IMG/VR virus record: IMGVR_UViG_3300031578_000177
Span: 1 to 35,322 of that record
From: a virus
Strand: one strand, 5' to 3'
Length of the DNA stretch: 35,322 nt
Below are positions 1 through 35,322 of the stretch, in pieces (the stretch's first letter is position 1; every line of letters begins with the position of its first letter). Under the pieces are notes generated by a model, which made no database searches, was not told where the DNA came from, and saw only the letters and a program-made list of their open reading frames with translations. The position numbers were made by a program, and so were the translations under genes.

Positions 1-124
1 ATACATACAGAAGCATTAAAAGAGCAAGGACAGGCGGAAATGGATTTACTTGGTATAGAGCAGACATTTAATGTTTCTAATCCAGAAGTTCAAAGATACT
101 TAAAATCAAACGCTTTATCTAAAG
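1..124. repeat. Terminal overlap, left copy
   Basis: Bases 1-124 match 35199-35322 except at 102 (A versus G) and 106 (T versus G). The overlap lies inside a gene whose frame continues across it, which is what an assembly of a circular or permuted genome produces. One mismatch is synonymous (Leu) and one changes Ser to Ala, so the two ends probably come from slightly different members of a population. Confidence 0.95.
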
Positions 125-546
125 CGAAGACAGTTGTTGAAACAGCAAAAGGCGATTTAAAAAAGACAATGATTACCGGAGTAAACGAGGGGGAAGGAAT
201 ACCTGAAATAAAAAAGAGATTGCAAACAGTATATAAAGATTACACGGATATTGAAGGATATAAACTTAAAAGAATCGCACAGACAGAGGTTGTAGGTGCA
301 AGTAATCAAGGTGCTTTAGAATCATATAAACAAATAGGCGGAATAAAAAAAGGATGGTTACCGGCGTATATCAATACAAGAGATTCGCATATACAGGCAG
401 GAATGGATTACAGCGAAGATAATGCTATTGACGTAAAAGATGATTTTGATTTAGAGGGCGGTTCAGGTGGTGCTCCGGGAAATATCGGAGTTGCAGAAGA
501 GGACATTAATTGTAGATGTAGTGTTATCCCGGTGGTAGAGGAATAA
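1..546 (+). CDS. MuF-like C-terminal part of portal fusion protein (3' end)
   Basis: This is the 3' part of the gene that starts at 33618; the frame is continuous through the terminal overlap. The assembled protein would be about 708 residues. The part seen here has the signature of the Mu gpF / SPP1 gp7 minor head family: a helical segment, an Arg-x-x-x-Thr-Glu stretch (RIAQTEVVGASNQG), a Thr-Arg-Asp-x-His-x-x-x-Gly motif (TRDSHIQAG) and a closing Asn-Cys-Arg-Cys (INCRC) near the C-terminus. MuF proteins are minor head components that act with the portal. Here the domain is fused to the portal rather than encoded separately. An internal ATG at 40 is in frame, but there is no reason to treat it as the start. 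Confidence 0.85.
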   Translation: MHTEALKEQGQAEMDLLGIEQTFNVSNPEVQRYLKSNALSKAKTVVETAKGDLKKTMITGVNEGEGIPEIKKRLQTVYKDYTDIEGYKLKRIAQTEVVGASNQGALESYKQIGGIKKGWLPAYINTRDSHIQAGMDYSEDNAIDVKDDFDLEGGSGGAPGNIGVAEEDINCRCSVIPVVEE

Positions 547-774
547 ATTATATTTGGATATTTATATAATAAAGGATATATAAAAAGTGATGATGCTTGG
601 TTCAAAATATGGTGTTGGTTATCTCATAGAAAATTATTTCAAATTTTATTGATTCCTTATCATATAATTATGGGTATTAAATATAAATATACTTTTAGAA
701 ATATATTTTACTTTAGTTTAAATTGTATAACTGAAATAAATAAAAAACATTATGGTCGATTTGTGGAGGAATAA
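547..774 (+). CDS. Open frame following the MuF stop, no usual start codon
   Basis: Directly after the MuF TAA at 544-546 the same frame stays open for 75 codons to a TAA at 772-774, with no ATG, GTG or TTG before the ATG at 670. The sequence is rich in Tyr, Phe, Trp and Ile and is not recognised. A GAGGA at 538-542 could serve an unusual ATT (547) or ATA (550) start. The junction resembles the next one: the stop context at 538-548 and that at 766-776 share GAGGAATAAAT, suggesting a duplication or a lost ATG. It may also be non-coding. Confidence 0.35.
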   Translation: MIFGYLYNKGYIKSDDAWFKIWCWLSHRKLFQILLIPYHIIMGIKYKYTFRNIFYFSLNCITEINKKHYGRFVEE

Positions 775-776
775 AT

Positions 777-905
777 ATGGCAAAGATTGGTAAGAATATC
801 AGTATTGGAATTTCGATACCAAAAAAAGATGTAATAAAAATAAAGAAAGACATAAATGGTATTATAAAATTACTTGATATAGCAATCAAGAAAAAAAAGA
901 ATTAA
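777..905 (+). CDS. Small basic hypothetical protein
   Basis: A 42-residue protein preceded by GGAGGAATAAAT at a good distance from the ATG. It is rich in Lys and Ile and ends in a Lys run, with no recognised domain. It lies between the portal-MuF gene and the protease on the same strand and is probably co-transcribed with the head genes. The ribosome site is the main support. Confidence 0.55.
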   Translation: MAKIGKNISIGISIPKKDVIKIKKDINGIIKLLDIAIKKKKN

Positions 906-925
906 TGAAAGATAATAAATAAAGA

Positions 926-1138
926 ATGATAAACAAACAAGAAATAATCAAAGCAATAGAAAACGATAAGGCGGTTATACGATACGACGATAAATGGCGG
1001 TGGTTTAAAAATGGAGATGACCAGAAAACATGCCCATTGCTTGATTTTATGTTTCAAGTAGAATATCGGTCTGGGACTTTGATATTTATCCCGGACAAAG
1101 TCAATAAATGTAAAATGGTAGATAGAAATAAAGAATAA
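926..1138 (+). CDS. Hypothetical protein, 70 aa
   Basis: A 70-residue soluble protein with no recognised family. It has an aromatic and charged centre (KWRWFKNGD) and no signal peptide or membrane segment. The upstream ribosome site is weak (AAAG runs only). It sits just before the prohead protease gene with a 15-base gap that carries the protease ribosome site (AGGAGG). Confidence 0.5.
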   Translation: MINKQEIIKAIENDKAVIRYDDKWRWFKNGDDQKTCPLLDFMFQVEYRSGTLIFIPDKVNKCKMVDRNKE

Positions 1139-1153
1139 CAGGAGGATGCAATA

Positions 1154-2470
1154 ATGGATGTAATTTTAAAACCAGAACCTGAAATTGTTGGTAATGAAAT
1201 CAGAGTAAGAATGAAGAATCCAGATTTGTTTATAAAGGAATCTTTCAGGACAATAAGTATCTCTAAAGAGAAAGGAATTAAATCAATAATTGGCAAATTA
1301 AAATCAGACCCAGAAGGAAGCACAGTTATTCAGTCATATAGATTTGATAAGAATAAATGGACTGTTGAAGAAGCGGTTAAATGGGTTAAAGAAAACGAAA
1401 AGAAAACCATTGAATCATTAATATTATTATATAAAGAGATAGATATATCCGGGAATACAGATAGAAAAGAGATTAAGTATTATTCATGCAAAGTTCTAAA
1501 GATAGATAAAGATGAGCATGTAGCAAAAATAAAAGTTACGAACGAAGATATTGACAGGGATGGTGAAATAATCTTATTGTCATCTTGGCAGAAACGTTCT
1601 AAATCATATAATCAGCACCCGGTTTTATTATCATCGCATAAATACGATAAATTAACTCATCAGATAGGCGAAGCGGTTAATATAGATTGGACTAAAATGG
1701 AATTTGATTTTAAGTGGTATGCGGGCGAAGGTAACCCGGAAGCGGACTGGGGATGGAAACTTGCAGAGAAAGGCAAGGCAATGTTCTCTGTTGGGTTTAT
1801 TCCGTTTAACAGATTTATCGGCGACGCTATCCCGGAAGAATACAGAGGCAAGAAACCGCAAGCAGTATTAGACGATAATGAATTACTTGAAGTCAGTCAA
1901 GTAGTTGTAGGTTCTAATCGTGGTGCTTTACAGATGGGTATAGACAATCCTAATCCAGAACAATGTCAATATATGTATGAAGTAGTAAAATCTTTTGGTA
2001 ACGAAATACCTGAATTTTCAATAATTAAAGATACGACTAAAGAGAAATTTGAATGCGAATGTATTAAATGCGGGTTTAAGATGACAAGCGATAAACACTG
2101 TAAAGATATTAAATGTGAAAAATGCGGCGGGCAGATGCGTAGAGTAGAACGTCCCGGACCCGGACAAGCAGGAATTACTGATGACAGTATAATAATATCG
2201 CCTATTGAAGTCCAGAACTTAAAAGAGTTGAACGATATAATGGAGATATGGAAATCAGGGCGTATAATTTCAGAAAAGAACAGGACAGTAATAAAATCAA
2301 CGATATTACAATTAAGTAAATCAGTTGAAGTATTAAATATATTGCTACAAATATCAGAACCAAAAAATAATCCTAAAGAAGAAGGAGGAAAAAATATAGA
2401 TTTTGATGTAGATAGTTTTTTAAGTGAAACGAAGAAGTCATTAGAAAAATTTAATAACTTAAACTCATAA
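1154..2470 (+). CDS. Prohead protease with zinc ribbon
   Basis: HK97-family prohead serine protease (438 aa), expected to trim the scaffold and capsid N-termini during head maturation. Residues 1-95 match an N-terminal domain often seen before such proteases (SFRTISI, GKLKSDPEGS). The protease domain spans roughly 105-270, with a likely catalytic His162 in LLSSHKYD and Ser212 in MFSVGF, followed by the conserved Leu-Glu-Val-Ser-x-Val stretch. Near residues 300-325 there are paired cysteines (CECIKCG and later CEKCGG) forming a zinc ribbon. An Asp/Glu/Lys-rich tail ends the protein and may act as scaffold. It lies immediately upstream of the capsid gene, as expected. The ribosome site AGGAGG precedes the ATG. 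Confidence 0.85.
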   Translation: MDVILKPEPEIVGNEIRVRMKNPDLFIKESFRTISISKEKGIKSIIGKLKSDPEGSTVIQSYRFDKNKWTVEEAVKWVKENEKKTIESLILLYKEIDISGNTDRKEIKYYSCKVLKIDKDEHVAKIKVTNEDIDRDGEIILLSSWQKRSKSYNQHPVLLSSHKYDKLTHQIGEAVNIDWTKMEFDFKWYAGEGNPEADWGWKLAEKGKAMFSVGFIPFNRFIGDAIPEEYRGKKPQAVLDDNELLEVSQVVVGSNRGALQMGIDNPNPEQCQYMYEVVKSFGNEIPEFSIIKDTTKEKFECECIKCGFKMTSDKHCKDIKCEKCGGQMRRVERPGPGQAGITDDSIIISPIEVQNLKELNDIMEIWKSGRIISEKNRTVIKSTILQLSKSVEVLNILLQISEPKNNPKEEGGKNIDFDVDSFLSETKKSLEKFNNLNS

Positions 2471-2483
2471 GGAGAATAAATCA

Positions 2484-3683
2484 ATGGACGAAAAACAAAT
2501 TAAAGAATTACTTGAATCAAAGAAGAAGTTAGACGATATACTTGCAATTAAAGAGAAAGAAAATCTTGACGCTTTAGAGAAAGAAAAGATTGAAAAAATC
2601 AAAAAAGAGATTCTTGACTCTATCGCACCTGAAAGAAAGAAAGTTGAATTTGTAAGTGTAGAACCAGAGAAACCGGAAGCAGGAGTTAAATATTGCAAGA
2701 GTTTTGGCGAATTTATGTGGATGGTTAAAACAGGCGACCCTCGTCTAAAGACCGCAATGTCAACAACGTCTGCTCAAGGTGGATATACTATTCCTGAAGG
2801 CTGGTCAAAAGAGATTGTTAATTCGCTTAATAACTATGCCGCTGCTCCGGGAATGGTTACACAAGTAACAATGGGCGAACCGACTTTACATCTCAATTCT
2901 TTACTAACTGATTTGACTGTTGCATGGTCAACAGAAGCGACCGCAAAATCTACAACGAAACCTACATTTAGTCAGGCAGACTTAACATTAAGATTCCTAT
3001 ATGCTTTAATTACTCTAACAAAAGAATTATCGCAGGACAGTATGCTTAATCTTGGTTCTTTCCTGAAAGATTTGGTTACGCAGAATATTGCTCTGGAACT
3101 TGAAGCACAGATATTACAGGCAAACGCCGCTCCGTTTACAGGCATATTAAATGCCGCTGGAGTCAATGCTGTTGCACAAGTTGGAGCGAATTTATCATAT
3201 TCCGATTTGACCGCTGTTGTGAATAATACCGGGCAGTTAGAACAGTATAAAAAAGGTGCTGGCTGGTGGATGACTCGTGGAGCGTTAGATGTAATAATTA
3301 ATCTTATGGACAATAACAACAGACCTTTGATTAATTTAAGTCTTCCTCTTTCACAGGATACTAAATCAAATCAGAATCAGATTCCTATTAATCTGCTCGG
3401 ATACCCCGTATATATTTCAGACCAGATAACCGATACATTAAGCGAAGAAGCAGGTTCTACTTCAATCGCATTCGGTAATCTTAAAAATGTATGGATGGGT
3501 AAAAAAGCAGGACACGAAGGGCTGGAAGTTCTGGTTACCGATACTGGAGTTATTAATTCCGGTGTTGAGGTTACGGAAAATGCACTCACGGAAAACAAAC
3601 AGATTTACAGATTTGAAATTCGTAGAGGCATAATAGTCGCTGTTCCTGCGGCATTCGTTAAACTGACAGGAGTAACCCCGTAA
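2484..3683 (+). CDS. Major capsid protein (HK97 fold)
   Basis: A 399-residue HK97-type major capsid protein. Residues 1-60 are a charged, Lys/Glu-rich coiled-coil delta region, typical of the part removed by the prohead protease. The mature protein probably begins near the Ser/Thr-rich stretch before GGYTIPEGW (about residue 95). Later motifs fit the family: WSTEATAKS, an Ala/Leu-rich spine-helix region with ALELEAQIL, and a C-terminal RFEIRRG strand. The ribosome site AAGGAG is well placed. The neighbour order protease then capsid is the standard arrangement. Confidence 0.9.
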   Translation: MDEKQIKELLESKKKLDDILAIKEKENLDALEKEKIEKIKKEILDSIAPERKKVEFVSVEPEKPEAGVKYCKSFGEFMWMVKTGDPRLKTAMSTTSAQGGYTIPEGWSKEIVNSLNNYAAAPGMVTQVTMGEPTLHLNSLLTDLTVAWSTEATAKSTTKPTFSQADLTLRFLYALITLTKELSQDSMLNLGSFLKDLVTQNIALELEAQILQANAAPFTGILNAAGVNAVAQVGANLSYSDLTAVVNNTGQLEQYKKGAGWWMTRGALDVIINLMDNNNRPLINLSLPLSQDTKSNQNQIPINLLGYPVYISDQITDTLSEEAGSTSIAFGNLKNVWMGKKAGHEGLEVLVTDTGVINSGVEVTENALTENKQIYRFEIRRGIIVAVPAAFVKLTGVTP

Positions 3684-3700
3684 CAGATAGGAGATAAGTT

Positions 3701-3898
3701 ATGAAATGTAAAATAAAAACAAGTTTTTACATGGGTAGAATTTTATATAATGCAGGGAACGAAATTGACCTTGACAAAGAACATACAAAGAGATTTGCAG
3801 ATTATGTTGAACCTATTAAAACAGTAGAAAAACCTGTAAAAGATAAAATGATAAGAAAATCCAAAGTAAAAAAAGAGCGAAAATCTAAAAATGTATAA
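3701..3898 (+). CDS. Small conserved head-region protein
   Basis: A 65-residue protein with a strong ribosome site (TAGGAG). The first 40 residues follow a pattern common in small phage proteins encoded just after the capsid gene: Lys-x-Ser/Thr-Phe-Tyr-x-Gly-Arg, then Gly-x-Glu-Ile-Asp and a Tyr-Val-Glu-Pro motif. The C-terminal third is very basic. The exact role is not known; position suggests head assembly or completion. Confidence 0.65.
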   Translation: MKCKIKTSFYMGRILYNAGNEIDLDKEHTKRFADYVEPIKTVEKPVKDKMIRKSKVKKERKSKNV

Positions 3899-3918
3899 TA
3901 AAGAGGGAGGACAGTATT

Positions 3919-4350
3919 ATGTTTAAAAGAATTTTAGTATTAATAATTTTAGTAATGTTAGCATCCATTTACTTAAATGCAGAGGAATGCGATAGTGTTG
4001 TTGTGGATGCCTCTACATTCACAGTAACCGGTGATGATTACGTTGCCGGAGCGAATCCTCTTGTAATAGCAAGGACGTTTTCAAAGTCAAGAATAAAGAA
4101 GGTTACCATTTCCAATAGTGATACTACAGTTGCCCAGACAGTTACATTATGGGATGGCTGGACAGTTGATACTTCTTCAGCAAGTGTTACTAAGATATGG
4201 GAAATTGACATTGATGCATCCGGAACTGCCGAAGTTCAGATAATTACAGAAGACTTTGGTGATAGGTGGCAGTTGATTGCTAATTATGGACTTGCAGTAA
4301 CAAAATCTTCAACATCAAGCGATGTAACAGTTAGCATTCAATACCGTTAG
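3919..4350 (+). CDS. Exported protein 1 in head cluster
   Basis: A 143-residue protein that starts with a clear Sec signal peptide: Lys-Arg at 3-4, a long hydrophobic core, and a likely cleavage after LNA near residue 21. The mature part is rich in Thr, Ser, Val and Asp and is probably all beta, with alternating strands such as TVTLWDGWTV. No family is recognised. Its place right after the capsid gene, ahead of a strong terminator, suggests high expression. A capsid decoration protein would not need a signal peptide, so a host-surface or periplasmic role is possible. The ribosome site is GAGGGAGG. Confidence 0.7.
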   Translation: MFKRILVLIILVMLASIYLNAEECDSVVVDASTFTVTGDDYVAGANPLVIARTFSKSRIKKVTISNSDTTVAQTVTLWDGWTVDTSSASVTKIWEIDIDASGTAEVQIITEDFGDRWQLIANYGLAVTKSSTSSDVTVSIQYR

Positions 4351-4358
4351 ATACGAAT

Positions 4359-4397
4359 AAGAGGGGAGTCGGGCGACCCCTTGCTCCCCTCTTTTTT
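4359..4397 (+). terminator. Rho-independent terminator after first exported gene
   Basis: A 10-bp stem pairs 4359-4368 (AAGAGGGGAG) with 4384-4393 (CTCCCCTCTT), followed by a run of T to 4397. The loop holds a second small GGG/CCC pairing. It would limit read-through from the capsid operon into the next exported genes. Confidence 0.85.
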
Positions 4398-4423
4398 AAA
4401 CTATGTTTAGAGGAGTCCAAAAG

Positions 4424-4813
4424 ATGAAAATAATAAAATTTGTATTATGTGTAATTCTACTTCTATCTTGTATAATTTTTTCAGAAGCAAGAGTCTATGA
4501 TAAGGATAATTCTAATTATACTGTTACTGCGAATACATCTACTGCAACTTTAGTTGGCGGATGGCTTCCGGGTAGAGTATATTATATCGTTATAAACGAA
4601 TCTACCTATGATGTTAGACATGCTACATGGTCCCTAACAGGTGTAGATGCGGCTTCGGCAACATCAAGAGGAATATTAATTGAAGACGGACTTGGATATT
4701 GGGAAGATAAATATAATGTTTACCAGTCAAGTTGGTATGTTATTATAAATGGCGGCGGTCCTGCTGATGTTGCTCCATATACCGCTACGATTACGTATAG
4801 AGAACGAAACTAA
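4424..4813 (+). CDS. Exported protein 2 in head cluster
   Basis: About 129 residues. An earlier ATG at 4403 is in frame, but a good ribosome site (AGAGGAG, 4409-4415) sits between the two, so the ATG at 4424 is chosen. From that start the protein opens with a textbook signal peptide: Lys-Ile-Ile-Lys, a hydrophobic core with VILLLSCIIF, and cleavage near SEA. The mature part is Thr/Ser/Tyr-rich and probably beta. It resembles its upstream neighbour in length and layout but not clearly in sequence. Function unknown; a virion or cell-surface role is inferred from context. Confidence 0.7.
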   Translation: MKIIKFVLCVILLLSCIIFSEARVYDKDNSNYTVTANTSTATLVGGWLPGRVYYIVINESTYDVRHATWSLTGVDAASATSRGILIEDGLGYWEDKYNVYQSSWYVIINGGGPADVAPYTATITYRERN

Positions 4814-4836
4814 AAAAAGATAGAGGTATAAAAAAA

Positions 4837-6669
4837 ATGAAAAGAACAAATTTATTTTTAATGGTTGCATTATCATTTTGTTATTTATTATCTTTCGCAG
4901 AATATGGCAATAAGCAAGGATATAAAAATCCTGCAACTGAAGATTTGGATATGAACGATTATAATATTGATGACGCCGGCAATATTACAGGAGTAGATAT
5001 TCAGGCAAGTGGAGCGTTAAGTTGCAGTGTTTTAATCGCTTCTACAAGCATAACGCTTCCTGATGACGTAACAGTAAATCATAATCTTACGGTAACAGAG
5101 CAAACATCTACAGAGCATTTAGTAGTAACAGGAACATCTACTTTAGCGGGAGCAGTATCTTGCGGAAGCACAGTTGACGGTAGAGATATTTCTGCAGATT
5201 GGACTACTGTTATGAGTTCATTTAATACAGTAGATACTAATATATCCGCAATTGAATCCGATATAACAACGAAATATAATCAAACTTTATCCTCATTTAA
5301 TATTGTAGAAACAGATATAGATAACAATTACAATACTATGATGAGTTCATTCAATTTAGTAGATACAAATAAATTTGATAAATCAGGTGGAACGATAACA
5401 GGTGATACGACTTTTAATCACAATTTATCAGTAACAGAACAAACGTCAACAGAACATTTAATAGTAACAAGTACCTCTTCATTTGACGGAAATTTGGTTG
5501 CTTGTGGTGGAATTAACGTATCAACAATAACCGCATGTAGTCCCTTACATGTCATATCAGAAGAATTAATTGTTAAAGGAACAGGCACGATAACAAATAT
5601 TAATATAAAAAATGAGAATGCTAGTTCAGGTTCACGTCTAAAATTCACTACTCCAAATGATTATGGATTCTATATGGGCGTAAATGATTCTGTCGGACAT
5701 TGGCTTAGTTTTGGTTGTACAGGAGATGGTAATTTATTAACTTTAGATAATACTTCCAACAGAGTAGGTATAAATTGTTTAGCAGGTTCTACTTTAGAAG
5801 TTAATGGAAGTCTTGATGTAAATACAACTTCTAATTTTGATGGGAATATGGTTGGTGGACATAATCTATCAGTAACAGAGCAAACATCAACTGAGCATTT
5901 AATTGTTACAAGCACATCTACTTTTGGTGGTGGGGCAATTTTCAACGAGGATTCTGCTGACGTAGATTTTAGATTTGAAAGTAATGGTAATGCAAATATG
6001 TTATTTGTTGATGGTGGAAGTGATTTGGTTGGAATAGGTTGCGCCCCCGCTGGATATACCCTTGATGTTTTAAGTGCAAATGATGTTGAAGAACTGACCA
6101 GGATGTGGGGAAATGATGCTGATTTTGTAAGGGCTATTATTGATAATAGAGGATCAGGAGATTCACAATTAGGTTTTGGAAGTGGTGGAAGCACAAAATG
6201 GAGTATTGGTAATGATTCAACTGCCCATAGTTTTAAGATTAGCGAAGGGTATGGTGCTTTTGGTACTGACGACCACTTTATTATTGATACAGCAGGACAA
6301 ATTAGTATCGGTGGTATAGTATCTGTTTCTTCATCAATTATTGTATCAGGTGCAGACGGGAATGTTACTGCAAATAAATTTATTGGTGATGGTTCTTTGT
6401 TAACAGATGTAGTTATTAATTCCGACAATATCACAGTGGCTAATCAAATACAAACAAATACTCTGATAGTTACAAGTACTTCTACTTTTGGCGGGGCAAT
6501 AGGATTATATTCAAGAACAGAGGCGGAGTTAAAGTCTATAACACCTACTGCCGCAGGACAGGTATATTACGACTCAACTAATCTTGCGGTAATTGTTTCA
6601 ACAGGAACATCAGAGGCGGCATTTGGTTTAATTACAGACGGAACATCGCAACCTACAGGGTGGGATTAA
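4837..6669 (+). CDS. Large exported fibre-like repeat protein
   Basis: A 610-residue protein with an N-terminal signal peptide (MKRTNLFLMV start, likely cleavage near SFA). The body is built like a trimeric tail or surface fibre. It has a repeated block of the form HNLSVTEQTSTEHLIVTSTS seen three times (around 5074, 5418 and 5862) with shorter variants, heptad-like MSSFNxVxTN segments around residues 125-185, a fibre motif FDKSGGTITGDT, and NRVGIxC / DLVGIGC turns. The C-terminus (SRTEAELKSITP, GQVYYDST, VIVSTGT) is a trimer-tip pattern. A fibre gene carrying a Sec signal and lying among head genes is unusual. It could be a surface protein made for the host rather than a virion part. Confidence 0.7.
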   Translation: MKRTNLFLMVALSFCYLLSFAEYGNKQGYKNPATEDLDMNDYNIDDAGNITGVDIQASGALSCSVLIASTSITLPDDVTVNHNLTVTEQTSTEHLVVTGTSTLAGAVSCGSTVDGRDISADWTTVMSSFNTVDTNISAIESDITTKYNQTLSSFNIVETDIDNNYNTMMSSFNLVDTNKFDKSGGTITGDTTFNHNLSVTEQTSTEHLIVTSTSSFDGNLVACGGINVSTITACSPLHVISEELIVKGTGTITNINIKNENASSGSRLKFTTPNDYGFYMGVNDSVGHWLSFGCTGDGNLLTLDNTSNRVGINCLAGSTLEVNGSLDVNTTSNFDGNMVGGHNLSVTEQTSTEHLIVTSTSTFGGGAIFNEDSADVDFRFESNGNANMLFVDGGSDLVGIGCAPAGYTLDVLSANDVEELTRMWGNDADFVRAIIDNRGSGDSQLGFGSGGSTKWSIGNDSTAHSFKISEGYGAFGTDDHFIIDTAGQISIGGIVSVSSSIIVSGADGNVTANKFIGDGSLLTDVVINSDNITVANQIQTNTLIVTSTSTFGGAIGLYSRTEAELKSITPTAAGQVYYDSTNLAVIVSTGTSEAAFGLITDGTSQPTGWD

Positions 6670-7131
6670 ATGTTCTGGAAAATAGCAGACTTCTTTAAAT
6701 CACCTAAAAAAGAGAAAATGAAAGTTGTTTCTGGTGATTCATTAAATGCTTATATTAAAATATATGTTGAAGAATGCAAGGGTAAATTTGATAAATGCAG
6801 AATAATTGCTGATTCACCGAGATACCGTTTGCCCTCTGATGATTTAGTAAAAGAGTTTCTTAAAACTGATATGACTGATATGATAGAATATTCTGATACA
6901 GATATGACTAAACCTATATGCTCTGATTTTGCTCTAATTTTCGTAGGTGCTTTTAGGAAGAAATATCCTAAGACTGCTATGGGAATGATTGGGATTGATA
7001 ACCCAAAAGATAAGTTCGGGCACGTCAGGGCTATATATCTAAATAATAAGTTTATATTCAAAAACGTAGAGCCTCAGACAGATGAGGTAATTCTAATAAA
7101 AAATGATATACCAGATTTTGTGGTGATGTAA
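6670..7131 (+). CDS. Papain-like protein resembling MOA lectin C-terminal domain
   Basis: A 153-residue protein whose ATG abuts the stop of the fibre-like gene, so it is probably translationally coupled. The pattern CSDFA (Cys84), GHVRAI (His118) and EPQTDEV (Glu134) fits the family of phage proteins related to the cysteine-protease domain of the Marasmius oreades agglutinin, where Cys, His and Glu are functional. No signal peptide is evident, although the N-terminus is amphipathic. The substrate is unknown; the coupling suggests it acts on or with the fibre-like protein. The family assignment is from memory of motifs only. Confidence 0.5.
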   Translation: MFWKIADFFKSPKKEKMKVVSGDSLNAYIKIYVEECKGKFDKCRIIADSPRYRLPSDDLVKEFLKTDMTDMIEYSDTDMTKPICSDFALIFVGAFRKKYPKTAMGMIGIDNPKDKFGHVRAIYLNNKFIFKNVEPQTDEVILIKNDIPDFVVM

Positions 7132-7159
7132 TTATGGAATTAAAGGGTTAAAATAAAAA

Positions 7160-7291
7160 ATGGATGAATTCTTTTCAGGCGGATTTGCTCTTGGATTAAT
7201 GATTGGATTGCTTGTATATGCGGTTATTAAATATACTATTAGATATATAAGAATTTTAATTAAACTAATAAAGGCAGTATTTAAAGGATAA
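7160..7291 (+). CDS. Small single-pass membrane protein
   Basis: A 43-residue protein: a short acidic N-terminus, one hydrophobic helix (about residues 8-25, with ALGLMIGLLVYAVI) and a basic C-terminal tail rich in Lys, Arg and Ile. The ribosome site is weak (AAAGGG, 16-17 bases upstream). It lies between two other genes of the exported and membrane block. Function unknown. Confidence 0.5.
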   Translation: MDEFFSGGFALGLMIGLLVYAVIKYTIRYIRILIKLIKAVFKG

Positions 7292-7297
7292 ATAATT

Positions 7298-7615
7298 ATG
7301 GATTTACCGTTGATAAGAGATTTAGGGGCGAGTATAGGGGCATTGTTCTGCGGGGTAATCGCTATTTTAAACGGTAAAGACAAACTTAATAAGAATGATT
7401 TTGCAAAAAAAGAAAAAGAGATTGATAAGGAATTGTCAGAAGGGCAGACACAATTCGCATTAATAAATAATAAACTTGAAAATATGAGTATGAGTTTTGA
7501 GAATTTCTACGAAAAGAACGATAGAAAAAATATCCGTATTCTTGAAGATATAACGGATTTAAAAGGAAGAATAATAAAAATAGAAGTTAAATTAAACGGT
7601 AATGGGAGTAAATAA
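7298..7615 (+). CDS. Membrane-anchored coiled-coil protein
   Basis: A 105-residue protein with an N-terminal hydrophobic segment (about 10-25, SIGALFCGVIAIL) followed by a highly charged region with heptad-like spacing (residues 30-100), so a membrane anchor plus a coiled coil. No close family is recognised. It closes the block of exported and membrane genes before the head-tail connector gene. A role in lysis timing or membrane attachment is possible but not shown. Confidence 0.6.
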   Translation: MDLPLIRDLGASIGALFCGVIAILNGKDKLNKNDFAKKEKEIDKELSEGQTQFALINNKLENMSMSFENFYEKNDRKNIRILEDITDLKGRIIKIEVKLNGNGSK

Positions 7616-7617
7616 AT

Positions 7618-8535
7618 ATGTCATTAGATAGCAATGCTTTATTGACAGTAGATGAGTTATTAAGTTCAATGGGATTAACAAGAGATGATATAAGGACATC
7701 ATGTTTTAGAGTTTATAATTCTTCAAGCGATGCTACAACTGCGACAATATCAAAAGTAGGTAACACTTTAAATCTTACTGTTACCGGTGGGACGAACGCT
7801 CATAATACTGATTTTGATTTAACGAATGCAAGTTACGATACGATAGGCGAATTGATTACAGCGATTGAAGCATTAAGCAAAGGTTGGATTATAGTTAGAT
7901 TATCCGCTTCTGCTTTTACTTCTACTGATTTAGACAGTTTCGGTTCAACAGACGCTTTATTAAGCACAAACGAACAGACATTATACGCTTTTAATAGTTT
8001 ATTACTTGAAGAAATAATTAATTCTACTTCAACATTTATAGAGAATTATTGCCGTAGAAAATTTGTATCGCAGGAACATACAGAATATATTGACGGAAAC
8101 GACAGAAATAAATTAAGAATTAAAGAGTTTCCTGTAACAGTTTTAACAAGTGTTCAATTATACGATTATCAATCTGAAACCGTTCTTGATACTTTAACAG
8201 AACATACTGAATTTGAATTGTATTATGATGAAGGGATTCTATATAAGGGCGGTTGCTGGACAAGAGGCAGGAAGAATTGGAAAGTAATATATACAGCAGG
8301 ATATACGACAGCGAATATGCCGGAAGATTTAAAACAGGCAGTTAATCAAATGTGTAGTTTAATATATACAATGAAAAATAAACAAGGTATAAAATCAGAA
8401 AAGATTGGCAGTTATTCTATTTCATACGGTGCGGCAAGCGGCGAAACTGTTATGGGAATAGGCATTCCTGTTAGTGTAATAGGTATGATTGCACCATATA
8501 AAAAATTTGACATGGAAGAAGATAATATTACATGA
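7618..8535 (+). CDS. Head-tail connector, gp6-like
   Basis: A 305-residue adaptor-type protein. The second half matches gp6-like head-tail connectors: a helical segment (LLLEEIINSTSTFIENYCRRKF), the hairpin region with FPVTVLTSVQLYDYQ, and the VIYTAGYTT then MPEDLKQAVNQM helix that recurs in this family. Residues 25-110 form an extra beta-rich insertion (SSDATTATISKVGNTLNLTV). The gene overlaps the next by four bases. It would sit under the portal and form the ring to which the head-closure protein binds. Confidence 0.8.
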   Translation: MSLDSNALLTVDELLSSMGLTRDDIRTSCFRVYNSSSDATTATISKVGNTLNLTVTGGTNAHNTDFDLTNASYDTIGELITAIEALSKGWIIVRLSASAFTSTDLDSFGSTDALLSTNEQTLYAFNSLLLEEIINSTSTFIENYCRRKFVSQEHTEYIDGNDRNKLRIKEFPVTVLTSVQLYDYQSETVLDTLTEHTEFELYYDEGILYKGGCWTRGRKNWKVIYTAGYTTANMPEDLKQAVNQMCSLIYTMKNKQGIKSEKIGSYSISYGAASGETVMGIGIPVSVIGMIAPYKKFDMEEDNIT

Positions 8536-8861
8536 GTTATACCGGACTATTAAATAAATTCTGTTCAATTCAAGAACTAACAAAAACGCAAGATTCAGAA
8601 ACAGGACAGATGATAGATTCATGGGCTGTAAAATATAATAATGTTAAATGCAGATTAGACCAGCCGACAGGAACAGAAATAGCCGCACAAGGAAGCATTT
8701 TAAGTCAAGCGACACATGTTTTATTTATTGGCATTAATTATACATTGACAGCAGGCGAGAATAGAATTGTTTTTGACGGTAAGAATTATAATATATTACT
8801 TATAAAAAATGCTTCCGGGCATGACCATCATCTTGAAATATTATTAAGGATACTACAATAA
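8532..8861 (+). CDS. Head closure (head-tail joining) protein
   Basis: A 109-residue protein of the SPP1 gp16 / HK97 head-tail joining type. Supporting features are the N-terminal TQDSETGQMIDSW pattern, a barrel of short beta strands, THVLFIG and GKNYNILLI, and the closing HHLEILLRIL. Its start overlaps the connector stop (ATGA), and its stop overlaps the next start, giving a tightly coupled set. It would plug the connector and accept the tail. Confidence 0.8.
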   Translation: MSYTGLLNKFCSIQELTKTQDSETGQMIDSWAVKYNNVKCRLDQPTGTEIAAQGSILSQATHVLFIGINYTLTAGENRIVFDGKNYNILLIKNASGHDHHLEILLRILQ

Positions 8862-9301
8862 TGAGTTTAAGTATGTCTATAAAAGTCATGGGAGCAAAAG
8901 AAATAATAAAAAAACTTGATGATATGACAAAAAAAAGCGAAAATGAATTAAAAAAAACAGTAGAGAAAGCGGTATTAATTGTTGAAAAAGATGCAAAGAA
9001 AAATACTCCTGCATTATCTAACAGATTAAGGTCATCTATTACGCATTCAGAAGTAAAAGACGGAACAGCACAAGTCGGAACGAATGTAAAATATGCTCCT
9101 TATGTGGAATTTGGAACAGGTAAATTTTCAAGTAAAGGAACAGGAAGACAGACTCCGTGGGTTTATTATAGTGAAGAATTAGGCAGATTTGTATGGACAG
9201 AAGGAGCAAGACCTCAACCTTATTTATATCCAGCGTTAGCAAGTAATTATAAAAGAATAGAAGAGATGATTAAGAAAACAATTACCGGGATTTTTAAATG
9301 A
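8861..9301 (+). CDS. HK97 gp10-like tail component
   Basis: A 146-residue protein with the hallmarks of the gp10 family: an amphipathic N-terminal helix, the KKNTPALSNRLRSSI segment, KYAPYVEFGTG, and ARPQPYLYPAL close to the C-terminus. Proteins of this family lie between the head-closure and tail-terminator genes and take part in joining tail to head. The overlaps on both sides indicate coupled translation. Confidence 0.85.
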   Translation: MSLSMSIKVMGAKEIIKKLDDMTKKSENELKKTVEKAVLIVEKDAKKNTPALSNRLRSSITHSEVKDGTAQVGTNVKYAPYVEFGTGKFSSKGTGRQTPWVYYSEELGRFVWTEGARPQPYLYPALASNYKRIEEMIKKTITGIFK

Positions 9302-9720
9302 AATATCAATACGATATAATTACATATTTAGAAAGCGATGCGACTTTAGATACTCTTTTAAGTTCTTCTGCAAATGATAGTAAAATATACCCGGAAATTG
9401 CTCCGCAAGATAGTTCTTTACCATATATTGTTTATTCTGTTTCCGACGGAGTATTAGATGAGATATTAGATGAAATAAGAATTACATTTAGAATATATTC
9501 AACAACAAAATCAGAAGCAGTTAATATAGCAAATAGATTAAAATCATTACTTGATAAACAGGATGAGATTCAAAACTCTTTTTCAAGCACGGATTATTGG
9601 TATTATTATTCTAAAATCGCATACCATGAATCTTTGATTGATAATGTTGACAAGGATAAATTGATATACATACAAGTAATGATATTTAATATAAAATATA
9701 AAAGAAAAACTTGGTATTAG
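9298..9720 (+). CDS. Tail terminator / completion protein (DUF3168-like)
   Basis: A 140-residue protein with the plan of phage tail completion proteins: a short N-terminal helix, IYPEIAPQDSSLPYIVYSV, then a strand and the helix NIANRLKSLLD, and a C-terminal strand that ends in an Arg/Lys/Trp tail. It lies just before the major tail protein gene, as expected. The start overlaps the gp10-like gene by four bases (ATGA). Confidence 0.8.
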   Translation: MKYQYDIITYLESDATLDTLLSSSANDSKIYPEIAPQDSSLPYIVYSVSDGVLDEILDEIRITFRIYSTTKSEAVNIANRLKSLLDKQDEIQNSFSSTDYWYYYSKIAYHESLIDNVDKDKLIYIQVMIFNIKYKRKTWY

Positions 9721-9732
9721 GAGGATTTAAAA

Positions 9733-10620
9733 ATGGCAAAAACAGCGGCGAATATTGTTGTAGGAGCACCGAGTGTTGTAACAGTTGGGTCTTATGGAGC
9801 AGGAAAAGGTTCTGGAGTTGATGTAGGAGCAACTGTTGGTCCGGTTGTGGTTCGGTATGATGATACGATTTACGAGAAAAAAGCAGACCAGTGGCTTGGT
9901 CCGGTAGGAGCAGTAAAAACAGAAGAGAGAATGACAGTTGAAATTCCTTTAGCAGAAAGAAGTTTAGCGAATCTTGCTCTTGCTCTTGGATATCCGACAG
10001 GTGCAGTTTCTGGTTCAACTTTAGAAATGGGCGGAAATGCAACTGTAACAGAAAGAGAATGTTTTATTGACGGCGTTTCACCGTCGGGCGGAACGACACA
10101 AATAACAATCAAAAAATGCGTTGTTCTTTCAGCAGGATTTGAATATGGATTACAAAGAGATGGACAGACTATTATTAAACTTACTCTTCTTGTTTTACAG
10201 GATACTTCAAAAACAGCGAATCAGCAGTTGATACAGATAGCAGATTCCGGTGGCGATACTACTGCTCCGACAATTGCTATGACTACTCCGGCAGAAGATG
10301 GAACAGTTACAGCGGGAACGAAAGATACTTTGACATTAACTTTCACAGAAGCGGATACACGGATTGATGAATCTACTTTGATTTATGGCGATGCCGATAA
10401 AGCGACAATATTCGTAAATGATGTTGAAGATCCGACTGCGACTTCACTTGTAGCAGGAACAATTTCTTATAATGCTGCAACGAAAGTATTAACATTTACT
10501 CCGACGAGCAATTGGGCTGCAGCGACAGAAAATTATCAGATTATAATTACGACAGGAGTCCGGGATATCGCAGGAAACTATCTCGCATCAGTATTTTTCG
10601 GACATTTTACTTCTGCATAA
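9733..10620 (+). CDS. Major tail protein with C-terminal Ig-like domain
   Basis: A 295-residue tail tube protein. Residues 1-165 form the tube domain: a Gly/Val-rich N-terminus, VKTEERMTVEIPLAERSL, ALGYPTGAVSG and the strand pattern that follows. Residues 170-295 are a bacterial Ig-like domain of the SbsA type (DTTAPTIAMTTPAEDGTV, LTLTFTEA, FTPTSNWAAATENYQIII, GVRDIAGNYLA). Such Ig domains decorate many tail tubes and may bind carbohydrates on the cell. A terminator follows at once. The ribosome site is TAGGAGG. Confidence 0.85.
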   Translation: MAKTAANIVVGAPSVVTVGSYGAGKGSGVDVGATVGPVVVRYDDTIYEKKADQWLGPVGAVKTEERMTVEIPLAERSLANLALALGYPTGAVSGSTLEMGGNATVTERECFIDGVSPSGGTTQITIKKCVVLSAGFEYGLQRDGQTIIKLTLLVLQDTSKTANQQLIQIADSGGDTTAPTIAMTTPAEDGTVTAGTKDTLTLTFTEADTRIDESTLIYGDADKATIFVNDVEDPTATSLVAGTISYNAATKVLTFTPTSNWAAATENYQIIITTGVRDIAGNYLASVFFGHFTSA

Positions 10621-10640
10621 ATTATATAGTATGTAAGAAT

Positions 10641-10705
10641 GAGGGGTTTATGAATTTACTTTCTTGTAATAGAAAAAAAACAGTTTATTTATAACCCCTC
10701 TTTTT
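10641..10705 (+). terminator. Rho-independent terminator after major tail gene
   Basis: GAGGGGTTTAT (10641-10651) pairs with ATAACCCCTC (10691-10700), with one bulged base, followed by TTTTT. The loop is long (about 39 bases). Placement after a highly made structural gene is common; partial read-through would lower chaperone and tape-measure levels. Confidence 0.75.
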
Positions 10706-10726
10706 ATACTATTTAAAGGAGATTAC

Positions 10727-11143
10727 ATGAACGATTTACAAATTGTAATACAAGAACAGGATAAAACTTTTATTACAATTCAGAACGAAAAATTTGAAAT
10801 CGGTAGATTAAGTTATTTACAGATAATTAAATTGACTAAAGTTATCGGGTTAATGTTCGCTAAAAATGTTGAACGATTTCAAAAATTAGATACTTCAAAA
10901 GAAACTATTATGCAGGATATATTCGGGATTCTTGAAGTATTAGATGAAGATGAGATGTCTTCTATAATATCTATTATCTTAAAAAAAGATAAAGAGTTCT
11001 GTAAAAAACTTTCGGCAATTGAAATATCTGAATTATTAAGAATAGTAATAGAATATAATTATACAGATTTTTCGGTAACAGTAAAAAATTGGCAACGGAC
11101 AATCAAGGGAATAACAGTAAAAAAAGAAGAAAAAACGAAGTAG
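10727..11143 (+). CDS. Tail assembly chaperone (G-type, upstream frame)
   Basis: A 138-residue, mostly helical acidic protein between the major tail and tape-measure genes, the position of tail chaperones. Near its end the frame passes through A-AAA-AAA (11119-11125), a slippery heptamer. Ribosomes that do not slip stop at 11143. Sequence similarity to a named family is weak; the call rests on position, size and the frameshift arrangement. The ribosome site AAGGAGA precedes the ATG. Confidence 0.8.
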   Translation: MNDLQIVIQEQDKTFITIQNEKFEIGRLSYLQIIKLTKVIGLMFAKNVERFQKLDTSKETIMQDIFGILEVLDEDEMSSIISIILKKDKEFCKKLSAIEISELLRIVIEYNYTDFSVTVKNWQRTIKGITVKKEEKTK

Positions 11144-11427
11144 ATAACTCTTTGGTTGTCCTTACTGAAATAGTGAATAATACAAATTATACATACGAAG
11201 ACATATTAAATCATTCAGTAATTTGGATAAACACAGTATATAGAAACATAACAAAAGTTAAGCAAGAAGAATTTAAATTACAGGCGATTCTGCACGGAGC
11301 AGACCCGGAGAAATTAAACGATATCGGCATTGACAAGAAACCTGTTGATATACGAGAACAGCCTAATTTTGATGTTCGTAAATTAGAGTCAATAAAGATA
11401 GGATATTCAAGAAGAGGTAAAAAGTAA
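11089..11427 (+). CDS. Tail assembly chaperone extension (T-type frame)
   Basis: The -1 frame that overlaps the chaperone and runs to the tape-measure start. Its own ATG at 11089 lacks a ribosome site, so it is most likely read only as a fusion: 133 residues of the upstream protein, then about 100 from here, 233 in all. The T part has a helical centre and a C-terminus with ILHGADPEKLNDIG, and it overlaps the tape-measure ATG by one base. In the lambda system the longer form binds the tape measure. Confidence 0.75.
   Translation: MATDNQGNNSKKRRKNEVDNSLVVLTEIVNNTNYTYEDILNHSVIWINTVYRNITKVKQEEFKLQAILHGADPEKLNDIGIDKKPVDIREQPNFDVRKLESIKIGYSRRGKK
11119..11125 (+). other. Programmed -1 frameshift site
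   Basis: In the reading frame of the upstream chaperone the sequence reads GTA-AAA-AAA-GAA, giving the heptamer A AAA AAA followed by G. A -1 slip moves ribosomes into the frame ending at 11427. The downstream frame has no ribosome site of its own. This matches the G/GT arrangement of lambda-like tails. Confidence 0.8.
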
Positions 11428-13097
11428 TGGCGGAATTATCAAAGTTTTTCGTTAATATCGGAAGTAAATTTGACGATAAGGGAGTTAAGAACGGAATATC
11501 CGGGCTTGATAAACTAAAAAATTCTGCTTCAAAAGTTGCGGAAGGACTTAAGACCGTTGCTCTTGCCGGTGCTGCTATGGGAGTAGCGTTAGTTGTCGCT
11601 GCAAAGAAGGCGGCTGATGCGGCTGGTATTCAAGAGAAAGCGGAAGTTGCTCTTGCGACAGCGATGAAAACAGCAGGAACATACACAGAAGAAGCATTTA
11701 AACATAACCTTGAATATGCAAGTTCACTTCAAAAAATTACTACTTTTGGCGACGAAACAATTCTTACAGTTCAAAAACTACTTTCAAATTACGGAGCACA
11801 AGGAAAAGAACTTGACGATTTAACAAAAGCATCTCTTGATTTTGCTACTGCGACCGGTATGAGTTTAGAGGGTGCGGCGGCTCTTGTCGGAAAAACTATC
11901 GGAAGCACAACAAACGCATTAACCCGGTATGGAATTACTGTTGAAGGTGCAGTCGGTTCTACTGAACGAATGCAGGCGGCAGTTACCGGAATATCAAAAC
12001 TGTTCGGCGGAGCGGCACAAGCGGAAGCACAGACTTACGCAGGAAGATTGAAGCAAATGCAGAATCAATGGGGAGATTTAGTTGAAAAGATTGGATTTAA
12101 AGTTATACCTATATTCACAGAAATAATACAGGTGATTCAGACAGAAATAATTCCATTATTTGAAGATTGGGTTGGTGGAATTGACGGAACAAGTGGAGCG
12201 GCAGAAAATTTTGGAAATACTTTAAAATTTATTATTAAAATTGCAAGAGGAGTAATAACTATTTTTGATATACTTGCAGACGCTGTTGCTGGACTTGCTC
12301 TTGGGATGACGTTTCATTTCAAAGCGGCAGGCGAAGCATTTAAAAGTATGGGCGATAAATTTGCTCAAGCAGGCGAATTATTTGGTAAACTTACAGCGGA
12401 ACAAGTTACACAATCAAGAACAAGAAGAGAAGAAGTTGAAAAAACAGGAAAAGTAATTATTGAAACAGCAGAAATGGTTTCAGAAAAAGAGATTGAAGTT
12501 GCAGAAAAAACAGGAAAAGTAATTATTGAAACAGCAGAAATGGTTTCAGAAAAAGAGATTGAAGTTGCAGAAAAAACAGCAGAAAAGAAAATTGAAATTG
12601 AAAAAAATAAAACAGGCGAATTTCTTGGATTAACAAGTGAAATAAATAAATTAGGTGGGGAAGTTTTTGAAGAAGATAAGAAACGCAGAAAAGCATTACA
12701 GCCGCTTCTGGTAGCAGAAGCAACTGCGAATACTTATTTAGGAGCAACAAAAGCATTGGCACAAGGCGGTATTTTCGGGATACTCACAGCCGGGACAGTA
12801 ATAGCAACAGGTCTTGCTCAAGTAGCAAATATATCAGCACAGAAATTCGCTAAAGGTGTAAGAAATTTTTCTGGTGGAATGGCTCTTGTTGGTGAACAAG
12901 GTCCTGAACTTGTAAATCTACCTCGTGGTTCAAGTGTATATTCTAACCCAGAAACAAGAAATATGATAACTAATATGGGCGGTTCAAATATATATGTTAC
13001 TGTTCCACCTATACCAAATAGAAGTTATGCTAAACAAATGGCGAAAATAGTCGGCGAAGAATTATATAAAGATGTAAGCAGAAACAGGAAACTATAA
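11427..13097 (+). CDS. Tail tape measure protein
   Basis: A 556-residue tape measure, short for the family; by the usual 1.5 angstroms per residue it predicts a tail near 80 nm. Features: helical N-terminus with GLDKLKNSASKVAEGL, a hydrophobic segment (LAGAAMGVALVVAAKKAA), the conserved ATGMSLEGAAALVGKTIG and GKTIGSTTNALTRYG region typical of tape measures, a coiled coil with a 22-residue tandem duplication, a second hydrophobic helix near residue 450, and MALVGEQGPELVNLPRGS near the C-terminus. It governs tail length and probably enters the cell with the DNA. Confidence 0.9.
   Translation: MAELSKFFVNIGSKFDDKGVKNGISGLDKLKNSASKVAEGLKTVALAGAAMGVALVVAAKKAADAAGIQEKAEVALATAMKTAGTYTEEAFKHNLEYASSLQKITTFGDETILTVQKLLSNYGAQGKELDDLTKASLDFATATGMSLEGAAALVGKTIGSTTNALTRYGITVEGAVGSTERMQAAVTGISKLFGGAAQAEAQTYAGRLKQMQNQWGDLVEKIGFKVIPIFTEIIQVIQTEIIPLFEDWVGGIDGTSGAAENFGNTLKFIIKIARGVITIFDILADAVAGLALGMTFHFKAAGEAFKSMGDKFAQAGELFGKLTAEQVTQSRTRREEVEKTGKVIIETAEMVSEKEIEVAEKTGKVIIETAEMVSEKEIEVAEKTAEKKIEIEKNKTGEFLGLTSEINKLGGEVFEEDKKRRKALQPLLVAEATANTYLGATKALAQGGIFGILTAGTVIATGLAQVANISAQKFAKGVRNFSGGMALVGEQGPELVNLPRGSSVYSNPETRNMITNMGGSNIYVTVPPIPNRSYAKQMAKIVGEELYKDVSRNRKL
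12438..12569 (+). repeat. 66-bp tandem duplication in tape measure gene
   Basis: Two consecutive 66-bp units (12438-12503 and 12504-12569) encode KTGKVIIETAEMVSEKEIEV plus Ala-Glu; a third unit begins and then diverges. The near identity of the copies implies a recent duplication that lengthens the tape measure by 22 residues, about 3 nm of tail if helical. Confidence 0.9.
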
Positions 13098-13099
13098 TA

Positions 13100-14509
13100 A
13101 TGGCAATATCTTGCACAATAAATTCAGTTACAAGAAATATTAGGGATATAGTAATAGAAGATATATTGACTCAAGAATCAAATTCCGCCTCTTTTGGACT
13201 TGATGAAACATGGACAAATAAACCTATTGAAGGGCAAGATGTAGAAATACAATTAGACGGAACAAGTATATTTACAGGCAGAGTCGTTTCTGTTCAGTCA
13301 ACAAGATTGGACGGAACGACATTTGCATTTCAGGTAGAATGCACGGATTATACTATTGACCTTGATAAAAAATTAGTTGTTGAAGATTACGGAAGCGATA
13401 CCCTATATAATATCGTCAAAGATATAATGGATAATTACACTTCAGGATTGACTTATAATAATGTTATTGATTCCGGGACGACACTTGCAGGTATAAAATT
13501 TAATTATCTTAATCCCTCACAATGTTTTCAGCGGTTAGCAGATATTACCGGCTGGGATTGGTATATTGACGTTGATAAAGATTTACATTTCTTCCCGGAA
13601 GAAACGTCAGACGCTCCGATAGAATTAGATGATACAGAAGAAGATTTTAATGATTTAGTAATTACCCCGGACACAACGCAACTTGCAAATAGGATTTTTG
13701 TAAGAGGTGGATATTATCTCTCTGCCGAATATACGCAAGATACAATCACAGCAGTTGCAGGTCAAACGGAATTTCCTGTAAGATATAGACCGTATGAATT
13801 GACAGTCAAAGTTGACGCAGTAAGTAAAACTGTTGGAATAGAAAACGAAGATGTCGCAGGTGGACATGATTTTCTGCTTAATGCTGACGAGAAATTATTG
13901 AAAGTTGATACGATTTCAATGTCAGGTGGCGAAGCGATTATCATGAAATATAAATATAAAATACCATTATTAGAAAGAATTGACGATTATTCAAGTCAGA
14001 CGGCAATTAAAGCGATTGAAGGTGGCGACGGTATTTATGAAAAAATTATTGTTGACGATACGATTGAAGAAGTTAATATCGCTCAAGAACGTGGAAAAGC
14101 GGAATTGATAAAATATGCCAATCCGATTGTGTCTGGCAGTTTTACGACTTTTAATACAGGATTCAAAGCAGGTCAAAGATTACATATTGATTTGACCGAT
14201 AGAAATACAGATGAATATTATCTTATACGGCAGGTTACAGCAACATCTCTTGGCGGTAATCAAATACAATATACAATTCAGTTCGCTACTTTCTTGCTTG
14301 GATTTAATTGGCTATTAATAAAGATTCTTGACGCAACAAGGAAAACAGTTTTTAGAGATGACGAGGTGCTTGACGTGTTAAGAATAATTTCAGGTGAAAG
14401 TTGTATGATTGACGATACTTCTGTAACAGTAACAACAGAAACTCCACCGTATCAATGGGGACCGGGAGGAAGTCCGCAGGGATATTGGAATATATCACAA
14501 TGGGGATAA
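13100..14509 (+). CDS. Tail hub / baseplate protein
   Basis: A 469-residue protein after the tape measure. It has the fold pattern of hub proteins (phage late control D / gp27 type): VEIQLDGTSIFTGRVVSVQ, then FQVECTDYTIDLDKKLVVEDY, the LADITGWDWYIDVDKDLHFF segment, and ANRIFVRGG. The second half contains a jelly-roll-like insertion and a QRLHIDLTDRN return strand. The C-terminal 45 residues end in a Trp/Gly/Pro-rich tail. It would link the tape measure and tube to the tail tip. Confidence 0.75.
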   Translation: MAISCTINSVTRNIRDIVIEDILTQESNSASFGLDETWTNKPIEGQDVEIQLDGTSIFTGRVVSVQSTRLDGTTFAFQVECTDYTIDLDKKLVVEDYGSDTLYNIVKDIMDNYTSGLTYNNVIDSGTTLAGIKFNYLNPSQCFQRLADITGWDWYIDVDKDLHFFPEETSDAPIELDDTEEDFNDLVITPDTTQLANRIFVRGGYYLSAEYTQDTITAVAGQTEFPVRYRPYELTVKVDAVSKTVGIENEDVAGGHDFLLNADEKLLKVDTISMSGGEAIIMKYKYKIPLLERIDDYSSQTAIKAIEGGDGIYEKIIVDDTIEEVNIAQERGKAELIKYANPIVSGSFTTFNTGFKAGQRLHIDLTDRNTDEYYLIRQVTATSLGGNQIQYTIQFATFLLGFNWLLIKILDATRKTVFRDDEVLDVLRIISGESCMIDDTSVTVTTETPPYQWGPGGSPQGYWNISQWG

Positions 14510-14517
14510 AAAATAAA

Positions 14518-14997
14518 ATGATACTACAATCAGGAATAAAAATTGAAGGAAGAATACAGTTTATATTTGAAAATGTTGAAACGGGTATAGTAAGAATTTC
14601 AAAATGGTATAAAAATCTTATTACTACTGCCGGAGTGATTGCTATTGCACGACGATTAATAAACGAAGCGGCATTAGCAAATGAGGGGATAATAACATAT
14701 GGAGCAACTGGAACAGGTGTTTCTACTCCTGCGATTGGTGATACTACGCTTGACACGGAACTTGCAAGGAAAATATTATCAACAACAAGCAGAAGTTCAA
14801 ACGTTATTACACTCCGAACATTTTTTACAACAGCCGAAAGTGTCGGAACATTAACAGAATTTGGATTATTCGGCGAAGCGGCAACAGGAGCGGCAGATTC
14901 AGGAACATTATTTGAGCATGCAACAATATCAGAAGTAAAAAGTAACGCAGAAACATTGACAGTAGAGGTTCAAATTACAATTTCAACAGCAGGATAA
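14518..14997 (+). CDS. Tail-tip / fibre-associated protein
   Basis: About 159 residues from the ATG at 14518, which follows GGGGA at 14502-14506; earlier in-frame ATGs at 14455 and 14500 overlap the hub gene and lack a site. The protein has the pattern seen in small tail fibre proteins: TTAGVIAIARRLINEAA, ITYGATGTGVSTPAIGDTTL, a Glu-x-x-Arg element, TLTEFGLFGEA and LFEHATIS. It probably forms part of the tail tip with the next two products. Confidence 0.65.
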   Translation: MILQSGIKIEGRIQFIFENVETGIVRISKWYKNLITTAGVIAIARRLINEAALANEGIITYGATGTGVSTPAIGDTTLDTELARKILSTTSRSSNVITLRTFFTTAESVGTLTEFGLFGEAATGAADSGTLFEHATISEVKSNAETLTVEVQITISTAG

Positions 14998-15008
14998 AGG
15001 GGGATAAA

Positions 15009-15269
15009 GTGGATAAAGTAATCAAAGGAATAGATATTAAATTAAGTTATAGTAACGAATCAGAAATATTAATTAAAAGTTTCGGAAATCAATTTGACAG
15101 GAATGAATTTGAAAAAGAATTTTTAAGTAATATTCCTGTAGGGACAGGTAATATTTTAATCTATATGACAGAAAAAACTAAAAGAGAAATAAAAGAAAAT
15201 CAGTTAAAAGCAGCGGCAAGAAAAATATTGGATAAAGATAAAAAAGAGGTGAAAGAAAATGTCAAATAG
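15009..15269 (+). CDS. Hypothetical protein in tail module
   Basis: An 86-residue charged protein with a GTG start preceded by AAAGGGGGAT. The C-terminal half is a Lys/Glu helix, and the gene overlaps the next start by 11 bases. No family is recognised. Position between tail-tip genes suggests a minor tail or assembly factor. Confidence 0.55.
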   Translation: MDKVIKGIDIKLSYSNESEILIKSFGNQFDRNEFEKEFLSNIPVGTGNILIYMTEKTKREIKENQLKAAARKILDKDKKEVKENVK

Positions 15270-16221
15270 TTCTAATGTAAATGCAGGCGACCAGATATTA
15301 GCAACGCAATATAATAATTTACGTTTAGACGTCCTTGACCAGACAACAGGGCATGACCACGACGGAACAGACGGAAGAGATAGATTACTTCCAGCAAGCA
15401 TGACAATTACTCCGACAGGAGCAATAGACGCAGTAAATATTAATCAAGATTATGACGATAATGGATTATATATTGATTCAGACGCAACTACACTTGGCAA
15501 AGATGCGATTTATATCCTTGCTAAATTTGGCGTATATGTTCAGCAAGATATATCAAATGGTAGAGGAATGAGAATTATACGCAATATTGCAGAAGCAGGA
15601 ATTTATCCTCTTGCATATTTTGGAGAAGCGAATGCTGCAAGCACACAACCTGTTCTTGAAATAGCAAATGCAGGTAGTGGCGAAGATATAAAAACTCCGA
15701 GTTTTACTTTAACAAACGGTGTGATAGTTGCTTCAGGTGGAGGGTCTGCAAGTTGGAATGCAAAGAAAACAAAAAGATTTACTCTTCCGTTCGTATGGGG
15801 AGAACTTGGAGCAACAAATACTATTTACGGTATTACTATTGACGCTGCAAATGAAAGATGTTCTGTAAGTTTCGCTTTACCGGATGACTGCACTCAAATT
15901 GATGTTTTAAGAGTTTTCGGAGAAAGTCTTGCAAATACAGGAGTAGGCAATGGTATGGCTATTGAATTAGAATTATATGCAGGTGCTAATAATGAATCTT
16001 ATAATACTCATACTGCGACATTAACAAATAAAATATCAATTGGGTTTAATTATTCTATTGGAGATATTATTTTGTGGGAAGTTTCTTATGCAACTATGGG
16101 AGGTTTTCAGAGTGCAACAGCAGGCGATATAGTTACTATAATTCTTGAATGGAATGCTAGTTTTGGTACTGATATCTCAACAAATGCTTATATGAAAGGA
16201 ATAGAAATAGAATATCAATAA
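15259..16221 (+). CDS. Tail fibre / receptor-binding candidate
   Basis: A 320-residue protein. Its N-terminus (NAGDQILATQYNNLRLDVL then TGHDHDGTDGR) is a module found at the start of many phage fibres and anchors the protein to the tail. The remainder is Gly/Ser/Thr-rich and beta-predicted, with a distal domain (FTLPFVWGELG to the end) that looks like a jelly-roll tip. Host-range recognition is an inference from position and shape. The ribosome site GAGGTG is inside the preceding gene. Confidence 0.7.
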   Translation: MSNSSNVNAGDQILATQYNNLRLDVLDQTTGHDHDGTDGRDRLLPASMTITPTGAIDAVNINQDYDDNGLYIDSDATTLGKDAIYILAKFGVYVQQDISNGRGMRIIRNIAEAGIYPLAYFGEANAASTQPVLEIANAGSGEDIKTPSFTLTNGVIVASGGGSASWNAKKTKRFTLPFVWGELGATNTIYGITIDAANERCSVSFALPDDCTQIDVLRVFGESLANTGVGNGMAIELELYAGANNESYNTHTATLTNKISIGFNYSIGDIILWEVSYATMGGFQSATAGDIVTIILEWNASFGTDISTNAYMKGIEIEYQ

Positions 16222-16237
16222 AGGAGATTGAAAAAAA

Positions 16238-16429
16238 ATGGCTATGGAAATTAAAACAATACCAGAAATCAAAGAAATTAATGTCAGTAAAAGTGGAGAT
16301 TTGCCTGCAGGAAAAACAATCAAAATAACAATTGATGATGTTGTTTATGAAAATTTAGAATACAAAGTTCCTGCAGGAAAAAAATTATGTTTACGCATAG
16401 ATATTAGAGGAAGATTGATTGATGTTTAA
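16238..16429 (+). CDS. Small hypothetical protein before endolysin
   Basis: A 63-residue protein with a strong ribosome site (AAGGAGA). It has an alternating hydrophobic pattern (KTIKITIDDVVYENLEYKVP, LRIDIRG), consistent with one small beta sandwich such as a fibre chaperone or tip. It overlaps the endolysin start by eight bases. Function unknown. Confidence 0.55.
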   Translation: MAMEIKTIPEIKEINVSKSGDLPAGKTIKITIDDVVYENLEYKVPAGKKLCLRIDIRGRLIDV

Positions 16430-16895
16430 ATACAACAGATACTCTTGCTTGAAATGGACGCATATAATAATTCATCATTCAGCGACTGTTGACGGTGCAA
16501 CATATAGTTGGGATGCGATTGACAGGTATCATAAAGAATACTATGGCTGGAGTGAGATAGGATACAACTTTGGACTTGAACGTGTTGATAATAGTTATAA
16601 ATATTGTCTGGGCAGGTCATTATCCAAATCAGGTGGGCACACGAAGGGGCAGAATTGGAGTGCCATAGGAATATGTCTAGTAGGAAATTATGATGAACAA
16701 GAACCAAACGCCGCTCAATATTGGCTACTTGCTTCACTATGCAGGGATTTGCAACGTGATTTCAATATCCCGACGGAAAATATCAAAGGACATAATGAGT
16801 TTTCAAGTAAAACTTGTCCGGGAAATCTATTCAGTATTGTAAAACTTAAAAAAATAATTGAATACGGAAACAACGGCGGAGGCATTCTATGTTAG
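16422..16895 (+). CDS. N-acetylmuramoyl-L-alanine amidase (endolysin)
   Basis: A 157-residue single-domain amidase-2 / PGRP-fold enzyme that cuts the bond between muramic acid and the stem peptide. Zinc-ligand and active-site positions are visible: THIIIHHSAT near the N-terminus (His18-His19), the SGGHTKGQNWSAIGICLVGNYD core, and GHNEFSSKTCPG near residue 130 with the conserved His, Lys and Cys. An in-frame TTG three bases upstream is less likely than the ATG, which follows AGAGGAAG. There is no cell-wall-binding domain, which is common in phages of Gram-negative hosts. Confidence 0.9.
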   Translation: MFKYNRYSCLKWTHIIIHHSATVDGATYSWDAIDRYHKEYYGWSEIGYNFGLERVDNSYKYCLGRSLSKSGGHTKGQNWSAIGICLVGNYDEQEPNAAQYWLLASLCRDLQRDFNIPTENIKGHNEFSSKTCPGNLFSIVKLKKIIEYGNNGGGILC

Positions 16896-17452
16896 GGAAA
16901 TTATTATTTATATTTTTTAGTTTAAGTTTCAGGTCATCTATTTTAGACGTGCCTTATGATTATGAATATCGTATCGGAGCAGAAACTGAAAAGGCATATA
17001 TTGATTTGCTCTATGAAAGAGAAATAGGTATAGAGGGATTAGGGTTAGATTATGAGCAGGAATTAAATTCTATATATAATTTTCAGCCTAATATTAATTG
17101 GTATAGGCGGGACGTAAAAGATATTGATTATCAGACGGTTAAATTTATGTATCCGTTAGAAACATATTCAAAAGTAGGATTCTGCTTAAATTCAGACCAT
17201 TGGGATGACCCCCGGGTTCTTGCTTCTTTTCATTATGCAATACACAATATAGATTTTAGCATGGAAACAAATTTTGTAGGTCGTGAAATCATGTCAGTCA
17301 AATTAAGCAATAAATGGGCTGTTGCAGAGAGTTCTGATAAAAAAATATCTGTATATGTAGAACCGATTTTCAGATATAAATCGTTTAATGAAGACACTTT
17401 CTGGCAATTTAAAATTGAAGTTAAAATGCAAATAAATAGAAATGGAAAATGA
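16889..17452 (+). CDS. Beta-rich protein in lysis cassette
   Basis: A 187-residue protein not matched to a family. The first 18 residues are hydrophobic after Gly-Lys and could be a weak signal peptide or anchor. The rest alternates polar and aromatic residues in 8-12 residue stretches with short turns (VGFCLNSDHW, ASFHYAIHNIDFSMETNF, KISVYVEPIFRYK, QFKIEVKMQI), like a small outer-membrane beta barrel. It overlaps the endolysin gene by seven bases and the next gene by 11. It might be a lysis or superinfection protein; this is inference. Confidence 0.55.
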   Translation: MLGKLLFIFFSLSFRSSILDVPYDYEYRIGAETEKAYIDLLYEREIGIEGLGLDYEQELNSIYNFQPNINWYRRDVKDIDYQTVKFMYPLETYSKVGFCLNSDHWDDPRVLASFHYAIHNIDFSMETNFVGREIMSVKLSNKWAVAESSDKKISVYVEPIFRYKSFNEDTFWQFKIEVKMQINRNGK

Positions 17453-17660
17453 TAAAATGCAGAAAATAGGTGGACGTAAATTTATTCTTGCTTTAATTTC
17501 ACTTGGATTTATTATCGGTGTATTTATTTACATGGCGTTTCAGCGGTGGCTAACACCAGAATATTGCATGCGTATTTTGGGAATGTTACCTATAATTATA
17601 GGATTATTTGTAGGTGGCAATGTATTAGAAAAATATATTAAAAAGGAGAGTAAAACATGA
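17442..17660 (+). CDS. Holin candidate, two membrane helices
   Basis: A 72-residue protein with two hydrophobic helices (about 13-33 and 44-60) joined by a short loop, and a Lys-rich C-terminus. This is the size and shape of class II holins, and it lies two genes after the endolysin. A second in-frame ATG at 17457 could give a shorter form; two starts are known from dual-start holins, but no strong ribosome site distinguishes them here. Confidence 0.6.
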   Translation: MENDKMQKIGGRKFILALISLGFIIGVFIYMAFQRWLTPEYCMRILGMLPIIIGLFVGGNVLEKYIKKESKT

Positions 17661-17986
17661 ACGAAAAGAAGATAGCAGAGCAGATTGTCGCATCAGCAGA
17701 AATGTTTAAAGGCGATGTTGAAAACACTAAAAACAATATACAGGAATTGCTAAAGAAATATCTGAAAATGATAAAAGATATAACAGGCACAATCCCGGAC
17801 GAAGATACTTTCATTGAAATAGTCGCAAGGATTGTTGATTCAATTATTGTTCTGCCTGAACCATATGAAACCATTGACGGCTGGGCATTATCTTTTATTT
17901 TCAAAAATCTGAATAAAAAGATTTTGAAGAAATGGCTTGGCAATGATTGGTATGGTAAACTTCAAAAAACTATTTTAGACAAATAA
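17657..17986 (+). CDS. Hypothetical protein at end of late region
   Basis: A 109-residue helical protein with ribosome site AAGGAGAG and a four-base overlap with the holin candidate. It is soluble, with an amphipathic N-terminus and a Trp-rich end. No family is recognised. It is the last gene before the early promoter, so it probably belongs to the lysis transcript. Confidence 0.6.
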   Translation: MNEKKIAEQIVASAEMFKGDVENTKNNIQELLKKYLKMIKDITGTIPDEDTFIEIVARIVDSIIVLPEPYETIDGWALSFIFKNLNKKILKKWLGNDWYGKLQKTILDK

Positions 17987-18103
17987 TATCCTTTCAATTT
18001 AACCGTTTTAAATTTATTTTTAATACCGCAGTATATCACTCTATTTTTTAACGCCTTATTTCCTCGTCGGTAAAACTTTTATTTTTTTTTCTTTTGAAAG
18101 GGG

Positions 18104-18132
18104 TTGACAAAGATTATAAATTGTGGTATAAT
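18104..18132 (+). promoter_or_regulatory. Consensus sigma-70 promoter (early genes)
   Basis: TTGACA at 18104-18109 and TATAAT at 18127-18132 are separated by exactly 17 bases, with a T-rich upstream stretch at 18080-18091. Transcription should start near 18139, giving a leader of about 35 bases with an AAAGGAGGG ribosome site. It reads into the recombination module. The rest of 17987-18173 holds no gene and no clear terminator. Confidence 0.9.
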
Positions 18133-18173
18133 ATAGGTAGAAACAAAAAACTTGTTGAAAAAAGGAGGGTAAA

Positions 18174-18452
18174 ATGATTAGTATCTGTGCATGGTGTGAT
18201 AAAAAAATAGGTGAAAAAGAACCGTTGAATGATGACCGGGAAACGCATGGAATGTGTAATCTATGTGCCCGTATATTCCAATTGGATTTTGTATTAAGAG
18301 AAAATTTAAAAAATTTCTGTGATTATCAAGGCGATATGGGATTTGAAACATTAAGAATAATCTCAAACCACGTAAAATCTCTGAACAGGATAAAGAAATT
18401 CAGGGATGAGTTTTCAAACCAGAAAAATAAAATAAAATTTGTGGAGGCATAA
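18174..18452 (+). CDS. Zinc-finger-like early protein
   Basis: A 92-residue protein, the first gene behind the early promoter. It has two Cys pairs, CAWC near residue 5 and CNLC near residue 28, spaced like a zinc ribbon, followed by a helical basic region. Early phage proteins of this shape often bind host enzymes or nucleic acid, but the target is unknown. The ribosome site AAAGGAGGG is strong and should give high expression. Confidence 0.65.
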   Translation: MISICAWCDKKIGEKEPLNDDRETHGMCNLCARIFQLDFVLRENLKNFCDYQGDMGFETLRIISNHVKSLNRIKKFRDEFSNQKNKIKFVEA

Positions 18453-18634
18453 TGGAAAAACTAATATTGATTGATACAATATCTAATTTGCTTACAACAA
18501 TAATAACTTTGGCGTGGACAGTTGCCTGTATATGGCTGGGGATATATATAGGTAGGAACGTAAAGATTAAGAGGATTAAGCATATAGACCATAATTTTAT
18601 CAGAGGAATAAGAAATAATAAAAAAGGGAGGTAA
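18452..18634 (+). CDS. Small membrane protein
   Basis: A 60-residue protein with one hydrophobic helix (about residues 8-31) and a strongly basic C-terminal half (KIKRIKH, RNNKKGR). The start shares a base with the previous stop, and GGAGG precedes it. Function unknown. Confidence 0.55.
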   Translation: MEKLILIDTISNLLTTIITLAWTVACIWLGIYIGRNVKIKRIKHIDHNFIRGIRNNKKGR

Positions 18635-18639
18635 TCAAA

Positions 18640-19455
18640 ATGGTAGAGAAGAAAACAGGTAACGAAATGGTTGTAACAAAAGATGATGTAAGGAAATACC
18701 TATGCCCGTCGGCATCAGAAAAAGAGTTGTTCTTTGCATTGGGTATTATCAAATCGTTTAACTTGAATCCGTTTAAGCGGGAAGTTCACGTAATTAAGTA
18801 TGGTAATAGTCCGGCAGAGGTTGTTGTAGGTTACGAGGTATATCTGAAACGAGCAGAGAGAACAGGGAAATTGGATGGATGGAACGTAGAAATATCAAAA
18901 GACGGGGAATATGCCGTATTGACTATTCATCGAAAAGATTGGAAAGAACCTTTTACGTGGGAAGTTCCAAAAAGTGAATTTTCAAAAAATCAAGCAACAT
19001 GGAAATCAATCCCGACTTTTATGTTGAAAAAAGTAGCAATAGCACAGGGCTTTAGAATTTGTTTTCCAGATGAATTGGGCGGATTACCCTATACAAGTGA
19101 TGAGCGAGAAGCATATGACATACTGGATGTAGGTCCGGTAGGCAAACCTGAAGTTGACATCCCGGAATCCAAAGACGAAAAAGAAGAAATGGAAAAACTA
19201 AAACAAGCAACTGAATCAAAGAAAGCGGAATTAGGCATAGACAAAGAAGAAAATATCGAGTTCGCTCCAGACATGCCGAACCTTGAAGAGCAGAAAAAAC
19301 TTATTTTGCTTGAGATTAAGAATTTTGTTGATTCCGGTAAAGTAACAAAACAAGCGATTACTTCAACAATAAAATCCCGGTATAAGAAATCAAAGTCAAG
19401 TGAATTAACTCTTGAAGAGGCGACAGGATTGTTGAAGTGGGTAATAGGTAAATAA
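18640..19455 (+). CDS. recT: RecT / Bet-type single-strand annealing protein
   Basis: A 271-residue recombinase of the RecT/Redbeta family, which anneals complementary single strands. Residues 15-170 carry the family pattern: CPSASEKELFFALGIIKSF, LNPFKREVHVIKYG, VVVGYEVYLKRAERTGKLDG, TWEVPKSEF, WKSIPTFMLKKVAIAQGFR and the FPDELGGLPYTSDE end. The C-terminal 90 residues are an acidic Lys/Glu linker with a final helical domain. The partner nuclease is encoded next, the usual exonuclease-annealase pair. The ribosome site is GGGAGG. Confidence 0.9.
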   Translation: MVEKKTGNEMVVTKDDVRKYLCPSASEKELFFALGIIKSFNLNPFKREVHVIKYGNSPAEVVVGYEVYLKRAERTGKLDGWNVEISKDGEYAVLTIHRKDWKEPFTWEVPKSEFSKNQATWKSIPTFMLKKVAIAQGFRICFPDELGGLPYTSDEREAYDILDVGPVGKPEVDIPESKDEKEEMEKLKQATESKKAELGIDKEENIEFAPDMPNLEEQKKLILLEIKNFVDSGKVTKQAITSTIKSRYKKSKSSELTLEEATGLLKWVIGK

Positions 19456-19456
19456 T

Positions 19457-20074
19457 ATGACAAAAAAACCGGATATTCATTTTGAAAAAGAGGGACATAG
19501 GTATAAGATTAATGGGATTGACTCCCTTAGTGTTACTCAAGCAATCCAAGGCGTAGGGATGACAGATTTCAGCAAAGTTAGACCAGACATATTGGAGGCG
19601 AGTAAAAAATTCGGGAATGCTGTTCACCGGATGACAGAACTTGACGATAAAAATAATCTGTGTGAAGAATCCTTATCTGGACCGTTAATCCCATTATTAG
19701 CCGGATGGCGAAAATTCAAAAAAGATTACGGTATAAAAAAGTTTTTGGCAAACGAGGAAAAACTCGGGTCTTTGCTTTTTATGTATGCAGGGACGCCCGA
19801 CAGAGTGGCAGTAATAAAGTCAGATATCGCAATAATCGACTTAAAATCTACCACGACCTTGTATAAGACCGTAAAATTACAAACAGCCGCATACAAGCAA
19901 CTCTGGAACGAAAACAATCCGAAAAGAAAGGCAAAGAGAAGATTGGCGGTAAGGTTAATCCCGAATAATTACAGGGTTAATGAATTTCATGATGATAGTT
20001 CTGATTGGCGGGTATTCCTTGCTTGTTTACAAGTAACAAATTTCAAATTAGAAAATAATTTAATAAAATTTTAA
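19457..20074 (+). CDS. PD-(D/E)XK nuclease, exonuclease partner of RecT
   Basis: A 205-residue nuclease-like protein. The motif set fits the RecB / lambda-exonuclease superfamily: GNAVHRMTEL, a TPDRVAVI strand carrying the acidic residue, IAIIDLKST with the Asp and Lys of D/E-x-K, and QTAAYKQLW downstream. It should resect double-stranded ends to feed RecT, whose gene ends two bases upstream. The ribosome site is weak (TAGGTAAA), so coupling to recT is probable. Confidence 0.8.
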   Translation: MTKKPDIHFEKEGHRYKINGIDSLSVTQAIQGVGMTDFSKVRPDILEASKKFGNAVHRMTELDDKNNLCEESLSGPLIPLLAGWRKFKKDYGIKKFLANEEKLGSLLFMYAGTPDRVAVIKSDIAIIDLKSTTTLYKTVKLQTAAYKQLWNENNPKRKAKRRLAVRLIPNNYRVNEFHDDSSDWRVFLACLQVTNFKLENNLIKF

Positions 20075-20088
20075 GGGGGATTAAAATT

Positions 20089-20757
20089 ATGGAAGTAATA
20101 ACACAAGAAGCAAAGCAGGTAGTAGAGGACGCTAAATTGGTTGTGTCAAATTCTACAGGCATGACAATTTCTAACAACAACGATTTTGAAGTTGCCGGAA
20201 ATCAGTTGAAGCAGATTAAGTCTGTATCAAAACAGATAATTGATACCCGTAAGAAAATGACAGTCCCATTGGACACAAGCAAAAAAGCGATAATGGATTT
20301 CTTCCGGGTACCGTTAGAATCGCTATCCAAAGGCGAATCGCTCCTAAAAAATTCTATGCTTGGATACACACAAGAACAGGAGCGGAAACGCAGACAGGAA
20401 GAACAGAGATTGCAGATTGAATCTGACAAGAGAGCAGAAGCAGAACGCAAGAAATTAGAGAAAAAAGCGGAGCGACTTGAAACTAAAGGTAAACCTGAAA
20501 CTGCACAAGAAGTTATAGCACAAAAAGAACAGATTGTCGCACCGAAAATTCATGTTAATTCAACAGTATCAAAGGTTGTCGGAGTATCGTCAAAAAAGGT
20601 ATGGACATACGAGATAACTGACATAAAAAAGATACCGAGAAACTTTATGATACCGAACGAAAGGCTAATTCGGGACACTGTGAAAGCAACGAAGGGTTCT
20701 TTGGAAATAGCAGGAGTAAGAATATACCAAGAAGATTCTCTATATGTGAGGTCATAA
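20089..20757 (+). CDS. Coiled-coil protein of the recombination module
   Basis: A 222-residue protein with ribosome site AAGGGGG. Residues 35-70 hold a conserved-looking helix (QIKSVSKQIIDTRKKMTVPLD), residues 90-140 a Glu/Arg/Lys coiled coil, and residues 150-222 a beta-rich C-terminal domain (KKVWTYEITDIKKIPRNFM then GVRIYQED). Proteins with this plan often follow recT genes in phages and have no settled function. It may aid recombination or nucleoid handling. Confidence 0.65.
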   Translation: MEVITQEAKQVVEDAKLVVSNSTGMTISNNNDFEVAGNQLKQIKSVSKQIIDTRKKMTVPLDTSKKAIMDFFRVPLESLSKGESLLKNSMLGYTQEQERKRRQEEQRLQIESDKRAEAERKKLEKKAERLETKGKPETAQEVIAQKEQIVAPKIHVNSTVSKVVGVSSKKVWTYEITDIKKIPRNFMIPNERLIRDTVKATKGSLEIAGVRIYQEDSLYVRS

Positions 20758-20761
20758 AATA

Positions 20762-21148
20762 ATGGATAATGAAAAGAAAAAAGCAGAATGGACGTTCCGG
20801 GACATCAATGAGAAATTAGCAGAAAAACAAAAAGAGTTGTCAGAAAAAGAAATTGAATTACCGGAATTAGAAGAAGAATTAGACAATGCCGAGAAAGATT
20901 GGGAATGTAAGGAAAGCGAATTGTCGCTAAAATTCCAGTTAGATGATATTAATAAGTTGAGCGATAAGAAAATTCTTGACAGAGTCAGAAAGCACGAGGA
21001 TTACCTTAAATTATGGGCAGAATATATTGTTGCCAAAAGTAAACTTAGACGATGTAAAATAGATATATCACGGATACACAAAGAAATGCATACTTTGGAG
21101 AGTATGTCTAAGAATATCAGCATGGAAATTAAGTATAACTTAAGATAG
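20762..21148 (+). CDS. Coiled-coil hypothetical protein
   Basis: A 128-residue, almost wholly helical protein with heptad-like Glu/Lys/Leu spacing along its length (residues 12-60 and 80-120). It follows the previous gene by four bases and probably shares its transcript. No family is recognised. Confidence 0.6.
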   Translation: MDNEKKKAEWTFRDINEKLAEKQKELSEKEIELPELEEELDNAEKDWECKESELSLKFQLDDINKLSDKKILDRVRKHEDYLKLWAEYIVAKSKLRRCKIDISRIHKEMHTLESMSKNISMEIKYNLR

Positions 21149-21162
21149 TTTTTTGAAATACA

Positions 21163-21292
21163 GGCATTCAGTCCATGGCGGAAACGGTGGTTTCTCCAGA
21201 CCATTCCTCGCATATCATTCCTTTCTTAGGAATCGGAGGGCAACAAGGCGCCGGTAATCGGATTTTCCAGTTTCAGGATTACCCTGAATGTC
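21163..21292 (+). ncRNA. GC-rich multibranched structured RNA candidate
   Basis: About half GC, unlike the AT-rich surroundings. A 9-bp closing stem pairs 21163-21171 with 21284-21292 (one G-U). Inside it are a hairpin at 21176-21198 (GAAAC/GTTTC, GGTG loop, one bulge), an arm at 21205-21240 with CCTC/GAGG plus ATTCCT/AGGAAT (loop TTCTT), and a hairpin at 21253-21283 (GGTAATC/GATTACC) stacked on the closing stem. The element ends one base before the AAAAAAGGAG that serves the gene at 21309, so a cis-regulatory role is plausible. An open frame from ATG 21174 to TGA 21312 (45 codons) overlaps it, but has no ribosome site and uses codons unlike its neighbours. Confidence 0.55.
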
Positions 21293-21308
21293 AAAAAAGG
21301 AGTTTAAA

Positions 21309-21539
21309 ATGATACAATTAGAATTGAAACAATACAAAAAGAAAACTATTAAAGAACAGGCAATGGAAGTTATTGAAAATACCGGCAAACCTTTGGCAGC
21401 TCACGAGTTCCGGGATTATGGGATAATGACTAATGACAATTGTATGAGTTCTCGGCTTAACGAACTTGAACGAGAAGGGAAATTAGAAAGTAGATTCAGG
21501 CAAGGCAAGAGATTTAAGGAGTGGTATGTTGAAAAATGA
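21309..21539 (+). CDS. Winged-helix DNA-binding protein
   Basis: About 76 residues from the ATG at 21309, chosen because AAGGAG lies seven bases upstream; a farther in-frame ATG at 21288 falls inside the structured RNA. The plan is a small winged helix: TIKEQAMEVIENTGKPLAAHEF (helix 1 and turn), NCMSSRLNELEREGKLE (recognition helix) and the wing RFRQGKRFKEWYVEK. Likely a regulator of early transcription. Confidence 0.7.
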   Translation: MIQLELKQYKKKTIKEQAMEVIENTGKPLAAHEFRDYGIMTNDNCMSSRLNELEREGKLESRFRQGKRFKEWYVEK

Positions 21540-21568
21540 ACAGTTAGACTTAATTTAAAGGAGTTAAT

Positions 21569-21769
21569 ATGGAAATAATAGAATTACTTGAAAAATTGCC
21601 TATTAATACAAAAATTACTAAAGGAAAAAATGGGTGGTGGACTGCAAAAAGTATTTGGAATATTGAAACTAAAAATTATATGTATAAAAATCATTCACAG
21701 GGATTGGAATTAACATTAATAAGATTATTAGAAAAAATTCAGGTAGATTATCCAGATAAGAAGAGATAA
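21569..21769 (+). CDS. Hypothetical protein, 66 aa
   Basis: A 66-residue protein with ribosome site AAAGGAG. A central WWTAKSIWNI stretch and a final helix (LTLIRLLEKIQ) suggest a small alpha/beta fold. No family is recognised; it sits between the winged-helix gene and a degenerate copy of that gene's end. Confidence 0.55.
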   Translation: MEIIELLEKLPINTKITKGKNGWWTAKSIWNIETKNYMYKNHSQGLELTLIRLLEKIQVDYPDKKR

Positions 21770-21774
21770 AAAAT

Positions 21775-21816
21775 CGGAAATACAAGGAATGGTATGTTGA
21801 AAAAGAAAATCGGTAA
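21775..21816 (+). pseudogene. Remnant of a second winged-helix gene
   Basis: The frame from 21775 reads RKYKEWYVEKENR then stop, closely matching the C-terminus of the gene at 21309 (KRFKEWYVEK). No matching upstream part is present. This looks like a duplicated and mostly deleted copy, whose sequence now overlaps the start of the zinc-ribbon gene. Confidence 0.5.
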
Positions 21817-21937
21817 ATGCGTAAAGTGTGGGAAGGTTAGAGAATTAAATGGGCATGGATATTGCTTTTCTTGTTTTCTATTATGGATTGGATTAGAGGG
21901 CTTGACAAACATTAGAAGCAAAAGAAAATATAATTAA
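21794..21937 (+). CDS. Zinc-ribbon microprotein
   Basis: A 47-residue protein with CVKCG near residue 9 and CFSC near residue 24, forming one zinc ribbon, then a hydrophobic stretch (FLLWIGLEGL) and a basic tail. The start overlaps the winged-helix remnant, where AAGGAAT may serve as a weak ribosome site. One of several such tiny Cys-pair proteins in this genome. Confidence 0.5.
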   Translation: MLKKKIGKCVKCGKVRELNGHGYCFSCFLLWIGLEGLTNIRSKRKYN

Positions 21938-21996
21938 AGGCAATAAAATAGTCGGACAAATACCGATATTGTTTTATTAAACATCTGGAGGGTAAA

Positions 21997-24249
21997 ATGA
22001 CTTATAGAGATTTTTTAAATAACAAGAAATACAAAATAAATCCTGTGGGGAAGGATATTCAAGTAAATAGTATAAACAAAAAACTGTTTCCTTTCCAGAA
22101 AGATATAGTAAAATGGGCTGTAAAAAAAGGCAGATGTGCTGTTTTCTTGGATACCGGGCTTGGTAAAACTTTTATTCAATTAGAATGGGCGAGAATATTA
22201 GGTAAAAGGGCTTTAGTTATTGCTCCATTATCTGTTGCAAGGCAGACAGTTAGAGAGGGTAAGAAGATTGATATTGAAGTGAAATATATAAGACATGATA
22301 ATGAAGTAATTGACGGGATTAATATAACTAATTATGAAATTGCGGATAATTTTAATCCCGATATTTTTGATTGTATTGTTTTAGACGAGTCGAGTATTTT
22401 AAAATCAATTACCGGGAAGACAAGAAAAATATTGATTGATAAGTTTAAGAATACAAAATATAGATTATGCTGCACCGCTACGCCAGCACCGAACGATTAT
22501 ATAGAACTTGGCAATCATACAGAATTTCTTGGAATATGCACCAGACAGGAAATGCTTTCAATGTTTTTTATTAATGCTAATAAAGAACATACGATAGAAG
22601 TTAACGGTCAAATGTATACAAAGAAAGGCAGTAATAAAGGCGGGCAGGAATGGAGATTGAAACATCATGCTGAAGAAAAGTTTTTTGAATGGATGTCTAA
22701 GTGGTCAATTACAATGACAAAACCGTCTGATTTAGGATATGATGACAGTAGATTTAATTTACCTGAATTAAAAATAACTCCTATCTATATAAAATTAGAC
22801 AATTATACTCCAGAAGGAAAACTATTTTTTGACGGATTACATGGCATACAAGATAGGGCTGATGTTAGAGAACAGACTGCGAACGATAAAATAAGTATAG
22901 TGAAAGATATACTTAAAAAAGATAAGGGTCAATGGATTATATGGTGCGGATTGGACATTGAAAGTAAAATATCAAAGAATAGTATAAAAGATTCAGTTGA
23001 AATTAAAGGTCAAGATGATAGTGAGTATAAAGCAAATATGTTTGAAAATTTTCAGGATAACAAATTTCAGATTCTTATAACTAAACCGAAGATTGGCGGG
23101 TTCGGTATGAATTTCCAGAACGCTAATAATATGATTTTCTACGGATTAAATGATTCATGGGAAACGTATTATCAGGCGGTTAGACGTTGCTGGAGATTCG
23201 GGCAGAAAAAAGAAGTAAATGTATATATTATTATTTCTGAATATGAAAGAGAGATTTACGAGAATATTACAAGAAAAGATTTACAGGCAAAGAGATTAAG
23301 AATAAAAATGATAGAAAAATTAGAGGATTTAGAAAAAGGAGAATTGAAAGGAATGAATATTGAGAAAGAGATTTACAAAAAAAACATTATTAAGGGTAAA
23401 AAGTTTACAGCAATGCTTGGAGATTCATGCGAAAGATTAAAAGAAGTAAAAGATAACAGTATTGATTTATCTGTATATAGTCCTCCATTTATGGATTTAT
23501 TTGTTTATTCTAACAGTAACAGGGATATAGGAAATTGCAAATCGCCAGACGAGTTTTATAAGCATTATGAATTTATCGTAAAAGAATTGTTCCGTGTTAC
23601 AAAAGAGGGTAGGCTAAGTTGTGTTCATACTTCTGATATTCCAGCAATGGCTAACCGGGACGGATATATAGGACTAAAGGATTTTCCGGGCGAAGTATTA
23701 AGATTACATCAAAAATGCGGATGGACTTTTGTCGGCAGATGTTTTATACAAAAAAATCCGCAAGCACAGGCTATAAGAGTTAAAAGTAAATCTCTATTGT
23801 TCGTTCAATTGAATAAAGATTCTTCTTCTTCAAGACCGGCACTTGTTGACCAGATATTGATATTCAAAAAACCCGGTGAGAATAAAATACCGATTACTCC
23901 TGTAAAAAACAAGGAACTGGATAATGAGAAATGGATAAAATGGGCTCATGGTATATGGACGGATATAAGCGAAACTAATACCTTACAATATTATGTTGCA
24001 CGTGCTAAAGATGACGAGAAGCATGTATGTCCGTTACAGTTAGAAACAATAGAACGATGTATTAAACTATATAGTAATCCGGGCGAAACCGTTCTAACTC
24101 CGTTTATGGGTATAGGAAGCGAATCGTTTATGGCATTAAAATTAAACAGAAAAACTATAGGAATAGAACTTAAAGAATCGTATTTCAATGTGGCAATTCA
24201 AAATTTACAACATATAGAATTAGAAAAAGGTCAGAATGAATTATTTTAA
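21997..24249 (+). CDS. SNF2-type helicase fused to DNA methyltransferase
   Basis: A 750-residue two-domain protein. Residues 30-440 form a superfamily 2 (SNF2-like) ATPase: LDTGLGKT (51-58, Walker A), VLDES (128-132), TATP (160-163), GGFGMNFQ (367-374) and QAVRRCWRFGQ (393-403). Residues 470-750 form a beta-class methyltransferase: SPPF (495-498, catalytic) precedes FMGIG (703-707, SAM binding). An SPP motif is usual for N4-cytosine enzymes. No separate restriction nuclease is seen, so self-protection of phage DNA or a replication-linked role is likely. Ribosome site GGAGGG. Confidence 0.85.
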   Translation: MTYRDFLNNKKYKINPVGKDIQVNSINKKLFPFQKDIVKWAVKKGRCAVFLDTGLGKTFIQLEWARILGKRALVIAPLSVARQTVREGKKIDIEVKYIRHDNEVIDGINITNYEIADNFNPDIFDCIVLDESSILKSITGKTRKILIDKFKNTKYRLCCTATPAPNDYIELGNHTEFLGICTRQEMLSMFFINANKEHTIEVNGQMYTKKGSNKGGQEWRLKHHAEEKFFEWMSKWSITMTKPSDLGYDDSRFNLPELKITPIYIKLDNYTPEGKLFFDGLHGIQDRADVREQTANDKISIVKDILKKDKGQWIIWCGLDIESKISKNSIKDSVEIKGQDDSEYKANMFENFQDNKFQILITKPKIGGFGMNFQNANNMIFYGLNDSWETYYQAVRRCWRFGQKKEVNVYIIISEYEREIYENITRKDLQAKRLRIKMIEKLEDLEKGELKGMNIEKEIYKKNIIKGKKFTAMLGDSCERLKEVKDNSIDLSVYSPPFMDLFVYSNSNRDIGNCKSPDEFYKHYEFIVKELFRVTKEGRLSCVHTSDIPAMANRDGYIGLKDFPGEVLRLHQKCGWTFVGRCFIQKNPQAQAIRVKSKSLLFVQLNKDSSSSRPALVDQILIFKKPGENKIPITPVKNKELDNEKWIKWAHGIWTDISETNTLQYYVARAKDDEKHVCPLQLETIERCIKLYSNPGETVLTPFMGIGSESFMALKLNRKTIGIELKESYFNVAIQNLQHIELEKGQNELF

Positions 24250-24252
24250 CCA

Positions 24253-24281
24253 TTGACAAATTAAAAAAAGTTTTATACAAT
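24253..24281 (+). promoter_or_regulatory. Near-consensus promoter (replication region)
   Basis: TTGACA (24253-24258), 17 bases, then TACAAT (24276-24281), starting right after the helicase-methyltransferase stop. Predicted start is 24288-24290, which coincides with the first base of the 5' arm of the structured RNA. Confidence 0.85.
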
Positions 24282-24289
24282 TATTTTAT

Positions 24290-24397
24290 GGATAGGATTG
24301 TAGTAGTAAATCTAAATAAAAAAAATAAGACCGCAAGTGAAATTAGTTACCTTTCGAGGCTACTATAGTTCTATCCAGAACGCTTGCGGTCTTTTTT
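24290..24397 (+). ncRNA. Promoter-linked short RNA with pseudoknot and terminator
   Basis: Stem 1 pairs 24290-24306 with 24360-24376: 17 continuous pairs, three of them G-U. Stem 2 pairs 24327-24339 with 24381-24393: 13 pairs with one G-U, ending in TTTTTT, so an intrinsic terminator. The stems interleave, so they form a pseudoknot or exclude each other. A third hairpin, TAGT/ACTA and CCT/AGG around a TTCG loop (24344-24365), competes with stem 1. The RNA could be a stand-alone small RNA of about 105 nt or an attenuating leader of the initiator gene. No coding potential is evident. Confidence 0.75.
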
Positions 24398-24417
24398 ATT
24401 TTAAAAGGAGATTAAAT

Positions 24418-25128
24418 ATGGCGAATAGATTTACCGATTCAAGAAAATGGGATGACCCATGGTTTAGAAAATTATCACCAAAATATAAAACATTCTGGAT
24501 ATTTATATTAGACAAATGTAATCATGCTGGAATTTGGAAAACAGATTTTGAAAGTGCTGGTTTTCATATTGGAGAGCCTATTGACCCTAACGAATCAAAG
24601 AAACTTTTTAAAAACAGAATACATGAATTTAAGGATAAATGGTTTATTGTTAAGTTTATATTTTTCCAATATGGTGAACTATCTGGAATCAACAGAGTGC
24701 ATAATTCTGTTATTAGCATTTTAAAAAAAGAAGGTCTATATAAGGTCTATATAAGGTCTATACTAGGTTGTAAGGATAAGGATAAGGATAAGGACAAGGA
24801 CAAGGACAAGGACAAGGACAAGGACAAACATAAGGTATGTTTTGATTTCCAATCTATTTTAAAAAAATATCCAAATAGGGATGGTTCTAAAATCGCATTG
24901 AAACATTTTAATGCTACTGTTAAAACGGAACAGGACTGGATTAATATAAATAAAGCCCTTGATAATTATCTTCAATGCGAGAAAGTTAAAAATGGATATG
25001 TAAAAAATGCTTCAACTTGGTTTAATAATTGGAAAGATTGGGTTGACTATATAGAAACAAGCAAGAACACAACAAATTTACAATCGGGTGATTCTAATAA
25101 ATACGACCACTTAAGCAAGGAGGAGTAA
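24418..25128 (+). CDS. Replication initiator-like protein
   Basis: About 236 residues from the ATG at 24418, preceded by AAAAGGAG; an in-frame GTG at 24337 lies inside the terminator stem and is rejected. Residues 1-105 resemble the N-terminal winged-helix domain of phage replisome organisers (MANRFTDSRKW, LSPKYKTFWIFILDKCNHAGIW). A run of nine Lys-Asp pairs links it to a C-terminal domain (residues 140-225) with ALKHFNATVKTEQDWININKA and TWFNNWKDWVDY. It is followed by the DnaC-like gene, the standard pairing. It should bind the origin and recruit the loader. Confidence 0.75.
   Translation: MANRFTDSRKWDDPWFRKLSPKYKTFWIFILDKCNHAGIWKTDFESAGFHIGEPIDPNESKKLFKNRIHEFKDKWFIVKFIFFQYGELSGINRVHNSVISILKKEGLYKVYIRSILGCKDKDKDKDKDKDKDKDKDKHKVCFDFQSILKKYPNRDGSKIALKHFNATVKTEQDWININKALDNYLQCEKVKNGYVKNASTWFNNWKDWVDYIETSKNTTNLQSGDSNKYDHLSKEE
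24731..24763 (+). repeat. Three 11-bp iteron-like direct repeats
   Basis: AAGGTCTATAT occurs at 24731-24741 and 24742-24752, and AAGGTCTATAC at 24753-24763. The 11-bp period is close to one DNA turn and is not a multiple of three, so the copies are read in three different frames. That argues for selection on DNA rather than on protein. They lie in the middle of the initiator gene, as the lambda origin does in gene O, so an origin is plausible. Confidence 0.65.
24772..24825 (+). repeat. Nine tandem 6-bp units (Lys-Asp linker)
   Basis: Three AAGGAT units and six AAGGAC units in tandem encode nine Lys-Asp pairs. They share the AAGG core of the 11-bp repeats just upstream and are followed by an AT-rich stretch (24840-24872). 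The number of units could change by slippage. Confidence 0.9.
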
Positions 25129-25824
25129 ATGGATATAATACCGGAAAAATTAAAACGTAACGAATTAGAGCGGAGCATGGAAAAACTAAAAGTGGCATTT
25201 GATAGTATAGTCTATGCCAGATGTTCAAAGTGTCAAGAAGAATGGCAGGATAGTAGTCTAATTAACGGTATCTGCGAAGAATGTATTGAAAAAGAAAGAT
25301 ACAAAAAAGGAAAGAGATTTGATAATTTTAAAGTTACGTCAAGTAACAAGAAAGCATATACGATGGCAGACGTATTTCCAAATAATGACAGAGGGTTATA
25401 TCTCTGGGGTGGTACCGGGACAGGAAAAAGTCATCTCGCTCAGGCAGTATATAACGTTTTAAAAAAGAAAACCACGGATATACTATATTGCAATACCCCG
25501 GAACTGTTATGTGAGATTCGTAGTAGTTTTAATAAATTGAGTTCACACACAGAAAAAGACCTTGTTGATTTTTATAGCGAACAGGACTATCTTATTTTGG
25601 ACGATTTTGGAGCGGAGAAAGTAAGCGATTATACAATTCAAACATTATATCTCATAATCGACAAAATGCTGAGATACGGCAATAACAAAATATTAATAAC
25701 AAGTAACCTATCACTTAAAGTTATTAGCAATAAAATGTCCGATAGAATAGCAAGTAGAATATCTGAAATGTGCGATATAGTTTATACCGGGAAAAACGAT
25801 TGGCGGCTGAAACTTACAAAATGA
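25129..25824 (+). CDS. DnaC-like helicase loader ATPase
   Basis: A 231-residue AAA+ protein. An N-terminal zinc ribbon uses Cys32, Cys35, Cys49 and Cys52. Walker A is GGTGTGKS (94-101), Walker B LILDDFG (155-161), sensor 1 ITSN (190-193), and SDRIASRI (204-211) supplies the arginine finger region. This is the DnaC / IstB type that loads the host replicative helicase onto the origin. It begins right at the initiator stop. The ribosome site AAGGAGGAG is strong. No phage replicative helicase or polymerase is present, so the host replisome is probably used. Confidence 0.9.
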   Translation: MDIIPEKLKRNELERSMEKLKVAFDSIVYARCSKCQEEWQDSSLINGICEECIEKERYKKGKRFDNFKVTSSNKKAYTMADVFPNNDRGLYLWGGTGTGKSHLAQAVYNVLKKKTTDILYCNTPELLCEIRSSFNKLSSHTEKDLVDFYSEQDYLILDDFGAEKVSDYTIQTLYLIIDKMLRYGNNKILITSNLSLKVISNKMSDRIASRISEMCDIVYTGKNDWRLKLTK

Positions 25825-25842
25825 CCGGACAACATGGTTTTA

Positions 25843-25873
25843 AAATGCATGTAATCGGCTCGTAAATGCATTT
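25843..25873 (+). other. Inverted repeat downstream of the loader gene
   Basis: AAATGCAT (25843-25850) pairs with ATGCATTT (25866-25873) around a 15-base loop; the right half is also part of the palindrome TAAATGCATTTA. There is no T-run after it, so it may be an operator or a weak RNA hairpin. The rest of 25825-25911 holds only a 14-codon frame overlapping the loader stop. Confidence 0.3.
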
Positions 25874-25911
25874 ATTTGAGTTTTGTTATAGTTTAATGGG
25901 TAAGGGTATTA

Positions 25912-26082
25912 GTGGATAATAAAAAAATGAAATGTAAAAATTGCAAAAAAGAGTTTATTTATCGTCGTAAATGGCAAGTATTTTGTTGTTTAAAATGTAG
26001 GAACAATTATTGGAATAGAAAAAAACAAATAAATAATGGAGAAAAAAACAATGAAATCAAAGAAAAAGAGGAGGTGTGGTAA
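25912..26082 (+). CDS. Zinc-finger microprotein (MYM/TRASH-like spacing)
   Basis: A 56-residue protein from a GTG preceded by TAAGGG; an in-frame ATG at 25927 is an alternative. CKNCKKEF and CCLKCRNNYW form one treble-clef-like zinc finger, followed by a charged Asn/Glu/Lys tail. The stop at 26082 is just before the next TTG start and includes its ribosome site. Confidence 0.55.
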   Translation: MDNKKMKCKNCKKEFIYRRKWQVFCCLKCRNNYWNRKKQINNGEKNNEIKEKEEVW

Positions 26083-26083
26083 T

Positions 26084-26200
26084 TTGAAAATTGTTAAATA
26101 TACCTGCGAGTGCGGTAATTCAATAGAGATTTTCACTTATTACGCAGTTGTCAGGTGTAGTTGCGGTAGGATAATGAAGCCGGAAGGAGATAAGAGATGA
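26084..26200 (+). CDS. Zinc-ribbon microprotein
   Basis: A 38-residue protein with a TTG start seven or so bases after GAGGAGGT. CECG near residue 8 and CSCG near residue 25 make one zinc ribbon. It overlaps the next ATG by four bases (ATGA). Function unknown. Confidence 0.55.
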   Translation: MKIVKYTCECGNSIEIFTYYAVVRCSCGRIMKPEGDKR

Positions 26201-26511
26201 CATTTGAAAATCAGGTTAAGAATCTAATTGAAAAAGTTAGGAAATTAGAATCCCGGATGAGTAATGAAAAACATTATGCTGAAAAGTTAAGAGTAATCCA
26301 TCGGAAGAAAGCGAATATTATAAAGCATTTAAATCAGTTAGAATCCAAAGATTGGATTAAACTTAAAAAATTAGCAGATAGGACAGACCATTTAATGCAT
26401 TTCAGTAAGTCGGGAAGAGATAAAGAAAAAAGAAGATATTTGATATATTTCAGTAATACAGAAAAAATAAAGTTGCGGTATATTTTAGGTAGGGATGAGA
26501 GAAGAAAATGA
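26197..26511 (+). CDS. Helical hypothetical protein
   Basis: A 104-residue basic protein, mostly helical, with a coiled-coil-like start (NLIEKVRKLESRMS) and a Lys/Arg-rich C-terminus (KIKLRYILGRDERRK). The ribosome site GAAGGAGA is inside the previous gene. It may bind nucleic acid; no family is recognised. Confidence 0.6.
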   Translation: MTFENQVKNLIEKVRKLESRMSNEKHYAEKLRVIHRKKANIIKHLNQLESKDWIKLKKLADRTDHLMHFSKSGRDKEKRRYLIYFSNTEKIKLRYILGRDERRK

Positions 26512-26548
26512 CAGAAAACAAAGGATATTGACGGATAAAGGAGGAAGA

Positions 26549-27184
26549 ATGAAAATAGAAATCAAGCGGTGGGATAATGAGGAAGTAATTGTGAGCGGGG
26601 AGTATGGGAGTTTTAAAGAGGCGGTTGAACAGAATAAAGAAAAATTGAGTTTTGCGGATTTGAGTTGTGCGGATTTGAGTTTTGCGAATTTGAGTTGTGC
26701 GAATTTGCGTTTTGCGGATTTGAGTTGTGCGGATTTGAGTTTTGCGAATTTGAGTTATGCGGATTTGCGTTCTGCGGATTTGAATTCTGCGATACACAAA
26801 GAACCACTATTTTTACCAGATTTATACAGTCTAAAATTGTTACCTAAAAACACCAAACTACGATATTGGAAATATATGAAAAATGGTAAAAGTCCATATT
26901 ATAAATCTGAATATATAGTTGGTAAAACGTATACTTGCAAAGATTATTCATCAGATGAATATTCTGAATGTGATAGAGGATTTAATGTAGCGACAATACA
27001 ATGGTGTTTAAATGACGGTAGAAGTGCAGATGAATTCCTACAAGTAGAATTTAAAGTTAGCGATATAGTGGCTATTCCGCTCACTTCCCATGGAAAATTT
27101 AGAGTAAAGAGAATGAAAATTATAAAGAAATATACCAGAAAACAAGTATTAGATTTATTGAAAAAAGCGATGGAAACAGGATGA
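26549..27184 (+). CDS. Pentapeptide-repeat protein with DUF7666-like C-terminal domain
   Basis: A 211-residue protein; the ATG at 26549 follows AAAGGAGGA, and an upstream in-frame ATG at 26495 lacks a site. Residues 33-83 hold about ten A(D/N)LxX pentapeptides (FADLS, CADLS, FANLS), which fold as a right-handed square beta helix. The same fold in Qnr and MfpA mimics DNA and protects or inhibits gyrase. Residues 95-200 match a phage domain (YEVGKTY-like IVGKTYTCKD, CDRGFNVATIQWCL, FKVSDIVAIP, FRVKRMKII). The 30-bp DNA unit repeats almost exactly, so copy number can vary. The target is not known. Confidence 0.75.
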   Translation: MKIEIKRWDNEEVIVSGEYGSFKEAVEQNKEKLSFADLSCADLSFANLSCANLRFADLSCADLSFANLSYADLRSADLNSAIHKEPLFLPDLYSLKLLPKNTKLRYWKYMKNGKSPYYKSEYIVGKTYTCKDYSSDEYSECDRGFNVATIQWCLNDGRSADEFLQVEFKVSDIVAIPLTSHGKFRVKRMKIIKKYTRKQVLDLLKKAMETG

Positions 27185-27519
27185 AACTAAAAATTAACAT
27201 AAAACCTATAAGCATAAACATTGCATTTCAAGGCAGAAGATTTAAAACAAAAAAAGCAAAAGACTTTGAACAAGAATTATTTTACATATTACCAAAAAAG
27301 AATATGATTAAAGGTTGGGTTGAAATAAATTATAAATTATATCTTAAGAACTGGAAAATGACAGACGGTGATAATTGTATAAAAATTATGCAAGATACTC
27401 TTGTTAAAAAAGGGTATATTGAAGATGATAGGAAGATTATGAGGTATGTAATTGAGAAAATACCCTCTGAAAAAGATAGGGTTGAAGTTGAGATTAAAGA
27501 ATATGTTAATAGAAAATGA
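27181..27519 (+). CDS. rusA: RusA-like Holliday junction resolvase
   Basis: A 112-residue protein with the RusA active-site pattern: DGDNCIKIMQDTL (Asp62, Asp64, Lys68, Asp72) and IEDDRKI (Asp82, Asp83). RusA cuts four-way junctions symmetrically. Phages use it to resolve recombination intermediates or trim branched DNA before packaging, fitting with recT and the nuclease upstream. It overlaps the pentapeptide gene by four bases. Confidence 0.85.
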   Translation: MKLKINIKPISINIAFQGRRFKTKKAKDFEQELFYILPKKNMIKGWVEINYKLYLKNWKMTDGDNCIKIMQDTLVKKGYIEDDRKIMRYVIEKIPSEKDRVEVEIKEYVNRK

Positions 27520-27535
27520 TTTATTTTTAGGTAAA

Positions 27536-28279
27536 ATGGATAAAGTTAAGATAGCCATAGACAGGTTGAAGAATTTTGAGCCAGAAGAGGGGTATTATCT
27601 TGCTTTTAGTGGTGGTAAGGATAGTATTACAATTAAGAAACTTGCCGAACTATCTGGAGTTAAATTTGACAGCCATTATTCTGTTACGACAATAGACCCA
27701 CCAGAACTAATATATTTTATCCGTAAATACCATAAAGATGTTATATGGGAAAGACCTGAAAAACCGTTCTTAAAAGAGTTAGAAACAAGAGGATATCCTA
27801 CAAGGCAAGGCAGATGGTGTTGTGGTGATTATAAAGAAAAGGGCGGTTCTGGTAGAAAAGTTATAACAGGAATACGGAAAGCAGAAAGTAATAAGAGGGC
27901 AGGAAGAAGAATGGTAGAGTCTTGCTATAAAGACGGAACAAAAACTTTTTTAAATATCATTATTGACTGGGAAGACGATGATGTATGGGAATTTATACAT
28001 AAATATAATTTACCTTATTGTTCTTTGTATGATATTGGTTGGAAAAGAATAGGTTGTTTATTCTGCCCTATGCGTAGCAGATATAGTAGGATGCGGGAAA
28101 TCAAAAAATATCCAAGATATACAAAAACATTCATAAAATCATTTTGTAAATTATATAAAAATAGAAAAGATGCGGGAAATACATCGGTTGATTATTGGAA
28201 AAATGGCGAAGAAATGTTTATGCATTGGATAAGTAATTGTAGTAAAGAAAGCCCAGACCAGACGATAATGTTTGAATAA
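27536..28279 (+). CDS. PAPS reductase / ATP-pyrophosphatase-like enzyme
   Basis: About 247 residues from the ATG at 27536; in-frame ATGs at 27503 and 27452 overlap rusA. SGGKDS (25-30) is the PP-loop that binds ATP or adenylylated sulfur substrates. RWCCGDYKEK and GCLFCPMRSRYSRM supply cysteines that could hold an iron-sulfur cluster. Phage members of the PAPS reductase family are common and their substrates mostly unknown. DNA phosphorothioation (DndC-like) and tRNA thiolation are alternatives to sulfate assimilation. The Dnd partners are not seen here. Confidence 0.8.
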   Translation: MDKVKIAIDRLKNFEPEEGYYLAFSGGKDSITIKKLAELSGVKFDSHYSVTTIDPPELIYFIRKYHKDVIWERPEKPFLKELETRGYPTRQGRWCCGDYKEKGGSGRKVITGIRKAESNKRAGRRMVESCYKDGTKTFLNIIIDWEDDDVWEFIHKYNLPYCSLYDIGWKRIGCLFCPMRSRYSRMREIKKYPRYTKTFIKSFCKLYKNRKDAGNTSVDYWKNGEEMFMHWISNCSKESPDQTIMFE

Positions 28280-28307
28280 AGAATATATAAAAAGGAGGTA
28301 GTAAATC

Positions 28308-28673
28308 ATGGAAACAGAAGTAAAAAGTATTAGTATTAATGGGATTGAGTATGTGCAGAAGTCAGAGGTAGAGAAGTTAGAAGTATGCGATGACGATTAT
28401 GTTATTGTTAGGACTTATTCGGCAGGTGTTTTTGCCGGTAATCTAAAATCAAGAAACGGAAAAGAGGTTGTGTTGAACAATGCCCGGAGAATATGGCATT
28501 GGGAAGGTGCTGCAAGTTTATCGCAGTTGGCTACCGACGGCACAAGTCAGCCTGATAAATGCAAATTTCCGGGTGAGGTTAGTGAAATACTTGTAACAGA
28601 AACAATAGAAATAATCCCATGCACAAAAAAAGCAAGAGAAAGTATCCGGGGGGTAAATGTATGGAAATATTAA
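28308..28673 (+). CDS. DUF6948-like phage protein
   Basis: A 121-residue protein whose centre follows a pattern widely seen in phages: VIVRTYSAGVFAGNLKSRNG, KEVVLNNARRIWHWEGA, SQLATDGTS, and SEILVTETIEIIPCT near the end. Its role is unknown. The ribosome site AAAGGAGG is strong. It overlaps the Gly/Ser-rich gene by 13 bases. Confidence 0.7.
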   Translation: METEVKSISINGIEYVQKSEVEKLEVCDDDYVIVRTYSAGVFAGNLKSRNGKEVVLNNARRIWHWEGAASLSQLATDGTSQPDKCKFPGEVSEILVTETIEIIPCTKKARESIRGVNVWKY

Positions 28674-28987
28674 ATAGTGGCGATGGCTCTGGCGATGGCT
28701 CTGGCTTTGGCTCTGGCTTTGGCTCTGGCTTTGGCTCTGGCTATGGCTATAATGATGGCTCTGGCGATGGCTCTGGCGATGGTTCTGGCTATGGCGGCTC
28801 TGGCTCTGGCTATGGCTTTGGCTCTGGTTCTGGCGATGGCGATGGCTCTGGCTCTGGCTATGGCTTTGGCTCTGGTTCTGGCGATGGCGATGGCTCTGGC
28901 TCTGGCTCTGGCTATGGCTATGGCGATGGCTATGGTTCTGGCGAAGGACATGGATGGGTTTCTGGTGATGGTTGTGGGGACGGATAA
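28661..28987 (+). CDS. Gly/Ser/Asp/Tyr-rich low-complexity protein
   Basis: A 108-residue protein starting at the ATG after GGGGGG (28649-28654). After EILN it consists almost wholly of GSG(D/F/Y)G units with a short end (EGHGWVSGDGCGDG). Proteins with GDGSGYG repeats occur in many phages next to the previous family, with unknown function. The DNA is built from GGCTCT, GGCTTT, GGCTAT and GGCGAT hexamers, far more GC-rich than the genome. Alternate frames also stay open for this reason and are not genes. Confidence 0.6.
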   Translation: MEILNSGDGSGDGSGFGSGFGSGFGSGYGYNDGSGDGSGDGSGYGGSGSGYGFGSGSGDGDGSGSGYGFGSGSGDGDGSGSGSGYGYGDGYGSGEGHGWVSGDGCGDG

Positions 28988-29049
28988 TAGGGCTTTTATC
29001 CTACCTCTGTGTGGGGGTAGGAATATAAGTCAAATTTAAAGGGGGAACA

Positions 29050-29193
29050 ATGAAAAGAAATAGTCAAAAAGGCAGAATAAAAAGATTGAAGTATCTGGGG
29101 TATGCAAGTGAAGAGATAAGTAATATGGAAGAGGATAACGGAGATAAGGAATATATTGAAAATGTTGAAGATGATTTGGAGGATGAAGAATGA
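29050..29193 (+). CDS. Small acidic protein
   Basis: A 47-residue protein with ribosome site AAGGGGGAA. The first third is basic (KRNSQKGRIKRLK), the last third strongly acidic (DDLEDEE). The stop overlaps the next start (ATGA). Function unknown. Confidence 0.6.
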   Translation: MKRNSQKGRIKRLKYLGYASEEISNMEEDNGDKEYIENVEDDLEDEE

Positions 29194-29552
29194 AAGAAGA
29201 ATATGTAACTGATTTAGAAACCAGTAAAATATTAAAGGAGTGTGGTGTTAAGCAGATGAGTGAATTTTATTGGCAGTGGAATTGTGTAACAGGAAAATAC
29301 TGTTTACGCACGTTACGCACGATTGAAGATGTTAGATGTAGTATATGTCCATATGGGTATAATTACCCTGCTTTCACTCTATCCGAACTAAAAGAATTGG
29401 CGAGTGAATTTGTAATAAATAAAGAGTATACTTGGTATGGTGTGAATTGTCAATTTAAAGAGTGGGGTAGAGATAAATCATTACATATGATTCCAGAAAT
29501 CCAAGCATGGGCGGAATATGTAATGTATTTATTAGAAAGGAGTGATAAATGA
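29190..29552 (+). CDS. Hypothetical protein, 120 aa
   Basis: A 120-residue protein with ribosome site GGAGG. The N-terminus has TDLETSKILKECGVKQ and YWQWN, followed by a Cys pair (CSICPYG) and an ending EIQAWAEYVMYLLER. This plan recurs in phage accessory regions but has no settled function. It overlaps the next gene by four bases, and its last codons lie in the 100-bp direct repeat. Confidence 0.6.
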   Translation: MKEEYVTDLETSKILKECGVKQMSEFYWQWNCVTGKYCLRTLRTIEDVRCSICPYGYNYPAFTLSELKELASEFVINKEYTWYGVNCQFKEWGRDKSLHMIPEIQAWAEYVMYLLERSDK

Positions 29553-29635
29553 ATATAAAAAGATTATGTAAAAAAAGAGTACCTACTCATTCAGAAGCAA
29601 GTAAAATATTAAAACAGTTAGAAAGAAATCCTGAA
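29536..29635 (+). repeat. 100-bp perfect direct repeat, copy 1
   Basis: Identical over 100 bases to 31202-31301. It includes a ribosome site (AAAGGAG), an ATG and the first 29 codons of a small gene. Recombination between the copies would remove 1,666 bases, including the whole solenoid gene. Confidence 0.95.
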
Positions 29636-29701
29636 GTGTGTGAAACTTGTAAAATTAGACCTTGTAGTTTTGCATTATATGTATGGGGATACAAAAAATG
29701 A
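29549..29701 (+). CDS. Small protein sharing its N-terminus with gene at 31215
   Basis: A 50-residue protein: residues 1-29 are encoded by the direct repeat and match the start of the gene at 31215 exactly. Residues 30-50 contain CETCKIRPC, a Cys motif that recalls the other microproteins. The ribosome site is AAAGGAG. This copy looks like the native form, since the Cys-motif ending continues without a seam. Function unknown. Confidence 0.6.
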   Translation: MNIKRLCKKRVPTHSEASKILKQLERNPEVCETCKIRPCSFALYVWGYKK

Positions 29702-29811
29702 ACATAATACTATACATAATAATATTCATAATAGGATTTAATGCAGGTATGTTGTTTAGTGGATTATTAAATTATTTTAGAGAAACGGAGGATAGGTATG
29801 AAGATAAATAA
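29698..29811 (+). CDS. Single-pass membrane microprotein
   Basis: A 37-residue protein: one hydrophobic helix (about 3-24, Ile-rich) and a charged tail (RETEDRYEDK). The start overlaps the previous stop (ATGA). It may be a small membrane regulator; no family is known. Confidence 0.5.
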   Translation: MNIILYIIIFIIGFNAGMLFSGLLNYFRETEDRYEDK

Positions 29812-29823
29812 GGAGGAAACAAA

Positions 29824-29862
29824 ATGGAAATAGAAAAGTTAAGGAGGAAGAATAATGTGTGA
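29824..29862 (+). CDS. Possible 12-codon leader frame
   Basis: ATG after AGGAGG, reading MEIEKLRRKNNV and stopping inside the solenoid gene start. It carries the AAGGAGGAAG ribosome site for that gene, so it may act by translational coupling. It may equally be chance. Confidence 0.25.
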   Translation: MEIEKLRRKNNV

Positions 29863-31237
29863 GTTTATAAGTTTTTTTCATCTGCCAGATACAGGGGAAA
29901 TAAAGGTGTGGGATTTGGAATCTCATGGCAACACCGAGAAAAAGTTAGGACTTGATGTGAAAAAATGGCGGGAAGGACACTATACGCCCAAAGGTAGGAT
30001 TGAATGCAGAGTATTAGAGGAAGACGGAATATCCAAAGAGACGTGTAATAAACTTCTAAAAGAGAAATATCCTACGTTTAACGAATTCCTTAAGTTTTGT
30101 ATGAAAGAAATCCCGTCAGTATATCCAGGGTCTCTCGACCTAAGAGGATGTGATTTAAAAGGAGTTACTCTACCGAAGGAAGTTGGCGGGTCTCTCTACC
30201 TAAGCGGATGCGATTTAAAAGGAGTTACTCTACCGAAGGAAGTTGGCGGGTCTCTCGACCTAAGAGGATGCGATTTAAAAGGAGTTACTATTCTAGATAA
30301 AGTTGGCGGGTATCTCGAACTAAGCGGATGCGATTTAAAAGGAGTTACTATTCCAGATAAAGTTGGCGGGTCTCTCGACCTAAGCGGATGTGATTTAAAA
30401 GGAGTTACTCTACCGAAGGAAGTTGGCGGGGGTCTCCACCTAAGCGGATGCGATTTAAAAGGAGTTACTATTCCAGATAAAGTTGTCGGGTATCTCGACC
30501 TAAGCGGATGCGATTTAAAAGGAGTTACTATTCCAGATAAAGTTGGCGGGTATCTCGACCTAAGCGGATGCGATTTAAAAGGAGTTACTCTACCGAAGGA
30601 AGTTGGTTGGTCTCTCTACCTAAGCGGATGTGATTTAAAAGGAATTACTCTACCGAAGAAAGTTGGCGGGGGTCTCCACCTAAGCGGATGCGATTTAAAA
30701 GGAGTTACTATTCCAGATAAAGTTGGCGGGTCTCTCGACCTAAGCGGATGTGATTTAAAAGGAGTTACTATTCCAGATAAAGTTGGCGGGTCTCTCTACC
30801 TAAGCGGATGCGATTTAAAGGGGGTTACTCTACCGAAGGAAGTTGGCGGGTCTCTCGACCTAAGCGGATGCGATTTAAAAGGAGTTACTATTCCAGATAA
30901 AGTTGGCGGGTCTCTCTACCTAAGAGGATGCGATTTAAAAGGAGTTACTATTCCAGATAAAGTTGGCGGGTCTCTCTACCTAAGCGGATGCGATTTAAAA
31001 GGAATTACTCTACCGAAGAAAGTTGGCGGGGGTCTCCACCTAAGCGGATGCGATTTAAAGGGGGTTACTCTACCGAAGGAAGTTGGCGGGTCTCTCGACC
31101 TAAGCGGATGCGATTTAAAGGGGGTTACTCTACCGAAGGAAGTTGGCGGGTCTCTCTACCTAAGCGGATGCGATTTAAAAGGGGTTACATTACCAAAAGT
31201 AAAAGGAGTGATAAATGAATATAAAAAGATTATGTAA
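29855..31237 (+). CDS. Beta-solenoid protein with eighteen 20-residue repeats
   Basis: A 460-residue protein with ribosome site AAGGAGGAAG. Residues 1-92 form a distinct N-terminal domain (MCEFISFFHLPDTGEIKVWD, GHYTPKGRIECRVLEEDG) that also occurs before other repeat tails in phages. Residues 92-449 are 18 copies of a 20-residue unit of the form VGGSLxLSGCDLKGVTxPxx, a beta-solenoid or leucine-rich-like turn with one Cys per turn. Variation is confined to the strand (SLDL, SLYL, GLHL, YLDL) and the end (TLPKE, TIPDK, TLPKK). The last 11 residues are read from the direct repeat. A binding or mimic role is likely; the partner is unknown. Confidence 0.75.
   Translation: MCEFISFFHLPDTGEIKVWDLESHGNTEKKLGLDVKKWREGHYTPKGRIECRVLEEDGISKETCNKLLKEKYPTFNEFLKFCMKEIPSVYPGSLDLRGCDLKGVTLPKEVGGSLYLSGCDLKGVTLPKEVGGSLDLRGCDLKGVTILDKVGGYLELSGCDLKGVTIPDKVGGSLDLSGCDLKGVTLPKEVGGGLHLSGCDLKGVTIPDKVVGYLDLSGCDLKGVTIPDKVGGYLDLSGCDLKGVTLPKEVGWSLYLSGCDLKGITLPKKVGGGLHLSGCDLKGVTIPDKVGGSLDLSGCDLKGVTIPDKVGGSLYLSGCDLKGVTLPKEVGGSLDLSGCDLKGVTIPDKVGGSLYLRGCDLKGVTIPDKVGGSLYLSGCDLKGITLPKKVGGGLHLSGCDLKGVTLPKEVGGSLDLSGCDLKGVTLPKEVGGSLYLSGCDLKGVTLPKVKGVINEYKKIM
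30121..31200 (+). repeat. Eighteen tandem 60-bp repeats
   Basis: Eighteen units of exactly 60 bp with very few differences between them. Two unit endings alternate irregularly: CTACCGAAGGA and TTCCAGATAA. The rarer pair GGAATTACTCTACCGAAGAA then GGGGGTCTCCACC appears at both 30640-30680 and 31000-31040, showing block duplication or gene conversion. Because 60 is a multiple of three, several other frames are open but carry no signals. Confidence 0.95.
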
Positions 31238-31301
31238 AAAAAGAGTACCTACTCATTCAGAAGCAAGTAAAATATTAAAACAGTTAGAAAGAAATCCTGA
31301 A
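31202..31301 (+). repeat. 100-bp perfect direct repeat, copy 2
   Basis: Second copy of the repeat at 29536-29635. It begins within the last codons of the solenoid gene and ends inside the gene at 31215. The absence of any mismatch implies recent duplication or continual exchange. Confidence 0.95.
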
Positions 31302-31589
31302 TTGTTAAAAGAGGAGGTGAAGACAATGAAAAAGAAAGTAACAAGTAATAAGTTTGCAGAAGCAAGAATGGTTATGTCAAGGCATTTATCAAAAGACGAA
31401 GGGTTATATATAACTTATAAATCCAATATTGCGATGTATATTTATGACCATTCAAAATTAGGAAGACAGGAATGCAACGATTTGGCAGATGAATTAATAA
31501 GTTTAATATGGTCTATCCCACCACTTAGCAGAAATGAAAAGACTAAAAGAAATGCGTGTGCCAATTATTACTTTAAGGGAGGATTATGA
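31215..31589 (+). CDS. Chimeric hypothetical protein, internal start likely native
   Basis: The frame from 31215 is 124 residues, of which 1-29 come from the direct repeat. A strong ribosome site (GAGGAGG, 31312-31318) precedes an in-frame ATG at 31326, giving an 87-residue protein that begins MKKKVTSNKFAEARMVMSRH. The 87-residue form is probably the original gene, and the longer form a product of the duplication. The core has NKFAEARMVMSRHLSKDEGL and CNDLADELISLIWSIPPL; no family is recognised. It may be made in both forms. Confidence 0.6.
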   Translation: MNIKRLCKKRVPTHSEASKILKQLERNPELLKEEVKTMKKKVTSNKFAEARMVMSRHLSKDEGLYITYKSNIAMYIYDHSKLGRQECNDLADELISLIWSIPPLSRNEKTKRNACANYYFKGGL

Positions 31590-31617
31590 AATAGGAATTT
31601 TTCAAGGAGAGTTTTCT

Positions 31618-31692
31618 GTGGAATATTGTGGTCAGTGTTCTGAGTGTGGTTTTAAATTTGAATTTAAACATTCAGAAAAAATAGGAGGATAA
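31618..31692 (+). CDS. Cys-motif microprotein
   Basis: A 24-residue frame from a GTG preceded by AAGGAGAG, with CGQCSECG near the N-terminus and a Phe/Lys-rich end. The stop carries the ribosome site of the next gene (TAGGAGG). Very short, so coding status is uncertain. Confidence 0.35.
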   Translation: MEYCGQCSECGFKFEFKHSEKIGG

Positions 31693-31695
31693 GGT

Positions 31696-31839
31696 ATGAA
31701 ATTAGTCTGTAGAGTCTGCGGGAAATCTTTTAAAGCGAAAAATAAGTATAAGAAATTATGCAAGATATGTTCCGGGAACAAGAGTCCGTTTAAGAAAAGA
31801 AATAGTATAGAGAAATATAAAATACACAAAGGGGAATGA
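31696..31839 (+). CDS. Zinc-finger microprotein
   Basis: A 47-residue protein with CRVCGKSF near residue 5 and CKICSG near residue 22, a single zinc ribbon, and a very basic second half. The ribosome site is TAGGAGG. It may bind nucleic acid. Confidence 0.6.
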   Translation: MKLVCRVCGKSFKAKNKYKKLCKICSGNKSPFKKRNSIEKYKIHKGE

Positions 31840-31841
31840 AT

Positions 31842-32042
31842 ATGATGAATGATAGAGAAAGTAAGTATTATAACGTTTATTTGAAAATTAAGAAAGATAA
31901 GGAGAAACATATTGTTGATGAATATTTAAAGTTAGTAGAAGAATATCATCCAAATTCAAAGAAAGCATTAGAAGAAATTAAAAAGAGATATAATATATGT
32001 CGTTCTACCTTGTATAATTATATGCATAAATTACACATCTAA
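31842..32042 (+). CDS. Small helix-turn-helix protein
   Basis: About 66 residues from the ATG at 31842, since AAAGGGG lies seven bases upstream (ATG 31836 is too close). The C-terminal part, KKALEEIKKRYNICRSTLYNYM, has a helix-turn-helix pattern with a recognition helix starting at Arg-Ser-Thr-Leu. It is the last gene before the late promoter, a position that suits a late regulator; this is inference. Confidence 0.6.
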   Translation: MMNDRESKYYNVYLKIKKDKEKHIVDEYLKLVEEYHPNSKKALEEIKKRYNICRSTLYNYMHKLHI

Positions 32043-32079
32043 AAGTATTCCAAATCATTATAACTTTGTTTAACCTCTA

Positions 32080-32107
32080 TTGACAAGCCTCATATTTTTA
32101 TTATAAT
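32080..32107 (+). promoter_or_regulatory. Consensus promoter (packaging and head genes)
   Basis: TTGACA (32080-32085), 16 bases, then TATAAT (32102-32107); predicted start near 32114. It gives a leader of about 50 bases before the small terminase gene. The 32043-32162 interval is otherwise AT-rich without a gene. Confidence 0.85.
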
Positions 32108-32162
32108 AATATCATAGTTCAATTATTTTATTTTAAGTTTATTTTATAAACAGGCAATAAAC

Positions 32163-32435
32163 ATGTTTAAAAAAGGCAATAAAATAGGTCATAGATTTAA
32201 GAAAGGTGAAGTTAGTAATGCTAAAGGCAGACCTCCCGAAAACAGAATATTCCTCAAAGCACTCCACGAAGTAGAAAAAGCAAAAAAGAAAACTTTATAT
32301 AAACATGCAATTGAAAAAGCATATACCAGCGATTTAATATTAAAATGTTTACTTGATAAAATGTTGCCGGACTTAAAACAGTTATCCGGTGATAAAGATA
32401 ATACTCCGATATTTAAAATGATATATGTCAAATGA
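32163..32435 (+). CDS. Small terminase subunit candidate
   Basis: A 90-residue basic protein directly upstream of the large terminase, overlapping it by 11 bases. Its start (FKKGNKIGHRFKKGEVSNAKGRP) is a pattern common in DUF5681-like phage proteins that lie in the same position. The rest is helical. It would recognise the packaging start on phage DNA. It is shorter than most small terminases, so the call rests mostly on position. Confidence 0.6.
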   Translation: MFKKGNKIGHRFKKGEVSNAKGRPPENRIFLKALHEVEKAKKKTLYKHAIEKAYTSDLILKCLLDKMLPDLKQLSGDKDNTPIFKMIYVK

Positions 32436-33621
32436 AAATGTTATACCTGTTAAATATACTAACGTATATAAAAGAAATCTTGAAGCGAAGTTACAGACAG
32501 TTATTAATGCCGGTGGAGCAGGTAGTAGTAAGACGTTTTCATTATGTCAGTTCTTTATCTTTGAAAGATTGTTTAAATTACATGATTACAATTTACTGAT
32601 ATTACGGAAAGTTAGACATGCCTGTAAATTATCAGTATATGAAATGATGATTGCTCTTTTAAATCAATATAAGTTATACACGGAAAAAGACCATAATAAA
32701 AGCGATTTGATATATAAGATACCGAAATTGAATAACAAAGTTAGATTTGCCGGGCTTGAAGACAAAGAGGATATTAAATCTACTGAATGGCATGACATCT
32801 GGTGTGAAGAGGGGAATCAGTTTCATAAACCCGACTACACTTTTCTGAAGACAAGATTGTACAGGGGAAGTGATTTAAACGGAACTAAACCGAGAATATG
32901 GTTTTCGTTTAACCCGGAAGATTGCTGGATATTTGATTTGGAAGGGAAAGAGAATGTTGAGTTTATATATTCTAACTATAAAGACAATCCGTTCTGTAAC
33001 GAAGAATATATTAAAACACTTGAAGGGCTGAAAGATGAAGATGAAGTCGCATATAAAATATTCGCACTTGGACAACGAGCAAAAGCGACAGGTGTTATAT
33101 ACAAGTCATATATTATGGAATCGCAATACCCGGATTCCTTTGACGATGAGATATACGGGTTAGATTTTGGATTTAATAATCCGTCCGCTCTTTTAAAGAT
33201 ACAGTATAAAGACAACGAAAGATATTTAGCCGAACTTATCTACGATACGCATTTAACTAACAGTCAATTGATTGAGAAAATGAAAGATATTATCCCGGAA
33301 GAAAAAAGAGGATTACCGTTTTACTGTGATTCTGCTGAACCGCAAAGGATTGAAGAAATATCAACTGCGGGGTTCAATTGTTTACCGGCAGATAAAAGTA
33401 AGAATTCGGTTAAAGACGGGATTGACTTTTGTAGAAGGCAAAAATATCATACATTATCAACAAACATTAACTTGAATAAAGAAGTGAGTATATACAGATA
33501 TAGGCAAGATAAGGACGGCAATTCGTTAGAAGAGCCGGTAAAGTTTAAAGACCATTTAATGGACGCAAAAAGATATGCAGATTATACGCATAATAAAAGA
33601 GGAGTATTAAGAATTTTATGA
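32425..33621 (+). CDS. terL: Terminase large subunit (PBSX type)
   Basis: A 398-residue packaging motor. ATPase: GGAGSSKT (30-37, Walker A), HDIWCEEGNQF (Walker B with the catalytic Glu) and a KPRIWFSFNP coupling motif. Nuclease: YGLDFGFNNPSAL, FYCDSAEPQRIEE and HLMDAKRYA supply the acidic metal ligands of the RNase-H fold. The arrangement matches the PBSX/Terminase_3 family, often associated with headful packaging, which agrees with a circularly permuted assembly. The stop overlaps the portal start by four bases. Confidence 0.92.
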   Translation: MSNENVIPVKYTNVYKRNLEAKLQTVINAGGAGSSKTFSLCQFFIFERLFKLHDYNLLILRKVRHACKLSVYEMMIALLNQYKLYTEKDHNKSDLIYKIPKLNNKVRFAGLEDKEDIKSTEWHDIWCEEGNQFHKPDYTFLKTRLYRGSDLNGTKPRIWFSFNPEDCWIFDLEGKENVEFIYSNYKDNPFCNEEYIKTLEGLKDEDEVAYKIFALGQRAKATGVIYKSYIMESQYPDSFDDEIYGLDFGFNNPSALLKIQYKDNERYLAELIYDTHLTNSQLIEKMKDIIPEEKRGLPFYCDSAEPQRIEEISTAGFNCLPADKSKNSVKDGIDFCRRQKYHTLSTNINLNKEVSIYRYRQDKDGNSLEEPVKFKDHLMDAKRYADYTHNKRGVLRIL

Positions 33622-35322
33622 GTATATTTGATACAGTATTTAAAAAGCAGATTGATAAAGCGGTTCAAACAATAATTCAAAAGAGTACTTATTTTACTTC
33701 AGCAGGTTCTACTCAATACAAACAATCAAAATATATTGATGCGAAAGAAAACTCAAAGATATATTCCGATGCATACAAAGACGAACTCTATATATACGGA
33801 TGTGTTTATCTTATATCAAACACTATCGCCCATCTACCATTATTGATTTATAAAGACGATACGAAACAGGATATAATAGAAAATCATCCGTTATATGATT
33901 TACTAAAAAACCCTAATTTCAAAGATTCGCAATATGATTTAATGGAATCAGTATCAGCGAACCTTGAACTCACCGGGAATACTTATATATTAAAAGATGA
34001 TATCGCATTAAACAAACCTCGTTCTATATTTTCTTTAATCTCAAGCAATATGCGGATAGAACGGAATATTGAGATGAAATATAAAACAAGTATTAGTGAT
34101 ATGATAAAATATTACGAATACGGTCAGGTAAAATATTCGCCTGATATTATTATACACGAGAGGAAATATAATCCTACCGACGATATACTTGGAATGTCGC
34201 CTATACAAGCGGCGGCATTGACTTTAGATATGACAATAGAAGCGAAACGACAGAACTATAATATATTCAAGCAAGGAATGAGCAGTGATGGAGTAATAAG
34301 CACAGATCAGCCGTTTAGTGAAATTACATATAAACGATTGAAACAAGATATTGGTAGCAGATATTCAGGACAGCAGAACGCCCATGCTCCAATGGTATTA
34401 TTTAACGGATTAAAATATACTCCAATAGGAATCAATCCAAAAGATATGGATTTCATTAACGGCTTAAAAATGAACCGTGAAGAACTATGCGGATTCCTGT
34501 ATCAAGTTCCGCTTATACTTCTTGGAGTTTTAGAAAATTCTTCATATAACAATATCAAAGAAGCAATGCGTATATTTTATAATATCAGCATATTACCACG
34601 ACTAATAAAGAACAGAGAAATATATCAGAAGTTGCTTGATTTATGGAATCCTGAATACTATATTGATTTTGATTTGTCTGAAGTGGGAGCATTAAAAGAA
34701 GATTTAAAAGAAAAGATAGAACAGGCAGAACGTATGTGGAAAATGGGAGTCCCATATAATAAAATAGCAGAGGCATTGGATTTGCCTGTTAGAGATATTC
34801 CGGGCGGCAATACAGGATATTTACCATTTAATCTTGCACCTGCTGGAAGTCCTGCTCCAGAAAAAACTCCTGCGAAACCGCCTGAAAAACAAGTTAATAA
34901 AACGCATAAAATTAAATGGACTCCTGAATTGAAAAAACAGAAAGCGAAACAATTTGATTCTTCTACTCGTAAGATAGAAACGAAATATCGTAGTCAATTA
35001 GTTCCATATTTCAAAGCACAAGAGCAGGAAGTATTAAACAATCTTGACAAGTTTAAGTCTATTACATATAAGAAACTCGCAGATAATACGTTCATGGTTT
35101 TCGGCGACATAGACGGTAAAGCAAAACCTATACGCATTGAATCGGTATTATTTGACGAGAATGAGCAAGTAAAGAAATTAACAAAAGTAAATCTGCCGAT
35201 ACATACAGAAGCATTAAAAGAGCAAGGACAGGCGGAAATGGATTTACTTGGTATAGAGCAGACATTTAATGTTTCTAATCCAGAAGTTCAAAGATACTTG
35301 AAAGCAAACGCTTTATCTAAAG
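33618..35322 (+). CDS. Portal protein, N-terminal part of portal-MuF fusion
   Basis: The first 568 codons of a gene that continues at position 1 after the overlap. Residues 1-400 are an HK97-type portal: KYIDAKENSKIYSD, YIYGCVYLISNTIAHLPLL, NHPLYDLLKNPN, SANLELTGNTYIL, the hallmark NPTDDILGMSPIQAA, and FLYQVPLILLGVLENSSYNN. A Pro/Ala linker (APAGSPAPEKTPAKPPEK, about 410-430) leads to a helical region that joins the MuF-like domain. It forms the dodecameric DNA entry ring; the fused MuF part would add about 270 residues, facing the head interior in known relatives. Confidence 0.9.
   Translation, partial: MSIFDTVFKKQIDKAVQTIIQKSTYFTSAGSTQYKQSKYIDAKENSKIYSDAYKDELYIYGCVYLISNTIAHLPLLIYKDDTKQDIIENHPLYDLLKNPNFKDSQYDLMESVSANLELTGNTYILKDDIALNKPRSIFSLISSNMRIERNIEMKYKTSISDMIKYYEYGQVKYSPDIIIHERKYNPTDDILGMSPIQAAALTLDMTIEAKRQNYNIFKQGMSSDGVISTDQPFSEITYKRLKQDIGSRYSGQQNAHAPMVLFNGLKYTPIGINPKDMDFINGLKMNREELCGFLYQVPLILLGVLENSSYNNIKEAMRIFYNISILPRLIKNREIYQKLLDLWNPEYYIDFDLSEVGALKEDLKEKIEQAERMWKMGVPYNKIAEALDLPVRDIPGGNTGYLPFNLAPAGSPAPEKTPAKPPEKQVNKTHKIKWTPELKKQKAKQFDSSTRKIETKYRSQLVPYFKAQEQEVLNNLDKFKSITYKKLADNTFMVFGDIDGKAKPIRIESVLFDENEQVKKLTKVNLPIHTEALKEQGQAEMDLLGIEQTFNVSNPEVQRYLKANALSK
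35199..35322. repeat. Terminal overlap, right copy
   Basis: Right-hand copy of the 124-base overlap described at 1-124. Removing one copy gives a circle of about 35,198 bp. A biological direct terminal repeat is less likely, because it would fall in the middle of the portal-MuF reading frame and the two copies would be identical. Confidence 0.95.

Follow-up and report, generated by a model that had tools for sequence, protein, structure and literature searches.

The window analysed here is the complete 35,322-base sequence of a viral record, and the element of interest occupies positions 24253 to 24418. A helicase-methyltransferase gene ending at 24249 is directly followed by a promoter, from which a short leader containing an intrinsic terminator leads into a replication initiator gene and the next gene of the operon, as listed below.

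24253 to 24281, plus strand: promoter, with -35 hexamer TTGACA (24253-24258) and -10 hexamer TACAAT (24276-24281) separated by a 17-nt spacer, 11 of 12 consensus positions matched
24288, plus strand: predicted transcription start, an A 7 nt past the -10 hexamer (spacing rule)
24288 to 24368, plus strand: possible leaderless leader ORF of 26 codons, with its ATG lying where stem 1 begins, translated as MDRIVVVNLNKKNKTASEISYLSRLL and followed by a stop
24289 to 24307, plus strand: 5' arm of stem 1 (S1), 19 bp with 24359-24377, four of them G.U
24308 to 24326, plus strand: A-rich linker L1, 19 nt
24327 to 24339, plus strand: 5' arm of stem 2 (S2, the terminator), 13 bp with 24381-24393, one of them G.U
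24350 to 24359, plus strand: TTCG-capped 3-bp hairpin (CCT-TTCG-AGG) with a possible TAGT/ACTA extension, present in the nested minimum free energy structure and competing with S1
24359 to 24377, plus strand: 3' arm of S1, within the terminator loop
24381 to 24393, plus strand: 3' arm of S2, followed by a T run
24392 to 24402, plus strand: U-rich termination tract TTTTTTATTTT, sharing the final two bases of S2
24403 to 24410, plus strand: Shine-Dalgarno sequence AAAAGGAG of the initiator gene
24418 to 25128, plus strand: replication initiator gene (236 aa, phrog_270/phrog_9327), ATG at 24418
25129 to 25824, plus strand: gene for a DnaC-like helicase loader, next in the operon

The first-pass annotation of this region, which described a near-consensus promoter and two interleaved stems, was confirmed as a whole and its coordinates hold, including those of the 13-bp terminator stem; the TTCG-capped competitor is present as well. 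Two details were revised. The uninterrupted stem of 17 bp between 24290-24306 and 24360-24376 is present (with three G.U pairs) and is lengthened by one further pair on either side, reaching 19 bp, and transcription, which had been placed at the first base of that stem (24290), is predicted from the -10 spacing to begin at A24288, one base 5' of the 19-bp stem. The promoter is a near-consensus one of the sigma-70 type. The intrinsic terminator sits between this promoter and the initiator ATG, 25 nt before the latter, leaving no space for a second promoter 3' of it, and the upstream promoter is the only one nearby. A record-wide search found no integrase, and a role in lysogenic immunity is therefore unsupported.

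Several other observations were made at this locus. A near-perfect tandem repeat of GGATAA/GGACAA at 24772-24830 encodes a KDKDKD... linker in the initiator, and KD runs of a similar kind occur in many relatives of the protein. The start of L1 (GTAAATCTA, 24306-24314) is a perfect nine-base complement of the first codons of the initiator gene (TAGATTTAC, 24426-24434), which could have a role on the read-through mRNA or could be due to chance. A 460-aa protein with leucine-rich/pentapeptide repeats is encoded at 29855-31237.

S1 and S2 interleave in a 1:3/2:4 topology and share no base, and can therefore form together only as a pseudoknot, which nested folding programs are unable to display. 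With loops L1, L2 and L3 of 19, 19 and 3 nt, respectively, simultaneous formation of both stems is not forbidden. Helix energies within the full RNA were about -24 kcal/mol for S1 and about -19 kcal/mol for S2, and the nested fold of the element was more stable than that of shuffled sequences (z = -3.15). In a cotranscriptional folding series under the nested model, S1 was the best structure for RNAs ending at 24367-24388 and S2 for those ending at 24391 or beyond.

The interleaved-stem score of 71 was the best of the window, the next distinct structures scoring 43 on the plus strand and 45 on the minus strand, where the best value rises to 53 under a looser scan. Nine dinucleotide-shuffled copies of the approximately 3.5 Mb of phage loci, representing about 31 Mb, gave a maximum score of 55 and none of the nine reached 57, whereas the top scores of the real loci were 76, 71 (the window), 59, 59 and 57. 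Scores of at least 50 were obtained 17 times in the real loci and about once per shuffled replicate. The same scan program returned no promoter-linked match in lambda.

Close homologues of the initiator mostly lack the element. The closest relatives (L003, L004, L006 and the upstream region of L005) have none before the initiator and so supply no direct homologue for covariation. A nucleotide search of cultured phages gave no match. In L003, a close relative without the element, TACAAT lies immediately 5' of the initiator ATG (upstream of 2828), a position that suggests a leaderless initiator mRNA. Of 104 independent upstream regions, 13 contain a terminator at a distance of no more than 70 nt from the initiator ATG. 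L002, L012, L028, L029, L057, L062, L105, L175 and L387/L392 carry a terminator at the same place with a loop complementary to the leader's 5' portion, in sequences unrelated among one another. For seven of the 13 terminators preceding the initiator family, the duplex between loop and upstream sequence was stronger than in shuffled sequences (p <= 0.035), as against 14 of 153 comparison terminators elsewhere in the same loci, or 6 of 145 once eight controls were removed that had been recognised by eye as the elements themselves, copied in sense or antisense orientation. Short tRNA-like elements of the form GGGGTAG ... GTGAGTTCAAGTCTCAC ... CTACTCC were also noted about 100 nt 5' of the initiators of L082 and L101 (also in L064, L070, L072 and L074); those before the initiators of L082, L101 and L064 were left uncounted as members of the class described below because ARAGORN calls no tRNA in them.

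A scan of all loci (approximately 3.4 Mb of phage sequence) for an S1 scoring at least 24 and interleaved with a terminator yielded 35 unique matches, the upper half of which nearly all display a promoter, an S1 near +1, a terminator and a gene. About 16 independent leaders of this design were distinguished: it occurs in L002, L005, L007, L029, L060, L062, L222, L392/L387, L422, L435, L474, L488, L492, L496 and L537 as well as in the cultured Flavobacterium phage 11b (at about 33643-33718). The genes that follow are mostly non-homologous replication genes, encoding initiators (L029, L392, L435 and the window), a helicase-methyltransferase, helicases (L496 and a second element in L062), a primase-polymerase (L474) and a DnaA/DnaD-like organizer (L488); a DUF6291 protein (L537) and an HNH gene (L060) are also found at this position. 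Both stems are kept across the class despite entirely different sequences, and no conserved ligand-binding or unpaired core was found in it. L1 measures 13-36 nt in all 16 members, as against 34% of shuffled matches, and L2 and L3 together span at least 20 nt. The recurrence of the design, with different sequences, before the replication genes of unrelated phages points to an undescribed switch timing the start of phage DNA copying. Since only the architecture is conserved and the sequence is free to diverge, searches based on families miss the class.

Open reading frames are a further feature of these leaders. The 5' arm of S1 ends within a few nucleotides of an ATG in eight of 18 class members (p 0.01-0.04), all eight reading ATGAA, and in four elements (the window, L410, L422 and L552) an ATG lies at the 5' end of S1. 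With leader-ORF starts picked by the author for their closeness to S1, the stop codon falls between -5 and +8 nt of the start of the next gene in seven of 14 leaders (1.0 expected, P = 2.6e-6), which points to translation coupled across the terminator. The ORF at 24288-24368, which is an addition to the first-pass annotation, is a possible member of this set by promoter spacing and by analogy to the class: its leaderless start requires +1 to be exactly at 24288, it stops 49 nt 5' of the initiator gene and so has no start-stop overlap, unlike other members, and it is without codon-level support because the window element has no close homologue. Neither its translation nor the other leader ORFs of the class contain a regulatory run of amino-acid codons. 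No obvious leader ORF is present in several Bacteroidota members (phage 11b, L222, the second L062 element, L028 and L105); a leader peptide was therefore rejected as the universal input, and translation cannot be the sole input of the class.

A related group of leaders in Bacteroidota phages, here termed the kissing group, consists of a TATATTYG promoter, a 5' hairpin, a TTTAGTGGTTAAA linker and a terminator. In this group, enlarged by searching with a 16-base pattern, 60 of 61 distinct elements contain a perfect 7-8 nt complement between the loop of the first hairpin and that of the terminator. Over 40 distinct rows, 99.6% of the cells of the kissing helix are paired, with changes on both sides in five of seven pairs; none of 500 shuffles reached the covariation score, and slid controls paired at 33-43%. 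These data provide strong evidence for the loop pairing in the kissing group, and for that group rather than for the window. The first-pass annotation had looked to related phages for compensatory changes: they are strong for this equivalent loop pairing, and the window element itself is without a close homologue. The genes after the kissing-group leader vary, encoding DUF1376-like and Lin1244-like proteins, an initiator, and HNH and GIY-YIG endonucleases, and the DNA pattern of the group had no exact match in 84,980 bacterial genomes. The group aligned over the full model to Chlorobi-RRM (RF01697) with 29.8 bits (E 9.5e-5), below the cut-off of 45 bits; the aligned part, as in L300:2963-3027 and some 60 related elements in L234-L381, is the linker (UUUAGUGGUUAAA) plus the terminator. 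The kissing-group hairpin may, by this resemblance, be a host hairpin bound by an RRM protein and taken over by phages. In the same elements (L300:2963-2985) the linker is readable as a six-codon ORF (ATG TGT TTA GTG GTT AAA TAA), in which TGA replaces the stop TAA in some members and whose degree of conservation is biased by the pattern used in the search.

The first-pass annotation had offered two readings, a pseudoknotted small RNA and a switch that decides on read-through into the initiator. A switch is favoured, since the terminator separates the only nearby promoter from the initiator ATG and since the design recurs before non-homologous replication genes. We interpret the element, with a probability of about one half, as the 5' leader of a replication operon acting as a transcription attenuator of interleaved topology, in which translation would lead to read-through. 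Transcription would begin at approximately 24288. If the 5' end were unoccupied, S1 would zip once 24360-24377 had emerged from the polymerase, shutting the entry site of the short leader ORF. After some 10 further nucleotides the terminator S2 would thread through S1 to complete the pseudoknot, and the transcript would stop short of the initiator gene at a length of roughly 110 nt. A ribosome loaded before closure of S1 and trailing the polymerase would separate S1 and shield the 5' arm of S2, allowing read-through into the initiator gene. Under such ribosome gating, expression of the replication genes would depend on prompt translation, and the element may govern phage replication, as had been proposed. 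In E. coli, ribosomes engaged in translation repress a Rho-independent terminator close by, but terminators are also efficient when they lie within 100 bp of the start of a coding region (PMC4824070), so that a ribosome may rarely come in time. More tentatively, and with the balance somewhat against it, the same reading may be extended to a widespread and undescribed class of phage leaders. Their initial 10-22 nt or so, frequently the place where ribosomes would enter a tiny ORF, would pair with the terminator loop and couple entry into replication to host translation.

The main rival to a translation-gated attenuator assigns S1 the opposite role. As an antiterminator, its rigid 19-bp helix would trap the 5' arm of S2 and delay S2, making read-through the default, and an occupant of the first 20 nt (a ribosome, a protein or another RNA) would block S1 and let the terminator form. 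S1 is complete about 10 nt ahead of S2 in the folding series, merely 3 nt separate it from the 3' arm of S2 in the window, which would constrain S2, and no leader ORF is required, as in phage 11b. However, the L1 and L2+L3 lengths found throughout the class would permit both stems together, and leader ORFs that span the terminator and reach the start codon of the following gene fit read-through favoured by translation; we consider the antiterminator unlikely, at roughly the weight of a serious minority view. A product acting in trans, namely the terminated pseudoknotted small RNA of about 110 nt, with the initiator supplied by leaky read-through, would agree with the strong promoter, with both ends being locked in helices and with a nested fold stabler than shuffled sequences. 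It is nevertheless improbable, as arms and loops without sequence shared between phages offer no common target and the element is tied to the starts of replication genes, which leader ORFs overlap. Slightly more doubtful still is control of the pseudoknot by a protein or metabolite, as in a riboswitch or an autogenous leader, with the phage initiator or a host protein that binds RNA as a conceivable ligand. A pseudoknot with a terminator is the layout of the fluoride and ZTP riboswitches, and the kissing group shows a weak, below-threshold match to the cis-regulator Chlorobi-RRM, but no unpaired core is conserved class-wide and no Rfam riboswitch matches the window. That the inverted repeats act as DNA, as an origin or initiator binding site next to the initiator gene with RNA folding incidental, is very improbable given the G.U pairs in the stems, arms placed downstream of promoters near +1, the U tract at the terminator, and sequences not common to relatives having the same initiator. 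A chance pairing of a promoter with the ordinary terminator of the upstream gene, in AT-rich sequence where hairpins are common and promoter-like matches many, was already disfavoured and is hardly credible beside a score unreached in shuffled sequence and a design that recurs independently at this position.

The absence of a named family, as noted in the first-pass annotation, was borne out: Rfam 15 at gathering threshold gave no match in the window or in 16 related loci, and matches to the window at relaxed thresholds (E 0.09 or worse) were at chance level. No phage attenuator of interleaved topology, and no attenuator class at phage replication operons, was found in the open literature, which is weak evidence of absence. 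Homology-based building of RNA families would miss the class, which the interleaved-stem scan detects, and the class offers a testable explanation for the timing of replication in lytic phages, with a copy in the cultured Flavobacterium phage 11b.

Among known systems, a type III toxin-antitoxin RNA (ToxI) was rejected, there being no direct repeats in 24200-24450 and the neighbouring gene being a replication initiator, as was an antisense RNA like lambda oop, promoter and terminator lying on the initiator's own strand. HK022 put is likewise a structured RNA from the start of an early-operon promoter that would affect termination, but put suppresses distant terminators through contact with RNA polymerase, whereas the window structure contains the terminator itself. 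The c4 (RF01695)/P4 CI antisense RNA shares a phage leader, complementary segments and termination before a replication/antirepressor operon; the window differs in holding both complementary segments in one short leader, and has no Rfam c4 match and no integrase. Chlorobi-RRM resembles the kissing group in its UGG-triloop hairpin followed by a terminator. The phage group adds a 5' hairpin kissing the terminator loop and precedes replication genes or endonucleases, and the window has neither a UGG-triloop hairpin nor a match to the model. The fluoride (crcB) and ZTP (pfl) riboswitches are likewise 5' leaders that combine a pseudoknot with a neighbouring intrinsic terminator; the phage class, however, lacks an aptamer core or Rfam match, and its helix sequences differ wholly between phages. 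Attenuation is a textbook mode of regulating biosynthesis operons in bacteria, and the leader-peptide attenuators (trp, thr, his, pyrBI, mgtCBR) are alike in being operon 5' leaders with an intrinsic terminator before the first gene and, as in many class members, a short leader ORF with ribosome position as the likely input. The phage class is without a regulatory codon run and some members lack the ORF. Competing helices share a strand in leader-peptide attenuators (1:2, 2:3, 3:4), whereas S1 and S2 of the window do not (1:3, 2:4), and this interleaved topology would constitute a new way of building an attenuator.
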